Positions 1 through 64,000 of a DNA stretch of 64,000 bases are shown here, piece by piece. A program made the position numbers and the translations under genes. Origin of the DNA: Salinivirgaceae bacterium (GTDB taxonomy: Bacteria > Bacteroidota > Bacteroidia > Bacteroidales > SZUA-534); the NCBI GenBank assembly GCA_017527435.1, contig JAFXQB010000025.1, positions 186,001-250,000 of the forward strand, written 5' to 3'. Numbering within the stretch: the first letter of the stretch is position 1; each line of letters begins with the position of its first letter. The notes under the pieces were generated by a model, which was not told the origin of the DNA, ran no database searches, and worked only from the letters and a program-made list of their open reading frames with translations.

Positions 1-514
1 CACGTTTAACACCGAATTTGTCGTTCAGAACTTTTGTGATAGGAGCCAAGCAGTTGGTTGTGCAAGATGCGTTCGAGATGATGTCCTGACCAGCGTAGGT
101 CTTGTGGTTAACACCGTAAACGAACATCGGGGTAGCATCTTTCGAAGGAGCCGACATAATGACTTTCTTTGCGCCAGCTTGGATGTGCTTGCGAGCTGTC
201 TCGTCAGTCAAGAAGAAACCAGTTGACTCAACAACAACGTCAGCGCCAACCTCGTTCCATTTCAGGTTTGCAGGATCCATTTCTGCAGTCAGACGGATTT
301 TGTTACCGTTAACGATCATGTAGTTACCGTCAACCTTAACGTCACCGTTGAAATGACCGTGAACTGAGTCATACTTCAACATGTAAGCAAGATAATCAGC
401 GTCCAGAAGGTCGTTGATTCCTACAATTTGAATGTCTTTGCTGAAGTTCTCAACAGCAGCGCGGAACACCATACGGCCGATACGACCGAAACCATTGATA
501 CCAACTTTAATCAT
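1..514 (-). CDS. gap: Glyceraldehyde-3-phosphate dehydrogenase, type I (3' end outside window)
   Basis: Cytosolic glycolytic enzyme that oxidises glyceraldehyde-3-phosphate to 1,3-bisphosphoglycerate with NAD+. The visible N-terminal 171 codons start with the Rossmann motif NGFGRIGR (residues 7-14) and reach the active-site block SNASCTTNC, whose catalytic cysteine is about residue 151. The family is usually about 335 residues, so roughly half the gene lies beyond base 1. The ATG at 512-514 gives the expected [14 protein letters not shown] start. A near-perfect Bacteroidetes promoter lies 70-100 bp upstream (585-615). Identification is secure; the C-terminal catalytic domain cannot be inspected. 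Confidence 0.97.
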
Positions 515-584
515 AGTTTTTGTGTTTTAAAGTATTAAAAATTAGAAACTTAAATCTCTTTATTGTTCCTTTTCAAAAATCGCT

Positions 585-615
585 CAAAAGTATATAATCG
601 GCTTGTAAAAACAAA
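585..615 (-). promoter_or_regulatory. Promoter of gap, Bacteroidetes type
   Basis: On the minus strand TTTG (612-615) is followed after 19 bp by TACTTTTG (585-592), an exact match to the Bacteroidetes primary-sigma consensus TTTG-N19-TAnnTTTG. It would give a leader of about 65 nt before the gap ATG at 514. Seen in sequence; activity is inferred. Confidence 0.75.
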
Positions 616-803
616 TATGATTTAATCTATTTTTTCTTTTTACGAGAAGCACTGATTTTGATGATTTTTTAGATATGCTGAAGTTGAAAGCTGCTATCCA
701 TAAACAACAAAACCCGACTCGAAACGAATCAGGTGAGGTTTGACATCTTTCAGAATGTCAGCGCAAAAGCGCAAATAAAAAACATCTGAACGATGCTTTT
801 TAT

Positions 804-935
804 TTAGCGCTGCGCGATTTGCTCTGTTGGTTGTGCGTTTTGCGAGTATGCCGGGCAATTGCCTTTCGACGATGCGCAAGCAGACAAAACGGCTATTGTA
901 GCCACAGCAACCATAATTACTGCATATTTCTTCAT
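804..935 (-). CDS. 43-residue lipoprotein with CPAY motif
   Basis: A tiny exported lipoprotein read from the ATG at 933-935 to TAA at 804-806. Residues 1-19 form a basic start (MKKY) and a hydrophobic segment ending in LSAC, a canonical lipobox with the lipidated cysteine at residue 20. The mature part is only about 24 residues, polar, and contains NCPAY (26-30). A purine-rich AGCAGAG lies just before the start. Short lipoproteins with a CPAY motif recur in Bacteroidetes as far as I recall, with no known function. A longer frame across the same bases (694-1002) has no signal peptide and looks spurious. It lies alone between gap and an alcohol dehydrogenase. Confidence 0.7.
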   Translation of the reverse strand: MKKYAVIMVAVATIAVLSACASSKGNCPAYSQNAQPTEQIAQR

Positions 936-1065
936 CTCTGCTATATTTAATTTGAAACGGTGTAAAAGTAGTCTTTTTTGTTACAAATGACACCAGCGGC
1001 AAATAATTTTTGTCGTGTTTTGCGAAAAAAAATTGAGCCGCCAGTGTACGTTGTCGTTAAATATC

Positions 1066-2244
1066 TCAAACTGTTGCCTTTGCGGCGATGCGCAGAATGC
1101 TCTCGACATCAGCAGTGGTGAGTTTTACAAAGCCTCCCGTTGTGCCGTTGATGCCCATCTTCTTGGCTAACAATGGAATATCCGACTCTTTCGCACCGAG
1201 TTGCTCAAAGTTGATTGGCATTCCGATTGACGAAAGGAACCGACGGAAGCAGCGAATGCCTGCGAGCGCGGTGTTTTCAGGATGCTCAAAATCCATCTGG
1301 CAGCCCCAAACGCGGGTGGCAACCTGTGCGAAACGCATAACATTGTGATTCATTGTGAATTCCATCCACGAAGGCATAACCACGGCCAGTCCAGCACCGT
1401 GAGCCACATCGTACAGACCTGACAGTTCGTGCTCAATGCAGTGGCTGTTCCAGTCCTGACTGCGGCCGACGCCAACAATGTCGTTGTGCGCAACCGTTCC
1501 TGCCCACATAATATTGGCGCGGGCTTCGTAGTTGTTCGGGTCGGCAATCACACGCGGCGTTTCCTTGACCATTGTCAGCAGGATGGCTTCGCAAAGACGG
1601 TCGGTAACCTCAACTTCTTCGGTATTAGTGAAATAGCGCTCAAAAACGTGCGCCATAATGTCGGTTGCACCGCAAGCCGTCTGATAGGCTGGCAGGGTGC
1701 AGGTGAGTTCGGGGTTCAAGATTGAGAATCGCGGACGAAGCAAGTCAGAACAGGCGTCGCGCTTGAGAAGGCCGTCTTCGCGAGTGATGACCGATGCGCC
1801 CGAGCCTTCGCTACCAGCGGCGGCAATAGTGAGCACAGTACCCACGGGCAGAGCCTTTTTAATCTCAAGTCCAGTGCCGTACAAATCCCAGAAATCGCCG
1901 TCGTAGCAGACGCCCGCGGCAATGGCTTTCGAACTGTCGATGCACGAGCCGCCGCCAACCGACAGAATGAAATCGACCTTCTCGGCCTTTGCCAGAGCAA
2001 TGCCTTCGCGCACCTTGGTGTCGCGCGGATTGGGTTTCACACCGCCAAGTTCGACGAATGCGATGCCTTCGGCCGCCAGCGATTTTTTGACGCGCCCAAG
2101 TAGACCTGTCCTGACAACCGAGCCAGAACCATAGTGAATCAGCACTTTAGAACCGCCGTGCTTGCGAACGTACTTGCCCGCTTCGTTTTCAGTGCCCTTG
2201 CCAAACACGAATTCGGTTGGACTGTAAAATTGGAAATTGTCCAT
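1066..2244 (-). CDS. Iron-containing alcohol dehydrogenase (butanol dehydrogenase BdhA/YqhD-like)
   Basis: 392-residue NAD(P)H-dependent, metal-containing alcohol dehydrogenase of group III, probably reducing aldehydes to alcohols in fermentation. The nucleotide-binding motif GGGSCIDSSKAIA is at about 97-109. Metal-ligand positions match the family: Asp195 and His199 in ATDIMAH, His268, and His282 in AHGAGLA, with the usual 14-residue spacing between the last two. Length is typical. Upstream, recN ends 34 bp before the start codon on the same strand, so read-through transcription is possible. Substrate cannot be set from sequence; the GGGS...SSK form is closest to butanol dehydrogenases. Confidence 0.92.
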   Translation of the reverse strand: MDNFQFYSPTEFVFGKGTENEAGKYVRKHGGSKVLIHYGSGSVVRTGLLGRVKKSLAAEGIAFVELGGVKPNPRDTKVREGIALAKAEKVDFILSVGGGSCIDSSKAIAAGVCYDGDFWDLYGTGLEIKKALPVGTVLTIAAAGSEGSGASVITREDGLLKRDACSDLLRPRFSILNPELTCTLPAYQTACGATDIMAHVFERYFTNTEEVEVTDRLCEAILLTMVKETPRVIADPNNYEARANIMWAGTVAHNDIVGVGRSQDWNSHCIEHELSGLYDVAHGAGLAVVMPSWMEFTMNHNVMRFAQVATRVWGCQMDFEHPENTALAGIRCFRRFLSSIGMPINFEQLGAKESDIPLLAKKMGINGTTGGFVKLTTADVESILRIAAKATV

Positions 2245-2277
2245 AAAAAGTGGTATAAAGTTATGAATTATAAAGGG

Positions 2278-3933
2278 TTATCCTTTTAACAGTGATTTGG
2301 CGTTCTCTCGCGCCTCGGCGGTGATATTTTTGCCGCTCAACATACGCGCAATCTCATCAACGCGTTCAGCGTCAGACAGTTTGTCAACAATGGTGTGAGT
2401 GGTGCCGCCTTCGTCGTTTTTCGACACGCGGTACTGCACCGCACCCTTGGCGGCAATCTGAGGCAAGTGAGTGATGGTTATAACTTGCATCTGCTTGGCC
2501 ATCAGCGACATAAGTTCACCCATTTTGTGTGCGATGTCGCCTGAAACGCCAGTGTCAATCTCATCGAAAATAACGGTTGGCAGTGCAACCGATTTTGACA
2601 ATATGGCCTTGATGCTCAGCATTAAACGACTTATCTCGCCGCCCGACGCAATCTTCGATATGTTCTGAAGTTCGTGGTTACGGTTGGCGGTGAACAAAAA
2701 GTTGACGCTGTCACGGCCGTTAGGCGTGAATGTGTCCGTATTTGTCAGGCTGATTTGCAACTGCGCGTTGGGCATTCCCAGGCCCGTCAGGTGGCTGCAA
2801 ATCTGCTTGCAGAGCGAATCGGCAATCTTTCGGCGGCTGTCCGACAGTTTGGCTGCCAAATCGGTCAACTGCGTTGTGGCTTGGCTGAGTTGCTTTTCGG
2901 TTTGCTCAATCAATGTTTCGTAATCGCCTGATTTTGTGAGTTTTTGTTCTAAATCGTTGCGAATTGCAATAAGTTCGTCAACGCTTTTGGCCTGATGTTT
3001 CTGCATAAGGCTGTAGAGCAGGTCGAGTTTGGCGCGCAACTCTTCGAGTCGTTCGGGCTGATTTTCGAGCCGTTGCAAATCGCTCTCGAGTTCCTGCGCA
3101 AAGTCTTTCATTTCAATTATCACAGGCTCAAGGCGTTGCAGGTACTCTTCCGATTTTTGGAAGTAGCGCTGCGTCTGCTGAATGGCCTGCCTAACTTGCG
3201 CCAGTCCCGACAAGACGTTTTGTTCGCCATCTTGCAAAACATAGAGCGCGGCGTTCAGATTTTGCTGAATATCAACAATATTCGACAGCGTCTGGAATTC
3301 GTTTTCCATCTCTTCCTGATTGACGCCATCAAGTTTTGCTTCGGCTAACTGGTTGTATTGGAATTGATTATAGTCGTAATCGGCCGACATCTGGCGTGCA
3401 TTTTCCTTCAGTTCGGCAAGTTCGGCCTGCAAACGCTTGTATTCTGCGTAAGCGGCCGAGTATTGTTTCTGTAAATCAGCATTTTGTGCAGCCGCATCAA
3501 CCACGCGCAACTGAAACTGATTGTTGTTCAGTTCAAGATTCTCGTGCTGCGAGTGAATGTCAATCAGATGGCGACCTAAATCTTTGAGTGCGTTAAGGTT
3601 AACGGGCGTATCGTTGACAAAAGCGCGTGATTTTCCGTTTGTCAGCAACTCGCGGCGGACAATTGTTTCGTCCTGATAATCAAGGTCGAGTTCATCGAAA
3701 ATCTTTTCAAGGTGATACGGCTTGACATTGAAAGTGGCTTCAACCACGCATTTCTGCCCCGCATTGCCAATGGCAGTGGTGTCGGCGCGGTTGCCCAGAG
3801 CCAGCATCAGCGCACCAAGCAGAATTGACTTTCCCGCGCCTGTCTCGCCCGTGAGCGTCGAAAAGCCATCGGTGAAATCAACTGTCAGTTCGTCGATTAG
3901 CGCATAGTTCTGTATATGAATCTGATGCAGCAT
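2278..3933 (-). CDS. recN: DNA repair protein RecN
   Basis: SMC-like ATPase that acts early in recombinational repair of double-strand breaks. From the ATG at 3931-3933 the protein is 551 residues, the normal RecN length. Walker A GETGAGKS is at 29-36, a long Gln/Leu/Glu-rich coiled coil fills about 150-370, and the C-terminal head has the signature SGGEISRLMLS followed by Walker B VIFDEIDTGVSG. An in-frame TTG at 3943-3945 would add four residues, but the ATG gives the conserved MLHQIHIQNYALID start. The upstream exported-protein gene ends at 3942, only 8 bp away, so the two are probably co-transcribed. Confidence 0.96.
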   Translation of the reverse strand: MLHQIHIQNYALIDELTVDFTDGFSTLTGETGAGKSILLGALMLALGNRADTTAIGNAGQKCVVEATFNVKPYHLEKIFDELDLDYQDETIVRRELLTNGKSRAFVNDTPVNLNALKDLGRHLIDIHSQHENLELNNNQFQLRVVDAAAQNADLQKQYSAAYAEYKRLQAELAELKENARQMSADYDYNQFQYNQLAEAKLDGVNQEEMENEFQTLSNIVDIQQNLNAALYVLQDGEQNVLSGLAQVRQAIQQTQRYFQKSEEYLQRLEPVIIEMKDFAQELESDLQRLENQPERLEELRAKLDLLYSLMQKHQAKSVDELIAIRNDLEQKLTKSGDYETLIEQTEKQLSQATTQLTDLAAKLSDSRRKIADSLCKQICSHLTGLGMPNAQLQISLTNTDTFTPNGRDSVNFLFTANRNHELQNISKIASGGEISRLMLSIKAILSKSVALPTVIFDEIDTGVSGDIAHKMGELMSLMAKQMQVITITHLPQIAAKGAVQYRVSKNDEGGTTHTIVDKLSDAERVDEIARMLSGKNITAEARENAKSLLKG

Positions 3934-3941
3934 TTTCAATC

Positions 3942-4580
3942 TCAATTACTGATGCCAGCGACCACAATCCAAATAACGCCGCCCGTTAGCACGCCCAAAG
4001 CGCCATCGCGCATCCGTCGTTGGCTTATTGCGGCCTGAACGCCTAAAGTATAATATTCATCGTCAGGCATATCGGGGTATTTCGCCTTCAATTTCTCGAC
4101 TGATTTGGTGGTGTTGCCTGCCACAAATATATAACCGAACGGAACCACCACGCCAACAGGCACGCTGGCATTATTGCTGTTCATACTGAACCGTACCGGC
4201 GGAATGGCCGCCCCGACTGCAGTTGCCGCCACACCGCCAGCGAAAAATCCCCAGCTGAATCCGCCCGAATAATCGGCTTTGCCTTGAAGGAAACGCCGCA
4301 TCTGGTCAACAGTCAGGTCGCCGGCTGCGGTGTCCGACACATATAATATATGCTCACGTCCGCCCTGCGAAACCGAAAAGACCTTGTCGGCGCGCTTGCT
4401 CTTTTGCTTTCCGTTGGGCAATTGGTAGCTGACCACCGTATCGCCTTTGGCTGTAACCTCTATCTTACTGTTACTCACGGCGATACGCTTACCGCACATA
4501 AGCATAATTGTATCTTGGGCATTTGAAATGCTGAACGATAAAATGCATATAATCAGCAATATGTGTTTTTTTAATTTCAT
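3942..4580 (-). CDS. Exported hypothetical protein with glycine-rich hydrophobic segments
   Basis: 212 residues with a clear signal peptide (basic MKLKK, hydrophobic 6-17, likely cut after SNA at residue 21). The first part of the mature protein (about 22-100) is polar with IEVTAKGDTVV and asks-for-bending repeats of beta character; residues 107-125 and the C-terminus (about 194-210) are Gly/Ala-rich and hydrophobic and could insert in a membrane. Between them lies KLKAKYPDMPDDEYYTLG. I do not recognise a named family. It precedes recN by 8 bp, a position that may only reflect shared transcription. A TAGATTTG -7 box lies at 4603-4610. Confidence 0.75.
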   Translation of the reverse strand: MKLKKHILLIICILSFSISNAQDTIMLMCGKRIAVSNSKIEVTAKGDTVVSYQLPNGKQKSKRADKVFSVSQGGREHILYVSDTAAGDLTVDQMRRFLQGKADYSGGFSWGFFAGGVAATAVGAAIPPVRFSMNSNNASVPVGVVVPFGYIFVAGNTTKSVEKLKAKYPDMPDDEYYTLGVQAAISQRRMRDGALGVLTGGVIWIVVAGISN

Positions 4581-4602
4581 AAAACCTTTCGTTTTTTCGT
4601 TT

Positions 4603-4610
4603 CAAATCTA
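4603..4610 (-). promoter_or_regulatory. -7 promoter box upstream of the exported protein/recN pair
   Basis: TAGATTTG on the minus strand is an exact TAnnTTTG match 23 bp upstream of the start codon at 4580. The nearest TTTG (4634-4637) is 23 bp further upstream, longer than the usual 19-20, so only the -7 half is convincing. Confidence 0.45.
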
Positions 4611-4687
4611 CAATTAAATTTCCGGTACTTCCACAAATTTGCCGATTATTGAAAAAATATCGTTCCCATACCTATAACAATTGACTT

Positions 4688-5899
4688 TCACTTCACCTTC
4701 AGCAGACAACTGTCGCCGTAACTCAAGAAGCGAAAATCGTGAGCAAGCGCATAGTCGTAAACGCGGTGCCAGTTGTCGCCGATGAGCGCCGAAACCAGCA
4801 GAAGCAAAGTGCTTTGCGGTTGGTGGAAGTTGGTAATCAGGTTGTCGACAACCTTGTATTGGTAGCCTGGCGCAATCATTATGCAAGTGCTGGCTGTAAG
4901 TTCTTGCTGTCCAGACTGATGAAGCAAATCGAGAAGCGCGGCAAAGGCATCGGCAACCGCCACTGTGTCGGGTAGCGAGTAGGCTTCCCATTGGCCCAAT
5001 TCGATTGGATTTTCGAGTCCGAGTTTGGCTTTCACGCCCATCCAGTACATACTCTCGAGCGTGCGCACGGTTGTAGTGCCCACGGCAACCACTTTTTTCT
5101 TATTGTCGCACAGTGGTTTAAGAATCTCGTCCGACAGCACAAAATGCTCAATGTGCATTGGGTGCTCGCCGATGGTTTCGGTCTGCACAGGCTTGAATGT
5201 CCCCGCACCAACGTGCAGCGTAACGTTCAGATGCTCAATACCTTTGGCCTTCAAAGAATCGAAAACAGCCTGCGTGAAGTGCAGCCCTGCCGTTGGTGCC
5301 GCCACCGAGCCCTTTTCAGCCGAATAGATTGTCTGGTAGCGCACATCGTCAATGGCTTCCGATTTGCGGTTCAGGTACGGCGGAATGGGAATCTGCCCTG
5401 CCCAATCGACAATCTCGCCGAAAGCAACGCTGGGGTTATCCCACTCAAAACGAATTAGTTGTGCATCGCGGTCGGTGCCGACGCGGGTGATGCTCAAAGT
5501 GGTTGATTTCTGGCCGTTGCCAATCTGCTTTGTCAGCGGTCCGCTTTTCCATTTTTTGCTGTTGCCCACGTAGCAAAGCCACACGCAACTACCTGTCTGA
5601 CTGAACATTGTGCTGTATTCGGCGGGCTCGTGCGGCTCAAGGCAAAAGACTTCGACCCGCGCGCCTGAATCCTTGAAAAATTCCATCCGCGCACGGATAA
5701 CCTTTGTGTTGTTGGTCACAATCACCGAGTCCGCATCGAGATGGGCCGCCAGATTGCGAAACACGTCTTCCGTGATGCTACCGTTGTTGTAAACCAACAA
5801 TTTAGACTGGTCGCGTTCGGCCAAAGGGTATTTTGCAATACGCTCGTCGGGAAGCGGATAGTTGAAATCGGAAATCGACAAATTGGATGGAACAATCAT
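4688..5899 (-). CDS. queA: S-adenosylmethionine:tRNA ribosyltransferase-isomerase QueA
   Basis: Transfers and isomerises the ribosyl group of SAM onto preQ1 in tRNA, forming epoxyqueuosine at wobble position 34. The 403-residue protein shows the family start LSISDFNYPLPDERIAKYPL, then SVIVTNNTKVIRAR, the central block GSVAAPTAGLHFT and LHVGAGTFKPVQ, and the C-terminal ITNFHQPQSTLLLLVSALIG. It is longer than the Escherichia coli enzyme (about 356), the extra length lying mainly between about 100 and 160 and near 300-320. It is transcribed away from the DUF2027-Smr gene; the 98-bp space between them carries facing -7 boxes. No preQ1 riboswitch was recognised. Confidence 0.95.
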   Translation of the reverse strand: MIVPSNLSISDFNYPLPDERIAKYPLAERDQSKLLVYNNGSITEDVFRNLAAHLDADSVIVTNNTKVIRARMEFFKDSGARVEVFCLEPHEPAEYSTMFSQTGSCVWLCYVGNSKKWKSGPLTKQIGNGQKSTTLSITRVGTDRDAQLIRFEWDNPSVAFGEIVDWAGQIPIPPYLNRKSEAIDDVRYQTIYSAEKGSVAAPTAGLHFTQAVFDSLKAKGIEHLNVTLHVGAGTFKPVQTETIGEHPMHIEHFVLSDEILKPLCDNKKKVVAVGTTTVRTLESMYWMGVKAKLGLENPIELGQWEAYSLPDTVAVADAFAALLDLLHQSGQQELTASTCIMIAPGYQYKVVDNLITNFHQPQSTLLLLVSALIGDNWHRVYDYALAHDFRFLSYGDSCLLKVK

Positions 5900-5955
5900 T
5901 GTATCAGCAAGTTATAAAACGAATCGCACAGCGGATAATCGGTGACAATTCTCTG

Positions 5956-5973
5956 CAAAAATAACTAACTTCG
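5956..5973. promoter_or_regulatory. Divergent promoter boxes between queA and the Smr gene
   Basis: Minus strand TATTTTTG (5956-5963) is an exact TAnnTTTG and points to queA. Plus strand TAACTTCG (5966-5973) differs at one base and points to the Smr gene, giving a 24-nt leader. The two boxes lie back to back 2 bp apart, so the two directions may compete for polymerase. Confidence 0.45.
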
Positions 5974-5997
5974 CACACTTTTTAAAAATTGAATGCG

Positions 5998-7098
5998 ATG
6001 AACGTAAAAGTTGGCGACAAAGTCAGATTTTTGAACGATATAGGCGGTGGAACCGTCGTGAAAATAATTGACCGACAGAGTGTTATGGTGCTGAACGACG
6101 ACGATTTCGAAGTGCCGACACCTGTGAGCGAGTTGGTTGTGATTGAGTCGGCTGCCGACAGCCGTCTGCGTGGCTCATCGGCCGAGAATAAGAGCGAAAA
6201 ACCTAAACCACAATCGGTTACAACAGATGCAGACGAACAGGATGAACCAGAGTCTGCACCCATTTCGCTCACCGATATTTTCTATCCGCCCGTTGCCATC
6301 GACAAGGGAAACGGCGACTATCTGCGTGAGTATCTGGCATTTGTGCCCAAAGCAAATCAGCAAGGCTTCGACATCTACCTGATCAACGACAGCAACTACA
6401 ACGTGCTCTACAGCATCATCGCCACCGACGCCGACGAGCAGAGCGACTCGGAAGCCGTGGGCGTGCTCGAAGCCAACACCAAGGTGCAGTTTTCGACTCT
6501 GGCGATGAGCAACGTGAACCTGATTCCCGCCTACACGTTCCATCTAACTTTCTATAGGAAAGGCAGTTTCAAAATCAAAGAGCCGCTTTCGCGCACCATA
6601 GAACTGAACCCAGTGAAGTTCTACAAAGAAGCGTCGTTTGTGAAAAACGAGTTTTTCAGCAAAAACGCGATGATGATTGCGCTGATTGACGAGCACGCCG
6701 CCGCCAACTCTATTGAGAATATGACCGAGAAGGATTTCAAGAAGGTGATGGCCGAGAAACTCAAAGGCGAAAAGACTGAACATAAGGAATTTAAGTCGGG
6801 CAAGGCCATTCAATCGCAGATTGTGGAAGTTGACCTGCACATTCACGAACTGTTGGATGATTTCCGTGGTTTGAGCAACAGCGAAATGCTTGAAATTCAA
6901 ATGCGTAAATTCCGCGAAGAACTCGACAACGCAATGCGCAAGGGCATCAAAAAGATTGTCTTCATCCACGGTGTTGGCGCGGGCGTTTTGAAACTTGAAA
7001 TCCGCAAGGAACTCGACCGCATGAAGAAAAAACTTGATTATCAGGATGCTTCGTTCAAAGAGTACGGCTACGGGGCAACGCTGGTAAGAATATTTTGA
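5998..7098 (+). CDS. DUF2027 and Smr domain protein
   Basis: 366-residue protein from the ATG at 5998 (MNVKVGDKVRFLNDIGGG). Residues 1-40 are a small beta domain like that of DUF2027 proteins (KVGDKVRFLND, VMVLNDDDFEVPTPVSELV); about 60-95 is a low-complexity Ser/Lys/Glu linker; about 98-225 is a beta-rich domain (FIPxx-type LINDSNYNVLYSI); and about 275-366 is a Smr domain with VDLHIHEL and the FIHGVGAGVLKLEIRKEL motif. Smr domains bind or cut branched DNA or RNA; the role of this Bacteroidetes architecture is unknown. A TTG nine bases upstream is in frame but less likely. A bidirectional terminator follows 32 bp after the stop. Confidence 0.88.
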   Translation: MNVKVGDKVRFLNDIGGGTVVKIIDRQSVMVLNDDDFEVPTPVSELVVIESAADSRLRGSSAENKSEKPKPQSVTTDADEQDEPESAPISLTDIFYPPVAIDKGNGDYLREYLAFVPKANQQGFDIYLINDSNYNVLYSIIATDADEQSDSEAVGVLEANTKVQFSTLAMSNVNLIPAYTFHLTFYRKGSFKIKEPLSRTIELNPVKFYKEASFVKNEFFSKNAMMIALIDEHAAANSIENMTEKDFKKVMAEKLKGEKTEHKEFKSGKAIQSQIVEVDLHIHELLDDFRGLSNSEMLEIQMRKFREELDNAMRKGIKKIVFIHGVGAGVLKLEIRKELDRMKKKLDYQDASFKEYGYGATLVRIF

Positions 7099-7130
7099 AA
7101 ACCATCAAATAAAGGACCAGGTTCCTAACT

Positions 7131-7163
7131 AAAAAAGGGGCATCAAACACTGATGCCCCTTTC
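7131..7163. terminator. Bidirectional terminator between Smr gene and DUF4301 gene
   Basis: GGGGCATC (7137-7144) pairs with GATGCCCC (7152-7159) around a 7-nt loop, flanked by an A-run on the left and TTT on the right, so it can serve both convergent genes. Confidence 0.85.
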
Positions 7164-7180
7164 ATTTTATCGATAGTCAA

Positions 7181-8695
7181 CTACTGATGTGCTTCGCGCA
7201 ATAGGTCGTTAACCGTTTTAACAGGATTGAACGTGCTGGCCGGAACTTCCACAAACAGAGTAATCCAGTCGCTCATTGCGCCGTTCCAAAGACCTGGTAA
7301 CTCAAGCGCACGCACGGTTTTGCCTTCGATACTCTTGCTGCTGATGAAGCCCGTTTGCGGGTCAACAAACATTGGCAAATCGAACTTGTTGCCTTTATAA
7401 TCAACCGTTGAGCAAACCAAATCAACCGGGTTGAAGTGGGTGGCCTGAACCATTATATCTTTCTTGTCGTCAGGAATTTGCGTGCTTTCAAGAATCTGCA
7501 GCTGGATTGAACCGTCGGCGCCTTTCACCCAGTACGGACCGCCGCCCGGCTCGCCTTCGTTCACCACCATTCCGCACACGCGCATCGGGCGGTTCAGCTT
7601 GTTGCGCAGGAAGTCGAGCTTCTGATTCTCGGAATAGAGCGGGAACTCGGCTGGCGGCAAAATGGCCAGCTTGGTCTTCAAAAATGCTTCAACTTCAATC
7701 ATTAACGCTTCAGTCGGGTTTTCGTCGAGCTTGCGCAGATACTCGAAAACCTTGGCCTGGTTCGAGAGCAGCATACCCGCTATCGCCTTTTTATACAGCA
7801 ATGTATCGGCGTTCTGGCGTTCCTGCACCACATTGTCGATATTCTTAATAAAGATGATGTCGGCGTCAATCTGGTTCAGGTTGGCGATGAGAGCGCCGTG
7901 TCCGCCCGGACGGAAAACCAGACCGCCATCGGGGGTGTGCACCGGCTTGTTGTTCTCATCAACGGCAACCGTGTCAGTTTCAGGCTTTTGCGTGCTGAAC
8001 GACACCTTGTAGCGGCAGTTATATTTTTTGCTGTAGAGCGGCATCACTTCTTCCAACTTCTTCTCAAACAATTCCTTATGCGATTCCGACACTGTGAAAT
8101 GCAAGTTTGCCACACCATTTTCGGCCGCGTAGGCAGCGCCTTCTTTCAGATGCTCTTCAAATGGTGTGATGCTGCCGTCGGCGGTTTTGTGGAATTTCAG
8201 CAAGCCTTTCGGTAACTTGCCGTAGTTCAAACCATTATCGGTAAGAATGGCTTTCAAAAGAACATCGAGTTGCTTGTTTTTCAGAACATCTTCAACACTG
8301 GTTCCCTGTTTTTTCAAAACGGCTTGTAAATCATCATAAAAAGCGAACTTTGTGATGTTGTTCACCAAATCGGCTATAGCCTTGTCGCTCATTGCTTTAT
8401 CGTAATCTTGCGGGCCTTTGTACGCGTCCATCGCCTCAAAAAGCTTCTTGAACATCCGCGACGCAGCGCCCGATGCTGGAACAAATTTCAGTTTCCTCGC
8501 ACCAGACGCCTCAAACAGTTTCACGTACTCGAGCAAGCGCGCCTCCGACAGGCATTTGATGCCGTTTTTTGCCGTTGCTGCTGCCACAATGTCAAGTGGA
8601 TTGAATCCCTTTGCAAATCGTCTGATTTGCTCTTCCACATCACGCGGCTCAAGATTGTGAGCCTTGATTGATGCTAATTCTTGCTGGTTATACAT
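7181..8695 (-). CDS. DUF4301 family protein
   Basis: 504-residue cytosolic protein of the DUF4301 family, known mainly in Bacteroidetes. Features include FVPASGAASRMFKKLFEAM (about 76-94), reminiscent of the P-loop-like start of sugar nucleotidyltransferases, GLVFRPGGHGALIANLNQIDADIIFIKNIDNV (about 258-290), and RPMRVCGMVVNEGEPGGGPYWV (about 367-390). The GGHGALIxNLN...D.I..KNIDN block resembles UDP-sugar pyrophosphorylases, so a nucleotidyltransferase activity is a reasonable guess but not shown. No signal peptide. A consensus promoter lies at 8772-8801. It stands alone on the minus strand between two terminator or promoter regions. Confidence 0.85.
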   Translation of the reverse strand: MYNQQELASIKAHNLEPRDVEEQIRRFAKGFNPLDIVAAATAKNGIKCLSEARLLEYVKLFEASGARKLKFVPASGAASRMFKKLFEAMDAYKGPQDYDKAMSDKAIADLVNNITKFAFYDDLQAVLKKQGTSVEDVLKNKQLDVLLKAILTDNGLNYGKLPKGLLKFHKTADGSITPFEEHLKEGAAYAAENGVANLHFTVSESHKELFEKKLEEVMPLYSKKYNCRYKVSFSTQKPETDTVAVDENNKPVHTPDGGLVFRPGGHGALIANLNQIDADIIFIKNIDNVVQERQNADTLLYKKAIAGMLLSNQAKVFEYLRKLDENPTEALMIEVEAFLKTKLAILPPAEFPLYSENQKLDFLRNKLNRPMRVCGMVVNEGEPGGGPYWVKGADGSIQLQILESTQIPDDKKDIMVQATHFNPVDLVCSTVDYKGNKFDLPMFVDPQTGFISSKSIEGKTVRALELPGLWNGAMSDWITLFVEVPASTFNPVKTVNDLLREAHQ

Positions 8696-8771
8696 AAGCG
8701 TAGTATTTAGTGTTTAGTTTTAGTTAAAATCAGCCAAAAAACGATTCGTTTTGCCCCCAAACAGGGTATAT

Positions 8772-8801
8772 CAAAGTTAGCGTTCTAAATGGGAAAAGCA
8801 A
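8772..8801 (-). promoter_or_regulatory. Promoter of the DUF4301 gene
   Basis: Minus-strand TTG (8799-8801), 19 bp, TAACTTTG (8772-8779): an exact -7 box with correct spacing, giving a leader of about 70 nt. The rest of the 355-bp space up to 9050 is AT-rich and holds a TATACTTTAG match (8873-8882, plus strand) and the first tonB promoter; no gene is visible there. Confidence 0.7.
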
Positions 8802-8993
8802 GAAGAAAAGCGCCATTGTGCAAAGTTTTTGGCTTGCGCCGACGTTAATTACGGCGGTGCCGATTGTAAATCTATACTTTAGACGGTGAGTTTTTTTGTT
8901 TTTTTTCTCGTAGTGACTATTGCTGGTTTTTATGGCAATGAAAAATCGACTTTCATATATAATAGGTATTGCTAAAAAAACTTAATCGGCCTA

Positions 8994-9024
8994 TTGCATT
9001 TTTAATTTAATGTGCTTACTTTTA
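8994..9024 (+). promoter_or_regulatory. Promoter of first tonB paralogue
   Basis: TTG (8994-8996), 20 bp, TACTTTTA (9017-9024), one base off the TAnnTTTG consensus. The start codon at 9051 is 26 bp further on. The same TACTTTTA box precedes the second paralogue at 9833-9840. Confidence 0.6.
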
Positions 9025-9050
9025 AGGACTAATCTTTAAAATCAATCATT

Positions 9051-9734
9051 ATGGAAGCGAAAAAGAATCCCAAAGCAGACTTAGGACGATTCGCAGGATT
9101 GTTCTTTGAGATTGGACTGGTTGTAGCGTTTTGTGCCGTGTTAGGTGCATTCAGTTACACGGTCCAGGAGAAAAAACTTGTCGACTTTGGCAGTTTGGCC
9201 GATGTGGTTGACGATATGGATTTGATTCCTATCACTCGACCGACAACGGTTACACCACCGCCACCGCCGGTTGCACCAAAAGTTGCTGAAATAATCAACA
9301 TTGTTGAAGATGAGGCAGACCTTGATGATGAACTTGAAATTGATGATGTCGATGTTGATCAGGATACGAAAGTAATTCTGATTGACAGACAGGATGATGT
9401 TGAAGTGGATGACGATGACTTGCCTTTTCCGATGGCAGAGGTGATGCCGCAATTCCCGGGTGGTGACGCAGCGTTGCAAAAATACATTGCATCGCATGTG
9501 CAATACCCCGAAATTGCCCGCGAGAACGGACTTCAAGGAAAAGTTTATGTACGCTTTGTAATCAACAAACGTGGCGAAGTTGAAGATGTTAGCATCGCTC
9601 GCGGAGTTGACGCGGCTCTCGACAAAGAAGCCATGCGGGTTGTGCAGAGCCTTCCCAAATGGAGTCCCGGAATGCAGCACGGCAAAGCAGTAAGAGTGCT
9701 GTACACAGTGCCAATCAATTTCAAATTGAATTAA
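9051..9734 (+). CDS. TonB family energy transducer (first of a tandem pair)
   Basis: 227-residue inner-membrane protein that would couple proton-motive force from ExbB/ExbD to outer-membrane TonB-dependent transporters. Residues 1-12 are cytosolic and basic, about 13-35 is a single membrane anchor (AGLFFEIGLVVAFCAVLGAF), about 60-75 is a proline stretch (TVTPPPPPVAPKV), about 75-125 is extremely acidic (Asp/Glu runs), and about 130-227 is the TonB C-terminal domain (FPGGDAALQKYIASHVQYP...GKVYVRFVINKRGEVEDV). No exbB or exbD is adjacent. The neighbour at 9875 is a close paralogue with the same layout, each with its own promoter and terminator, pointing to tandem duplication followed by separate control. 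Confidence 0.93.
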   Translation: MEAKKNPKADLGRFAGLFFEIGLVVAFCAVLGAFSYTVQEKKLVDFGSLADVVDDMDLIPITRPTTVTPPPPPVAPKVAEIINIVEDEADLDDELEIDDVDVDQDTKVILIDRQDDVEVDDDDLPFPMAEVMPQFPGGDAALQKYIASHVQYPEIARENGLQGKVYVRFVINKRGEVEDVSIARGVDAALDKEAMRVVQSLPKWSPGMQHGKAVRVLYTVPINFKLN

Positions 9735-9737
9735 ACT

Positions 9738-9766
9738 AAATGCCGGTCATGAACCGGCATTTTTTT
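9738..9766 (+). terminator. Terminator after first tonB paralogue
   Basis: AAATGCCGGT (9738-9747) pairs with ACCGGCATTT (9753-9762) around a 5-nt loop and ends in a T-run. Confidence 0.9.
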
Positions 9767-9808
9767 GTGAGGTCGATTGCTGATTGGACAAAAAAGTTTC
9801 TTCATTTT

Positions 9809-9840
9809 TTTGTCATATTATAATAAAAGTTCTACTTTTA
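9809..9840 (+). promoter_or_regulatory. Promoter of second tonB paralogue
   Basis: TTTG (9809-9812), 20 bp, TACTTTTA (9833-9840); same -7 box as the first paralogue. Start codon at 9875. Confidence 0.6.
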
Positions 9841-9874
9841 GCGGCTGAAAAAACTTATACTAATAATAAACACT

Positions 9875-10555
9875 ATGGAACTTAAAAAGAATCCAAAAGC
9901 CGATTTGCGGCGATATAGCGGGTTATTCCTGGAAGTGGGATTTATAGTGGCTTTGGGCGTTGTTTTAGGCGCTTTCAGCTACACTGTTCACGAGAAGAAT
10001 ACCGCTGGTTTTGGTGAACTTGAAGATGTGGATTTCGAAGACGAAATCATCCCAATCACGCGTCAACAGGAAATTACACCGCCGCCACCGCCGGAGGTTC
10101 CGAAGATTGCCGAGGTTATCAATATTGTTGAGGACGACGTTGAAATTGACGACGAGCTCGCTATTGATGACGTTGAGGCTGACCAGGATACCGAGGTTGC
10201 AATTGTTGAAATGACGGAAGAAGAGGAAGTAGAGGAGGAGGAAGTGTTCTACATTGTTGAGAATATGCCCGAATTCCCTGGTGGTGATGTCGCTCTGCGT
10301 ACTTACATTGCTCAAAATGTAAAGTATCCTGAAATTGCCAAAGAGAACGGTCTTTCTGGAAAGGTTTTCGTTCAGTTCGTAATCAATCAGAAAGGTGAAG
10401 TTCAGGATGTGAAGATCGCCCGTGGCGTTGACCCGGCACTCGACAAAGAAGCCATCCGCGTGGTGCAGAACCTGCCTAAATGGAAACCTGGCTCGCAGCG
10501 TGGAAAACCTGTGAAGGTGTCGTACACAGTGCCAATCAACTTCCAGTTGAACTAA
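9875..10555 (+). CDS. TonB family energy transducer (second of a tandem pair)
   Basis: 226-residue paralogue of the preceding gene with the same order of parts: basic start MELKKNPKADLRR, membrane anchor about 14-35, proline stretch (ITPPPPPEVPKIAEVINIVEDD), acidic linker that here ends in a Glu run (EEEEVEEEEVF, about 110-122), and TonB C-terminal domain from about 128 (MPEFPGGDVALRTYIAQNVKYP). The two differ mostly in the linker, which spans the periplasm, so they may serve different transporter partners. Own promoter and terminator. Confidence 0.93.
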   Translation: MELKKNPKADLRRYSGLFLEVGFIVALGVVLGAFSYTVHEKNTAGFGELEDVDFEDEIIPITRQQEITPPPPPEVPKIAEVINIVEDDVEIDDELAIDDVEADQDTEVAIVEMTEEEEVEEEEVFYIVENMPEFPGGDVALRTYIAQNVKYPEIAKENGLSGKVFVQFVINQKGEVQDVKIARGVDPALDKEAIRVVQNLPKWKPGSQRGKPVKVSYTVPINFQLN

Positions 10556-10568
10556 CGAATTACAGGAT

Positions 10569-10603
10569 AAGAATGCCGACAAAGTTTGCCGGCATTCTTT
10601 TTT
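10569..10603 (+). terminator. Terminator after second tonB paralogue
   Basis: AAGAATGCCG (10569-10578) pairs with CGGCATTCTT (10590-10599), followed by T's. A second hairpin, GCAGCC (10614-10619) with GGCTGC (10630-10635) and TTTTAT, follows within 15 bp and may be a back-up terminator or part of the ppdK leader. Confidence 0.88.
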
Positions 10604-10676
10604 AATTATATGTGCAGCCCTATACAAACGGCTGCTTTTATCGGTTTATAGAGTTTATCTTATCATCAAATAATTA

Positions 10677-13397
10677 ATGACTATGTCACAGAAAAAACGT
10701 GTTTACACATTCGGCAACAAGAAAGCCGAAGGAAAAGCAGACATGCGTAATCTGTTGGGTGGCAAAGGTGCCAACCTGGCGGAGATGTGTCTTTTGGGAC
10801 TGCCGGTTCCCGCAGGTTTCACCATTACAACCGAAGTTTGTACGGAGTATTACGAAAACAACTGCGAACTTCCTGCAGAACTTGAAGCTGATGTTTGGAA
10901 AGCAATGGCCGAGACTGAGGCCATTATGGGCAAGAAATATGGCGACCCAGAAAACGCACTTCTGGTTTCGTGCCGCTCGGGTGCACGCGCTTCAATGCCG
11001 GGTATGATGGACACCGTGCTCAACATTGGTGTCTGCTCGGCTACAATCCCCGGACTTATCAAAAAGACTGGCAACGAGCGCTTCGTTTGGGACTCGTACC
11101 GCCGTCTGATTATGATGTACGCCGACGTTGTGATGGAGAAAGCTGAAGGCTTGGACTTCAATATCCGCAAACAACTCGACGATATGCTCGACGACTACAA
11201 GAAACAGAAAGGTTACGCTTCAGATACCGACCTGAGCGCCAACGATTTGAAATTCCTGGCCGACGAGTTCAAGAAGAAAATCAAAGCCGTTTTGGGCAAA
11301 GAGTTCCCTGATGACGCTAAAGAGCAGCTGATGGGCGGTATCAAAGCCGTGTTCAAGAGCTGGAATGGCAAGAAAGCCGTTTCGTACCGTCGCATTGAGG
11401 GTATTCCTGACGATTGGGGTACAGCTGTTAACGTTCAGTCGATGGTGTTCGGCAATATGGGCGACACTTCGGCCACTGGCGTTGCTTTCACCCGCAACCC
11501 CGCTACTGGCGAGAACCTGTTCTACGGTGAGTGGCTTATTAACGCTCAGGGCGAGGACGTTGTGGCAGGTATCCGCACACCGAACCCGCTCAACGACGAG
11601 ACCAAGAACGAGCAGAACCAACACCTGAAAAGTATGCAGGAGGCAATGCCTGGAACATACAAAGAGTTGGTTGAAATCCGCGAGATACTTGAGAAATCGT
11701 TCCACGATATGCTCGACATTGAGTTCACCATTCAGGAAGGCAAGCTGTTTATGCTGCAGTGCCGCGTCGGAAAACGCACTGGTACTGCCGCTCTGAATAT
11801 GGCAATGGATATGCTTCACGAAGGTTTGATTGACGAGAAGACCGCCGTTCTGCGCGTTGACCCGACTCAACTCGACGAGCTGCTTCACCCGATTCTGAAT
11901 CCTTCGGAAGAGAAACGTGTTAAACCTATTGTTAAAGGTCTGCCTGCTGGTCCTGGCGCTGCTGTGGGCAAGGTTGTCTTCACTGCTGAAGACGCCGTTG
12001 CTTGGCAGAAGAAGGGCGAGAAGGTTATTCTTGTCCGTGAGGAGACCAACCCCGAGGATGTTGAGGGTATGCGCGCTGCCGACGGTGTTCTCACCGCACG
12101 TGGTGGTATGACGTCGCACGCCGCTCTGGTTGCCCGCGGCTGGGGCAAATGCTGCATTGTTGGTGCAGGTGCTCTGCACGTTGACGTGGCTAACAAGACT
12201 GCCAAAATCATTGGTACTGACATTGAGTTTAAAGAGGGCGCAACGCTCACTCTGAATGGCACCAAGGGCAACGCTTATATGGGCGAACTGAAACTGATGG
12301 ACGCTTCGGAGAATCCACGCTTCCAAGAGTTTATGCGTCTTGTCGACAAAAACCGCAAGATGGGTGTCCGCACCAACGCCGACAACCCAGACGACGCTCG
12401 CATTGCACGCGAGTTCGGCGCCGAGGGCATTGGCCTGTTCCGCACCGAGCATATGTTCTACGGCAAGAACTCTGAAGAGCCGTTGTTCCTGCTTCGCAAG
12501 ATGATTTTGAGCGCCGACGCCGACGAGCGCCGCAAAGCTCTCGACGAGTTGTTCCCATTTATGAAGAAGGATATGAAGGCCACCCTGCTCGCTATGGACG
12601 GCCTGTCAGTAACCTTCCGTCTGCTCGACCCACCGTTGCACGAGTTTGTTCCGCAAGGTGCCGAGAAACAGGCTGAGTTGGCTGCCGCTCTGGGCATTTC
12701 GGCCGCTGCCGTCGCCAAACGCGGCGAGGCTCTGCACGAGTCGAACCCGATGATGGGCCACCGTGGTGTCCGTTTGGGCGTTACCTATCCCGAAATTTCT
12801 GAAACTCAGATACGTGCAATCTTTGAGTCGGCTGCCGAGCTTATCAAAGACGGCAAAGACCCGCACGCCGAGATTATGGTTCCTGTAACCTGCGATATGA
12901 GCGAGTTGGAATACACACGCAAGATTGTCGACAAGGTTTACGCCGAAGTTTGCAAGAAATTCGGCTTGAAGGAAATCGGCTTCAAGTTCGGTACAATGAT
13001 TGAGATTCCGCGCGCCGCTCTGTTGGCCGACCGTATGGCAAAATACGCCGAGTTCTTCTCGTTCGGTACCAACGACCTGACACAGATGACCTTCGGCTTC
13101 AGCCGCGACGACATTGGCGCCTTTGTTCCCGCCTACATTGAGAAGAAGATGCTTGCCGCCGACCCGTTCCAGACTATCGACCAGGACGGCGTTGGCCAAC
13201 TGATTGCTTCGGCAACCAAACACGGCCGCTCAACACGCAAAGACCTGAAAGTGGGTATCTGCGGTGAGCAAGGCGGAGACCCAGCTTCAGTTGAGTTCTG
13301 CTTCAAATCGGGCTTGAACTACGTGAGCTGCTCGCCGTTCCGTGTTCCAATCGCACGTTTGGCTGCCGCTCAGGCAACAATCCGCAACAGCAAATAA
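10677..13397 (+). CDS. ppdK: Pyruvate, phosphate dikinase
   Basis: Interconverts ATP + pyruvate + phosphate and AMP + phosphoenolpyruvate + pyrophosphate; in fermenting Bacteroidetes it serves glycolysis or gluconeogenesis. At 906 residues it is full length. Domains in order: ATP-grasp nucleotide-binding domain (about 1-370, with LLGGKGANLAEM and SCRSGARASMPGMMDTVLNIG), phosphohistidine swivel domain with GGMTSHAALVARGWGKCCIVG (phospho-histidine at 481), and the PEP/pyruvate barrel with GLFRTEHMF, the MIEIPRAAL block and the catalytic cysteine in GICGEQGGDP (862). The start codon could also be the ATG six bases downstream. Codon use is strongly biased, as expected for a highly expressed gene. 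A terminator follows at 13419. Confidence 0.97.
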   Translation: MTMSQKKRVYTFGNKKAEGKADMRNLLGGKGANLAEMCLLGLPVPAGFTITTEVCTEYYENNCELPAELEADVWKAMAETEAIMGKKYGDPENALLVSCRSGARASMPGMMDTVLNIGVCSATIPGLIKKTGNERFVWDSYRRLIMMYADVVMEKAEGLDFNIRKQLDDMLDDYKKQKGYASDTDLSANDLKFLADEFKKKIKAVLGKEFPDDAKEQLMGGIKAVFKSWNGKKAVSYRRIEGIPDDWGTAVNVQSMVFGNMGDTSATGVAFTRNPATGENLFYGEWLINAQGEDVVAGIRTPNPLNDETKNEQNQHLKSMQEAMPGTYKELVEIREILEKSFHDMLDIEFTIQEGKLFMLQCRVGKRTGTAALNMAMDMLHEGLIDEKTAVLRVDPTQLDELLHPILNPSEEKRVKPIVKGLPAGPGAAVGKVVFTAEDAVAWQKKGEKVILVREETNPEDVEGMRAADGVLTARGGMTSHAALVARGWGKCCIVGAGALHVDVANKTAKIIGTDIEFKEGATLTLNGTKGNAYMGELKLMDASENPRFQEFMRLVDKNRKMGVRTNADNPDDARIAREFGAEGIGLFRTEHMFYGKNSEEPLFLLRKMILSADADERRKALDELFPFMKKDMKATLLAMDGLSVTFRLLDPPLHEFVPQGAEKQAELAAALGISAAAVAKRGEALHESNPMMGHRGVRLGVTYPEISETQIRAIFESAAELIKDGKDPHAEIMVPVTCDMSELEYTRKIVDKVYAEVCKKFGLKEIGFKFGTMIEIPRAALLADRMAKYAEFFSFGTNDLTQMTFGFSRDDIGAFVPAYIEKKMLAADPFQTIDQDGVGQLIASATKHGRSTRKDLKVGICGEQGGDPASVEFCFKSGLNYVSCSPFRVPIARLAAAQATIRNSK

Positions 13398-13418
13398 TCT
13401 TAACGATTTGCAATATGA

Positions 13419-13450
13419 GAAAGCCCGACTCAAAAAGTCGGGTTTTCTTG
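13419..13450 (+). terminator. Terminator after ppdK
   Basis: CCCGACT (13424-13430) pairs with AGTCGGG (13436-13442), extended by AAAG/TTTT pairs and ending TTTTCTTGTTTT. Confidence 0.88.
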
Positions 13451-13795
13451 TTTTGGCGCGGATTTTTGTGTGTATTAAAAAACTGCAAGATATTGAATGG
13501 TTCGCACAATCATTAGACAAAGAAAGGTGGCTGATTAGTGCCAAAGAAAGTGTTTGAGAGCGAAACATATGTTGTGAAGTATATAAACCAAAGGTATCAA
13601 TAGATTCATTTGCCACGCTTACAAGTGTGCTGATTGTGAAATGTGGTACATAGGACACAAAATAATTAAAAAATAATAGATTTAATATCATTATGTTACT
13701 ATATTACTTTTTGTAAAAAAGTTTTTTTTGTTTTATTAAAGAATTATTTATTTTTGTTGCGATAAAAATAAATAATAAAAATTAAAAATAAGGTT
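13451..13795. other. AT-rich spacer upstream of the small DNA-binding protein
   Basis: No convincing gene. The left part (13451-13640) has mixed composition and short chance frames; the right part (13640-13795) is extremely AT-rich with poly-T and poly-A runs and holds the promoter at 13727-13756. Confidence 0.6.
13727..13756 (+). promoter_or_regulatory. Promoter of the small DNA-binding protein gene
   Basis: TTTG (13727-13730), 18 bp, TATTTTTG (13749-13756), an exact -7 box. Start codon at 13796 follows after 39 bp. Embedded in poly-T tracts typical of strong or bent promoters. Confidence 0.65.
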
Positions 13796-14209
13796 ATGAC
13801 TGAAAAAAATAATTTCTCTTCGCAGAAACGCAAATTTTTTCGTGATAAAGTTAATTTTCTGCTTAATGAACGAAAAATAAAACGTACTGAAATATGTCAA
13901 GCATTAGGCATTTATGCGTCCCGATTATCTAAGATGTTAAGAACTGATGCGATAGTAAAGGATGAATATATTGATATTTTGATTAATGAGTATGGTATCG
14001 AGAATCCGTTTGATTGTTTTTGTGGCAATGGCAATGAACAAACTGATTCTTTCACTAAAAAAGAGAAAACTGAAAAGCAGAAAGATGAAAAACCGTCTGA
14101 TTCTGATGTTACTTCACTTGTCAATCGTATTATTGCCCTACAATCTCGCAACGAGAAATACGAAGATAAATTTCATAAAATAATGAAAATAATGGTTGAC
14201 GAAGTTTAA
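13796..14209 (+). CDS. Putative small helix-turn-helix regulator
   Basis: 137 residues, cytosolic, AT-rich compared with its neighbours. The first half looks like a Cro/XRE-type helix-turn-helix: KVNFLLNERKIKRTEICQAL about 18-37, then GIYASRLSKMLR about 38-49 as turn and recognition helix. Residues 75-100 are a charged Lys/Glu linker, and 105-137 is predicted helical with coiled-coil character (NRIIALQSRNEKYEDKFHKIM), a possible oligomerisation tail. No family name is recognised. It has its own promoter and terminator and faces no partner gene, so its target is unknown. Low GC suggests possible recent acquisition. Confidence 0.65.
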   Translation: MTEKNNFSSQKRKFFRDKVNFLLNERKIKRTEICQALGIYASRLSKMLRTDAIVKDEYIDILINEYGIENPFDCFCGNGNEQTDSFTKKEKTEKQKDEKPSDSDVTSLVNRIIALQSRNEKYEDKFHKIMKIMVDEV

Positions 14210-14243
14210 ATTTCGCATACGCAAATTATAAACCCTATAAATC

Positions 14244-14278
14244 AAAAAAAGGAAAGCGTTCACCACTTTCCTTTTTTT
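14244..14278. terminator. Bidirectional terminator after the small regulator
   Basis: GGAAAG (14251-14256) pairs with CTTTCC (14266-14271), flanked by an A-run and a T-run that extend the stem, so it can also stop the convergent acetylesterase gene. Confidence 0.85.
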
Positions 14279-14297
14279 GTCTAATCAGCCGCGGCAA

Positions 14298-16277
14298 TTA
14301 CCAGCACTTGGTGCTTTGGAACGACGATGCGGGAAGGCCCGCGCCGTTGTAGAGCGTGGCTTGGTCAACGCAGTCATTCCAAAGGTAGCGCACCGATGCG
14401 GGGGCGGCAACCTTGTCGGATGTCACCTTCACCTTTCCGTCTTCGATTACCGCTGTGGCGGGATAGTATTTGCCGTCTTTGCCAGCAATCTCAAAATCTT
14501 TGAGTTCGCCGCCTTTGGCGTTCAGACCTTCACCGTAATCGAAACTCAGGTAGATGGCTTTCCCATTGATTTCCTGACTCTTGAACAGCGGGCCGCTGCA
14601 AACAACGTCTTTGCCGTAGATGTTCTTAAACGCCCACAGCGCAAGGCGGTTGCCCACTTCAACCTTGTTGGCGGGGTGAATATTCTTGTTGTTGCCGATG
14701 TCGATGGTCGAAGCCATTCCCGAGTTCGCAACCGACAGCGATACGCGCTGAGCCTCGCGGATTTCCTCAGAGTGGCCGTTGGTGCCGTAGTCGTAGGGCG
14801 CAATCTGCACGTAGTAGAACGGGAAATCGCCCTGAGCCCACCTTTCGCGCCAAGCCTTAATCATTAGCGGGAACGTGCGGGTGTATTCCTCGGCGTGCCC
14901 CACATTGGCCTCGCCCTGATACCAGATGGCACCAGCCATTGCATAGCCTGCAAACGGCGCCACCATTGCGTTGTAAAGGCAGGTCGGCGTCATTTCGCTC
15001 AAATCGATGGGGCTAATCGGGCGTTGGAAAAATTCCATTGACTGTATGTCGAATTTGTAGAGTTTCCCTTTCGACAGTTCAGCCACGGGCAGATATTTCC
15101 AACTTCCAGCAAGCGACACGGCGGCTTTTTCGTTATCCTTCGCGTAGCACTTCATTTTCGCGGGGTTGCCGTAGAGTCCGCCGCCGCCCATATTGTCGGT
15201 AACGCGGACGGCAATAACAGCCTTGCCAGCCTTAACCTTCTCGGCGGGAACGGTGTAAACGCGGTCGGCCTGATAGTTGTTGGTGCGGCCGATGGGTTCG
15301 CCGTTGAAGAAAGTCTCGTCGCCGTCGTCAATCGCGCCAAGCGATACCACGAGTTCCTTGCCAGCCATTGCAGCGCTGATTTTTATGGTTTTACGGAACC
15401 ACACAATGCCGTCGAAGGCGCGCACCTCGTTGTTGTTTTCCCAAAGAGTGGGGACGTTCATTGAGTGCCATTTGCTGTCGTCGAAATCAGGTTTTGCCAG
15501 GTCGCCGTCGCCAAGGTCGGGACGGGGGAATGTCGGCACCGACTGCTTCTGCGCAAGCCAACTGTTGCGTTTCTCGATGATTGGCGAACTTGCCTCAATG
15601 TTTTTCGCAATCTGACTGTATTCGGGCACGTTTTTGATATATTCTTGCGGAATCCAACTCTCGACAGGCGTTCCGCCCCACGACGAGTTGATGATGCCCA
15701 CAGGCACACCAAGTTCGGCATTGAGTTTTTTGGCAAAATAGTAGCACGTTGCGCCAAACTGCGGTGTGTTTTTCGGCGAAGCGGCCTTCCACTCGCCACC
15801 CGCCACGTTTTCCTCTTTAAAACTTGTGTTGCGCTCAGCCATAAAGATGCGGATGTCGTTGTTGGTGCTGTTGGCAATATCCTCAGGGCCGTTCAGAATG
15901 GTGCCGTACGGGAACCCGCTCATAGGCATTTCCATATTGCTCTGCCCCGATGCGAACCAAACCTCGCCAATCAGCACATTGTTGATGTAGATGGTGTTCT
16001 TGCCGTTGACAATCAGCGCGTAAGGTCCGCCGAACGATGGCGTCGCCACATTCACCTTCCAAGTTCCGTCGGCTGCAGCTTCGGCAGTGACGGTCTTGTT
16101 GTCCCACGTATTCGACACTGTGATTTTCTCGCCAGGCTCGGCAAATCCCCACACGGGGGCCGAAGTTTTTTGCTGCAAAACCATTCCGTCGGTAAATAGC
16201 GGCGGCATTTTGACGTCGGCAGTGGCGCAGGCAGCAAACGCAGCCACAGCCGTCAGTGTAAGAATCGCCTTTTTCAT
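14298..16277 (-). CDS. Sialate O-acetylesterase-family secreted esterase
   Basis: 659 residues from the ATG at 16275-16277 (MKKAILTLTAVAAFAA...). An N-terminal signal peptide is clear; the cysteine in FAAC could be a lipidation site but the box is non-standard. Residues about 20-100 form a beta domain, then the SGNH-hydrolase block I GQSNMEMPM (about 110-118) and the second half WYQGEANVGHAEEY. A beta-jelly-roll insert (LVVSLGAIDDGDETFFNGEPIG) lies in the middle, as in the 9-O-acetylesterase family. It likely removes acetyl groups from sialic acid or plant polysaccharides in the periplasm or on the surface. An in-frame upstream ATG (16304) would break the signal peptide. No polysaccharide utilisation genes are adjacent. 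Confidence 0.9.
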   Translation of the reverse strand: MKKAILTLTAVAAFAACATADVKMPPLFTDGMVLQQKTSAPVWGFAEPGEKITVSNTWDNKTVTAEAAADGTWKVNVATPSFGGPYALIVNGKNTIYINNVLIGEVWFASGQSNMEMPMSGFPYGTILNGPEDIANSTNNDIRIFMAERNTSFKEENVAGGEWKAASPKNTPQFGATCYYFAKKLNAELGVPVGIINSSWGGTPVESWIPQEYIKNVPEYSQIAKNIEASSPIIEKRNSWLAQKQSVPTFPRPDLGDGDLAKPDFDDSKWHSMNVPTLWENNNEVRAFDGIVWFRKTIKISAAMAGKELVVSLGAIDDGDETFFNGEPIGRTNNYQADRVYTVPAEKVKAGKAVIAVRVTDNMGGGGLYGNPAKMKCYAKDNEKAAVSLAGSWKYLPVAELSKGKLYKFDIQSMEFFQRPISPIDLSEMTPTCLYNAMVAPFAGYAMAGAIWYQGEANVGHAEEYTRTFPLMIKAWRERWAQGDFPFYYVQIAPYDYGTNGHSEEIREAQRVSLSVANSGMASTIDIGNNKNIHPANKVEVGNRLALWAFKNIYGKDVVCSGPLFKSQEINGKAIYLSFDYGEGLNAKGGELKDFEIAGKDGKYYPATAVIEDGKVKVTSDKVAAPASVRYLWNDCVDQATLYNGAGLPASSFQSTKCW

Positions 16278-16449
16278 TGTGATGATGTTTTTAATCTGAT
16301 GCAAGATATAAATTTTCGTATATGCGGAATAGCTTCCTTTTTAAATCGTTTTGGCGAAGATTTCGATACGTGAAACTATGCAAATCGACAATAGCAATTC
16401 CGGTTTGCAGATTCGGTTTAGTTGCCTAAATTTGGGCAAAATAACCACA

Positions 16450-17142
16450 ATGAGTGATATTAAAAATCTGACAATCAAAGAGTGGAATGTCGATGACCGG
16501 CCGCGCGAGAAGATGCTTGCAAAAGGCATCTCGGCCTTGAGCGACGCTGAGCTACTTGCCATTCTGATTTCGACCGGCACCAAGAGCCAATCGGCGCTTG
16601 ACCTTGCGCGGGCGGTGCTGCAGTCGGCTGGCAACAATCTGAACCAATTGGGTAAGTTTACGGTTGCCGATTTTCTGAAAACAAATGGCATTGGAAAGGC
16701 GAAGGCCGTGACTATTATGGCTGCGCTTGAGTTGGGACGGCGTCGTCAGGGAATCGACCGCGGGCAGGTCGAGATTAAATCGAGTACCGATGCGTTTGCA
16801 ATCATGCAACCTGTTATTGGTGACTTGCCGCACGAAGAATTCTGGGTTCTATTTCTAAATACCGGAAACCGATTGATTGATAAGGCGTGTGTAGGCCGCG
16901 GTGGAATAAACGCCACAACCGTCGATGTGCGGATATTGATGAAAATGGCTGTTGAGAAACTTGCGACCGGTTTGTTGTTGGCCCACAACCATCCGTCGGG
17001 TTCGCTGACGCCAAGCACCGAAGACAAACGGCTTACTCAAAAGATAATAGAAGCGGGCAAACTGCTGGACATAAGGGTGCTTGACCATGTGGTGATTACC
17101 GATAAGCAGTTTTTCAGTTTTGCCGACCATTCGATGCTTTGA
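16450..17142 (+). CDS. radC: RadC family protein (JAMM metalloprotease-like, UPF0758)
   Basis: 230 residues starting MSDIKNLTIKEWNVDDRPREKM. The N-terminal part carries a helix-hairpin-helix (LKTNGIGKAKAVTIMAALELGRR, about 76-98); the C-terminal part is the JAMM domain with HNHPSGSLTPSTEDKRLT, its first metal-binding histidine being about residue 179. The family has no settled biochemical role despite its name. An in-frame ATG 99 bases upstream adds an unconserved leader and is rejected as the start. The stop is only 3 bp from the convergent lipoprotein gene. Confidence 0.93.
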   Translation: MSDIKNLTIKEWNVDDRPREKMLAKGISALSDAELLAILISTGTKSQSALDLARAVLQSAGNNLNQLGKFTVADFLKTNGIGKAKAVTIMAALELGRRRQGIDRGQVEIKSSTDAFAIMQPVIGDLPHEEFWVLFLNTGNRLIDKACVGRGGINATTVDVRILMKMAVEKLATGLLLAHNHPSGSLTPSTEDKRLTQKIIEAGKLLDIRVLDHVVITDKQFFSFADHSML

Positions 17143-17145
17143 GGG

Positions 17146-17553
17146 CTAATAAAGATAAACCGTATCGACACAAACTCTTATGCTGTCTTTATTTTCGTCA
17201 ACTTTTAAATATACATAATACATTGTAGAGCCGTGTGACACAGTGTCTAGATATGTTACATATTCAAGTTCTATACATTCTGGCTTTGAGGGGCATTCGC
17301 ATTCATCGTAATTGGCTCTGGCATGCAGATAGATGGTGTCGCAGTTAATTATTCCCAATATATCGGAAGTCTGATAACAACCATAATCATGCAGCTTCGC
17401 ATCAATGGTGAATAATGATTGGGCTTTAATCGAATCCGGAATTGAAACTTCATCGAATGGTACCTCAATCATTCTTGGGCAATTGTTACTCTCCGGTTTG
17501 CAACCGGCAAGAATAAATATGGCTATAATTATAAATAAGGATTTTGCTTTCAT
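17146..17553 (-). CDS. Hypothetical cysteine-rich lipoprotein
   Basis: 135 residues from the ATG at 17551-17553. Signal segment MKAKSLFIIIAIFILAGC ends in a canonical lipobox LAGC, so the mature protein is lipid-anchored. The mature part has eight or so cysteines spread along it (CPRM, YGCYQ, IINCD, DECECPSKPEC, VCVD) and a beta-rich composition, suggesting disulfides. No family is recognised. AT-rich relative to neighbours and isolated between the convergent radC and the nitroreductase gene. Confidence 0.7.
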   Translation of the reverse strand: MKAKSLFIIIAIFILAGCKPESNNCPRMIEVPFDEVSIPDSIKAQSLFTIDAKLHDYGCYQTSDILGIINCDTIYLHARANYDECECPSKPECIELEYVTYLDTVSHGSTMYYVYLKVDENKDSIRVCVDTVYLY

Positions 17554-17625
17554 AATCAATGTTTATTTGCGTTCTATTATAAATTTTGTGACACTGTTAA
17601 TCAATTTTGTTTCATTATCATAAAA

Positions 17626-18150
17626 TTACAGTGTTAGATGATGGACCTTTTCGAACTTCAAATCAGCATCGGTGCGGGCTGGCTTTTCTTCGGCTTTGTA
17701 TCCGATGGCAACCACGGCCAGAACTTCATGCTCGGGCTTGAGATTGAGCAGCTTGCGCAGATTTTCGGTCGCAGGAACGCCGTCGTCGGTGCCGCGCAGA
17801 TGCATCTGCACCCAGCAGGCGCCCAGCCCTTGGTTTTCGGCTTCGAGCATGATGAGCGTTGTGGCAATCGATGCGTCTTCAACCCAAACGTCGGATTTTG
17901 AAGTGTCGGCAATCACAACAATTGCTAGCGGTGCGTTTGCAACCAACGATGCACCATGAGCTTTGGCTTGAGACAGCTTTGTCAGCACATCGGGCTTATC
18001 AACAACCACAAACTCGCACGGATAGACCGATTTGCCTGATGGTGCCAACAATCCGGCCTTCAAAATGGCTTCAACTTTTTGCCGTTCAACAGCTTGCGCT
18101 GTAAACTTGCGGTGACTGCGGCGCACGCGTATCAATTCTGAAAATTCCAT
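17626..18150 (-). CDS. Nitroreductase family protein
   Basis: 174-residue FMN-dependent NAD(P)H oxidoreductase. The N-terminal RRSHRKFTAQAV (about 9-20) and LLAPSGKSVYPCEFVVVDKP (about 34-53) are the FMN-contacting motifs; EDASIATTLIMLEAENQGLGACWVQMH (about 92-118) is the characteristic central helix. Short for the family (usually 170-220). Physiological substrate unknown. It is transcribed away from the DUF4494 gene. Confidence 0.9.
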   Translation of the reverse strand: MEFSELIRVRRSHRKFTAQAVERQKVEAILKAGLLAPSGKSVYPCEFVVVDKPDVLTKLSQAKAHGASLVANAPLAIVVIADTSKSDVWVEDASIATTLIMLEAENQGLGACWVQMHLRGTDDGVPATENLRKLLNLKPEHEVLAVVAIGYKAEEKPARTDADLKFEKVHHLTL

Positions 18151-18235
18151 AGCTCAAATTTTGCGCAAGTTATAAACTTCAGTTCACATAACCGACCGAA
18201 AACGTATATTTGGCCACAATTTAAACAATAGAAAA

Positions 18236-18706
18236 ATGAATAATTGGTACGAATGCAAAGTCAAATATCAGAAAGTTGACGAAGAAGGCCGCCAAAAGGC
18301 TGTGAGTGAAATTTATATGGTTGACGCAGTGTCGTTTACTGACGCCGAAGCGCAGATAACCAAAGAGCTGGAGCAGTACGCCGGACTGGGCGAGTTCAAT
18401 GTGGTGTCGATAAAGACAGCAAGCTACTCGGAGATTGTGCCCAACGAGTCGGGCGACCGCTGGTTCAAGTGCAAGGCGGTGTTCATCTCGTTCGACGAGA
18501 AGGCAAACAAGGAGCGCCGCACATCGTCGAATATGCTGGTGCAGGCTACCGATGTGAAAGACGCCTACGAAGTGCTCTCGAAGGCTTTGAGTACAAGCAT
18601 CGCCGACTTCACAATTCCGGCCATTCAGGAGTCATCGATAATGGACATTTTCGGAATCCTGCACGACTTTGACAAGGCTGACACCGGGGAGAAATCGGAA
18701 GAGTAG
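18236..18706 (+). CDS. DUF4494 family protein
   Basis: 156 residues, cytosolic, with the family start MNNWYECKVKYQKVDEEGRQ, then VSEIYMVDAVSFTDAEAQI, and a second similar half SGDRWFKCKAVFISFDEKANKERRTSSNMLV. The two halves look like a duplicated unit (W-x-x-C/K-CK-V..., then VxA...DA). DUF4494 is found almost only in Bacteroidetes and has no known role. Terminator at 18729 follows. Confidence 0.85.
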   Translation: MNNWYECKVKYQKVDEEGRQKAVSEIYMVDAVSFTDAEAQITKELEQYAGLGEFNVVSIKTASYSEIVPNESGDRWFKCKAVFISFDEKANKERRTSSNMLVQATDVKDAYEVLSKALSTSIADFTIPAIQESSIMDIFGILHDFDKADTGEKSEE

Positions 18707-18728
18707 GTTCTTCACACTTCTGGCTGAC

Positions 18729-18770
18729 AGCATCTGCCGCCACCTTGAGAGTGGGGCGGATGCTTTTTTT
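18729..18770 (+). terminator. Terminator after the DUF4494 gene
   Basis: AGCATC (18729-18734) and CCAC (18740-18743) pair with GTGG (18751-18754) and GATGCT (18759-18764), with small internal mismatches, then seven T's. Confidence 0.8.
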
Positions 18771-18814
18771 ATTGTCATACAGTAAGAAATTTCCGTAAAT
18801 GCGGCCCCGACAAA

Positions 18815-18844
18815 TTTCCGACACGTTGGTTTACAATAATTTTG
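18815..18844 (+). promoter_or_regulatory. Promoter of glmS
   Basis: TTTC (18815-18818), 18 bp, TAATTTTG (18837-18844), an exact -7 box; leader about 48 nt to the ATG at 18899. No glmS ribozyme is recognisable in this short leader. Confidence 0.6.
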
Positions 18845-18898
18845 TCACAGATAAATGTCCGGAAACGGAACAAATACGAACCTTAAAACGAAAGAATT

Positions 18899-20746
18899 AT
18901 GTGCGGAATAGTAGGATATGTGGGGCCGCAGCAGGCTGCACCGATTTTGATGGACAGCCTTTGCAGGCTGGAGTACCGGGGCTACGATTCGGCGGGCATT
19001 GCAGTCCGCGACGGCGACGGCCACACAACGGTTGTCAAGGCCAAAGGGCGGCTCAAGGTGCTGTCGGAAAAGATTGACGGCGGCCGCACGCTGAAGGGCT
19101 GCATTGGCATTGGCCACACACGCTGGGCCACTCACGGCGAGCCGAACGAAGCCAACGCCCACCCGCACATTTCGGGCTCGGAACCCGACGATTCGGCGGT
19201 TGTGGGTGTTCACAACGGCATTATCGAAAACTACGCCGAGCTGAAGGAAAAACTCGTAAAGGCCGGCTATGTATTTTATTCACAGACCGATACCGAAGTC
19301 GCCGTCAAGCTTGTCGACTACTACTATAAAAAATATCCGACGCCGTCGAAGGCTATCGCGAAAGCGATGATGCGAATCCGCGGCTCGTACGCGCTTGCAA
19401 TCCTTTTCAACGACCACCAAAATCAGATTTGGACCGCACGCAAGGACAGCCCGATGATTATCGGCGTGACCAAAGGCGAGACTTTCATTGCGTCGGACGT
19501 GCCGGCAATCCTGAAATACACGCAGGACATTTACTACGTGGGCAACTGCGAGATGGCGTGCGTTGAGGCCGGCAAGGTCAGTTTCTTCAATATCGATGAG
19601 GAACAACTCGAAAAAGAAACCGTCCACATTACGTGGGATGCCAACGCTGCCGAACGTGGTGGTTTTGAGCATTTTATGATTAAAGAGATTCACGAGCAGC
19701 CGAAAGCTCTGCAAGACACGCTCAACTCGCTGCTGAACGACGGCCGGCTCGACATTACAAAGAGCGGTATCACGCCCGAGATTGCCCGCGGCATTTCTGA
19801 AATCAGCATTGTGGCTTGCGGAAGTGCTTGGCACGTGGGAATGGCGGCCAAATATGTGATTGAGGACATTGCAAAAATCGCCGTCAGGGTTGATGTGGCG
19901 TCGGAGTTCCGCTACCATTGCCCGATTCTGCAGGACAACGCGTTGGTGATTGTCATTTCGCAGTCGGGTGAGACGGCCGACAGCCTTGCTGCTTTGCGCG
20001 AAGCCAAATCGCGCGGCATTCGCACCTTGGCCATTCTGAACGTTTTGGGCAGCAGCATTGCCCGCGAGGCCGACCACGTGCTCTACACCCTTGCCGGACC
20101 CGAAATTGCCGTGGCCACCACCAAAGCCTACAGCGCGCAAATGCTTATCGGATACGTGCTTGCAGTTGAATTGGCATTTGAGCGCGGCGTTATCGACGAG
20201 GAGAAATACAAATACTACATTGCCCAACTGCAAACCCTTCCCGACAAGGCCGAGGGACTGCTCGAGGACAAGGAGCGCATTCAGTGGTTCGCGTCGAAAT
20301 TCTCAACCGCCCACGACGCCTTTTTCATTGGCCGCGGAATCGACTACGCCGTGGCGCTCGAGGGCAGCCTGAAGATGAAGGAAGTGTCGTATGTGCACTC
20401 TGAGGCCTACGCCGCCGGCGAACTCAAGCACGGCACTATCAGCCTGATTGAGGACGGCACGCTGCTTGTGGGCATTCTCACGCAGAACAGCCTGTACGAG
20501 AAGACCGTTTCGAATATGGTTGAGTGCAAGACCCGTGGCGCCTACCTGATGGCAGTGGCCACCGCCGGGCACTACGACATTGAGGATACCGCCGATTTCA
20601 CCATTTACGTGCCGAATATCGATGAGCATTTTGCCGGCAGCCTGACGGTGATTCCGCTGCAGCTGTTCGGCTACTACTCGTCAGTCTCGCGCGGCCTTGA
20701 CGTCGACAAACCGCGAAACCTTGCCAAGAGCGTGACGGTGGAATGA
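18899..20746 (+). CDS. glmS: Glutamine-fructose-6-phosphate aminotransferase (isomerising)
   Basis: Makes glucosamine-6-phosphate from fructose-6-phosphate and glutamine, the first step to UDP-GlcNAc for peptidoglycan and lipid A. 615 residues, full length. N-terminal glutaminase domain with nucleophile Cys2 (MCGIVGYVG) and GIGHTRWATHGEPNEANAHPH (about 74-94). Two SIS isomerase domains follow, with VACGSAWHVGMAAKY (about 302-316) and FIGRGIDYAVALEGSLKMKEVSYVHSEAY in the second half, ending in the conserved DKPRNLAKSVTVE. Immediately after the stop begins a cluster of short repeats. Confidence 0.97.
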   Translation: MCGIVGYVGPQQAAPILMDSLCRLEYRGYDSAGIAVRDGDGHTTVVKAKGRLKVLSEKIDGGRTLKGCIGIGHTRWATHGEPNEANAHPHISGSEPDDSAVVGVHNGIIENYAELKEKLVKAGYVFYSQTDTEVAVKLVDYYYKKYPTPSKAIAKAMMRIRGSYALAILFNDHQNQIWTARKDSPMIIGVTKGETFIASDVPAILKYTQDIYYVGNCEMACVEAGKVSFFNIDEEQLEKETVHITWDANAAERGGFEHFMIKEIHEQPKALQDTLNSLLNDGRLDITKSGITPEIARGISEISIVACGSAWHVGMAAKYVIEDIAKIAVRVDVASEFRYHCPILQDNALVIVISQSGETADSLAALREAKSRGIRTLAILNVLGSSIAREADHVLYTLAGPEIAVATTKAYSAQMLIGYVLAVELAFERGVIDEEKYKYYIAQLQTLPDKAEGLLEDKERIQWFASKFSTAHDAFFIGRGIDYAVALEGSLKMKEVSYVHSEAYAAGELKHGTISLIEDGTLLVGILTQNSLYEKTVSNMVECKTRGAYLMAVATAGHYDIEDTADFTIYVPNIDEHFAGSLTVIPLQLFGYYSSVSRGLDVDKPRNLAKSVTVE

Positions 20747-20750
20747 CATT

Positions 20751-20823
20751 GAAGGATTGAAGGATTGAAGGACTGAAGGATTGAAGGATTGAAGTCCCGA
20801 TAGCTATCGGGATGAAGGATTGA
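20751..20823. repeat. Degenerate octamer array (ATTGAAGG) with embedded palindrome
   Basis: About six head-to-tail copies of ATTGAAGG or close variants run from the glmS stop to 20823, interrupted by the 18-bp palindrome at 20795-20812. No coding sense. Confidence 0.85.
20795..20812. repeat. Perfect 18-bp palindrome TCCCGATAGCTATCGGGA
   Basis: TCCCGATAGCTATCGGGA reads the same on both strands. A relative, CCGATAACTATCGG, lies at 43858-43871. Both are intergenic and flanked by direct repeats. Confidence 0.85.
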
Positions 20824-20835
20824 TTGATATAAGTG

Positions 20836-20876
20836 CTGACAGCAGTCTGTTGTCTGATGTCTGAAGTCCGTTGTCA
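20836..20876. repeat. Degenerate GTCTGTTGTCTGA repeat
   Basis: CAGTCTGTTGTCTGATGTCTGAAGTC-type heptamer-like repeats. The reverse complement shares TTCAGACA-CAGACAACAGAC with the spacer upstream of der (47755-47786). Confidence 0.7.
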
Positions 20877-20882
20877 AACAAT

Positions 20883-20907
20883 CGATTCACCAGTTCACCG
20901 ATTCACC
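20883..20907 (-). repeat. GGTGAATCGGTGAACTGG repeat, first copy
   Basis: On the minus strand this 25-mer matches 57956-57980 at 24 of 25 bases, 37 kb away. It is a third family of degenerate intergenic repeat in the same 170-bp gap. Confidence 0.8.
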
Positions 20908-20913
20908 GCCCCG

Positions 20914-21849
20914 TCACCCTTTCGTCTTTTCAGTCAGCGATTTGAATCCTTCGCCCAGAATCTCGTTGGCTTCAATCACGGCCACAAACGCGTTCGGGTC
21001 GATTTTGCTGATGTGCTCTTCCAGAATCAGCACTTCGCGACGGTCCACAATGGTGTAAATCACCTTCTTGGGCGTACCGCCGTACATTCCTTCGCCGTTC
21101 AGATAGGTGCCGCCGCGGCCAAGGTCGTTGAGCAGGCGCTCGCGGATTTCTTCGTGATGGTCCGATATAATGAGCAGCATTTTTTCGTGCCCCGCGCCTT
21201 CCAGAATCATATCCACCACCTTGCCCGTGATGAAAATCACCAGCCACGAGTACAATGGTATCTTCCAGTCGCTGAACGCGATAAGTCCCAGCAAGGCAAT
21301 GGCGCTGTCGACATAGATGAGCAGATGGCCGATGGGCAGGTGCGTGTATTTGGCAATGACGGCAGCAATAATGTCGGAGCCGCCCGATGTGGCCTTCGAC
21401 TTGAACACAATGGCCAGCCCAATGCCAATGATGGTGGCGCCGAACACCGATGCCAGCAGCAGGTCGTCGGCAAGGCCGAGCGGGTCGTTCTCACCAATGA
21501 AGGCGGTGAGCGTATCCATAAACACCGCCGTGGAGATGAAGCCCAGCACCGTTTTGAACCCGAAGCGCGGCCCCAGAATCTTTGTTCCGATGATGGTCAG
21601 AATGGTGTCGAGGCAAGCCGACACAAGACCGATGGGCGTGCCGTCGGGGAACAAGTCGAACATTCCCTTGGTGGAGTGGTGAATGACGATGGAAATGCCG
21701 TAAACACCGCCCGGCACAATCTTGTAGGGGTTGATGAACAGCACAAAACCCAGCGACAGCACAAACGTGCCCACCAGAATATAGACGACCGCCTTTGCCG
21801 CGTCGCGCCAAGTGCCGCCGCCAGTCAACTTGTTTAAATCCAATGCCAT
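20914..21849 (-). CDS. YitT family membrane protein with DUF2179 C-terminal domain
   Basis: 311 residues from the ATG at 21847-21849. About five to six hydrophobic helices fill residues 15-210 (for example AAKAVVYILVGTFVLSLGFVLFI, with NPYKIVPGGVYGISIVIHH, and LLASVFGATIIGIGLAIVFKSKATSGGSDIIAAVI). The last 90 residues are the soluble DUF2179 domain (HEKMLLIISDHHEEIRERLLNDLGRGGTYLNGEGMY..VIYTIVDRREVLILEEHI). Function of the family is unknown; the DUF2179 domain resembles ligand-binding regulatory domains. The upstream TTG at 21858 is in frame but less likely to be the start. Confidence 0.92.
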   Translation of the reverse strand: MALDLNKLTGGGTWRDAAKAVVYILVGTFVLSLGFVLFINPYKIVPGGVYGISIVIHHSTKGMFDLFPDGTPIGLVSACLDTILTIIGTKILGPRFGFKTVLGFISTAVFMDTLTAFIGENDPLGLADDLLLASVFGATIIGIGLAIVFKSKATSGGSDIIAAVIAKYTHLPIGHLLIYVDSAIALLGLIAFSDWKIPLYSWLVIFITGKVVDMILEGAGHEKMLLIISDHHEEIRERLLNDLGRGGTYLNGEGMYGGTPKKVIYTIVDRREVLILEEHISKIDPNAFVAVIEANEILGEGFKSLTEKTKG

Positions 21850-21971
21850 AGTTTTCAATATCAGTTTGTAGCAAAGATATATTTTTGTTTAATCGGAGAA
21901 TTGTTAAACGCAACCATTAAAACGTAAACTAATCTTTACTCATTACTCTTTAAACATTACACAATTGTATG

Positions 21972-22080
21972 GGAATTTTGTGATTTTTATCCCCCAAAAG
22001 TTAGGAATTTTGTGATTTTTTACTCTAAAAAGTTAGGAATTTTGTGATTTTTAACTCATTTTTGTTCGGAATTTTGTGAT
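21972..22080 (+). repeat. Four 13-mers (GGAATTTTGTGAT) at an exact 32-bp period
   Basis: GGAATTTTGTGAT occurs at 21972-21984, 22004-22016, 22036-22048 and 22068-22080, always 32 bp apart. The first three continue with TTTTT, and copies two and three are preceded by GTTA, so the shared unit is about 21 bp with an 11-bp variable part. The array ends 19 bp before the start codon of the ATPase/DUF4143 gene. The spacing is close to three helical turns. It is the only structure seen in the 250-bp gap. Confidence 0.9.
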
Positions 22081-22099
22081 GAATAATTGCTGAATAACG

Positions 22100-23428
22100 A
22101 TGAGAAGAAAAATTGACAGCTTTCTAATAAATTGGAAATCAAAAGAAAAACGTCAGCCATTGATAGTAAAAGGTGCACGGCAGATTGGTAAAACCTATTC
22201 TGTAGAGAAATTCGCTAAAACATACAGCCATTTGGTGGAAGTGAATTTTGCGACAGAGCCGTATTACAAAACTATTTTCGACAATGGTTTTTCTGTCGAT
22301 GAAATCATAAAGCAGTTGTCTGCCATCAATCCGAAATTCCAATTTGTGCCGCATAAAACATTGATTTTCTTTGATGAATTGCAAGCCTGCCCGAATTGTG
22401 CGACAAGTCTTAAACCTTTTGACATCGACGGACGGTTCGATGTTATATGTTCTGGCTCGCTGATGGGTATAAGTTACAGCGAGATAGAATCTAACAGCGT
22501 TGGTTATAAAGAAGAGTATGAGATGCATTCGCTTGATTTCGAAGAATTTCTGTGGGCAAAGGGATATACTGACGAGCAGATTGATGACCTTTACAATTAT
22601 ATGCGCGATGTGAAGCCGTTGCCCGATGCCATTCTTGAAAAAATGTTCGGCAATTTCAAGGAATTCATGCTGACAGGCGGAATGCCGGCAGTGGTGAAAC
22701 AGTTTGTAAAACAGAGCAATTTTTCGGGCATATTGAAAATTCAAAAGAAACTTTTGCTTGATTATGAAGAAGATATTACCAAATATGCTATCGGAATCGA
22801 TAAAGCAAAAGTCAGAAATATCTATATGCATATTCCCGTTTATCTGGCAAAAGACAACAAGAAATTTCAGATTTCGAAAGTGGCGAAAGGTGCTCGTAAC
22901 AGAGAGTATGTTGGCACGGTCGATTGGCTTTGTGATGCGGGTATCGTCAACATTTGCTACTATTTAGACTCACTTGAACTGCCGCTGAAGGGCAATTACA
23001 ATCCTAACAACTACAAGGTTTATTATCACGATACAGGGCTGCTGGTAGCTTCAATGGAAGATGAGGCGCAGATTGATTTGTTCAGGAACCGTAACTTCAA
23101 CACCTACAAAGGCGCCATTTATGAAAATGTTGTGGGTGAGATGCTTGTGAAATCTGGCTTTGGGCTGTATTGTTACAAGAACGAAAAATCGACCGTTGAG
23201 ATGGATTTCTTTGTTCGCGATGCCGAAACGCTGATTCCAGTTGAGGTGAAAGCTACCGATAACGCCACAAAATCGCTTGTCAAACTGATAAAACAAAACG
23301 ACAATATCAAGTATGGTATTAAGCTGTGCTACAAGAATGTAGGCTTTAACGGACAGTTCTATACGTTCCCTTATTTTATGACATTTTTACTGAAGCGGTT
23401 CATTGCTGATAGAATTACTAAAGGTTGA
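22100..23428 (+). CDS. AAA-type ATPase with C-terminal DUF4143 nuclease-like domain
   Basis: 442 residues. Walker A GARQIGKT at 25-32, Walker B LIFFDELQACP at 88-98, sensor-like DVICSGSLMG about 114-123. The C-terminal DUF4143 part (about 340-430) contains EMDFF...LIPVEVKA, which looks like the Asp ... Glu-x-Lys core of a PD-(D/E)XK fold. These ATPases are abundant and lineage-specific in bacteria and archaea, with no settled role; defence or mobile-element links have been suggested. It stands alone, with the 32-bp periodic array immediately upstream and no terminator recognised after it. GC is lower than in neighbouring housekeeping genes. Confidence 0.9.
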   Translation: MRRKIDSFLINWKSKEKRQPLIVKGARQIGKTYSVEKFAKTYSHLVEVNFATEPYYKTIFDNGFSVDEIIKQLSAINPKFQFVPHKTLIFFDELQACPNCATSLKPFDIDGRFDVICSGSLMGISYSEIESNSVGYKEEYEMHSLDFEEFLWAKGYTDEQIDDLYNYMRDVKPLPDAILEKMFGNFKEFMLTGGMPAVVKQFVKQSNFSGILKIQKKLLLDYEEDITKYAIGIDKAKVRNIYMHIPVYLAKDNKKFQISKVAKGARNREYVGTVDWLCDAGIVNICYYLDSLELPLKGNYNPNNYKVYYHDTGLLVASMEDEAQIDLFRNRNFNTYKGAIYENVVGEMLVKSGFGLYCYKNEKSTVEMDFFVRDAETLIPVEVKATDNATKSLVKLIKQNDNIKYGIKLCYKNVGFNGQFYTFPYFMTFLLKRFIADRITKG

Positions 23429-23826
23429 AAAAATTGATGTTTTACGACTTTTTTATGCCCCGTGCCCAAAATATTTATCATTCACCATTTGTGTTTATGG
23501 TGTGACCAATCAGTAATTTCCTTATACTTGCATTGTCACATGACTGAAAAAATGGAATTACTGACGCTTGCAATCCCGATGCTTTTGTGTGCCGCCGCCT
23601 TTGGCGCGTTGCGGTTTGCCAAACGTTTTGCGTTTGCAGGATATTGTTTTGTTGGTAATTATTATTTTATTGTAAATCAACAAAATACCCCCCCTGTTTT
23701 CTTTGTTGCATAAGGCTGAACCGCAACGGTTTTCACCAAATAAATTGCAATCACAAAGTCACGCTGCCATAAGGCGGAGCGGCTTTTTGGTACTGAATTT
23801 TATGTTTAACTAAATACTTTTTTGAT
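23429..23826. other. 398-bp spacer with small stem-loops upstream of the LRR gene
   Basis: Possible 57-residue frame 23540-23713 (MTEKMELLTLAIPML...) with a hydrophobic start is not supported by a clear ribosome site or family. Two short related motifs, CATAAGGCTGAACCGC near 23709 and CATAAGGCGGAGCGGC near 23769, each sit by a small hairpin (AACCG-caa-CGGTT at about 23718-23730; GCTGC with GCGGC near 23763-23782). No RNA family recognised. Confidence 0.45.
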
Positions 23827-26541
23827 ATGAGGAAATTTGCGACACTTTTTTTAGGCGTATTGTTTGCTGGGCAGGCATGGGCTCAACAACCAGAACCAGC
23901 GTATAATGAATGGTTTTACGACGGCATGATTGATTCAGAATTGAACCATGTCAATACCGTAGCCGGAACAAGTACCAATGCCATAGCTATTGAAATTCCC
24001 GAAGCGTATGCTGACAATGTATATGATTTATGGGACAGTCAATTTTGTATTTATCTTAAGGATAACGAAGGGCAAGTTGAAGGCAATGATTTTTCTATGT
24101 CGCTTGATGTGTATTGGGAGAGCGACGATGAAGCAGATAATGCTCAAATATATTTTATCTTCGGAAGAAGCTTCTATAATAGTGAAGGTGAGTGGATTGA
24201 TTATACATGGAACTCAACAGATAATACAGAATTGATTTCGCCCGATGATTTTTGGAGCTTACAGCAGAAAGCGGTTACTGTCGCAAAAAACGAATGGACA
24301 ACAGTTTCTTGGGGTGATGACATAACAATTGGTGATAAAGGTGAGAATCAAATAGGCATAAGAATTGATCTTGCCGCAACTCGCTTAGGCGCAGGTCAAT
24401 TTCGTAATAATACAGGAACATTCTATTTCCGCAACATCGAGATAAAACTTGGCGAAGACAATGTTCTCTCTTTCTTCGGATTAGAAGAAAACAACGGCAA
24501 CTACACACTATCTTATGAAACCAATGGCAGCGAGGCCACGGTTACAGGAATTGAATTATTAAAAGAAAATGTGTCAAACGTTACTATTCCGTCAACCGTA
24601 ACCATCGAAGGTGTTGAATACACTGTTACAGGCATAAGTGGTGACGCATTCGCAAATTGCAGATTACATTCGGCAACAATTCCTAATACAGTTACAACTA
24701 TTGGTGATGATGCCTTCGAAAATGTGTACGTAATTGTATATTCTGGCAATGCCACAGGTGAACCTTGGGGCGCGACAAAAATTGCAGGCTTTGTCGATGA
24801 AGACGGTTTTTTATATACTGATGCCGAAAAGACGAATCTTGTATCATACATCGGTGAAGAAACTAATATAACCATTCCAAATTCAGTAATTACTATTGGC
24901 GAAGGTGCGTTTAGTAGCAACACAAAGTTGACATCGGTAATTATACCAAACTCTGTCACAACAATTGGCGATTGGGCATTCTATAATTGCAGAAATCTGA
25001 CATCAATGACCATTCCAAACTCTGTGACAAGCATCGGCGATTATACGTTTGAGCATTGTGAAAATATGACATCGATAACCCTTCCGAATACGCTTACACG
25101 CATTAGCGAAGAAATGTTCCATAGTTGCTATAAGCTGGCTTCGATAACAATTCCCGAAACTGTCACAAGCATTGGATTTGATGCGTTTGTGGCTTGCAGG
25201 AGTCTGACCGAACTGAAAATCCCTAACGCGGTTACAGAAATTGGCCCCTACGCATTTTATTTATGTAATGGCCTGACCTACAACATATATGACAGCGCTT
25301 TGTATTTGGGCAACGACGTTAATCCTTATTTGTGTCTGATAGATGCTGAATCACAAGATGTAACTTCGTGTGAAGTACATCCCAACTGTAGATTCATTAA
25401 TCATAGGGCATTCTTTTTCCACGAGAAAATAACTACTGTATCCATTCCCGAATCAGTTACAAGGGTTGGAGGATGGGCGTTCCTTGGATGCAGGAATTTG
25501 GAGTTCAACGAATATGACAACGCATTGTATTTGGGCAATAGCGAGAACCCATATTTATGCCTGGTTCAAGCAAAATCGTCGGATATAACATCTTGCGAAA
25601 TAAATAGCAACTGCAAGATTATTTGCTCTATGGCCTTTGGAAGTGAGAATTTAAGCACGGTAACCATTCCTAATTCAGTAACAGTCATTGAGGACGGTGG
25701 TAATGGTGGTGGGTTTAATATCAACCAAGGAACTTTGTATTGCCAGGCGGATTCAATACCTGCAGGTTGGCAAAAATGGTGGAAAAATGATAATGATGAT
25801 GTATTGGCAAAATGGAGCTGCAAAGTGTTGAATATAGGTGTGAATAATGCGGAGTATGGTGTAGCGGCAGTCGCTGGCGATGTTATTGAGTTGAGTGATG
25901 GTTCGCGTTGGAGTCCGAGCGGTACCAATGTCACATTAACCGCAACGGCAAAAGACGGCTATCATTTTGTTAAATGGTCGGATAACAACAATAATGCGAC
26001 ACGCACATTAAACGTAACATCCGATTCAACCCTTACTGCATTTTTTGAAGCGCATACTATTGTTACCGATGCAGCAGTTGCTGCCACCGAAACACAATCA
26101 GGTCTTACTGAAGGCTCGCATTGCTCTGTATGTGGTGCAGTTATAGTCGCACAAGAAGTTATTGCCGCATTAGGTGGTGGAAATGAAAACCAAGGGGGCA
26201 ACGAGAATCAAGGTGAAAATGAAAACCAAGGTGGCAATCAAGGCAACGAGAATCAAGGTGGAAATAATGAAGGTGGTGAAAACCAAGGTGGAGAGAACAC
26301 CAATCCGGGAACTGCTGTTGCTGAATCTGCCGCCAATGCATTAAACGTTTACACCCACGGCAACATCATTGTGGTTGAAAACGCCACCGCTGAAATCAGC
26401 GTTTATGATGCCATGGGACGATTGGTTGCTCGTAGAGACGTGGCGCGCCGCGTCTCTACTGCCGAAATTCGCATAAACACCGCAGGCATTTACATTGTGA
26501 AGATTGGCGAGGTGGCAAAACGGGTGATGATTAATGATTGA
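23827..26541 (+). CDS. BspA-like leucine-rich-repeat surface protein with T9SS sorting domain
   Basis: 904 residues. Signal peptide 1-19 (cut after AWA). About 20-220 is a beta-sandwich domain resembling carbohydrate-binding modules. About 230-640 is a solenoid of LRR_5 (BspA-type) repeats of the form TIPNSVTTIGDWAFYNC. Two inserted modules of the form YDNALYLGNSENPYLCL...DITSCEI interrupt it. About 667-742 resembles an InlB B-repeat (GYHFVKWSDNNNNATRTLNV); 745-778 matches the TEGSHCSVCGAVIVAQEVI motif of some BspA proteins; 782-828 is a Gly/Asn/Gln/Glu linker; 836-904 is a type A T9SS sorting domain (YDAMGRLV...NTAGIYIVKIG). It is predicted to be secreted through T9SS and attached to the surface, perhaps for adhesion. 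The linker and a palindrome inside the sorting domain are noted separately. Confidence 0.92.
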   Translation: MRKFATLFLGVLFAGQAWAQQPEPAYNEWFYDGMIDSELNHVNTVAGTSTNAIAIEIPEAYADNVYDLWDSQFCIYLKDNEGQVEGNDFSMSLDVYWESDDEADNAQIYFIFGRSFYNSEGEWIDYTWNSTDNTELISPDDFWSLQQKAVTVAKNEWTTVSWGDDITIGDKGENQIGIRIDLAATRLGAGQFRNNTGTFYFRNIEIKLGEDNVLSFFGLEENNGNYTLSYETNGSEATVTGIELLKENVSNVTIPSTVTIEGVEYTVTGISGDAFANCRLHSATIPNTVTTIGDDAFENVYVIVYSGNATGEPWGATKIAGFVDEDGFLYTDAEKTNLVSYIGEETNITIPNSVITIGEGAFSSNTKLTSVIIPNSVTTIGDWAFYNCRNLTSMTIPNSVTSIGDYTFEHCENMTSITLPNTLTRISEEMFHSCYKLASITIPETVTSIGFDAFVACRSLTELKIPNAVTEIGPYAFYLCNGLTYNIYDSALYLGNDVNPYLCLIDAESQDVTSCEVHPNCRFINHRAFFFHEKITTVSIPESVTRVGGWAFLGCRNLEFNEYDNALYLGNSENPYLCLVQAKSSDITSCEINSNCKIICSMAFGSENLSTVTIPNSVTVIEDGGNGGGFNINQGTLYCQADSIPAGWQKWWKNDNDDVLAKWSCKVLNIGVNNAEYGVAAVAGDVIELSDGSRWSPSGTNVTLTATAKDGYHFVKWSDNNNNATRTLNVTSDSTLTAFFEAHTIVTDAAVAATETQSGLTEGSHCSVCGAVIVAQEVIAALGGGNENQGGNENQGENENQGGNQGNENQGGNNEGGENQGGENTNPGTAVAESAANALNVYTHGNIIVVENATAEISVYDAMGRLVARRDVARRVSTAEIRINTAGIYIVKIGEVAKRVMIND
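26173..26305 (+). repeat. Short coding repeat for the GNENQGG linker
   Basis: Tandem GAAAACCAAGGTGGC-type units encode GGNENQGGNENQGENENQ-like low-complexity sequence. Length is likely to vary between strains by slippage. Confidence 0.85.
26432..26459. repeat. REP-like palindrome inside the sorting-domain coding sequence (LRR 1)
   Basis: GTAGAGACGTGGCG pairs with CGCCGCGTCTCTAC as a 28-bp inverted repeat with one G-T type mismatch. It is in frame and encodes RRDVARRVST between YDAMGRLVA and AEIRINTAG. Related palindromes lie at 29089-29116, 26554-26573 and 59245-59267. Confidence 0.85.
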
Positions 26542-26553
26542 TTGAATATTTAG

Positions 26554-26573
26554 AGACGATTCGCGCATCGTCT
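26554..26573 (+). repeat. Small palindrome after the first LRR gene
   Basis: AGACGAT (26554-26560) pairs with ATCGTCT (26567-26573). The left end TAGAGACG matches the flank of the palindrome inside the gene, so it looks like the same family in its intergenic form. It lies between the two LRR genes and may also act as a weak terminator. Confidence 0.6.
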
Positions 26574-26618
26574 TTGCAGAAACAAAACGATAATATTTTA
26601 ATAAACAATATAATTCTT

Positions 26619-29195
26619 ATGCAACGCATTTTTACCATCATGTTCGCTGCGATGCTCGCGGGGCAGGTTATGGCGCAGACAACTTTTAATGTTGACGGAC
26701 TGAAGTACACTATTACCGATGAAAAAAAACATGAAGTTTCGGTTGGTAAAAGTTCTTACAACAGCCCTTCGGGCGATTTGGAAATACCTTCGTATGTTAG
26801 AAAACCAGGTGGAGTAACTTATACGGTTACAAGTATTGACAACTGCGCGTTTTATAGTTGCAGCCGTCTTACCTCTGTAACCATTCCGAATTCAATAACA
26901 AGCATTGGCGAATCTGCGTTCAATCATTGTAGCGGTTTGACGGAGATAATCATTCCGAATTCGGTAACAAGCATTGAATATAGTACATTTGCGTATTGCC
27001 GCGGCCTTACTTCGGTAACTATTCCGAATTCGGTAACAAGCATCGGCAAGTATGCGTTCGACTATTGTGACAGCCTGACAGAAGTGACCATCCCCAATTC
27101 TGTTACGAGCATCGGTGAAAAAGCGTTCTCTGGTTGCAGCAGCTTGACATCAGTCTCCATCCCTAATTCGGTTACAAGCATTGGTGATGGTGCGTTTTAC
27201 GATTGCAGCGGCCTGACAGAGGTAACCATCCCGAATTCGGTAACAAGTATCGGTAATCATGCGTTTTACTGTTGCAGAGGTCTGACAGAGGTAACCATTC
27301 CGAATTCGATAACGAGCATTGAATATAGTACATTTGAGTATTGCAGCGGCCTGACTTTGGTTACCATTCCTAATTCGGTTACAAGCATTGGCAAAAGTGC
27401 ATTCAGTGGTTGTATTGGTTTGACTTCAATTACCATTCCGAATTCGGTAACAAGCATTGGTGATGGTGCGTTTTACGATTGCAGCGGCCTGACAGAGGTA
27501 ACCATCCCGAATTCGGTAACAAGTATCGGTAATCATGCGTTTTACTGTTGCAGAGGCCTGACAGAGGTAACCATTCCGAATTCGGTTACAAGCATCGGTA
27601 ACAATGCGTTTTACGATTGTGGCGGCCTGACAGAGTTAACCATCCCCAATTCGTTAACAAGCATTGGCAACGGCGCATTCAGGAATTGCCACTGCCTTAA
27701 TGAAATAAATGTGAATAGCAATAACGCGAACTACACATCAGAAAACGGTGTTTTATTCAACAAGGATAAAACAACAATTGTTTGTTGTCCTGCAGGAAAA
27801 TTGGATACAACATACACAATTCCATATTCGGTTACAAGTATTGACAATTATGCGTTTTATGGTTGCAGCGGCCTGATAGAGGTAACCATTCCGAATTCGG
27901 TAACAAGCATTGGTGATTGGGCGTTTTACGGTTGCAGTGGCCTTTCCTCAATAACCATTCCGAATTCGGTAACAATCATTGGTAACGATGCGTTCAGTCA
28001 TTGTAGCAGTTTGCAATATAATGAGTATGACAGTGCTTATTATTTTGGAAATGATGAAAATCCGTATTTGTGCCTTATAAAGGCTAAATCAACCGACATA
28101 ACATCATGCGAGATAAACAACAACTGCAAGACTATATATTATGATGCGTTCGATGGTTGTCGCGGTCTGACTTCAATAACCATCCCAAACTCGATAACAA
28201 GTATCGGCGACTATGCGTTCTATGTATGCAAAAAATTGACATCGGTCACCATTCCAAATTCTGTTACAAGCATTGGCAACAATGCTTTCTTCGGATGCAG
28301 CGGTCTAACATCAATCACCATCGGCAATTCTGTTACAAGCATTGAAGATAATACGTTTGGAAATTGCAACAGCCTTACCTCGGTGACCATCCCAAATTCG
28401 GTAACAAGCATTAGCGAATCGGCGTTCCAAGGTTGCAGTGGCCTTACCTCAATAACCATTCCGAATTCGGTAACAAGCATTGGCAACCGTGCGTTCAGTG
28501 ATTGCGGAAGTTTACAATATAAAGAGTATGATAATGCATATTATTTAGGAAATAGTGAGAATCCGTATTTGTGCCTTATAAAGGCTAAATCATCCGACAT
28601 AACGTCATGCGAGATAAACAATAACTGCAAGATTATATATTATGGTGCGTTCTCTGGTTGCTACAGCCTTAAATCGGTAATTATTTCCAATTCAGTTGAA
28701 AGCATCGGCAGTTATGCGTTCAATGATTGTATTGACCTTATCTCGGTAATCATTCCTAATTCAGTTGAAAGAATCGCCAGTTATGCATTCGATGAATGCA
28801 TTGACCTTGTTTCGGTAACCATTCCCAATTCAGTTAAAAGCATCGGAGGCTATGCATTCAATGAATGTTTCGACTTGACAATTACTTGTGAGGCTGAGTC
28901 TCAGCCTTCTGGTTGGGATAAAGATTGGAACTATCACAACCGGCCTGTAGTTTGGGGATATACACCTACGCCCATCACAGTAAAAGCCGTTAGCACCATA
29001 AATATTTACACCCACGGCAACACAATAACTGTTGAAAACGCTACCGCTGAAATCATTGTTTATGATGCGATGGGACGATTGGTTGCTCGTAGAGACGCGG
29101 CGCGCCATGCCTCTACTGCCGAAATTCGCATCAATACCGCGGGCATTTACATTGTAAAGGTTGGCAACGTGGCACATCGGGTGATGGTGAACTGA
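26619..29195 (+). CDS. BspA-like protein of about 23 LRR_5 repeats with T9SS sorting domain
   Basis: 858 residues from the ATG at 26619 (MQRIFTIMFAAMLAGQVMAQ), which gives a clean signal peptide; the frame is open upstream to 26538 but that leader is unlikely. Nearly the whole mature protein is a solenoid of about 23 repeats of 23 residues with consensus LTSVTIPNSVTSIGNxAFxxCSG. Two modules of the form EYDNAYYLGNSENPYLCL...SSDITSCEINNNCK and one NVNSNNANYTSENGVLFNKD module interrupt it. Residues about 790-858 form a type A sorting domain nearly identical to that of the preceding gene. The pair is tandem, 77 bp apart, and arose by duplication. Predicted surface-exposed adhesin-like protein. 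Confidence 0.92.
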   Translation: MQRIFTIMFAAMLAGQVMAQTTFNVDGLKYTITDEKKHEVSVGKSSYNSPSGDLEIPSYVRKPGGVTYTVTSIDNCAFYSCSRLTSVTIPNSITSIGESAFNHCSGLTEIIIPNSVTSIEYSTFAYCRGLTSVTIPNSVTSIGKYAFDYCDSLTEVTIPNSVTSIGEKAFSGCSSLTSVSIPNSVTSIGDGAFYDCSGLTEVTIPNSVTSIGNHAFYCCRGLTEVTIPNSITSIEYSTFEYCSGLTLVTIPNSVTSIGKSAFSGCIGLTSITIPNSVTSIGDGAFYDCSGLTEVTIPNSVTSIGNHAFYCCRGLTEVTIPNSVTSIGNNAFYDCGGLTELTIPNSLTSIGNGAFRNCHCLNEINVNSNNANYTSENGVLFNKDKTTIVCCPAGKLDTTYTIPYSVTSIDNYAFYGCSGLIEVTIPNSVTSIGDWAFYGCSGLSSITIPNSVTIIGNDAFSHCSSLQYNEYDSAYYFGNDENPYLCLIKAKSTDITSCEINNNCKTIYYDAFDGCRGLTSITIPNSITSIGDYAFYVCKKLTSVTIPNSVTSIGNNAFFGCSGLTSITIGNSVTSIEDNTFGNCNSLTSVTIPNSVTSISESAFQGCSGLTSITIPNSVTSIGNRAFSDCGSLQYKEYDNAYYLGNSENPYLCLIKAKSSDITSCEINNNCKIIYYGAFSGCYSLKSVIISNSVESIGSYAFNDCIDLISVIIPNSVERIASYAFDECIDLVSVTIPNSVKSIGGYAFNECFDLTITCEAESQPSGWDKDWNYHNRPVVWGYTPTPITVKAVSTINIYTHGNTITVENATAEIIVYDAMGRLVARRDAARHASTAEIRINTAGIYIVKVGNVAHRVMVN
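27181..27308 (+). repeat. Recent 276-bp tandem duplication inside the LRR gene, left copy
   Basis: The 128 bases from 27181 equal those from 27457 except T27281 versus C27557. The offset is 276 bp, exactly four 69-bp LRR units. Confidence 0.9.
27457..27584 (+). repeat. Recent 276-bp tandem duplication inside the LRR gene, right copy
   Basis: Right-hand copy of the block starting at 27181, 127 of 128 bases identical. Other repeats of the gene differ much more, so this step is recent. Confidence 0.9.
29089..29116. repeat. REP-like palindrome inside the sorting-domain coding sequence (LRR 2)
   Basis: GTAGAGACGCGGCGCGCC followed by ATGCCTCTAC, a more decayed version of the element at 26432. In frame, encoding RRDAARHAST at the same place of the sorting domain. 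Confidence 0.8.
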
Positions 29196-29225
29196 TAATC
29201 GGGTAAAATATTGAATATCCGCATT

Positions 29226-29254
29226 GTAGGGCTGTCATATTGTGGCAGCCCTAC
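29226..29254 (+). repeat. Palindrome GTAGGGCTG / CAGCCCTAC after the second LRR gene
   Basis: GTAGGGCTG (29226-29234) pairs perfectly with CAGCCCTAC (29246-29254), loop 11 nt. No T-run follows, so it is either a weak terminator or an intergenic palindromic element. The rest of the gap to 29350 holds nothing recognised. Confidence 0.65.
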
Positions 29255-29350
29255 GTGTTTAAATACTTTATAACCCCAATCTTCTAAAAAATCCCCCAAC
29301 AAGTGTTACATTTGAAAAATTGGCGCGTCATTTATGGTGTAATTTGATAA

Positions 29351-29920
29351 GTGATTTTGGAATCGAACTACGTAGATATTAACAGTCGACTCATTGATGA
29401 GTGCCGGAACGGGAGCAGCAAGGCCCAGTTCGAGATATACAAACTGTATTACAAGGCGATGTACAACACCTGTCTGCGGTTTGTTCGCGACTCGATGGAG
29501 GCCGAAGATGTGATGCAGGAGGCTTTTCTTGCGGCGTTCCGGAACATCGACTCGTTCCGCGGCGAGGTGAGTTTCGGCGCGTGGCTGAAGCGCATTGTGG
29601 TGAACCGGTCGCTCGATGCGCTTCGGAAACGCAAACTCGATCTTGACCCGCTCGAAGAGGGACGCACTGTTATCGATTCCGAGCCCTACGACGACGGCGA
29701 GGTCGATTACAAGGTGGGGCAGGTGAAGTTGGCCATCGGCTCGCTGCCCGATAACTACAGAGTGCTGCTCACCCTGCACCTGATTGAGGGCTACGACCAC
29801 GACGAAATTGCCCAGATATTGGAAATGAGCAACGCCGCTGTGCGCACAGGCTACTCACGGGCCAGAAAAAAATTACAGGAACTTTTGGAAACGAAAAAAT
29901 TCGAGATATGGATGAGTTAA
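29351..29920 (+). CDS. ECF-type RNA polymerase sigma factor
   Basis: 189 residues. Region 2 is about 15-90 (YYKAMYNTCLRFVRDSMEAEDVMQEAFLAAFRNIDSFRGEVSFGAWLKRIVVNRSLDALRKR) and region 4 about 120-180 (LPDNYRVLLTLHLIEGYDHDEIAQILEMSNAAVRTGYSRARKKLQ). The start is taken as GTG at 29351; TTG at 29357 is an alternative. The last codons overlap the next gene by 13 bases, which suggests translational coupling with its likely anti-sigma factor. Target genes are not known from sequence; the sigma gene and the two next genes probably form an autoregulated operon. Confidence 0.93.
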   Translation: MILESNYVDINSRLIDECRNGSSKAQFEIYKLYYKAMYNTCLRFVRDSMEAEDVMQEAFLAAFRNIDSFRGEVSFGAWLKRIVVNRSLDALRKRKLDLDPLEEGRTVIDSEPYDDGEVDYKVGQVKLAIGSLPDNYRVLLTLHLIEGYDHDEIAQILEMSNAAVRTGYSRARKKLQELLETKKFEIWMS

Positions 29921-30522
29921 AGAAATTTATTGAACAGAACCGCAGCCAGTTCGACGATTGCGAACCAATGGACGGCCACTTCGACCGCTTTATGCAGAAA
30001 CTCGAGGCCGAGCAGCGCCACACCATTGGCCGCAGCCGCACCCAGATTCTGAAGATTGCCGCCGTGGCGGTGATTGCGATAGTGTTGGGCGCAACCGTGG
30101 TCAGCACGGGCATCCACCGCGGTGTCAGGCTGATAGAGGCCGAGATGGCCAACGCCGACCCCGATGCACCAATGAAACTCATTGAGCGCACCACCAACTA
30201 CGTGAAGGCAAAGGTTGAGCCCGAGTACAGCGAGACGCAGAACTACTACATCAACCTTGTCGACAACCGTCTCGACGAAATCCGCAAGACTGAAACCGTT
30301 GACGAGCAACAGAAAGCCGAACTGCTGAAAGAGATGTCGGAAATGGACGAACTGTTTGTCAATCTGCAAAAAGAGCTGAAGGCCAACCCCGACAATCCCG
30401 TGCTGATTGACGCGATGATAAATCACTATCAGACAAAAATCGAAGTGTTGAACCAAATAATTACTAATCTGAATAGTATCAAACAATTAAATACGAAACA
30501 AGATGAAAAAGTTGATTTATAG
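29908..30522 (+). CDS. Putative single-pass anti-sigma factor
   Basis: 204 residues with no close named family. Residues 1-45 are cytosolic and charged (MDELKKFIEQNRSQFDDCEPMDGHFDRFMQKLEAEQRH), the typical place of a sigma-binding domain; about 47-68 is one membrane segment (ILKIAAVAVIAIVLGATVVSTGI); about 70-204 is a helical extracytoplasmic part rich in Glu/Lys. It overlaps the sigma gene by 13 bases and the next gene by 20, so the three are a unit. The anti-sigma role is inferred from position and topology. Confidence 0.75.
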   Translation: MDELKKFIEQNRSQFDDCEPMDGHFDRFMQKLEAEQRHTIGRSRTQILKIAAVAVIAIVLGATVVSTGIHRGVRLIEAEMANADPDAPMKLIERTTNYVKAKVEPEYSETQNYYINLVDNRLDEIRKTETVDEQQKAELLKEMSEMDELFVNLQKELKANPDNPVLIDAMINHYQTKIEVLNQIITNLNSIKQLNTKQDEKVDL

Positions 30523-31561
30523 TTTGATGGCGGCGGCCGTTCTGCTGATGACGTTACCAGCCCAGGCCGCTCGAAAAGAGTTCAAAAAGACAATCCGCTA
30601 CGAGTTCAGCATCGACCAGAACACGCTGCTCGAGATTGTGAACCGCAACGGCAACATTGTGATTGAGAACACCGACGACGACCGCGTGACCATTGAGGCC
30701 GTTGTCACAGGACGCGGCGGCAGCGACGACGAGGCCGAACGCACCTGCCTGAAAATCACGCCATCGGCAGTGATGGCCGACAACAAGATTTCGGTGAGCG
30801 CCGAAGTGCCCAACTCGCTGAAATACGAAAACTTCGACTTGAGTTACACCATTGTGATGCCTGCCTACACCAACATCAACCTGTCGAACAAGTTCGGCAA
30901 TGTGATTATTGACCAACTGAACGGCCGCACAAGTGTCAAGGTTGGTTACGGAGATTTGAAAATCAAACAGTTGAATGACCTTACGGGCGGATTTCCAGTG
31001 ATTGATTTGGCCTATTCGCGCGAGTCGGAAATCGGCGAGATGAACATTGGCGGTGTCAATTTGAGTTACTCGGGCATCACCATCGACCGCGGTCAGGCGG
31101 TGGCCGTGTCGAGCAAATACTCGAAAGTCACCATCGGCACAGCCGTAACAGTGGCCATTGAGTCGGCCTACGACAACATCAGCATCGCCAACACCGACAA
31201 AATCGACGTCTCGACGCGCTACACAAAACTTCAGTTGGGCTACGTGGGCGTGATGGCCAACATCGGCATTGAGTATGGCAATGTGGCTATCAGTGGTGTT
31301 GGCCGCGATTTCGCAAACATCAGCATCAACGCCAAATACTCTGATTCCGATATTGATGTGAAGGACGCACGCAACTTCTCGTTCGACCTGAAAACCAAAT
31401 ACGGCAACATCAGCACGCCGAACCACAACCTTGTCTATCAAGAGCATGTGACGCGCGACAGCGACAAATCGTCGAAGGGCCGCATGGGTAACGCCAGCGA
31501 AGGCGGAACAATCAAGGTGTCAGCAAAATATGGCAACATAAAACTGCGCGACAACTACTAA
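30503..31561 (+). CDS. Exported DUF4097-like beta-helix protein
   Basis: 352 residues with a signal peptide cut after PAQA (residue 22). The mature protein is a run of short beta strands and asparagine/glycine turns (LLEIVNRNGNIVIENTDDDRVTIEAVV; NLSNKFGNVIIDQL; SVKVGYGDLKIKQL; VAVSSKYSKVTIG; INAKYSDSDIDV; SAKYGNIKLRDNY), as in DUF4097/putative adhesin proteins predicted to form a beta-helix. It is the third member of the sigma/anti-sigma unit and could be the envelope stress sensor or the main target of the regulon. A terminator follows. Confidence 0.8.
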   Translation: MKKLIYSLMAAAVLLMTLPAQAARKEFKKTIRYEFSIDQNTLLEIVNRNGNIVIENTDDDRVTIEAVVTGRGGSDDEAERTCLKITPSAVMADNKISVSAEVPNSLKYENFDLSYTIVMPAYTNINLSNKFGNVIIDQLNGRTSVKVGYGDLKIKQLNDLTGGFPVIDLAYSRESEIGEMNIGGVNLSYSGITIDRGQAVAVSSKYSKVTIGTAVTVAIESAYDNISIANTDKIDVSTRYTKLQLGYVGVMANIGIEYGNVAISGVGRDFANISINAKYSDSDIDVKDARNFSFDLKTKYGNISTPNHNLVYQEHVTRDSDKSSKGRMGNASEGGTIKVSAKYGNIKLRDNY

Positions 31562-31578
31562 CGCTGTTCCGTATCACC

Positions 31579-31636
31579 AAAAATGCGACTGCGAACGGGC
31601 TTCCGCCAAGGGGGCTCATTCGCATTTTTTGTTTTT
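31579..31636 (+). terminator. Terminator after the sigma/anti-sigma/DUF4097 unit
   Basis: AAAAATGCGA (31579-31588) pairs with TCGCATTTTT (31620-31629) around a 31-nt loop that can itself fold; ends in a T-run. The 150 bp up to 31775 otherwise hold only AT-rich sequence with a TACTTTTTG match at 31651-31659. Confidence 0.75.
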
Positions 31637-31774
31637 CGGGCATTCGTCGGGGTACTTTTTGCAAATTGCTGTCAATCTTAAAAATAACTTGTTATTAAAG
31701 TGTTAATTGCGGCAAAATTCAGTTTGGTGCCGTAAAATATTTAGTGATAATTTAGTTGCACAAAATTCTATGCA

Positions 31775-33205
31775 ATGCGAGAATCAGGCGATTTATATGA
31801 AGATAAGGAAATGGCGTCGAACGTGCGTCGGTACGAGACTATGAAAAAGACAGGCGTGCCGCAGTATTTCGACGTTGATGAGTATCTGATGATTGTCGAT
31901 TACTACATGCAGCGCGATATGCAGAACAAAGCCGTTGAGGCCTGCGAAACCGCGCTCAAAGTGCATGGCAACGACCCCGAACTGCTGCTCAAACAGGCGC
32001 AGATTCAGGTGCACCAAGGCAAGGTGAAGGCCGCCATAAAGACCATTCTGCCGCTTGAGCCGCTGCTGTCCGACCACTACGAGTATTACCTGACCAAGGC
32101 GTCGGCGCTGCTGCAGATGGGCAAGAGCGAGGATTTGTTTATCGAGAGTTTCCAAAAAGCGCTCGAGTTGAGCGTCGATGTTGAGCCCGAAGAGCGCGAG
32201 GACATTTTCATGAGCATTGGCGAGATGCTCGAGGGCGGACAGTTCTACAAGCCCGCGCTGTCAATCTACAAGGTGGCCGCCAAAGAGTTCCCCGAGAATA
32301 TCGATTTCCTATTTAAAATAGGTGTCTGCTACGAGTGTCTCGACCGCTTCGACGAAAGCATTAAGGCCTACAACCGCGCCATTGACCTTGACCCGTTCTC
32401 GGAAAGCGCGTGGTACAATTTGGGCATTGTTTACAACGGCATTGGCGAGTTCGACAAGGCCATTGAAGCCTACAACTACGCCATTGCTCTCGACCCCGAG
32501 TTCTACGACGCCGTGTTCAACAAGGGCAACACCTGCTGCAACGCGGGCTACTACCAAGAGGCGCTTGAGTGCTATCAGGACTACCTGAAGGGCTACCCCA
32601 ACAGCGTGTCGGCGCAGTGCTACCTTGGCGAGTGCCTTTACCACCTTAACCGTCTCGACGATGCGGAACGCTGTTTCAACAAAATTGTTGGAATGTTCAG
32701 CGACAATGCCGACGCATGGTTTGGCAAGGCGATGATTTTCAGCACTCGCGGCGAATTCGATTTGGCTATCGACTCGCTCGACAAGGTGCTTCAGGCCGAC
32801 CCCGAGCACGATGCCGCTTGGCACCAACTTGGGCGGATTTTTGCACAAAACAACAATTATGAGGATGCGATTGCCGCTTTCCAGAAATCGCTCGAACTCA
32901 ACCACTACGAGACAATGGCGTGGGAAAATCTTGCATTGGCCTATTCGGCTGTCGAAGATGACCAGGCGGCCATTGACTCGCTCGAAAAGGGACTTGAGTA
33001 TCTGCCCGACAACAGCGTTCTGCTCTACGTTTTGGCGGCGATTTATCTGCTCGTCTATCGCAACGATGAGTGCTTCGACTGCTTCCGCAAGGCATTCCGC
33101 CAGGACCCCGACCTTTACACTCATTTCACCGACATTGTCCCCGACTCGGCCATTCCCGCTGAAATAAAGAAGTTAATCAAAAGTCAAAATAAAGACAATC
33201 ACTAA
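31775..33205 (+). CDS. Tetratricopeptide repeat protein
   Basis: 476 residues without signal peptide or membrane segment, made of about 11 TPR units between 30 and 450 (for example FDESIKAYNRAIDLDPFSESAWYNLGIVYNGIGEFDKAIEAYNYAIALDPEFYDAVFNKG). The first 30 residues are charged. TPRs mediate protein-protein contacts; partners are unknown. thrC starts 11 bp after the stop and DUF368 6 bp after thrC, so the three are likely one operon. Confidence 0.9.
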   Translation: MRESGDLYEDKEMASNVRRYETMKKTGVPQYFDVDEYLMIVDYYMQRDMQNKAVEACETALKVHGNDPELLLKQAQIQVHQGKVKAAIKTILPLEPLLSDHYEYYLTKASALLQMGKSEDLFIESFQKALELSVDVEPEEREDIFMSIGEMLEGGQFYKPALSIYKVAAKEFPENIDFLFKIGVCYECLDRFDESIKAYNRAIDLDPFSESAWYNLGIVYNGIGEFDKAIEAYNYAIALDPEFYDAVFNKGNTCCNAGYYQEALECYQDYLKGYPNSVSAQCYLGECLYHLNRLDDAERCFNKIVGMFSDNADAWFGKAMIFSTRGEFDLAIDSLDKVLQADPEHDAAWHQLGRIFAQNNNYEDAIAAFQKSLELNHYETMAWENLALAYSAVEDDQAAIDSLEKGLEYLPDNSVLLYVLAAIYLLVYRNDECFDCFRKAFRQDPDLYTHFTDIVPDSAIPAEIKKLIKSQNKDNH

Positions 33206-33216
33206 TTTACACGTAT

Positions 33217-34548
33217 ATGAACAACACTAAATTCCACCTTCACTGCCGCAAATGCGGCGCCGACATTTCAGGTTTCAAGGAGTGGTTTGCCAACAATCAG
33301 AAATGCCCGCACTGCGGCGGAACTTACGTCGATGTGAAATATCACCGCGACTACAGCGAGTTGAAGAAACTTATCGAAACAAAAGAACACGTCGAGAACG
33401 TTTGGCATTACTTTGATTTCCTGCCACTTATCGATAAGAAAAACGAGATTTCGCACACCGAGGGCGCCATTCCTGTCGACCGTTGGGAGTTTATGGAGAA
33501 GTTCGCAAAGAAATACTACAATCTCGATATCACCGTCCGCGCCTATCGCAACGACCTGAACCAGGGCACAGGCACCTTCAAAGATGTGGCGGGAGCCGTC
33601 ACAGCAAGCGTGCTCAAAGAGAACGGCGTGAAAGACTACTGCGTGGCCAGCACGGGCAACATTGCCAACGCTTTCGCGCACTATTTCGCTGAAGCGGGAA
33701 TCAACCTTGGCGTTTTTGTGCCCGAAGACACGCTGAAAATCAACGAGGCAGAGATAAACACCTACGGCCAGGGCCTGTTCCGCGTGAAGGGCGACTATGC
33801 GATGGCCAAAAAGGTGGCCGCCGACTATTCGGCAAAATACGGCATTCTGATTTCGGGCGGCAACACCGACCCGATGCGCGTTGAGGCCAAAAAGACGATG
33901 GTTTTTGAGTGGCTGCGCCAGATGGGCAAACTGCCGTCGGTTTACATTCAGGCAGTCAGCGGCGGCACAGGCCCGATTGCCATTGCCAAAGGCTGCGCCG
34001 ACCTTGAGGGTTTGGGCTACGACAACCGCTTGCCGCGATTCATTATGGTTCAGCCGTCGGGTTGCACGCCGATGGTTGAGGGCTATGCAAAAGCCAAGGC
34101 CGCAGGCTTCCCCGATGGTTGGCAGAACGACTATCCGTGCTACGAGAACCCCAAGACCAGCGTTCCGATTTTGGCCACAGGCAAGCCAGGAACCTTCCCC
34201 ATTGTGGCTTCGCTCGTGAAAGAGTCGGGTGGCGATTTTGTCGCCTTCGACGAGCAGTATCTTGCTGATATGGCGAAACTTGTGGCCTACGAGACCACCG
34301 TCCGCATTGGACCTGCAGCGGCTGTCTGCGTTGGCGGCTTCTTCGAGTCGTTGAAAAACGGTCTGCTCAAGAACGGCGACGATGTGCTTATCAACCTTGG
34401 CGAGGGTTCGCGCCGCGCGCCAGCCTTTGTCGAGAGCATAATCTACACCACCAAGCACGTGGCTTCGGTTGACGAGTGCGAAAAATTCGACCGCTCGAAA
34501 TTTGAGCCGATGCTTTGGGACAAAATCTTGAAAATCTACAACTTATAA
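33217..34548 (+). CDS. thrC: Threonine synthase
   Basis: PLP enzyme converting O-phospho-homoserine to threonine. 443 residues. Unlike many relatives it begins with a small zinc-ribbon-like segment: CRKCGAD (about 10-16) and CPHCGG (about 30-35). The PLP lysine is Lys122 in GTGTFKDVAGA; the phosphate loop is about SGGNTDP and VSGGTGPIAIAKG. Close to the COG0498 branch. Aspartate-semialdehyde dehydrogenase for the same pathway is at 39293 but in a separate unit. Confidence 0.92.
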   Translation: MNNTKFHLHCRKCGADISGFKEWFANNQKCPHCGGTYVDVKYHRDYSELKKLIETKEHVENVWHYFDFLPLIDKKNEISHTEGAIPVDRWEFMEKFAKKYYNLDITVRAYRNDLNQGTGTFKDVAGAVTASVLKENGVKDYCVASTGNIANAFAHYFAEAGINLGVFVPEDTLKINEAEINTYGQGLFRVKGDYAMAKKVAADYSAKYGILISGGNTDPMRVEAKKTMVFEWLRQMGKLPSVYIQAVSGGTGPIAIAKGCADLEGLGYDNRLPRFIMVQPSGCTPMVEGYAKAKAAGFPDGWQNDYPCYENPKTSVPILATGKPGTFPIVASLVKESGGDFVAFDEQYLADMAKLVAYETTVRIGPAAAVCVGGFFESLKNGLLKNGDDVLINLGEGSRRAPAFVESIIYTTKHVASVDECEKFDRSKFEPMLWDKILKIYNL

Positions 34549-34554
34549 TTAGGA

Positions 34555-35469
34555 ATGAGGGAACACATAGCCAATTTCCTGAAAGGCTTTGCAATGGGTG
34601 TGGCCAACGTCATTCCAGGCGTTTCGGGCGGCACCATTGCACTGCTTACAGGTATTTTCGAGCGGCTGATAAACGCGCTCAAATCGTTTGACGTTGAGGC
34701 GGTTAAGCTACTGCTCAAATTCAAGTTCCGCGAGTTCGCGCAGCACGTCGATTTCGGTTTTCTGCTGTCGGTGTTCGTTGGCATCGGCGTCAGCATTATA
34801 TCGGTGGCCAAACTGCTCGAGTTCCTTTTCCAGTCGTACCCCGTTTACGTGTGGTCGTTCTTTTTCGGGCTGATACTCGTATCAGTTTGGTTTGTAGGCA
34901 AATCGATAGGTAAAATCGATGTTGCGGCGGCCGTTTCGTTCGTGGTTGGTGCGGCGGTTGCCTTCGGCCTTTCGGTGATGAATCCCGCAACCGAGAACAC
35001 CGCCTTTTGGTACTTGATAATCTGCGGCGCGGTGGCCGTCTGCAGTATGATTCTGCCAGGCCTTTCGGGCTCGTTTGTGCTGATTCTGATGGGCAACTAC
35101 CAACTGATAATGATTTACGCCGTGTCGCATTTCGATATGAAAATCATTGCCCCCGTGGCCGTTGGCGTGGTGGTTGGGCTGTTGGCGTTCTCGCATTTCC
35201 TATCGTGGCTTTTGAGCCGATATGCCCGCCAGACGATGGCCGTGCTCACAGGCTTCATTTTCGGCAGCCTTGGCACCATTTGGCCGTGGAAAAACCCCGT
35301 CTATCTGATGCAGGACGGCGCCGAAGTGCTGAAAAACGGTAAGCCGATAATCCAGAGTTACCAGATGTATTTTCCGCAAGAGTTCAGCGCCGAAGTGGCC
35401 ATTGCCATTGTGCTGATGGCGGCAGGAATGGCGGCTCTGTGGGCGCTTGAGAGGTCGGCTAAAAAATAA
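34555..35469 (+). CDS. DUF368 membrane protein
   Basis: 304 residues with about eight membrane helices. Family motif near the start: GFAMGVANVIPGVSGGTIALLTGIFERLI (about 10-38) and a second ILPGLSGSFVLILMGNYQLIM (about 167-187); the two P-G-x-S-G loops suggest an internal duplication. DUF368 proteins are related to DedA/undecaprenyl-phosphate transporters; the family has recently been linked to C55-P translocation. It starts 6 bp after thrC. Confidence 0.9.
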   Translation: MREHIANFLKGFAMGVANVIPGVSGGTIALLTGIFERLINALKSFDVEAVKLLLKFKFREFAQHVDFGFLLSVFVGIGVSIISVAKLLEFLFQSYPVYVWSFFFGLILVSVWFVGKSIGKIDVAAAVSFVVGAAVAFGLSVMNPATENTAFWYLIICGAVAVCSMILPGLSGSFVLILMGNYQLIMIYAVSHFDMKIIAPVAVGVVVGLLAFSHFLSWLLSRYARQTMAVLTGFIFGSLGTIWPWKNPVYLMQDGAEVLKNGKPIIQSYQMYFPQEFSAEVAIAIVLMAAGMAALWALERSAKK

Positions 35470-35584
35470 AAAAAGAGTTAGCTGCTATTTTTTTTCAAGT
35501 TGAAGCAACCTTTTGGGCAACTAAAGCATCTTACAATCGAAATTTTTATAATATTTGTGTAGTTAACTTTTTAAAATTATGATT

Positions 35585-36139
35585 ATGAGAAAGATTTCAA
35601 TTTTAGGCTTATTTGCAATGGGAGCATTGCTATTTGCAAATTGCGGCGGTGGCTCGCAATCAGTAACCAAGGGTCGTCAGGAAATAACTATTCCGTGCCA
35701 GGACCAGGGCCGCTCTGACAAGAATTTCTTCCGCGCAAGCGCAACAGCCAAGAGTGCTAATCTGAACACTGCCAAACAAAAGGCTCTGCTTAACGCCAAA
35801 CAGACTTTGGCTGCAAACATCGCATCGACAATCAAATCGGTTACCGAGAACTATGTGAACGAAATGGATGCTGCCGGTGCAAGCGAATTCGAGCAATCGT
35901 ACCAGAACATGACGAAAGAGGTTGTTAACCAGAAATTGTCGAGTGTTGCTGTTACCTGCGAGAAGTATTATGAAGCTGAAGGCGGTGGCTATGAATCATT
36001 TGTAGCTGTCGAGATGAGCAAGGAAGACATTGTTAACGCTGCCGAAAGCGCAATCTCGAAAGACAAGAAACTCGAGGTTATGTACGACCGCGAGAAATTC
36101 CGTCAGAAATTTGACGAGGAAATGAGCAAGTTGCAATAA
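35585..36139 (+). CDS. LPP20-like lipoprotein
   Basis: 184 residues from the ATG at 35585; the upstream ATG at 35579 is also possible. Signal MRKISILGLFAMGALLFANC with a lipobox-like FANC, followed by GGGS. The mature protein has the LPP20 pattern: FRASATAKSANLNTAKQKALLNAKQTLAANI...VTENYVNEM and a C-terminal helix. LPP20 domains were named after a Helicobacter surface lipoprotein; role unclear. It is paired with the following exported protein, which carries the same kind of N-terminal domain, and each has its own terminator. Confidence 0.82.
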   Translation: MRKISILGLFAMGALLFANCGGGSQSVTKGRQEITIPCQDQGRSDKNFFRASATAKSANLNTAKQKALLNAKQTLAANIASTIKSVTENYVNEMDAAGASEFEQSYQNMTKEVVNQKLSSVAVTCEKYYEAEGGGYESFVAVEMSKEDIVNAAESAISKDKKLEVMYDREKFRQKFDEEMSKLQ

Positions 36140-36161
36140 TTAAAATTGTTACTGAATGATT

Positions 36162-36198
36162 TTTAGGAAGTTGTCCGGAAAAGGCAACTTCCTTTTTT
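36162..36198 (+). terminator. Terminator after the LPP20 lipoprotein
   Basis: AGGAAGTTG (36165-36173) pairs with CAACTTCCT (36185-36193), followed by T's. Confidence 0.9.
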
Positions 36199-36221
36199 AA
36201 TCAAATTCAAAATCCGTCACT

Positions 36222-37508
36222 ATGAAGAAGATACTAATAGCATTGGCATTGCTTGTCGGTTTTGGTATGGTGAACCAGACTTATGCACAAAAAGCGAAAG
36301 TGCTTGAACATCAACCCAAAAAGAAACCCGCATGGGTGAACACTTTAGTGAAGGACTACATTATTGTGGTGGCTTCGAGCAATACACTTGAAGATGCACA
36401 GGAAAAAGCGTTGATAAAGGTTAAAGAACATATTATCAGTTCGGTAGCTGACAACATCTCGTCGACATCGGAATACACTCTGACAGAGGACACCAAGTCG
36501 GGCGACATGAGCATTACCGAGAACTATAAGGTTGCAACCAAGACTCGCGCTGCCGACATCCCGTTCATTAAGGGCATTTCGGTGAATCAGGTCGAAGAAT
36601 ACTATTGGGAAAAGGTAAGCGAGAAGGGCAAGATAACCTTCTATTACCACATGAAATATCCGTTCACCGAGTTCCAACTCAAGAAACTGATCATGGAATA
36701 TGAGCGCGCCGACCGTGAACTGACGCAACAACTCGAAGGCCTTTTGGCGCAGATTGACGATGCGGAAAGCGTTGAGAAACTGAATCAGTTGAGCACCGAG
36801 ATTAAGGCACTTTCGAAATCGTTTATCGATGTGGACAACCGCAAAACCAAGTGTAATGTGGCTGTCAGCAAGATTGCGCAAATGATTAAAAACGTGTCGA
36901 TTGAAGCTGTCGGAACATCGCTTGGCGAAATTCGTTTCTCGCTCTATACCAACGGCCGCATCATTAAAACATCGGTCACACCGAAAGTGAAATCGAACTG
37001 TGCAAAAATCAACGACATCAAACCTGATGGAAGCGAATGGGTTGTGCGCTATTCGGTTGATGAGTGCTACGACGACCCCGACAACAAGATAACGGTTAGA
37101 TGCGGCAACGCGTCGAAGGATTTTTGGTTCAACGTGAAGGAAAACAGCGTTGAGATTTTCGTGAACAGCGACATCAACCTGACCGGCGGAACTGACAACG
37201 GTGAGACCATCGAAGGCTGCAACTGCTTTATTCCTGTGGTGTCGAAATACGACAGTCCGTTTGTGATTGAGAAGGTGGTGCTGAATTTTGGCAATGAGTC
37301 GCCAATCATCATCGAGAACATCGGCCAGCGATTCTCGGGCAAGGGCAATCACGACCTTAATCTGACAATAAGCAAACAACTCGACAAGAGCGTTTACTCA
37401 CAAAAGAAATATCCGATGGTGAAGGGCACAATTTTCTACAAAGCCGTGTCGAGCAATGAGAACAATGCCTATCGCATCTATAATAACAGAATTACAACAG
37501 AGTGGTAA
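36222..37508 (+). CDS. Exported protein with LPP20-like N-terminal domain
   Basis: 428 residues. Signal peptide cut after TYA (residue 22). Residues about 35-170 resemble the LPP20 family (PAWVNTLVKDYIIVVASSNTLEDAQEKALIKVKEHIISSVADNISS). A coiled-coil stretch at about 160-215 (ERADRELTQQLEGLLAQIDDAESVEKLNQLSTEI) follows, then a beta-rich C-terminal half with no recognised family. No lipobox. It may work with the lipoprotein encoded just upstream; both have charged helical segments. Confidence 0.75.
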   Translation: MKKILIALALLVGFGMVNQTYAQKAKVLEHQPKKKPAWVNTLVKDYIIVVASSNTLEDAQEKALIKVKEHIISSVADNISSTSEYTLTEDTKSGDMSITENYKVATKTRAADIPFIKGISVNQVEEYYWEKVSEKGKITFYYHMKYPFTEFQLKKLIMEYERADRELTQQLEGLLAQIDDAESVEKLNQLSTEIKALSKSFIDVDNRKTKCNVAVSKIAQMIKNVSIEAVGTSLGEIRFSLYTNGRIIKTSVTPKVKSNCAKINDIKPDGSEWVVRYSVDECYDDPDNKITVRCGNASKDFWFNVKENSVEIFVNSDINLTGGTDNGETIEGCNCFIPVVSKYDSPFVIEKVVLNFGNESPIIIENIGQRFSGKGNHDLNLTISKQLDKSVYSQKKYPMVKGTIFYKAVSSNENNAYRIYNNRITTEW

Positions 37509-37525
37509 TCTGATATTTAAAAATA

Positions 37526-37553
37526 AAAAGCCGGCTTAATGCCGGCTTTTTTT
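37526..37553. terminator. Bidirectional terminator between exported protein and ABC-F gene
   Basis: AAAAGCCGGC (37526-37535) pairs with GCCGGCTTTT (37541-37550), loop 5 nt. Serves both convergent genes. Confidence 0.92.
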
Positions 37554-37568
37554 ATGCGGTTGGCTCTG

Positions 37569-39209
<1,641 letters not shown>

Positions 39210-39241
39210 TCAAATAGCTGCCAATCTTTATATGGTAGCAT

Positions 39242-39275
39242 AAAAAAACGCCGCAACTAATAGCTGCGGCGCTTT
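39242..39275 (-). terminator. Terminator of asd
   Basis: CGCCGCA (39249-39255) pairs with TGCGGCG (39265-39271). Read on the minus strand it ends in seven T's (39242-39248). Confidence 0.88.
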
Positions 39276-39292
39276 TATCTAATACTTACGCC

Positions 39293-40303
39293 TTATGCCT
39301 TGAATTTCTTCGAAATCAGATATTCAGCAATCTGCACGGCATTCAAAGCGGCGCCCTTGCGGATTTGGTCGCCAACGCACCAGAAGGTGATGCCGTTGGG
39401 GTTGGCAATGTCGGCGCGGATGCGGCCTACCGACACATTGTCCTGACCTGCGACGAACAATGGCATTGGGTACTCTTTGTTGGCTGGGTTATCGACAACC
39501 GTCACACCAGCGGCTTTCGCGCAAGCGGCACGGAAATCGGCGGGTGAAACAGGTTTCTCTGTCTCGCACCAGATGGCTTCAGAATGAGCACGCATAACGG
39601 GCACGCGCACGCAGGTGGCGCTCACGGCAATGTCGGAATGCATAATCTTCTTGGTCTCGTTATACATTTTCATTTCTTCCTTCGTGTAATCGTTGTCGGT
39701 GAAGACGTCGATGTGCGGAATGACATTGTAGAGCAGCTGTGATGAGAATTTATTGACAGTCAGTTCTTTACCTGCGGCGTAATCCTTAATCTGCTGATCG
39801 AGTTCAGCCATACCCATTGCGCCCGCGCCGCTCGCGCTCTGATAACTTGCCACGTGCACGCGCTTGATGTGCGACAACTCTTCCAAAGCCTTCAGAACCA
39901 CCACCATAATGATGGTTGTGCAGTTCGGGTTGGCAATCACGTTGCGCGGTGCGTTCAGCGCATCTTCGGGGTTCACTTCAGGCACAACCAAAGGCACGTC
40001 GGTGTCCATACGGAACGCGCTCGAGTTGTCAATCATAATGCAACCATACTTTGTGATGGTCTTCTCGTATTCCTTCGAAGTGCTGGCGCCCGCCGATGTC
40101 AAAGCAATGTCGATGTCTTTGAAATCATCGTTGTGTTTCAACTCTTTAACTACAATTTTCTTACCCTTGAATTCGTAAGAAGTTCCAGCGCTGCGGGCCG
40201 ACCCGAACAGCACTAACTCGTCAATCGGAAGATTTCTCTCGTTCAAAATCTTCAAAAATTCCTGGCCAACGGCACCGCTGGCACCTACAACGGCTATCTT
40301 CAT
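39293..40303 (-). CDS. asd: Aspartate-semialdehyde dehydrogenase
   Basis: Reduces aspartyl-phosphate to aspartate semialdehyde, the branch point to lysine, diaminopimelate, methionine and threonine. 336 residues from the ATG at 40301-40303 ([17 protein letters not shown]: Rossmann motif 6-12). Catalytic Cys128 is in [19 protein letters not shown] and the C-terminal [13 protein letters not shown] block fit the family. Own terminator. Confidence 0.96.
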
Positions 40304-40426
40304 AGTCAAACTTATTAATTATTTTCTATCTTTAACTCGATTCGAAATTTAAAACCGATGTTTTAAAATATATTGATTATCAAAAAGATATATTCAAACG
40401 CATCGCTTTTTTGAAATCGTACAAAG

Positions 40427-43400
40427 ATGAATAAAAAATTTTCTCTCTGTTTAATTTGTCTGTCAATATTTTTTGGCTGGCAAAATACATTGCTCGCAAC
40501 TGAAATCACGCTGGATTACAATCAGTTATCTGCCGATACCATTTTTACCGATGCCGTTGGTACCGATGCTTTGGCCAGTTGGGACAATGTAACCGATTGG
40601 ATTACAGATGATTCGTATATCAAACATAATCTTGAAGGCGTTGGCGGAACCAGTTTTGTGACGGCACAAGTCAGCGACAGCCTATTTTACAATGGCACAA
40701 CCATTTGGCAGTTTACAATGAAATCGACGTTTGAGCCCACAACATCGAACCGATTCCATTATTGGCTGATGGCGTCGGACAGCAACCTAAATAACAAAAA
40801 GATAAAAGGTTACGCAGTGGGTATCTGCCTTTCGGGAAGCACGAAGAATCTGGCGATGTACCGCATTGACGCCAACGGAACCAAAACTCTGCTCTGCCAG
40901 ACGCGCTACGTTTGGACGGCGCAGTCGGAAATCGGCGTGATTGTAACTCGCTCGTCCAAAGGTAGTTGGACGCTGAACTATGTTGTCAATCCAACCACAT
41001 CGCACGACACTGTTTGGGGCGACGATTTCATCGACGACACCTATAATAATCTACCTTGCCACGGTTATTGTTTCGTTTTCACGAAAACGCGTGCAGGGAT
41101 GTTTTGGTTCGGCAACACCACCATCACACGACAGATTGCGCCACCTGCTTTAGTTTCAGCGGTTTGCACTGATAATCGCACCATCGGCGTTGAGTTTTCG
41201 TGCGCCATTGATGCCGCTTCGGCAACCGACCGCGGCAACTACTTGATTGAAGGCGTGACAATCGACGAAGTAGTATTCAACCAAACTGAACCACAACGTG
41301 TTACGCTAAAAACAAGCACCATCGGCGACGGCGTTCACCAACTGACGGTTTCGGGTGTGAAAAACGTGAAAGGCGCAGCAATGGAACCGCAAAGCACGAC
41401 GTTCAAATACACTGCGCCAGCCGAACCTTACGATTTGGTATTCAACGAGTTGATGTTCAATCCCACCGATTGGATGCTACCCAACGCCGACTATTTGGAA
41501 ATCTACAATCGCAGCAATCGTAACATCGAACTGAAAGGCTGGACGCTTAACATCAGCGATGTTGTTCGCAAACTTCCTGATTCGGTGATAAATAGCGGCG
41601 AATATCTGATTATAACAACAGCCGCTGCCGCCGACACTTTCGCAACGTATGGCAAAACGGTGGGCGCCATCACATCGTCGCACCTGACCAACACGGGGCG
41701 CACTTTGCAACTCGTTTCGCCCGAAGGCCGCATTATCGACAGTCTAACTTATTCATCCACATCTATTTACGATGCCGAAAAAGCCAACGGCGGTTGGTCG
41801 TTCGAGCGCATCGACTATGATAATATGTGCAGCGGCTGGCGCAACTGGGCCTACTCAACCGACAAACGCGGCGGCACGCCTGGACAACGTAACTCGGTGT
41901 ATGCCAAAAATTTAGACAAAACGCCAATCAGAATCGAGAATCTTGTTCCGCTGACCGACAATCAGTTGCGGCTCGAGTTCTCGGAAACGCCCACAACGAA
42001 ATCGTTGAAAAACGCCGCCAATTACTTGTTGGACAACAAGTACAAAATTGGCTCTACAACATTCGAAAACAGCAAGTTAACGCTTGTTTACAATGCGCCA
42101 TACAGCGCCGATTCGCCACACGAAATCCGCATTGCCAATCTTGCCGACGGATGCGGTAACATAATGAAAGACACTACGATACAATTCGTTTATCATCCAG
42201 CCGCGCTCTACGATTTGGTGATTAGCGAGATTATGGCCACACCTGAACCATCGGCGGGACTGCCTGAAAATGAGTGGATTGAACTCTACAACCGCAGTCC
42301 GTTCGACATTTATCTGGTTGACTACAATATTATCATTGGCAACAAATATTACAATATCGACGATGGGATGATTGGCGCGAAAAGTTACGCGATTCTAACC
42401 AAAGTGAGCGGCGATAACGATATGCAGAAATACGGCAACGTGGTGAATGTTAGTAAGATGCCCGCTTTGCCGCAATCGGGCAGCATCACCATTTGCAAGA
42501 ACGGTGCCGACCCCATTTGCCAAACCAATTACAAGCAGAGTTGGTTTGCCGACGACCTGAAGGCTGCGGGCGGCTACTCGCTTGAGCGAATCGATGTTGA
42601 CAATGCCGACGAATCGGCGGCCAATTGGGCTCAAACTGAAAACTCGGCAGGCGGTACACCTTGCGCGCAAAATTCTATAAACCAAACGGTTGTCGATAAT
42701 ATTAAACCGCGACTTTTGCGTGCCGTGCCTGTTGACGAAAACACTCTGCAACTCTATTTCAGTGAGCCAGTTACAATCGACGGTCATCACGAAATGCTTA
42801 ATATTGAGCCTGTTGGCTACAATTTCACATACGCATACACTTCGGCTAAAGACTTGACTATGGTCATTACCATTCTTAATGATTTTCTGTCTGAAAATGA
42901 GACGTATACGCTGACCGTTGATTCCACTTTGACCGACATTGCAGGAAACCGAATGGCCGCGAACACCGTTCGATTTGCCTTGCCGCGGAAAGCGGAAACT
43001 GGTGATTTGATAATCAGCGAGATATTGTTCAATCCTTACCCCAACGGTGCCGATTTTGTGGAACTCTACAACCGCTCTGACCACGCTGTGAATATTGCTG
43101 GACTTGTGTTGGCTACCCGCACCGATGGCAATCTGAAAAGTCCGAAAACCATTGATGGTTATGGCTCTATTTTATTGCCGCATAGTTATATAGCCATTTC
43201 GACCGACATTGCCAACATTGCCGCAACCTACCACCACGGCGAGTTGTACCAAGTGGCGGCTCTGCCGTCGATGCCCGATGGCGAAGGCAACATTGTGCTG
43301 GCAGACACCGCTGGCAACATTTTCGACGAAGTGAACTACTCGAGCAAAATGCATTTTGCGCTGCTCAAAGATTTGAATGGTGTCAGCCTTGAACGAATTG

Positions 43401-43831
43401 ATAATGAGCAGCCTGCCGACAACCCAGGCAACTGGCATTCGGCATCGGAACAAGTTGGTTGGGCCACGCCTGGACTACCAAACTCGGCCGCACGCCCCAT
43501 CTCAACCGACAGCGATGCGCTCGTGAGTCTCAACAACGAAGTCTTCTCGCCCGACAACGACGGTTTTGAAGACCAACTTGAAATCGCCTACAACACCGAC
43601 GAAGCAGGCTACGTGGCCAATGTTACCATTTTTAATGCTAAAGGCTTGAAAATGCGCACGTTGGCAAACAATCAATTGCTTGGCACAAGCGGTTTCTGGG
43701 CGTGGGATGGCCTTGATGATAACAATCGCCGTGTTCCAACGGGCATCTATGTGATTTACTGCGAGTTGTTCGACCTTGACGGCAAGGTGAAGAAAGAGAA
43801 AAAAGTTTGCGTTGTGGCTACAAAAATGTGA
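40427..43831 (+). CDS. Large secreted lamin-tail-domain protein with T9SS-type C-terminus
   Basis: 1134 residues. Signal peptide ends about residue 24 (LLATEIT). About 25-230 is a beta-sandwich domain (FHYWLMASDSN). Three lamin-tail domains start near 335 (YDLVFNELMFNP), 595 (YDLVISEIMATPEP) and 859 (GDLIISEILFNPYPNG), separated by Ig-like SbsA-type units (VDENTLQLYFSEPVTI). The C-terminal about 1035-1134 (FSPDNDGFEDQLEIAYN...GFWAWDGLDDNNRRVPTGIYVIYCELF) is the gliding/T9SS FlgD-like end of many Bacteroidetes secreted proteins, ending in basic KKEKKVCVVATKM. Predicted surface or secreted; binding target unknown. Stands alone. Confidence 0.88.
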   Translation: MNKKFSLCLICLSIFFGWQNTLLATEITLDYNQLSADTIFTDAVGTDALASWDNVTDWITDDSYIKHNLEGVGGTSFVTAQVSDSLFYNGTTIWQFTMKSTFEPTTSNRFHYWLMASDSNLNNKKIKGYAVGICLSGSTKNLAMYRIDANGTKTLLCQTRYVWTAQSEIGVIVTRSSKGSWTLNYVVNPTTSHDTVWGDDFIDDTYNNLPCHGYCFVFTKTRAGMFWFGNTTITRQIAPPALVSAVCTDNRTIGVEFSCAIDAASATDRGNYLIEGVTIDEVVFNQTEPQRVTLKTSTIGDGVHQLTVSGVKNVKGAAMEPQSTTFKYTAPAEPYDLVFNELMFNPTDWMLPNADYLEIYNRSNRNIELKGWTLNISDVVRKLPDSVINSGEYLIITTAAAADTFATYGKTVGAITSSHLTNTGRTLQLVSPEGRIIDSLTYSSTSIYDAEKANGGWSFERIDYDNMCSGWRNWAYSTDKRGGTPGQRNSVYAKNLDKTPIRIENLVPLTDNQLRLEFSETPTTKSLKNAANYLLDNKYKIGSTTFENSKLTLVYNAPYSADSPHEIRIANLADGCGNIMKDTTIQFVYHPAALYDLVISEIMATPEPSAGLPENEWIELYNRSPFDIYLVDYNIIIGNKYYNIDDGMIGAKSYAILTKVSGDNDMQKYGNVVNVSKMPALPQSGSITICKNGADPICQTNYKQSWFADDLKAAGGYSLERIDVDNADESAANWAQTENSAGGTPCAQNSINQTVVDNIKPRLLRAVPVDENTLQLYFSEPVTIDGHHEMLNIEPVGYNFTYAYTSAKDLTMVITILNDFLSENETYTLTVDSTLTDIAGNRMAANTVRFALPRKAETGDLIISEILFNPYPNGADFVELYNRSDHAVNIAGLVLATRTDGNLKSPKTIDGYGSILLPHSYIAISTDIANIAATYHHGELYQVAALPSMPDGEGNIVLADTAGNIFDEVNYSSKMHFALLKDLNGVSLERIDNEQPADNPGNWHSASEQVGWATPGLPNSAARPISTDSDALVSLNNEVFSPDNDGFEDQLEIAYNTDEAGYVANVTIFNAKGLKMRTLANNQLLGTSGFWAWDGLDDNNRRVPTGIYVIYCELFDLDGKVKKEKKVCVVATKM

Positions 43832-43841
43832 TTTATAACGA

Positions 43842-43895
43842 GTTGAACAAGTTTATTCCGATAACTATCGGGGGCTTCGCTGTTGAACAAGTTTA
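43842..43895. repeat. CCGATA palindrome between 14-bp direct repeats
   Basis: GTTGAACAAGTTTA occurs at 43842-43855 and 43882-43895; between them is CCGATAACTATCGG (43858-43871) followed by GGGCTTCGCT. The palindrome is a relative of the one at 20795. The arrangement resembles a small insertion with duplicated target. Confidence 0.7.
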
Positions 43896-43932
43896 AATCG
43901 GATTTGCGCATATATTTGTAAACAAAAGGGCA

Positions 43933-45192
43933 ATGAACTCTAGCATAGTCAAAAATACTTCAAAACTGCTTACAGCCAATATTATAGCACAGGCTATCGG
44001 GCTTTTGGTCTATCCTATTCTGACGCGCCTTTACACGCCCGATGATTTTGGCACACTCAACATTTTTCTGACTATCGGCGGCATTGCCACACTGTTCGCC
44101 ACTGCCGAATATCAAAACTCGATTATGCTGCCGAAAAGTGAGAAAAGCGGTGTGGCGTGCTTTCACGTTGGGTTTGTCATAACGCTGATTGTCAGCCTGA
44201 TATTTGTGCTGTCGATTCCGTTTGCAAGTCAAATTTCCGCCTTGCTTAACGCACCCGAACTGGCTGCAAGTTATTGGATGCTACCAATTTACATTTTTGC
44301 CATTTCGCTCTGGACGCTACTCAACTACTGGCACACGCGCAACGGACGGTTTACTTCGGTAAGTGCTTATCAGATAACACAATGCACCACAGGCGTAGGA
44401 TTGAAATGGGGGCTTGCAGGTTTCCTGCGCAACGGTCTGATTGTGGGTTCGGTTTTGGCGCCAATTATCGCACTAGCCACCAACGTTGCCGCCACTTTCC
44501 GCACCGCCATTCGTCCGCTGCTCACTTTCGACCGCGCCGAGTGCCGCCTGATGGCCCGCGAGTATGCCAATTTCCCGAAATACTCGCTGCCGCGGTCAAT
44601 TGTGAATTATGTCAGCAGCAACCTGCCGATACTGCTTCTTACACCATTTTTCAGCCTGACTGAAATCGGTTTTTACGGAATGGCTCTGACATTGGCATTT
44701 ACACCTATCAATCTGATTATAAGGTCGGTATTCCAGGTGTTTTTTCAAGATACTACGCAACGTGTGCAGCGCGGCGAGAGCATTCGCGGATTCTTCCGCA
44801 AATTGGCCGTGAGAACCACGTTGATTGTCGCACCTGCGTTCGCAATTTTGTATTTCGTTCTGCCACAACTAACTGCGTGGCTTTTAGGCGATGGTTGGCA
44901 GACAACAGGCACTTACATTCGGGCAATGCTTCCGTGGATTTTTATGACTACGCTTGTTGGTCCAATTTGCTATCTGTCAGATATTTTCAAGAAGCAGAAA
45001 ATTGGTTTTCTGTTTGAGTTGCTGACCTTCGTACTGCGAATCGCCGGGCTCGCCGTTGGCATTTGGCGTGGCAGTTTCCTGATTGCCGTAATTGGTTACA
45101 GCACAGGCGGTTTTGTTGCAATTTTTGCGCAGTTGGTTTGGTATTTTGGCCTGATTGGCAAGTATGAAAATGGCTTGGCAGCTAAAGATTGA
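43933..45192 (+). CDS. Oligosaccharide flippase (Wzx-like polysaccharide biosynthesis protein)
   Basis: 419 residues with 12 or so membrane segments, family of MATE-fold polysaccharide exporters (start NTSKLLTANIIAQAIGLLVYPILTRLYTPDDFGTLNIFL). It would flip lipid-linked sugar units for O-antigen, capsule or similar. The partner glycosyltransferase is convergent at 45204, 12 bp away. No other glycan genes are in the window, so the polymer cannot be named. Confidence 0.88.
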   Translation: MNSSIVKNTSKLLTANIIAQAIGLLVYPILTRLYTPDDFGTLNIFLTIGGIATLFATAEYQNSIMLPKSEKSGVACFHVGFVITLIVSLIFVLSIPFASQISALLNAPELAASYWMLPIYIFAISLWTLLNYWHTRNGRFTSVSAYQITQCTTGVGLKWGLAGFLRNGLIVGSVLAPIIALATNVAATFRTAIRPLLTFDRAECRLMAREYANFPKYSLPRSIVNYVSSNLPILLLTPFFSLTEIGFYGMALTLAFTPINLIIRSVFQVFFQDTTQRVQRGESIRGFFRKLAVRTTLIVAPAFAILYFVLPQLTAWLLGDGWQTTGTYIRAMLPWIFMTTLVGPICYLSDIFKKQKIGFLFELLTFVLRIAGLAVGIWRGSFLIAVIGYSTGGFVAIFAQLVWYFGLIGKYENGLAAKD

Positions 45193-45203
45193 CGAATAAA
45201 GGC

Positions 45204-46358
45204 TCAACCATTTTTAAGTGCCTGACAATAAATGTCGTACAACCGTTTTCCAACATTTTCGTAAGTGAACCTTTGTGCTGTCTGGCGGACTTCGTCAGCA
45301 TTGAAATGCTTGTGATTATCAATCATCCACGACATTTTTGAGCAAAGGTCGGACTCGTCTTCCATTGCCACCAAAACACCATTTGTGTCTGACAAACAAT
45401 CGGGTATGATGCCAACCGACGTGCTGATGACAGGCGTACCTGTTGCCCAACTCTCGCAGAAAGTTATGCCCGCCGTCTCGTAACGTGAAAACATTACAAG
45501 TGTGTCACTTTCAGTAAAATAACGGCAAACTTCTGCCGGTGTCTGCTCACCAACAAAGCGCAGAACATCGTCGGGTAGTTCCAACTCTTTGGCATATCGG
45601 ACAACTTCTTGCCAATCCTGCCCTGTGCCGATAAGAACCAACTCAAAATCAGCGCGTTGTTGCAATAATTGTTTTGTGGCGTTCAATATTCCTTTGACAT
45701 TTTTATGCGGCTCTTCGAAACACGAAATATGAAGGAATCTGAATCGATGTTCCGTGTTGGATTTTTGTGCTTCATAAAAGAAGTCATCTACGACATTATC
45801 AATGATTTGGAAGTTGCCATTATTTAACCCGCAATTTTGCATTGCCGTGCGTAGCATATTGCTGACGGCCAAAACGCACGATGCATTTTTAATGCATATG
45901 CGTGTCATTATTTTTCGTGCAATTCCTTTATAATTAAAGTTTTGCGGCAGATATCTTGTCCAATGTTCAACTATTATATATGGTATGCTGAACCGCCGTT
46001 TGAGCCAATATGCCAAAACACCGCTGCGAGTAAGCACGTTAGCCTGAGCCACATCGGGTAATCCAAAATTCTGCCGCACAACCGCAAATCCGCGCCAAAA
46101 TGCCCTAACGTAGCCGATGGCCTTTGTCAGTGGTCGCAAAACGGGCTTGTTTGTAAACGGATAATAGACGTAAACTTCTCGCACACTGTTGGTTGTCTGC
46201 TCTACAATATCGAATTGCCTGACGTTTTCATCGGCAAACAGATAAAGCACGCAAACATCAGCGAAACGCGAAACCGCTTCGGCGTGCTTGCGCACAAACA
46301 AACCCCACATTGCATCATAACGATGTGGATACCAGGCCGATAAGAACAAAACCTTCAT
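45204..46358 (-). CDS. Glycosyltransferase family 4-like
   Basis: 384 residues, GT-B fold. N-terminal MKVLFLSAWYPHRYDAMWGLFVRKHAEAV is the acceptor side; the C-terminal donor side has ETAGITFCESWATGTPVISTSVGIIPDCL (about 290-318), with the E-x7-E pattern ESWATGTPVI. Probably adds a sugar to the lipid-linked glycan flipped by the neighbouring protein. Ends 12 bp from the convergent flippase. Confidence 0.9.
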   Translation of the reverse strand: MKVLFLSAWYPHRYDAMWGLFVRKHAEAVSRFADVCVLYLFADENVRQFDIVEQTTNSVREVYVYYPFTNKPVLRPLTKAIGYVRAFWRGFAVVRQNFGLPDVAQANVLTRSGVLAYWLKRRFSIPYIIVEHWTRYLPQNFNYKGIARKIMTRICIKNASCVLAVSNMLRTAMQNCGLNNGNFQIIDNVVDDFFYEAQKSNTEHRFRFLHISCFEEPHKNVKGILNATKQLLQQRADFELVLIGTGQDWQEVVRYAKELELPDDVLRFVGEQTPAEVCRYFTESDTLVMFSRYETAGITFCESWATGTPVISTSVGIIPDCLSDTNGVLVAMEDESDLCSKMSWMIDNHKHFNADEVRQTAQRFTYENVGKRLYDIYCQALKNG

Positions 46359-46403
46359 TAGAGTTCCCGATTCATGCTACAAGGTATGCAAAATTGTTTT
46401 GCA

Positions 46404-47711
46404 TCACTTTTCGCGGAAATAAATCTGCACCGGAACACCTTGAAGTTCAAAGTTTTCGCGCATTTTGTTCTCAAGGTAGCGGCGGTACGGGTCGCGAATG
46501 TACTGCGGCAGATTGCAGAAGAAGGCAAACTGCGGCGACGGCGTCGGCAACTGCGTTACATATTTGATTCTTATGTATTTACCCTTCACTGTCGGTGGCG
46601 GATAGTTGTCGATGGCGGCAAGCATAACATCGTTCAGTTTGGCTGTCGAGATTTTTTGGCGGCGGTTTTTGTAAACCTGCATTGCCGTCTCAACGGCCTT
46701 AAACACACGCTGTTTGGTGAGAGCCGAAATGAACAGCACCGGCACATCGTTGAAAGGTGCCAGTTTGGCCTTGACGGCAGCCTCGTACTCTTCCATCGTG
46801 TTCTTTTCCTTCTCAATCAAATCCCACTTATTTATCAGAATTACAACGCCTTTGCGGTTTTTGACAATCAGACTGAAAATGTTCAAATCCTGCGATTCGA
46901 GTCCCAGCGTGGCATCGATAATCAGGAAGCAGACATCCGATTCCTCAATGGTGCGTATGGCGCGCATAACTGAATAAAACTCAAGGTTTTCCTCAACTTT
47001 GTTCTTCTTGCGCAGACCGGCCGTGTCGATAATGTTGAACTCAAAACCGAACTTGTTGTAAACGGTGTTGATTGAGTCGCGGGTGGTGCCGGCAATGTCG
47101 GTCACAATGTTGCGGTCCTGCTCAAGCAGTGCGTTGATAAACGACGATTTTCCTGCGTTCGGGCGGCCAACAACGGCAATGTTGGGCAGGTCGCGGGCCT
47201 CGTCGGCGGGTTTGTTGCGGTCGAATTTGGCCACAATGGCATCCAGCAGGTCGCCGGTGCCGGAACCGTTTATTGCCGAAATGGCGTAGATTTCGCCCAG
47301 TCCAAGCGAGTAAAATTCACCCGTAAGATATTGTCGGTCAATATTATCCACTTTGTTGACGGCCACCACAACAGGTTTGCGCGATTTGCGCAGAAGTTCA
47401 GCCACATCATCGTCAAGGTCAGTCACACCGCCAGTTACATCGGTTAGGAAGAGAATCACATCTGCTTCATCGACAGCCAGTTTCACTTGCTTGCGAATTT
47501 CGCCTTCAAAAATGTCGTCGCTGTTTGTGACATACCCGCCAGTGTCGATGACCGAAAACTCAAGTCCGCCCCACTCGCACTTGCCGTAGTGGCGGTCGCG
47601 GGTGACGCCTGCGGTGGCATCGGTTATAGCCTGACGGCTCTCGACCATCCGGTTGAAAAGTGTTGATTTGCCGACATTTGGCCTTCCTACTATCGCAACA
47701 ATGTTCGCCAT
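46404..47711 (-). CDS. der: Ribosome-assembly GTPase Der (EngA)
   Basis: 435 residues. Two tandem GTPase domains: G1 GRPNVGKST (8-16) with DTGGY and NKVD; second G1 GRPNAGKSS about 180-188 with DTAGLRKK and NKWD. A C-terminal KH-like domain ([28 protein letters not shown]) completes it. Matures the 50S subunit. Adjacent to era in the same direction, 111 bp apart. Confidence 0.96.
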
Positions 47712-47754
47712 TTTTTATTTCGTTTTAAGTTTTATCTATTAAGTATGTTTTTGG

Positions 47755-47786
47755 ACTTCAGACAACGGACAACAGACCACAGATTG
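47755..47786. repeat. Degenerate CAGACAACGGACAACAGAC repeat upstream of der
   Basis: Short CAGACAAC-type repeats; the sequence resembles the reverse complement of 20836-20876 (TTCAGACA, CAGACAACAGAC). Non-coding. Confidence 0.65.
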
Positions 47787-47822
47787 CTTTGAGCAGCCTT
47801 TTGTTGTTAATTGTTTACGTTC

Positions 47823-48707
47823 TTAATCTTGCTCGTATCCAAAGAACCGCAGGTTTTGGTCCTTGTCGCGCCAGTCTTTCTGCACCTTCACCAGCAATTC
47901 AAGAAAAACTTTGGTGCCGACAAACTGCTCAATGTCCTTACGCGCCTCGGTTCCAACCTTTTTCAGCGCCGCGCCTTGGTGGCCGATAATAATGCCCTTG
48001 TGCTGCTCGCGCGATACGTAAATTATTGCTCTAATGCGTGTAAGTTCCTGACCTTCTTTGAATTCGTCGACCAACACCTCGCACGAGTAAGGAATTTCCT
48101 TTTTGTAGTTTAGGAAGATTTTCTCGCGGATAATCTCTTGAACGAAAAAGCGTTGCGTGCGGTCGGTGAGTTCGTCCTTGTCGAAGTAGGGCGGATTTTC
48201 GGGCAGCAGTTCCTTAATCTTCTCGAAAACCTCGGCCGTGTTGAATTTGTGCAGCGCCGAAACGGGATAAATGTAGGCGTTGGGCAGCACCTCGCGCCAC
48301 ATTTGAATCTTTGCCTCAAGTTCGGCTTGGTTGCTCAAGTCTATCTTGTTGATAAGCAGGATAATCGGAATATTTTTCTTGCGAACCTTCTCAAGATACT
48401 CGCCGTTCTTGTCGAACGTTTCCACCATATCTGTCACATACACAATAATATCGGCATCGACCAGCGCTGTATCGACAAACTTCAGCATTGCTTCCTGCAA
48501 CTTGTAGTGCGGCTTCAGAATGCCTGGCGTGTCAGAGTAAACCATCTGAAAATCATCGCCATTGACAATGCCCATTATGCGGTGGCGCGTGGTCTGCGCC
48601 TTGTTGGTGATAATGGACAGCCGCTCGCCCACAAAGGCGTTCATCAGCGTCGATTTGCCGACATTCGGGTTGCCGATAATATTTACAAAACCTGCTTTAT
48701 GTGCCAT
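47823..48707 (-). CDS. era: GTPase Era
   Basis: 294 residues. GTPase domain with GNPNVGKST (12-20), DTPG and NKID, followed by the KH domain that binds the 16S rRNA 3' end (about 195-290, EQHKGIIIGHQGAALKKVGTEARKDIEQF). Needed for 30S assembly. A -7 box TATCTTTG lies 18 bp before the ATG. Confidence 0.96.
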   Translation of the reverse strand: MAHKAGFVNIIGNPNVGKSTLMNAFVGERLSIITNKAQTTRHRIMGIVNGDDFQMVYSDTPGILKPHYKLQEAMLKFVDTALVDADIIVYVTDMVETFDKNGEYLEKVRKKNIPIILLINKIDLSNQAELEAKIQMWREVLPNAYIYPVSALHKFNTAEVFEKIKELLPENPPYFDKDELTDRTQRFFVQEIIREKIFLNYKKEIPYSCEVLVDEFKEGQELTRIRAIIYVSREQHKGIIIGHQGAALKKVGTEARKDIEQFVGTKVFLELLVKVQKDWRDKDQNLRFFGYEQD

Positions 48708-48724
48708 CGCTTGAAAATTTGCGG

Positions 48725-48732
48725 CAAAGATA
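48725..48732 (-). promoter_or_regulatory. -7 promoter box of era
   Basis: TATCTTTG on the minus strand, exact TAnnTTTG; no clear TTTG at the expected spacing. Start codon at 48707. Confidence 0.45.
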
Positions 48733-48824
48733 GAAAATCGATTAGATTTAAAATGTTGTATTTATTCTATATAAAGTGCTGAAAGCCAAATTTGTGCAAA
48801 AAACACAGTAGAGATAACGGCTTG

Positions 48825-49796
48825 TTATTCTGCAGTTTTTGCGATTTCCTTCACCTTCTGTCGCGCAATCTTTCCATTTTCGGTCAGTGGAATGGTGTCA
48901 ACATTGATGATGTGTTTGGGCTGCCAATATTTCGGCAGTTGGCTAATGGCTTGATTAAGAGTTGAATCATTGACTGCGCTGGCGTTCAGCAGAACAACCG
49001 CTTCGCCGAATTTTTCATCGGTGCAACTGCTAACAGCCACGTTGTCAATGCCTAAATCGTTCAGCCGTCGTTCCACTTCTTCAATCTGGATTTTCACGCC
49101 GCCGCTGTTTATCACATTGTCGGCGCGGCCAAGAATTTTGAAATTGCCGTTGCTGTCAATTTCTGCTATATCATTGGTTGTCAGTACTATATCTGACAGG
49201 TGCGGTGCGCTAATAGTCAGGCATTGGTTTTCGGTCAGTCCGATTGTTACGCCAGCCAAAGGTGTGTACCAATCGGTTGTTTCGGGGCCGCTGATTCGCC
49301 GCAAGGCAATGTGCGACAGCGTTTCAGTCATTCCGTAGGTTGACCAGACGGCGTTCGGAAACGTGCGCAACTCTTTCTGCATTTTCTTGTCGATAGCGCC
49401 GCCGCCAATAATCAAATGCTTGATTTTCATTAATTTTTGCCGCTCATCGTGAACTTGCAGCGAGTTGTAAACCTGAAGCGGAACCATAGCCGCAAAATCA
49501 ATATCTTCAGCAATTTCGGCAAGCGGATGTCCCGACGGTGCAACTTCAACCAGCCGCATATTTCGTTCTATTGCCCTGACAACCATCATCTTGGCGCCAA
49601 TATAATCGAGCGACATGCACAACAGCGCCGAGTCGCCTGCCTTCAGATTCAGAAAATCGCAGGTCATGCGCGCGCTGGCAAGCATCTGTCGTTTCTCGAC
49701 AAGCAATGTTTTGGGCGTGCCAGTTGAGCCCGATGTGCGCACGGCAACAGTGTCGGACGGACTATTCCAATCCTGTAAAAAATTGGCTAAAGTCAT
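48825..49796 (-). CDS. menE: O-succinylbenzoate-CoA ligase, short form
   Basis: Adenylate-forming enzyme that activates o-succinylbenzoate to its CoA ester in menaquinone synthesis. From the ATG at 49794-49796 (MTLANFLQDWNSPSDTVAV) it is 323 residues, far shorter than the Escherichia coli enzyme (about 450). The AMP-binding P-loop RTSGSTGTPK is already at about 20-29, so the usual N-terminal 130 residues are absent; YGMTETLSHIALR, the DxFK-like GRADNVINSGGVKIQIEEVE hinge and the C-terminal ENGKIAR lysine motif are present. Short MenE is common in Bacteroidetes. It overlaps the 3' end of menC by 35 bases. Confidence 0.88.
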   Translation of the reverse strand: MTLANFLQDWNSPSDTVAVRTSGSTGTPKTLLVEKRQMLASARMTCDFLNLKAGDSALLCMSLDYIGAKMMVVRAIERNMRLVEVAPSGHPLAEIAEDIDFAAMVPLQVYNSLQVHDERQKLMKIKHLIIGGGAIDKKMQKELRTFPNAVWSTYGMTETLSHIALRRISGPETTDWYTPLAGVTIGLTENQCLTISAPHLSDIVLTTNDIAEIDSNGNFKILGRADNVINSGGVKIQIEEVERRLNDLGIDNVAVSSCTDEKFGEAVVLLNASAVNDSTLNQAISQLPKYWQPKHIINVDTIPLTENGKIARQKVKEIAKTAE

Positions 49797-50808
49797 AATT
49801 ATCAATGGGTTTGTACCATAGTTTCTCGCCGACAACTTGCAGCGGCAAATCGATGTTGTTGGTGTAGAGCGCGCCCGTGCCAAGCCCTTGCGGAATGCCG
49901 ACGCCGAGTGTCGCAGCCCACATCGCAATGTAGAGCAACCCGATGTTTGATTCCAGCGCCGATGTTGCCCAAAAGCCGATGCCGCGCTCGCGGGCAAGCC
50001 GAATCCACTCGTTGCAGCCGCTCAATCCGCCGTGCAGCGACGGCTTCAGAATGATATATTGCGGCTGTATCTCGTCTAAAAGATTGATTTTCTGGTCGGT
50101 TTCGTTCACGCCGATAAGTTCTTCGTCGAGCGCGATGGGAATGGGCGTGTTGCGGCACACGTCGGCCATTGCGCGCCATTGCCTTGCCATTATCGGTTGC
50201 TCAATTGAGTGAATGCCGAATTTCGACAGCCGTTCAAGTTTCTGCGGTGCGTCCGCTGGCTTAAAACCGCCGTTTGCATCCACGCGGATTGTGATTACAT
50301 CGGCAGGAAAGCGGTTGCGGATTTTCTCAATCAGAGCCACTTCTTTCTCAAAATCTATGGCGCCGATTTTTATTTTGATGCACGAAAAGCCCTGCCGCAG
50401 TTTCTCTTCAATGCGGGCGCTCATCTCTTCAAAACTGCCCATCCACACGAGTCCGTTGATTGGAATGCCTTCCGCGCCCAAAGCGAACGGTGTTTTCCAA
50501 TCGACGTTATTAAACTGATTATAACCGATTTGCGCGCATTCAAGCCCGAACAGAATCGACGGGTAGTCGCGCAGCCGTTCATAATCGATTGTTCCGTTGA
50601 AATTCTTGCAGACATCGTGCAGAACCGATTCAAAATCAGGCACATCGTCGCAACTCAACTTTGGCAGTGGTGCCACTTCGCCCCAGCCTGTGCGTCCGCT
50701 GTTGTCATGCATCTTCAGATACCAGACCTTGTGCTCGGTGTAAACGCCCCGCGACGTACCCGCAGGTTGCTTAAAATGAAGCGTGTATGGAATAATGTCG
50801 ATTGGCAT
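49762..50808 (-). CDS. menC: o-Succinylbenzoate synthase
   Basis: Enolase-superfamily dehydratase that forms o-succinylbenzoate from SHCHC. 348 residues. Capping domain about 1-110 (TLHFKQPAGTSRGVYTEHKVWYLKM), barrel with KIKIGAIDFEKEVALI (catalytic lysine about 135-140), VRVDANGGF metal aspartate, SIEQPI and DEELIG (second and third metal ligands), and LKPSLHGGLSG with the other lysine. Its start codon directly follows the menB stop; its end overlaps menE. Confidence 0.93.
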   Translation of the reverse strand: MPIDIIPYTLHFKQPAGTSRGVYTEHKVWYLKMHDNSGRTGWGEVAPLPKLSCDDVPDFESVLHDVCKNFNGTIDYERLRDYPSILFGLECAQIGYNQFNNVDWKTPFALGAEGIPINGLVWMGSFEEMSARIEEKLRQGFSCIKIKIGAIDFEKEVALIEKIRNRFPADVITIRVDANGGFKPADAPQKLERLSKFGIHSIEQPIMARQWRAMADVCRNTPIPIALDEELIGVNETDQKINLLDEIQPQYIILKPSLHGGLSGCNEWIRLARERGIGFWATSALESNIGLLYIAMWAATLGVGIPQGLGTGALYTNNIDLPLQVVGEKLWYKPIDNYDFSQFFTGLE

Positions 50809-51627
50809 TTACGGAAACTTCGGGTACTTCTTAAAATCAGGCTTGCGTTTTTCAAGAAACGCGCGGCCGCCTTCCTGCGCTTCGTCGAGACAGTAGTAGA
50901 GCATTGTCATGTCGCCCGCAAATTCTTGAATGCCAGCCTGTCCGTCGAGTTCGGCGTTCAGTCCGCGCTTAATCATGCGCAATGCGAGCGGCGAGTATTC
51001 CATCATCTTCTCGGCCCACGCAACATACTCATCTTCAAGTTGATTGAGCGGCACAACCTTGTTCACCATTCCCATCTCAAGCGCTTCTTGAGCCGAGTAT
51101 TGGCGGCACATGAACCATATCTCGCGCGCCTTTTTCTGTCCCACAATGCTTGCCAGGTACGATGAGCCGAAACCCGCGTCGAAACTGCCGACCTTGGGGC
51201 CAGTCTGTCCGAAAATGGCGTTTTCGGAAGCGATTGTCAGGTCGCAAACCACCTGCAGAACGTTGCCGCCGCCAATGGCGTAGCCGTTCACCGCCGCAAT
51301 AACGGGCTTCGGCAGCGAGCGTATCTGCTTCTGCACGTCGAGCACCGTCAGACGCGGTTTGCCCGATTCGTCGATGTAGCCGCCGCGGCCTTTCACGTGC
51401 ATGTCGCCGCCGCTACAAAACGCCTTGTCGCCTGCGCCAGTGAACACAACCACGTAAATATCCTGACACTCACGGCAATAGGCGAGTGCGTCGCCCATTT
51501 CGGCGGTTGTGGTGGGGGTGAACGCATTGCGGTAACGCTCGCGGTTGATGGTGATGCGCGCAATGCCGTTGTACATCTCAAACAGGATGTCTTGGTACTT
51601 TTTTATCGTTTTCCAATCGTGTGTCAT
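50809..51627 (-). CDS. menB: 1,4-Dihydroxy-2-naphthoyl-CoA synthase
   Basis: Crotonase-fold ring-closing enzyme. 272 residues with [31 protein letters not shown] (oxyanion loop about 83-101) and [42 protein letters not shown], diagnostic for MenB. The first base of its start codon overlaps the menD stop (ATGA), and menC follows with no gap. Confidence 0.96.
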
Positions 51628-53237
51628 ATTTTGATTTTTTGAATATTGTTAAATACAGATTCGTCGGTGGCTGGATTTGTGAAGAATTCAGCAAGCGCCG
51701 TTTTCGGGCTTTTCATTATCAATTCGATGCATTTTTCTGTTTCTGATGCAGTTTTAGCCGATTGATAATCAATGTTTAATGATTCCGCCCAACCTTTTGC
51801 CGATGTGTTGTGCGAAGCCATTACAAACCGTTCGGTATCAGCATTTTTGGGTAGTCCTGGCAGCACTCTGAATATCTCGCCGCAGCCGTTATTAATAAGT
51901 ACGATGCGCAGATTCTGCGGCAGATTGGTTTGCCAAAGAGCGTTCATGTCGTAGAAGAAACTCAAATCGCCAATTAGCACAAAGACTTTCCTGTCGGGAT
52001 TTACCGATGCGTAACCAACTGCAGTTGAGAGCGTTCCGTCGATTCCGTTGACGCCGCGGTTGCAGAGCACTTCCACATCGGCATTAAGGCTGAAGAGTTG
52101 CGCGTAACGAACCATGCTGCTGTTGGCCAGCACTAGAGCCGATTGTGGCGGAATCTGTTCCAAAGCACGCTTGACAATGCCGAAGGGTGTGTGGCCAAAA
52201 TCCATTTTCTGCATTTCCACTTCAACTTTCGCGCTTGCTTTCTGCCACGTTTCCAGCCAGTTGCAGTTGACGGGTGTCAGCATTTGTAGAAAATCCTTCG
52301 GCTGCATTTCAATAATATGTGTCGCGCATTGGAAAGTGTCGGTGCAAGCGCCTTCAGCGTCCACACGCCAGCATTGGTGCGGCTTGGTGGCTCTTATGAA
52401 GTTTTTTATCCGTTTCGAAACAATATGTCCGCCAAGATAAACAATCAAGTCTGGTCTAAATTGTTCAGTGTCAGCGGAATTAAGAATCAAATCGGCATTG
52501 CTGATAAAATTCGGGTGGCTGCCTAAATTTGAGATATGCTCGCAAATTATCGGGCAGTTGAGCCGAATTAGTTCTGGCCTAATCCTTTCTGCTTCAGTCT
52601 TTTGCAACTGGCCAACAATCACCATCTGGCGTTTGGCCGAACGCCAGTTGTCAATGTCGGGCAGGCCACGCCGAATTGCCCTTTCAGTCTCAATTTCGGT
52701 GGCCGAGCAATCGAAAAACGGCTCGCTGATTGGCACGTTGATGTGGACGGGCCCGCACACGCGGTGGTTGAGTTCGAGTAAAGCATCGTTAATCAGACGG
52801 TTACAGTGCCAAAGGTCGGTGTCGTTGGCTGGCTCGGGCAGCGAAACTTCCTTGCGCACAAGCGTCCCGAATACACCCGTCTGCGGAATGGTCTGGCCGT
52901 TCATTTGCCCAATCCATGCGGCTGGGCGGTCTGCGGAAATAACCAAAAGCGGCACCTGCTGATAGTAGGCTTCAGACACTGCCGATGCCAGATTGAGCAA
53001 CGCCGAGCCTGATGTCACGCACACTGCGGCCGCCCGTTTCTTGTTGAGTGCCAGTCCGATGGCAAAAAATCCTGCACTGCGCTCATCGGTAACGGCATGG
53101 CAGGTGAAACTTGGGTGTGCGGCAAACGACTGCGACAGCGGCAGATTCCGCGAGCCTGGCGACAGCACAACATCCGTCACCCCATGCTGTTCCATCAGCG
53201 ACAGCAACTGCTGTATGTTCTTTTTTGTGGAATACAT
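51624..53237 (-). CDS. menD: SEPHCHC synthase MenD
   Basis: Thiamine-diphosphate enzyme that adds 2-oxoglutarate to isochorismate. 537 residues from the ATG at 53235-53237. N-terminal domain with [39 protein letters not shown] (about 25-63), central Rossmann domain, C-terminal ThDP motif [16 protein letters not shown]...INNGCG. ATGA overlap with menB. A TACTTTCG box (53258-53265) may give menD an extra promoter inside the operon. Confidence 0.95.
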
Positions 53238-53315
53238 AATCGACAAATCATGTTTGGCGAAAGTACAAAAAAAGCCGATGATGGCACTAAATTGATTCGA
53301 ACAAGACCGTTTGGT

Positions 53316-54443
53316 TTATCTGAACGAGTTAAGCCTTGTCAGCGTCTGCATCTTGTTTTCGGTTTCGCGCCATTCGCTTTCGAGTTCCGATTCGGGAAGA
53401 ATGCCGCCGCCAGCAATGAGTTTAACTATTTGTTTGTCAATCCATTTCATGCAACGCAGATTTACAAATAGGCGAGTGTCGGCTTGAGCGTCGTACCAAC
53501 CCAAAAATCCAGCATAATACTCTCTGTCGGCCGATTCGTTCTCGTTGATGAATCTTATTGCTTCGTCTTTTGGCAGTCCGCAAACGGCAGGGGTGGGGTG
53601 CAGTGCCGAAATCAGTTTCGGAAGGTCTTTCCCGTTGATATTGAAGAAAATATCTGTTTTTAAATGGGCTAGATGCGCAGCACGCACCGATTGCGGCGTG
53701 GTGGTGCTTAAAATGTTGCCAAACGTCTGAATTTGAGCAAGAAGATAGTCGGTTACGATTTTCTGTTCGTTACGATTCTTGGCGTCCCAATTGCTGATGT
53801 CGGGCAGTTCGCCATTTGTGCAGGCCATTGTTCCAGCCAGCGCAACGGTGTGCATCTGTTTGGGGCTGCCTTCAAGCAATATTTCGGGCGTGGCGCCAAG
53901 CCACATCCCGCTTTCAGCCGAAGCGAACAGATAGACAAAACTTTCAGGATAGGCGGCACAGGCGTCGAAAAATAATGGTATTGGTGATGCCGCAACAGTA
54001 AAATTGTCGGTTCTTGCAAGCACCAATTTGCTGAATTGCCCGTTGCTCACAGCCTTGTGAAATGCTTTGAATGTGCTTGAATATGAGTCTGATATATTTT
54101 TGCTGCGTTTCCCTTCGGTAGACAATCCGATATGGTTCCCAATCTCAAATTCGGTTTGTTCGGCATTGTCAATGACGATAACCGGCCATGTTCCAGTTTT
54201 AAATGGTGCAAAAACAAACCCTTGCTTAATTTGCTCTAAATCAGAAATATTTTGCAATTTAAGCGTTTGTTTTGCTCTAATCGCATGCATCACAGATTGG
54301 CTTGGCGTGCGATACAAGACAAAATTGTTGTATCCCAGAATCCAATCTTCAATTTGGCTTTCGTCCATAGTCGTGCAATTTTCCGGCGGCGAATTTATTG
54401 CGTGTTTCTCAAAAAACGCTGATAATATTGAAATCTTTGGCAT
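53316..54443 (-). CDS. menF: Isochorismate synthase MenF
   Basis: Chorismate-binding enzyme forming isochorismate, first committed step. 375 residues from the ATG at 54441-54443 (MPKISILSAFFEKHA); a longer frame to 54560 adds an unconserved leader. C-terminal chorismate fold: FSKLVLARTDNF, VYLFASAESGMWLGATPEILLEG, LHPTPAVCGLPKDEAIRFINENE, RLFVNLRCM and the last IVKLIAGGGILPESELESEWRETENKMQTL. First gene of the menF-D-B-C-E operon; 78 bp before menD. Confidence 0.93.
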   Translation of the reverse strand: MPKISILSAFFEKHAINSPPENCTTMDESQIEDWILGYNNFVLYRTPSQSVMHAIRAKQTLKLQNISDLEQIKQGFVFAPFKTGTWPVIVIDNAEQTEFEIGNHIGLSTEGKRSKNISDSYSSTFKAFHKAVSNGQFSKLVLARTDNFTVAASPIPLFFDACAAYPESFVYLFASAESGMWLGATPEILLEGSPKQMHTVALAGTMACTNGELPDISNWDAKNRNEQKIVTDYLLAQIQTFGNILSTTTPQSVRAAHLAHLKTDIFFNINGKDLPKLISALHPTPAVCGLPKDEAIRFINENESADREYYAGFLGWYDAQADTRLFVNLRCMKWIDKQIVKLIAGGGILPESELESEWRETENKMQTLTRLNSFR

Positions 54444-54669
54444 AAACTGGCATTGTTTTTTTTTAAATCTCAATGCCCAGAATGGCTTTTTCTGTGATAA
54501 TGTGCGGATCATTAATATTTTACATCGATGTAGGTTGCATAATGGACAGGCATGGTGCACGGCTTTAGTGTGGGCGTCGATGTTTTGAAACTAAAAAGTA
54601 AGGCTTTTGTCGTAAAAAACGCATATTTGCAATTGGACGGAACGATTGCCTGTCCGTTTGTAAATTATT

Positions 54670-55224
54670 ATGCAACACACAATTACTGTCGATAGCAAAA
54701 TCACTTTGCGCCCAACGCAGATGAGCGATGCGCCGCAGATTTTCGACGCGTTCAGCACGCAGGGCAACTATCTGCGCCAGTGGCTGCCCATTGCCGCCGA
54801 TTTCAACACGCTCGACGACGTGTGCGACTACATTGAGAACTGCGACTGCGAAGGAATCAACAGTTATTCAATAGTTTACAATGGACAGTTTGCGGGACAC
54901 ATCGCCATTAAACACGTCAGTTACCTGTGCCACATTGCAGAGTTGGGCTATTGGCTGACGAAATCGCTGCAAGGACGTGGCATTATGACACGAAGCATAC
55001 AAGCGTTTGTCAGTCAGATTTTTACAAAGACCACCGTGAACCGATTGGTAATCAAGTGCGCCGTGGGCAACGAACGCAGCCGACAGATACCTGTCCGTTT
55101 GAATTTCAAACTCGAAGGCATTGAGCGCGATGGTGAAATGTCGGCCGACGGCCACTACAACGATCTTGAAGTGTTCAGCCTTCTAAAAAGCGAATATGAA
55201 CAATCAGTTAATCAAAAATCATAA
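54670..55224 (+). CDS. GNAT family N-acetyltransferase (RimL-like)
   Basis: 184 residues, RimJ/RimL-type. Start TVDSKITLRPTQMSDAPQIFDAF, acetyl-CoA motif A region about 90-130 (LGYWLTKSLQGRGIMTRSIQAFV: Q/R-G-R-G-I pattern) and VIKCAVGNERSRQIPVRLNFKLEG. Acts probably on the amino terminus of a protein or a small amine; substrate unknown. Divergent from menF across 226 bp. Followed 26 bp later by the aldose-epimerase-like gene, likely co-transcribed. Confidence 0.88.
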   Translation: MQHTITVDSKITLRPTQMSDAPQIFDAFSTQGNYLRQWLPIAADFNTLDDVCDYIENCDCEGINSYSIVYNGQFAGHIAIKHVSYLCHIAELGYWLTKSLQGRGIMTRSIQAFVSQIFTKTTVNRLVIKCAVGNERSRQIPVRLNFKLEGIERDGEMSADGHYNDLEVFSLLKSEYEQSVNQKS

Positions 55225-55250
55225 GTCAAAAGTTAATAAATCAATAAATT

Positions 55251-56129
55251 ATGGAATGCCAGATAAGTAATCTGAATCTTAAAGTAAGAATCAACCAGAC
55301 GGGCGCCGAACTGTGCTCGATTGTGTCGCAGGCGAGCGGCCGTGAATTTGTTTGGAACGCCGACCCGTCAATTTGGGGCAGCAGCGCGCCAGTGCTTTTC
55401 CCCATTGTGGGCGGTCTGAAGAATGGTCTGTCGAGCCATAACGGCGTGACTTTCAGTATGCCGCGCCACGGAATCGTGCGCCACAACACCAATGTTCACG
55501 TTATCAGCCAGGAACAGGACCGCATAACTTTCCGCCTGACGGCCGATGAGCGCACGCTTGAACACTATCCGTTCCGCTTTGTCTTCGATATCAACTTCCG
55601 CGTCAAGGACAACAGTCTGGTAATCACACACGTAGTTAAGAATTCCGACAGCCAGGATATGTATTTCTCGGTTGGCGCGCACCCTGCGTTCAACTGCCCG
55701 ATTAACGCTGGCGAGAGTTACAGCGACTGCTACCTTGAGTTCAGCGAGCGCGAGACACTCTCGACAAGCCCGCTCACCCCTGACGGCTTGGTGAAGAACG
55801 AGAGCATTCCTGTGCTGAAAGACAGCAACATACTGCCGCTGACCGACCATTTGTTCGACAACGACGCGCTCATCTTCCGCAACCTGAAATCGCATTGCGT
55901 GACGCTGCGCAGCCACAAGTCGGACACTGCCGTGGCCGTTGAGTTTCCCGATTTTAACTATCTGGGAATCTGGGCGAAACCGCAGGCGCCGTTCGTCTGC
56001 ATTGAGCCGTGGCTGGGCGTTGCCGACAGCGTTGACAGCGACGGCCTGATTGAGCACAAGGAAGCCATCATCAAACTGCCTGCAGGCGAAAAGTTTGAAG
56101 CGAAGTATTCGGTTAAAATTATTGAATAA
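55251..56129 (+). CDS. Aldose 1-epimerase family protein (LacX-like)
   Basis: 292 residues of the galactose-mutarotase fold. Start QTGAELCSIVSQASGREFVWNADPSIWGSSAPVLFPIVGGLKNG, RHGIVRH (about 76-82, with catalytic-type histidine), VGAHPAFNCPINAGE (second histidine about 144) and the C-terminal acid region FVCIEPWLGVADS. Close to the COG2017 LacX branch rather than true galM. Bidirectional terminator follows at 56162. Confidence 0.88.
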   Translation: MECQISNLNLKVRINQTGAELCSIVSQASGREFVWNADPSIWGSSAPVLFPIVGGLKNGLSSHNGVTFSMPRHGIVRHNTNVHVISQEQDRITFRLTADERTLEHYPFRFVFDINFRVKDNSLVITHVVKNSDSQDMYFSVGAHPAFNCPINAGESYSDCYLEFSERETLSTSPLTPDGLVKNESIPVLKDSNILPLTDHLFDNDALIFRNLKSHCVTLRSHKSDTAVAVEFPDFNYLGIWAKPQAPFVCIEPWLGVADSVDSDGLIEHKEAIIKLPAGEKFEAKYSVKIIE

Positions 56130-56161
56130 CAATAAGTTACTTTATAACGGGCAATAAACAA

Positions 56162-56206
56162 CAAAAGGTTGAGACTCTTGCTACAGAGTTCTCAACCTTT
56201 TGCTTT
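56162..56206. terminator. Bidirectional terminator between epimerase-like gene and di-heme protein gene
   Basis: CAAAAGGTTGAGA (56162-56174) pairs with TCTCAACCTTTTG (56190-56202), a 13-bp perfect stem with TCT-AGA further inside. Confidence 0.92.
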
Positions 56207-56223
56207 TCAGTAACTTAAAAAAC

Positions 56224-57843
56224 CTAAATCGATTCAATAAACTTCACAATCGCGTCGCGGTCGGCTTTGGGCAGGGCGCGGAAGTTCTCAACCGACCATC
56301 GGGCGTCGCTCTGGCTGCTTCCGTGCCACATTATGGCTTCCATAACGTTGCGCGCGCGGCAGTCGTGCAGACGGTCGTCGGCACCTGTGACGAGACGTGA
56401 CAGGCCGCGGCCCCAAAGCGGTGTTGTGCGGCACCATCCCGTGCGTATGTCGTTAGCCATAAACAGACGGTGCTGAACCATATCGGTGTAAGGCCATATT
56501 TTCTGGTGCGGATAGCGCGGCATATCGGCGTTGCCGAACATTCCGTTGGGGTCAACAATGTTGTCGTCGCCTGTGGTCCACGATGGACGGTGGCAGGCGG
56601 CGCAGCCAATCTGGCGGAACAAATCGTGGCCGCGGGCCACATCGGGGTCGTCAAGGTTGCGGGCGGCGGGCACGGCAAGTCCGCGGTGCCAAATCATAAA
56701 GTTGCGGTAGTCGTTGTCGCTCATTTCGGGCTTGGCAATGTTCTTCGACTCGCCGTCAACTGTCTCTTTTCCTGTCAGATAGCGATAAATATCGTATTCA
56801 ACGCCCTTGTCGGTCTTTTCGGCGGGGAAGTAGTTGTAAAATTCGGCCTGAACGTCAGGGTCTTTCGACGCTGTGGCGGCATAGGCGGCCGTCATATAAT
56901 GGTAGCGGCGGTCGGAACGCGTCACGTTGGTAATGTTCCAAATAGCGTTGGCGCCTGCGGCGTCGAGCAGCGGACCGCGCGACAGTGCGTAGGTGAAGCG
57001 TTTGGCGTATTTCTCACCCGTCAGGCCCGAATACTGGCTGGCCCAATCGGTGCCGTTCCAAATGGCAGGGTTCAGGCTTGCGCCGACGGCTGTCTCTTTG
57101 ATATACTGCGCTTTAAGCGAATCGTCGGGAATGGCGTCGAGCAGCCCCGTGCCATAAACGCCGATTGTCGATTCGAGTCTGATACCAACATCGCTGATAG
57201 GGATATTGACAATCTCGCCGTTGCGTTTGGCCTGGATTGGCACGTAGAACGCGCTGGCGGGAATCTTCACTTCGGGATAGATTAGTTCGTATTTCTCGCC
57301 GTCGTCGAACTGGTTGCCCCACTCGTCGGTGTAGGTCAGCCAATCGATTGTGATTTGGTCTTCGTCAATCGGCGCTTTGAATGGCGCCACGGCCAATGTC
57401 TGCGGCATTCCTGTGACCGAAGTCAGATAGCCGTCGGTTGTAACGTCGTAGAGCACAAGCAGATAGCCGTTGCCCATATCGGTAGCCTTGTAGCGCGTCT
57501 GGCGCTTGCCGTGGCCGTACGACGGGTGGCAGTAAAGGCAGCCGTTGCGCACCATCAGCGGACCCAAGCCCTTGAAAGCGCTGTTGGTGTCTTGTGTGAA
57601 ATCGCGCTCAAAAAAGTACTCGCCCAATTTGAACGCTTGCGCGAAATTGCCTGTGTTGCAGGCAGGTGTGGGCTGTTCGTAGGCCGACGCGCCCGCGTTG
57701 AAAACCGTTCCCAAACGGCCGCCCGCATAGTACTCTTCGCTATCGACGGCCACTGGTGTCGGCTCGTCTTCGCCATTGTCGCGGCAGCCAATCAAAACTG
57801 TCGTTGCTGCTAATGCAAGTGTCAATAAATCAATGTGTTTCAT
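56224..57843 (-). CDS. Di-heme oxidoredictase family lipoprotein (DUF1111, COG3488)
   Basis: 539 residues. Lipobox LIGC at 17-20 anchors it to a membrane. Two c-type haem sites: CLYCH (102-106) and CAACH (414-418), plus methionines and histidines such as MIWHRGLAVPAARN and EAIMWHGSSQSD that could be distal ligands. C-terminal part matches the DUF1111 / di-heme 'thiol oxidoreductase' family: RTTPLWGRGLSRL, LHDCRARNVMEAIMWH. In other bacteria such genes accompany imelysin (IrpA-like) genes and are iron-regulated. Here imelysin is directly upstream (188 bp, filled with degenerate repeats) and a porin further up. A periplasmic redox step in iron uptake is the natural guess. Confidence 0.9.
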   Translation of the reverse strand: MKHIDLLTLALAATTVLIGCRDNGEDEPTPVAVDSEEYYAGGRLGTVFNAGASAYEQPTPACNTGNFAQAFKLGEYFFERDFTQDTNSAFKGLGPLMVRNGCLYCHPSYGHGKRQTRYKATDMGNGYLLVLYDVTTDGYLTSVTGMPQTLAVAPFKAPIDEDQITIDWLTYTDEWGNQFDDGEKYELIYPEVKIPASAFYVPIQAKRNGEIVNIPISDVGIRLESTIGVYGTGLLDAIPDDSLKAQYIKETAVGASLNPAIWNGTDWASQYSGLTGEKYAKRFTYALSRGPLLDAAGANAIWNITNVTRSDRRYHYMTAAYAATASKDPDVQAEFYNYFPAEKTDKGVEYDIYRYLTGKETVDGESKNIAKPEMSDNDYRNFMIWHRGLAVPAARNLDDPDVARGHDLFRQIGCAACHRPSWTTGDDNIVDPNGMFGNADMPRYPHQKIWPYTDMVQHRLFMANDIRTGWCRTTPLWGRGLSRLVTGADDRLHDCRARNVMEAIMWHGSSQSDARWSVENFRALPKADRDAIVKFIESI

Positions 57844-57955
57844 ATTCAGATAAATTTAGGTTCCATTATGCGCGACAAGCACCAAAGGTTTCCCCGTGGT
57901 GCCCATCGCATTCGACTTTAAAATCAATATATCTTTTTAGGCTTTTCAGTTTTTT

Positions 57956-58030
57956 GGTGAATCGGTGAACTGGTGAATTGTTGAACTGAAACTCAATCAA
58001 TTAACCGATTCACCGATTGACCGATTCAAC
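57956..58030. repeat. Degenerate GGTGAATCGGTGAACTGG repeats forming an imperfect inverted repeat
   Basis: The left half reads GGTGAATCGGTGAACTGG... and the right half reads the complementary CCGATTCACCGATTGACCG. 57956-57980 matches the minus strand of 20883-20907 at 24 of 25. It ends at the imelysin stop codon. Confidence 0.8.
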
Positions 58031-58031
58031 A

Positions 58032-59168
58032 TTATTCAATCTTTCCCTTCAGTGCGTCAAGTGCCTCGTCCAAATCTTCGAGCGCCTTAATGGCCTCGCC
58101 TGCCGAAGCGTCGGTGTAGTTGAGCACGAACGGGCGTTTCATTTTGTCAACCTTGTCGAGAGCGGTCTCGAGAGCCGACATTGCAGCGTTGGCCTCGCTT
58201 GCCGCAACGCTTTGCAGATAGGCCATCAGCGACTTCTCGGCTGGCACTGCGCCCGAAACGCCCAAACCGCCGTAAAGTGCGTGTTTACAACTCATTACGT
58301 TGTCGTAGAAGTCCTGAATCGAGTTTTGTGCGTTTGGCGATTCAATGTAGTTCGCGTCCTCGCCTGTATGCGGTGCGCCGATTTTCGAGTGAGCCACCTC
58401 GTCGATAATGTCCTGGCAACCCTCAATTATTTGAATGGCAGCCAATTCGACGGTTTTCCAACGCGAGCCTGCGTTTCCTGCAGTGCGGAATTCCTCGCCG
58501 AAGAAATCTTCTGGTTCCATTTCGTTGTCTTCCAAAACTTTAGCCTTTGCAGCCGTTACATTTTCAGTTCCTGCCCAAGCAGCCTCAAGACGGCAGGCCG
58601 AAAGGAACAAATCGGCGGCCACAGCCTGGCAGTAGTAAACCTCGTCGGCGGTCAGGTCGGCAGCAGCGCGCGGCTGTCCGTTGCGGAAAATCACATACTC
58701 AAGTGCGTGAAAACCTGTCAGATTCTGGCCTGTGGCAACGTTCTGGTCAATCACCGCGGCGTCGTCCTCGCTGGTAGCAGGGTGGTACTTGCTCATCAGG
58801 TTGTCGAACACCGTGACGTCGAACGGCCAAGTGTCGATATGCGGGTCGATTCCGTAGCCCGAAGCCGCACCGAACAAAAATGCCTCTGACCATTCCCAAT
58901 ACTGACGCGAAGTCTTCCATAAATCGCAGACAGTCTTTAATTTGGCATCGCTCTTGTCGGCAGCGAAAGCATCAATGGCGTCCTGCATTTTTGCACACTC
59001 ATCGGCCAATCCTTTGTATGTCGGGATAACCGTTTGGTTTACAAACATTTCGTTCGCCGTTTGCAACTCGCTGTTCAGTTTGTTGTCGTCTTCTTCATCG
59101 TCTTTGCAGGCCACAAACACCGTTGCAACCATCGCCAAAGCAATAATGCTTCTGAATTTCTGTTTCAT
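58032..59168 (-). CDS. Imelysin family lipoprotein (IrpA-like)
   Basis: 378 residues. Lipobox VFVAC with lipid cysteine at 21. The mature protein is all-helical imelysin: GxHxxE motif GFHALE at 152-157, DLWKTSRQYWEWSEAFLFG (82-100) and a second half AEVALEx-like KWKTVELAAIQIIEGCQDIIDEVAHSKIG. Imelysins are iron-regulated periplasmic/surface proteins; the GxHxxE site is thought to bind metal. Sandwiched between porin and di-heme genes on the same strand, so part of the same unit. Confidence 0.92.
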   Translation of the reverse strand: MKQKFRSIIALAMVATVFVACKDDEEDDNKLNSELQTANEMFVNQTVIPTYKGLADECAKMQDAIDAFAADKSDAKLKTVCDLWKTSRQYWEWSEAFLFGAASGYGIDPHIDTWPFDVTVFDNLMSKYHPATSEDDAAVIDQNVATGQNLTGFHALEYVIFRNGQPRAAADLTADEVYYCQAVAADLFLSACRLEAAWAGTENVTAAKAKVLEDNEMEPEDFFGEEFRTAGNAGSRWKTVELAAIQIIEGCQDIIDEVAHSKIGAPHTGEDANYIESPNAQNSIQDFYDNVMSCKHALYGGLGVSGAVPAEKSLMAYLQSVAASEANAAMSALETALDKVDKMKRPFVLNYTDASAGEAIKALEDLDEALDALKGKIE

Positions 59169-59215
59169 CTTTTTTTGTTTTTAAATTATTGATTATTAAA
59201 ATGTTTCCTTTTGTC

Positions 59216-59243
59216 TAATCGGCGAATTGGTGAATCGGTCAAT
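59216..59243. repeat. GGTGAATCGGTCAATCGG repeat, third site
   Basis: AATCGGCGAATTGGTGAATCGGTCAATCGG in the spacer after imelysin; same family as 57956 and 20883. Confidence 0.7.
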
Positions 59244-59244
59244 C

Positions 59245-59267
59245 GGACGCACGCAGTGCGTCCCTAC
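59245..59267. repeat. Palindrome GGACGCAC / GTGCGTCC
   Basis: GGACGCAC (59245-59252) pairs with GTGCGTCC (59256-59263), followed by CTAC. It fits the GTAGRGACGC...GCGTCYCTAC family of palindromes seen in the two LRR genes, here intergenic. Confidence 0.75.
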
Positions 59268-59308
59268 ATTCGCAATCCGTTCGTAATTCAAAAATCCTAA
59301 ATCATAAC

Positions 59309-60607
59309 TCATTTGAACCATCCGCAATACGCCACGCCCACCGAAACCGACGGCTCGTTGTTGTATGGCGATTGGTAGAATCTTTCGGAATATTCGGCTT
59401 TCACAACAATCTCGGGCAGCGGGAAGTAGTTCACACCCAACGCGATACGCTGTTTGCCGCACCATTCGTAGGCGGCGGCGTTGGTGCCTTTCAGCATCGA
59501 GTCGTACCACTCATACCGTCCGAACAGGATAAGTTTCTGATTTTCATCTGCAAAGCGACCGATATGGCCGAAAATATTGTAGCCGATTTCGCCACCCGCT
59601 GTGGCGGCATCACTGGCCACGGGCTGGTGCTTGCTGGGGCTGCCGTCCTGCCCAACGTGAGTGGGGAAGTTCTTGTTGAAGGCCGTAATCTGGTCGGCAT
59701 CAGACAAATGCGCCCACAGAGCGTTGCCGCGAATGGTCAGATTGGCGGTGCGGTACTGAAAATCGAAAGTGCCAATGGCGAGCGCGCCCTCAACACCATC
59801 GTATTTCGCGCCAATGCTTTTCTGCGTGTTGCGGAAAGTGAGTCCGTAGTAGCCGCTCACCGACAGCCGCAAGCCCGCAACCGGCTGATTGTCAATTCGT
59901 GCCGCAACTGCGTATTTGTTTGCAATCTTAAACTCGTAGGGGCTGCCCGCGCCGTATTTCACAAAGCAGTCGGCGCCAAAACGCTCGGCATCCAATCCCG
60001 ACAGAAACTGCGCCTCGTAGCGCCAACCTTCGGCTTTGCCCCAAACGCTCACGCCCGTCTGGTGCCACGTGCAGGGAAGCATAGCGCTCTCACCTTCAGG
60101 CCGATAGACGGTGAAAAACTCAATCGGCATATGGTGCTGATTCACGGCGCCCACTGGCACAACAAACTCGCCAACGCGAATGTTCAGCGCCTTGCCGAAA
60201 CTCTTCTGCAACCAAAACTGCTCAAGCGCAACCTCGCCGCCGCGCTCAATCTCGGCCTCGTACTCACCCGACTCGTCGGCGTCAATCTCAACAGCCGACT
60301 CGGTTCCGCCGTGCTCAAACTCAATTTCAGAGCCCATCGTCCAACCGCGGCCGAAGTCGTAGCCAATATTGAGCACCACGTGCGGCAGGTCGAACTGTCC
60401 GTGGCTGCCGTCGTCTTTGTGCTGCTCGGGGAAGCGGTAGCGGTTGAAATGGTCGCTGTAGAAGTTGCGCGTCATCACCGCCTCGCCGTATCCGCCAATC
60501 GAGAGTCGGCTGAAAGGTTTTGCAGCGGTGGTGTCCTGCGCCTGTGCCGCGCCCACCGTCAGAACGGCGGCCACGGCCATTATCATTGTTTTGTTTGTCA
60601 TCATCAT
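59309..60607 (-). CDS. Outer-membrane porin-like beta-barrel protein
   Basis: 432 residues from ATGATGATG at 60599-60607 (MMMTNKTMIMAVAAVLTVGAAQAQ), which gives a signal peptide cut after QAQ; the frame is open further upstream but without sense. The mature protein is a barrel of amphipathic strands ending in Trp-Phe-Lys (VAYCGWFK). It contains LPHVVLNIGYDFGRGWTMGSEIEFEHG and EQFWLQKSFGKALNIRVGEFVVPVGAVN, typical of phosphate-selective porin O/P-like proteins in Bacteroidetes. Acidic loop ESAVEIDADESGEYEAEIERGG (about 95-116). Probably lets a metal or anion cross the outer membrane for the imelysin and di-heme proteins downstream. Confidence 0.85.
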   Translation of the reverse strand: MMMTNKTMIMAVAAVLTVGAAQAQDTTAAKPFSRLSIGGYGEAVMTRNFYSDHFNRYRFPEQHKDDGSHGQFDLPHVVLNIGYDFGRGWTMGSEIEFEHGGTESAVEIDADESGEYEAEIERGGEVALEQFWLQKSFGKALNIRVGEFVVPVGAVNQHHMPIEFFTVYRPEGESAMLPCTWHQTGVSVWGKAEGWRYEAQFLSGLDAERFGADCFVKYGAGSPYEFKIANKYAVAARIDNQPVAGLRLSVSGYYGLTFRNTQKSIGAKYDGVEGALAIGTFDFQYRTANLTIRGNALWAHLSDADQITAFNKNFPTHVGQDGSPSKHQPVASDAATAGGEIGYNIFGHIGRFADENQKLILFGRYEWYDSMLKGTNAAAYEWCGKQRIALGVNYFPLPEIVVKAEYSERFYQSPYNNEPSVSVGVAYCGWFK

Positions 60608-60799
60608 TTTGCCGAACAACGTTCTTTTTTTTCGACTGCAAATTTGATGACGCCGCGCTTGGCGGTCAATCCCCACAAATTGCCATTTTGGTAGGTCGGC
60701 AATCATAATAAATGATGATAGGGTGGTGGAATTATTAATTATTATTGGTATGCTGATTTTGGCTCTAATCCCCCGCAATCACCACTTTGCGCCCGCACA

Positions 60800-60819
60800 A
60801 ATCCCCACTAATTGGGATT
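60800..60819. promoter_or_regulatory. Inverted repeat AATCCC-N8-GGGATT, possible operator
   Basis: AATCCC (60800-60805) and GGGATT (60814-60819) flank 8 bp. It overlaps the TTG (60818-60820) of the promoter for the small membrane protein, so a bound regulator could block it. It lies between that gene and the porin. Confidence 0.4.
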
Positions 60820-60848
60820 GACGTAGCCGACAAGCCGCCGTTACTTTG
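60818..60848 (+). promoter_or_regulatory. Promoter of the small membrane protein gene
   Basis: TTG (60818-60820), 20 bp, TTACTTTG (60841-60848), one mismatch to TAnnTTTG. Start codon at 60877. Confidence 0.5.
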
Positions 60849-60876
60849 CGGCATAATAATTCTAAAATCTTGCAAA

Positions 60877-61266
60877 ATGGAAAGAAAAACAAAAATCGTC
60901 GCGCTGTGGACGCTCACCCTTGCGGGATTCCTGGCGCACTCGCTAACCGACGCAATGCCTGCCTTTTGGGGCGAGAGCATTGCCGCTATGACACCGCCCG
61001 CTTCGGTGGGGATGATTTCGTTTATGATGCTGCTCACCTACACGGTGCCCGCCGTGGGCGTTCTGCTTGTAATGTTTGGCGGACGCAAATGCCTGGCAGT
61101 CAATGTGGTGCTGGCCTGCATTATGGCGGCTTTCACGGTGCTGCATATGTCGGAACTCATTGACGAGTTCAATCCCGCACAACTTCTGATTATGCCGCTG
61201 ATGGCCGTGGTGGCAATCCTGCTGGCGCGCGAGTCGCTGAAAATCAGAAAAGAAGAAAAAGCCTAA
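60877..61266 (+). CDS. Small four-helix membrane protein
   Basis: 129 residues from the ATG at 60877; the frame is open upstream but without conserved start. Four hydrophobic helices: about 7-24, 42-62 (VGMISFMMLLTYTVPAVGVLLVMF), 68-86 and 98-116, with a short charged tail. No family recognised. It is divergent from the porin gene by 269 bp, and the space carries the inverted repeat noted above. A role with the porin-imelysin set is possible but only by position. Confidence 0.7.
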   Translation: MERKTKIVALWTLTLAGFLAHSLTDAMPAFWGESIAAMTPPASVGMISFMMLLTYTVPAVGVLLVMFGGRKCLAVNVVLACIMAAFTVLHMSELIDEFNPAQLLIMPLMAVVAILLARESLKIRKEEKA

Positions 61267-61339
61267 AACAAAGAACCATAGCCATTTACATAAAGATAAA
61301 CTTTTTCTTTTGGTGTTTGCTATTATATTGCTGATATAC

Positions 61340-61371
61340 AAAAAGAAAACCCACCTTTGTTTGAAAGTGGG
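61340..61371 (-). terminator. Terminator of the mobile-element gene cluster
   Basis: Read on the minus strand, CCCACTTT (61371-61364) pairs with AAAGGTGGG (61358-61350) with one bulge and is followed by TTTTCTTTTT. It lies about 100 bp past the last minus-strand gene. Confidence 0.75.
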
Positions 61372-61386
61372 TAACAATTCAGTAAC
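61371..61386 (-). repeat. GTTACTGAATTGTTAC, partial third copy of the element repeat
   Basis: On the minus strand it resembles the core at 62253-62269 (GTTACTGAATTGGTAAC). It lies at the left end of the minus-strand cluster, overlapping the terminator. Confidence 0.6.
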
Positions 61387-61467
61387 AAAATGGCCATTTA
61401 TTCAGGCCTTTGTGGGTTTTCCCTTTGGCAAATATAATGTTTATTTCAATTCAGGCGGTTGCCGCTG

Positions 61468-61869
61468 TTATTTGAGAAAATCAGGCACCGTTTCAATAAA
61501 ACCAAAATCAGGCTCATTGGCGACAAAACGCCCGCCAATGGCTTTTAATGCAACCATACCCACAAATATATCTTTGATAAACATTCTGTATAGTTGGCCG
61601 TTTTCAATGCCAACAGCCCATTTTTCTTTTTCATCGGGCGGCAATTGCTCAAATAGTTCTTTGGTTGTTGGCTCATCGTTTGGTATGTAGCCAACGCCCC
61701 TGTATAGGCATTTAATGAAATAATCAAGTTGTTGGGCGGTTATCGGCTTTGTTGGGTTGTACCCGTCTAACAGGCTCTTAAAACTTGCTACTTTGCTCAA
61801 ATCAAGCCAACCGCTTTTTATGGCTTTGGCTATTTCAACAACATCGGTGTTACTCAATTTTATTTTCAT
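61468..61869 (-). CDS. Hypothetical protein of the mobile element
   Basis: 133 residues, cytosolic. Helical (VVEIAKAIKSGWLDLSKVASFKSLL), then ITAQQLDYFIKCLYRGVGYIPND and a Pro/Glu linker LPPDEKEKW. No family recognised. The shared LPPDE motif also occurs in the overlapping upstream gene product (EQLPPDEYIR), which may mean they are distantly related or co-adapted. Overlaps the upstream gene by 20 bases. Confidence 0.65.
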   Translation of the reverse strand: MKIKLSNTDVVEIAKAIKSGWLDLSKVASFKSLLDGYNPTKPITAQQLDYFIKCLYRGVGYIPNDEPTTKELFEQLPPDEKEKWAVGIENGQLYRMFIKDIFVGMVALKAIGGRFVANEPDFGFIETVPDFLK

Positions 61870-62203
61870 CGTTTTCTTTGTTTTGTAGTTCTAACAATCG
61901 GGTTGATACTCTGTTTACCATTTCATCAGGTAGCGACAAAATCAGTTCCTGTAACATCTCTTTTTCCTTTCTCAACACGTCATCGGGTGTGGTTGAGGCC
62001 ATTTTGGGCAAAACATAGTTCAACAGCGTTGTAAACGTTCTAATATACTCATCAGGCGGCAATTGTTCTAAATACTCATTAAAACGTTCTTTGCCGTTGC
62101 TCAATATATCGTTTACCCACGCCCTCAAATCGGTTGTTACCTTGTTTGGCGTTCCCTTTGGCCGCCCGTTGGGGTTGCCTGTGTGCCCTTTCTGTTGTGC
62201 CAT
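61850..62203 (-). CDS. Small protein with GNPNGRPKGTPNK start (DUF5681-like)
   Basis: 117 residues. N-terminus MAQQKGHTGNPNGRPKGTPNKVT is the basic Gly/Pro/Asn tag seen at the start of many phage and integrative-element proteins of the DUF5681 kind; in some phages it precedes terminase small subunits. The rest is helical (LRAWVNDILSNGKERFNEYLEQL, DDVLRKEKEMLQELILSLPDEMV). It may bind nucleic acid through the basic tag. Upstream space 62204-62308 carries the element repeat. Confidence 0.6.
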   Translation of the reverse strand: MAQQKGHTGNPNGRPKGTPNKVTTDLRAWVNDILSNGKERFNEYLEQLPPDEYIRTFTTLLNYVLPKMASTTPDDVLRKEKEMLQELILSLPDEMVNRVSTRLLELQNKENDENKIE

Positions 62204-62252
62204 AACTCTGAATGATTTTAATGTAATTCAATGTTGTTTTCTTTGCTTGTCG

Positions 62253-62297
62253 GTTACCAATTCAGTAACTAAATACATCTTACTATATAGAGAATTG
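62253..62297 (-). repeat. Element repeat, copy upstream of the GNPNGRPKG gene
   Basis: GTTAC (62253-62257), 7 bp, GTAAC (62265-62269), then TAAATACATCTTACTATA and TAGAGAATTG to 62297. The 33-nt part from GTAAC matches 63278-63310 with one mismatch. On the minus strand it lies between the end of the replication gene and the next start. Confidence 0.85.
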
Positions 62298-62308
62298 CTT
62301 TTGAGCGG

Positions 62309-63262
62309 TTACCGATTGAAAAATTTTACAGCCCGTTTCACTTTCTCATCAAGTTCTACAATAGCCTCGTTTGGCACAATGATATTCTCATCGATTTTCC
62401 CCGCCTCGTTAACGACCTCTCTCAAATCAAATGCCTGCTTTTTTGTCAGAATGCCCATTTGCTGTGCCTCTACTATTTGGCTCAACATTTCATTTGTGCC
62501 GCCCGCTCTTTCTATCAGTGAAAGAACGCCCATTTTATACAAATCTTTCTTTGTGGTCATAGCGTTAAAATTTGGTGTTACATCGTTAATTTTTTTAATG
62601 GCGCTGTAAGTGTCACGCCATCGGTACAACAGCATATTGAAAAAATGCTCATCGTACAGCATTGAGCCAACAACTTTACAACCCAAACGGGTTGAAACAC
62701 GGTTGTTGTAACGCTGTTCTATTCTCAACAAATTGCTGTTCCTGTATAACTCAGGTATAAATGCCCCCTCTCGTTTTTGCTCTTTGAGTTTGTCATAAAA
62801 CACAAATTGCTCGTTTTCCTGACTGTAATATATCGCTGTCGGCTGTGTCAATCGGCTGTAATGGCTCAATGCCCCAAAATGATTGTAGTAAACGTTTGGT
62901 TGGTAGCAAACCCTCAGATTTAGGGCAAAATGCAACTTTGGTATGTCTGCTCTGTCAATTGGTAGGTGCAACCTGTCTGATAGGTTTTCAATCGCCCGTT
63001 GGGTTTCTTTCCTGTCTAACTCTGACAGATTGTTGCCTAAATGCCATTTACACAAACTACCATCAATGATTTTTACCCGCCTCTCTGTAACAGAAACAGT
63101 GTAAATGTTACCATTACCCGCCAAATACCCCGTTAAGGCCGTGCTACCATCGGCAAATGTGGTTTGTTTCACATCGCTTAGGTAACACGGGGTTTCTGCT
63201 AAAAAATCAGTTCCCTGTGCCTCATCGGCTGTCAACCTGAAATGTACTGTATCAAAACTCAT
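62309..63262 (-). CDS. Phage/plasmid gene II-like replication initiator
   Basis: 317 residues resembling the gene II/X family of filamentous-phage and plasmid rolling-circle replication proteins (N-terminal MSFDTVHFRLTADEAQGTDF; central KLHFALNLRVCYQPNVYYNHFGALSHYSRL; LLRIEQRYNNRVSTRLG). The family nicks its origin and drives rolling-circle replication; the catalytic tyrosine cannot be pointed to with certainty. The C-terminal 70 residues are helical. The start lies directly next to the repeat at 63266-63310, which may be its operator or origin. It is the key gene for reading this region as a replicating element. Confidence 0.6.
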   Translation of the reverse strand: MSFDTVHFRLTADEAQGTDFLAETPCYLSDVKQTTFADGSTALTGYLAGNGNIYTVSVTERRVKIIDGSLCKWHLGNNLSELDRKETQRAIENLSDRLHLPIDRADIPKLHFALNLRVCYQPNVYYNHFGALSHYSRLTQPTAIYYSQENEQFVFYDKLKEQKREGAFIPELYRNSNLLRIEQRYNNRVSTRLGCKVVGSMLYDEHFFNMLLYRWRDTYSAIKKINDVTPNFNAMTTKKDLYKMGVLSLIERAGGTNEMLSQIVEAQQMGILTKKQAFDLREVVNEAGKIDENIIVPNEAIVELDEKVKRAVKFFNR

Positions 63263-63265
63263 AGG

Positions 63266-63310
63266 GTTACTGATTTGGTAACTAAATACAACTTACTATA
63301 TAGAGAATTG
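63266..63310 (-). repeat. Element repeat, copy upstream of the replication gene
   Basis: GTTAC (63266-63270), 7 bp, GTAAC (63278-63282), then TAAATACAACTTACTATA and TAGAGAATTG. It covers the short space before the replication gene and the last codons (QFSI, stop) of the gene upstream. Confidence 0.85.
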
Positions 63311-63760
63311 AATATTTGCCTGTTTTCTCAATACCTCTATTTCTGTGTCTAACTCGCCATCGGCAAAAGCCTGATACAGCGTTTGACGGTCTTTGCTCAT
63401 TCCACGTGCCACAAAAACCTCAACCATTGCACCGTCTGAAACACTGTTATTGACTATACTCAGATTGTGGAAAACAAACAGCAAAGCGTCTGAGGTATCT
63501 TTCATATCGCCCCAACCAAAACAACTATCAACATCAGGTCGGTAAATACTACTGATATGCTTTGTTTTTGACAGCGCCATATCGGCTTTTCCTTTCTTTC
63601 CTGCCTCTGTGTGTTGGCTGTCGCCCAAATACACAAACAACTCTCTCGCTGTGTTTCTCAGAGCCTCAAATTGTGGGTAACTCTCAGTTGAGGCGATACA
63701 GTCCATTCTGTGTTTTGTGCCTACATTGTGCCTCAACACGTATAAATCAGTGAGTATCAT
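63296..63760 (-). CDS. Hypothetical protein of the mobile element
   Basis: 154 residues, cytosolic, no recognised family. Visible segments: ALRNTARELFVYLGDSQHTEAGKKGKADMALSKTKHISSIYRPDVDSCFGWGDMKDTSDALLFVFHNLSIV. Start overlaps the stop of the HTH gene upstream by 4 bases (ATGA), so they are co-translated. Its 3' end lies within the element repeat. Confidence 0.65.
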   Translation of the reverse strand: MILTDLYVLRHNVGTKHRMDCIASTESYPQFEALRNTARELFVYLGDSQHTEAGKKGKADMALSKTKHISSIYRPDVDSCFGWGDMKDTSDALLFVFHNLSIVNNSVSDGAMVEVFVARGMSKDRQTLYQAFADGELDTEIEVLRKQANIQFSI

Positions 63761-63993
63761 AGTTTGCCCCCTTTCTTATTGTTGCCAACACAATAGGCGA
63801 TTGCCTGTTGCTCAACCTCTGTGTATGTTGGCACACGGGTTGCACATAACCACGCCTCAACCTCTGACTTTTTAAAGAATGTCAGTTTGCCGCCATCGCT
63901 TTTGTAGTGTGGTATCTTTTTACCACTAACAAGGTTGTAAATGTAACCCACGCTCAACCCTGTAAGCGTTGCAAGTTCTTTTACGTTCAACAC
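63757..63993 (-). CDS. Excisionase-like helix-turn-helix protein
   Basis: 78 residues starting at GTG (63991-63993). LNVKELATLTGLSVGYIYNLVSGKKIPHYKSDGGKLTFFKKSEVEAWL is the winged MerR/excisionase-type HTH (helix_17 family). Such proteins start many integrative elements and direct excision or gene control. First visible gene of the cluster; what lies upstream is outside the window. Confidence 0.82.
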   Translation of the reverse strand: MLNVKELATLTGLSVGYIYNLVSGKKIPHYKSDGGKLTFFKKSEVEAWLCATRVPTYTEVEQQAIAYCVGNNKKGGKL

Positions 63994-64000
63994 GCTTTTA

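Follow-up and report, generated by a model that had tools for sequence, protein, structure and literature searches.

A phased repeat array as the probable private operator of an AAA_14-DUF4143 ATPase gene

The window analysed here, a stretch of 64,000 nucleotides from a Salinivirgaceae bacterium, carries four identical repeats in strict phase just upstream of an ATPase gene, which raises the question of what such an array is for and which protein reads it. Our preferred answer, to which we give a probability of roughly 0.7, is that the array serves the downstream ATPase gene as a private operator, which the ATPase would bind and thereby regulate itself. Taken separately, direct binding of the ATPase to its own array appears highly probable from sequence patterns, and autoregulation, whether by repression or by tuning of its own synthesis, somewhat less assured; a role in anti-phage defence, with a nuclease held in check on the array, is rather doubtful. 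The computations that support the operator show that such arrays are general among homologues, that their period is fixed by subfamily and their motif by gene, that the motif covaries with two protein surfaces, that array and gene move together, and that the array lies close to the promoter.

The array and the ATPase in the window

The array spans 21972..22080 on the forward strand, where TRF also called a 32-bp tandem array, and consists of four direct copies of the core GGAATTTTGTGAT, located at 21972..21984, 22004..22016, 22036..22048 and 22068..22080. An earlier note, written from the letters alone, had reported four copies at these starting points in 32-bp phase, with 19 bp from the last copy to the start codon; all four matches are exact, and the distance is confirmed by the last core ending at 22080 and the ATG lying at 22100. 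Its figure of 11-14 bp for the variable part was looser, since the gap between cores is 19 bp, with partly conserved flanking TTTTTA and AAAGTTA and only a freely variable middle. The array reaches a score of 26/26. Throughout the 3.17-Mb genome of the bacterium, the exact 13-mer is confined to the four array positions, and single-mismatch matches occur at about the level of a reversed-pattern control. The core is conserved in orthologues: among five of them, variation affects 2 of 52 columns in the core and 18 of 58 in the linkers (Fisher p = 1.6e-4), which places the core under purifying selection.

The gene that follows (22100..23428, forward strand) encodes a protein of 442 amino acids with Pfam AAA_14 and DUF4143 domains. 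An AAA+ core with its lid (residues 1-230, 22100..22789) features Walker A GARQIGKT, Walker B DELQ, a GSL sensor and GGMP. In the AlphaFold2 model, a winged-helix domain (residues 235-309, 22802..23026, pLDDT 92) is built from helices 235-250, 258-261 and 267-279 and strands 283-289 and 300-309, that is, a helix-turn-helix plus wing, of which residues 267-279 (22898..22936), including E269, form the predicted recognition helix. A PD-(D/E)XK-like domain (residues 336-442, 23105..23425) retains E342, E367, D369, E382 and K384, and includes a loop, N-E-K, at residues 361-363 (23180..23188). Foldseek placed the model near ORC/Cdc6, RuvB and STAND proteins, the top matches being ORC/Cdc6 proteins, several in DNA-bound complexes; a sequence search for solved structures found no full-length relative.

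The protein matches the PADLOC PDC-S01 profile PDLC04786 over residues 1-434 (E = 3.7e-150), a full-length match, and combines an ATPase core with a PD-(D/E)XK-like domain bearing putative catalytic residues, as expected of PDC-S01. The passages on PDC-S01 describe it as an ATPase with a fused PD-(D/E)XK-superfamily domain that ranks fourth in frequency among defences across prokaryotes, validation of most PDCs being pending (PMC12988326), and as the individual defence locus met most often in 6,530 rumen genomes (PMC13356809). Not only the window protein but also its array-bearing relatives match the PDC-S01 models, which makes them single-gene candidates for phage defence by PADLOC listing; a cis-array goes unmentioned in the PDC-S01 passages of both papers (PMC12988326, PMC13356809).

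Other systems resemble the locus in part. Orc1/Cdc6 initiators have origin recognition boxes, which are repeated sites beside the initiator gene, and share the AAA+ plus winged-helix architecture; the window family differs by its extra PD-(D/E)XK-like domain and its many paralogues per genome with different motifs, and no sign of a replication origin was seen. In plasmid parS/parC and iteron systems, arrays of direct repeats lie beside and over the promoter of the binding protein's gene and double as its operator. The earlier suggestion of a parS- or iteron-like site finds no support as an identity: the locus lies on a chromosomal 260-kb contig, is flanked by yitT, the ATPase, BspA-like and ECF sigma genes, among which no Rep/ParA-type gene was seen, and has many chromosomal counterparts; it is also a single gene whose arrays differ from one paralogue to the next. 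A CRISPR array was likewise rejected, given the core of only 13 bp, the partly conserved 19-bp linkers and the lack of any cas-like ORF noted adjoining the array.

Arrays and promoter elements among homologues

Arrays were sought in the 220 bp upstream of 109 AAA_14-DUF4143 genes of Bacteroidales (38 of 60 relative genomes matched), requiring three phased copies at any period from 24 to 47 bp and p ≤ 0.01 in dinucleotide shuffles. This threshold was reached by 85 of the 109 genes, and at a score cut of 21 the count was again 85/109, compared with 6/210 neighbouring genes of the same loci; about a fifth of the homologues had no detectable array. The arrays are made of 3-6 direct repeats, the final core beginning 15-92 bp ahead of the ATG. 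Despite the permitted range, all had a period of about 32-34 bp, with spacings of 33 bp (159 times), 32 bp (56), 34 bp (7) and 31 bp (1). The periodic repeats that the earlier note proposed to look for upstream of homologues are thus present. Chance or low-complexity periodicity, which would rest on the fact that AT-rich intergenic DNA yields some weak repeats, as in the six controls, is refuted by this excess, by the uniform 32-33 bp period and by the z = 8.4 of the window array against dinucleotide shuffles, and we regard it as practically negligible.

Other subfamilies keep other periods. A second set of DUF4143 genes in the same genome has periods of 22-23 bp, and a dedicated search of close homologues found a period of exactly 23 bp in 24/24 genes of a sister subfamily. 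PDC-S27 genes, encoding PF01637-type ATPases (L234-L263), also bear repeats just upstream in some members; these putative operators are, however, tandem palindromes about 52-54 bp apart in a minority of the sampled members. Phylum-wide sampling of a more distantly related DUF4143 subfamily mostly turned up no detectable array. At L013 (reverse strand), in G002, an TGTACAATTCGTTTTG repeat with ~22-bp spacing lies beside the 32-bp array, just upstream, and resembles the shorter-period class. The motif itself changes from gene to gene among the array-bearing homologues, so the period is a trait of the subfamily and the motif a trait of the gene; the phasing first noticed in the window is accordingly a general, subfamily-specific property. 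Arrays of 32-33 bp also precede homologues from plasmid and phage collections, including Bacillota, Actinomycetota, Chlamydiota and Pseudomonadota; within this set, a Fusobacterium gene and a Bacteroides plasmid gene were without an array. The Bacteroidetes, the scope set by the earlier note, do hold array-bearing homologues but proved too narrow, as gene and array occur together in several phyla.

Many of these arrays overlap or adjoin the promoter, as judged by the consensus element. The Bacteroidota -7 consensus is TAnnTTTG; a degenerate version, CATTTTTG, lies between cores 3 and 4 of the window array (22057..22064, forward strand) and marks a putative promoter, and the orthologue G006 has a full TAnnTTTG, TATTTTTG, in its place. 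The element was found in 66 of the 85 array-bearing upstream regions (8.5 expected), and in 34 of these 66 it falls inside the array span. Such overlap fits self-regulation. It also weakens the idea that the repeats function as RNA, be it a leader, an attenuator, a riboswitch or a CRISPR-like transcript, since in those 34 cases part of the array would not be transcribed with the gene; in the 23-bp subfamily, the promoter element, where found, lies 25-46 bp before the ATG. A stretch of 151 nt does fold somewhat stably as single-stranded RNA (z = -3.0), the single-stranded DNA fold of the array being unremarkable (z = -0.64), but a search of Rfam gave no match up to E = 1 and the linkers are short, with no spacer-like role. 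We consider a function as RNA very improbable.

Covariation of motif and protein

If the ATPase is the reader, protein and motif should change together. Motif similarity correlates with protein identity (r = 0.36; 0.03 for a reverse-complement control), and once overall identity is subtracted the excess signal peaks at residues 251-280, with lesser peaks near 211-250, 291-320 and 351-370; the excess in the winged helix (residues 221-310) is significant by permutation (p = 0.001). All these tests compare related sequences in non-independent pairs, with kinship handled by permutation and dereplication only.

A contrast between 26 non-redundant proteins with the window motif, which may form a single clade, and three near relatives using other motifs singled out 3 of 162 conserved columns, namely E269, where the recognition helix starts, and the loop residues N361 and K363 of the nuclease-like domain; conservation within the same-motif group alone does not single out the recognition helix. 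Relatives with N361/K363 have motifs that begin with GGAA, and relatives with E269 have motifs that end with GTGAT. Two natural swaps separate the halves: L341 keeps N361/K363 and GGAA and has D269 with an altered 3' half, and L344 keeps E269 and GTGAT with an altered loop and 5' half. CTC stands in the 5' part of the motif of all six relatives in which residue 361 is R or K and residue 363 is D or N, and the same split recurs in other clades (for example L057 versus L029/L061, and L030 versus L067). Over 226 pairs, the partial correlation of the 5' half-site is 0.18 with the loop and -0.10 with the helix, and that of the 3' half-site is 0.47 with the helix and -0.10 with the loop. Judged on sequences, the tracking of the 3' half by the recognition helix and of the 5' half by the nuclease-like-domain loop is a strong lead and not proof, because the residues were picked post hoc and the pairs are not independent.

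These patterns suggest how the protein could work. An AAA+ protein whose ORC/STAND-like core is combined with a winged helix and a PD-(D/E)XK-like domain would read every 32-bp unit in the same orientation, with the recognition helix contacting the 3' half, GTGAT, and the loop of the nuclease-like domain the 5' half, GGAA. With copies spaced by a near-integral number of helical turns, monomers could line up head to tail along a single face of the DNA, covering the promoter, and such an assembly would repress, or at least tune, synthesis of the protein. A motif of its own for each family member would allow many paralogues to coexist without cross-talk. When motifs were compared within and between genomes, those sharing a genome were not significantly further apart, which gives no demonstration of selection for insulation.

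Alternatively, the array might be bound by an independent host protein, a transcription factor or a nucleoid protein, that controls the ATPase gene. AT-rich phased repeats are a common form of operator, and binding by the ATPase is something we infer. A host factor would not, however, readily account for motifs that differ between paralogues of one genome and covary with the winged helix and loop of the ATPase, nor for the joint movement of gene and array, also across phyla, and no conserved second gene was seen. We hold this alternative to be improbable.

Transfer of the unit and orphan arrays

The operator model further supposes that array and gene move between genomes as a single unit. G002 carries a homologous unit at another locus with flanks unrelated to the window; similarity of 90.7% extends over 21972-23416, opening with the first base of repeat 1 and stopping 12 bp short of the gene end. 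On this alignment, array plus gene is a transferable block, which supports the autonomous unit suggested by the earlier note; as a self-repressing unit, that suggestion holds in outline. The immediate neighbours of the ATPase in the window are yitT and BspA-like repeat genes. In the genus, yitT is kept in 11/11 searched genomes, with the unit beside it in only 4, and the interval from yitT to an ECF sigma gene, 21870-29340, is variable, these two genes being adjacent in three related genomes. Clean transposition with target-site duplication was rejected, as yitT loci without the gene give no clean empty site and the interval is variable; the locus in the window showed no recognisable terminal inverted repeats or target-site duplications. 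The surroundings hold two further repeat features: an ATTGAAGG 8-bp tandem repeat of about 6 copies at 20748-20794, intergenic and possibly a phase-variable tract, and two large BspA-like proteins, built of 69-bp (23-aa) repeat units, at 23827-29195, adjoining the ATPase.

A scan of 84,980 genomes for the motif alone, as a pair of exact cores separated by 18-21 bp, yielded 75 loci which, with two viral-contig loci, make 80 arrays, in Bacteroidales, Clostridia, Bacilli, Lachnospiraceae, Fibrobacter and other taxa; the named genomes reached are mostly metagenome-assembled. The ATPase is the next ORF at 46 of the 80 arrays, and over the aligned part nearly all of these proteins share about 60% identity or more with the window protein, L278 being an exception at 34%. 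At about 29 same-motif arrays, no ATPase lies within 2.5 kb downstream. Only 4 of 27 genomes with such orphan arrays encode an ATPase of at least 60% identity, so most orphans are not obviously targets of a resident cognate protein. Together with the lack of any other exact motif copy in the window's own genome, this led us to reject a simple trans regulon; a pure self-operator does not predict orphan arrays either, some lying in genomes without a close ATPase.

Decay of former units explains some orphans, five same-motif arrays adjoining truncated ATPase remnants. At L314 and L324, from Clostridia and Bacilli metagenome-assembled genomes, the array is joined to the ATPase near codon 117-119 by nearly the same internal deletion, the N-terminal part being gone, and L300 keeps the array with only about the last 20 ATPase codons. 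One orphan array recurs at one place in four genomes (L302, L307, L325, L326); in these small numbers, both genomes that encode a 65% identical ATPase have all three cores intact, and core 3 is substituted in the two without.

Remnants of this kind are also what one would expect if the array were mainly a recombination, integration or centromere-like site, that is, the footprint of a mobile unit or a nuclease target. Orphan arrays adjoin rpsB, whiA, pcrA and other unrelated genes, some of their flanks (L281, L289, L297, L305, L327, L329) share pieces in varying combinations that resemble recombination junctions, and the ATPase has its conserved PD-(D/E)XK-like domain. The fixed orientation just upstream of, or over, the promoter speaks against it, as do the unclean empty sites and the lack of recognisable terminal repeats or duplications at the window locus. 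This explanation seems to us unlikely, if less so than a host factor.

The window unit also resembles toxin-antitoxin operators, such as the type IV AbiE, in being compact, mobile and putatively autoregulated. At L309 and L322, a same-motif array, an AbiE-like two-gene operon, a second array and the ATPase follow one another in that order, which places the same array ahead of an AbiE-like operon too; the window unit differs in being one gene with no antitoxin protein. A link to the P. gingivalis BrickBuilt MITE, with its 23-nt repeats, was rejected, its paper mentioning no ATPase.

Two IMG/VR contigs that represent one phage-like sequence (L339:1254-1459 and L340:190-395) contain two exact GGAATTTTGTGAT cores 32 bp apart, within roughly 1.1 kb without long ORFs but with other TTCCGTCATATT repeats; nearby genes have PHROG matches to an RNA-binding protein family and a NinI-like phosphatase family. 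This array is possibly a decoy or a relic. For three other motifs, phage-borne arrays were absent or matched only within coding sequence.

A bolder extension, which we judge unlikely although somewhat less so than a recombination site, is a one-gene immune or selfish system in which the array serves as a safety catch, with the AAA+ nuclease parked on its private array. Loss or titration of the sites, through phage decoys, loss of the array or an incoming copy, would then release the nuclease. Were this true, solo arrays left after gene loss would be immunity relics, the phage-like array a counter-defence decoy, and a motif read by two movable protein surfaces at a spacing set by the subfamily would amount to a natural recognition code.

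We found no earlier description of the pairing of ATPase and array in the literature outside preprints, and the Pfam name DUF4143 turned up in one paper only among the full texts searched. The AAA_14-DUF4143 family is very common yet unstudied, and a private DNA target beside most genes of this subfamily would provide a first concrete handle on what its members recognise. The arrays make both autoregulation and sequestration directly testable, and the large natural set of protein-motif pairs may allow a DNA recognition code to be read.
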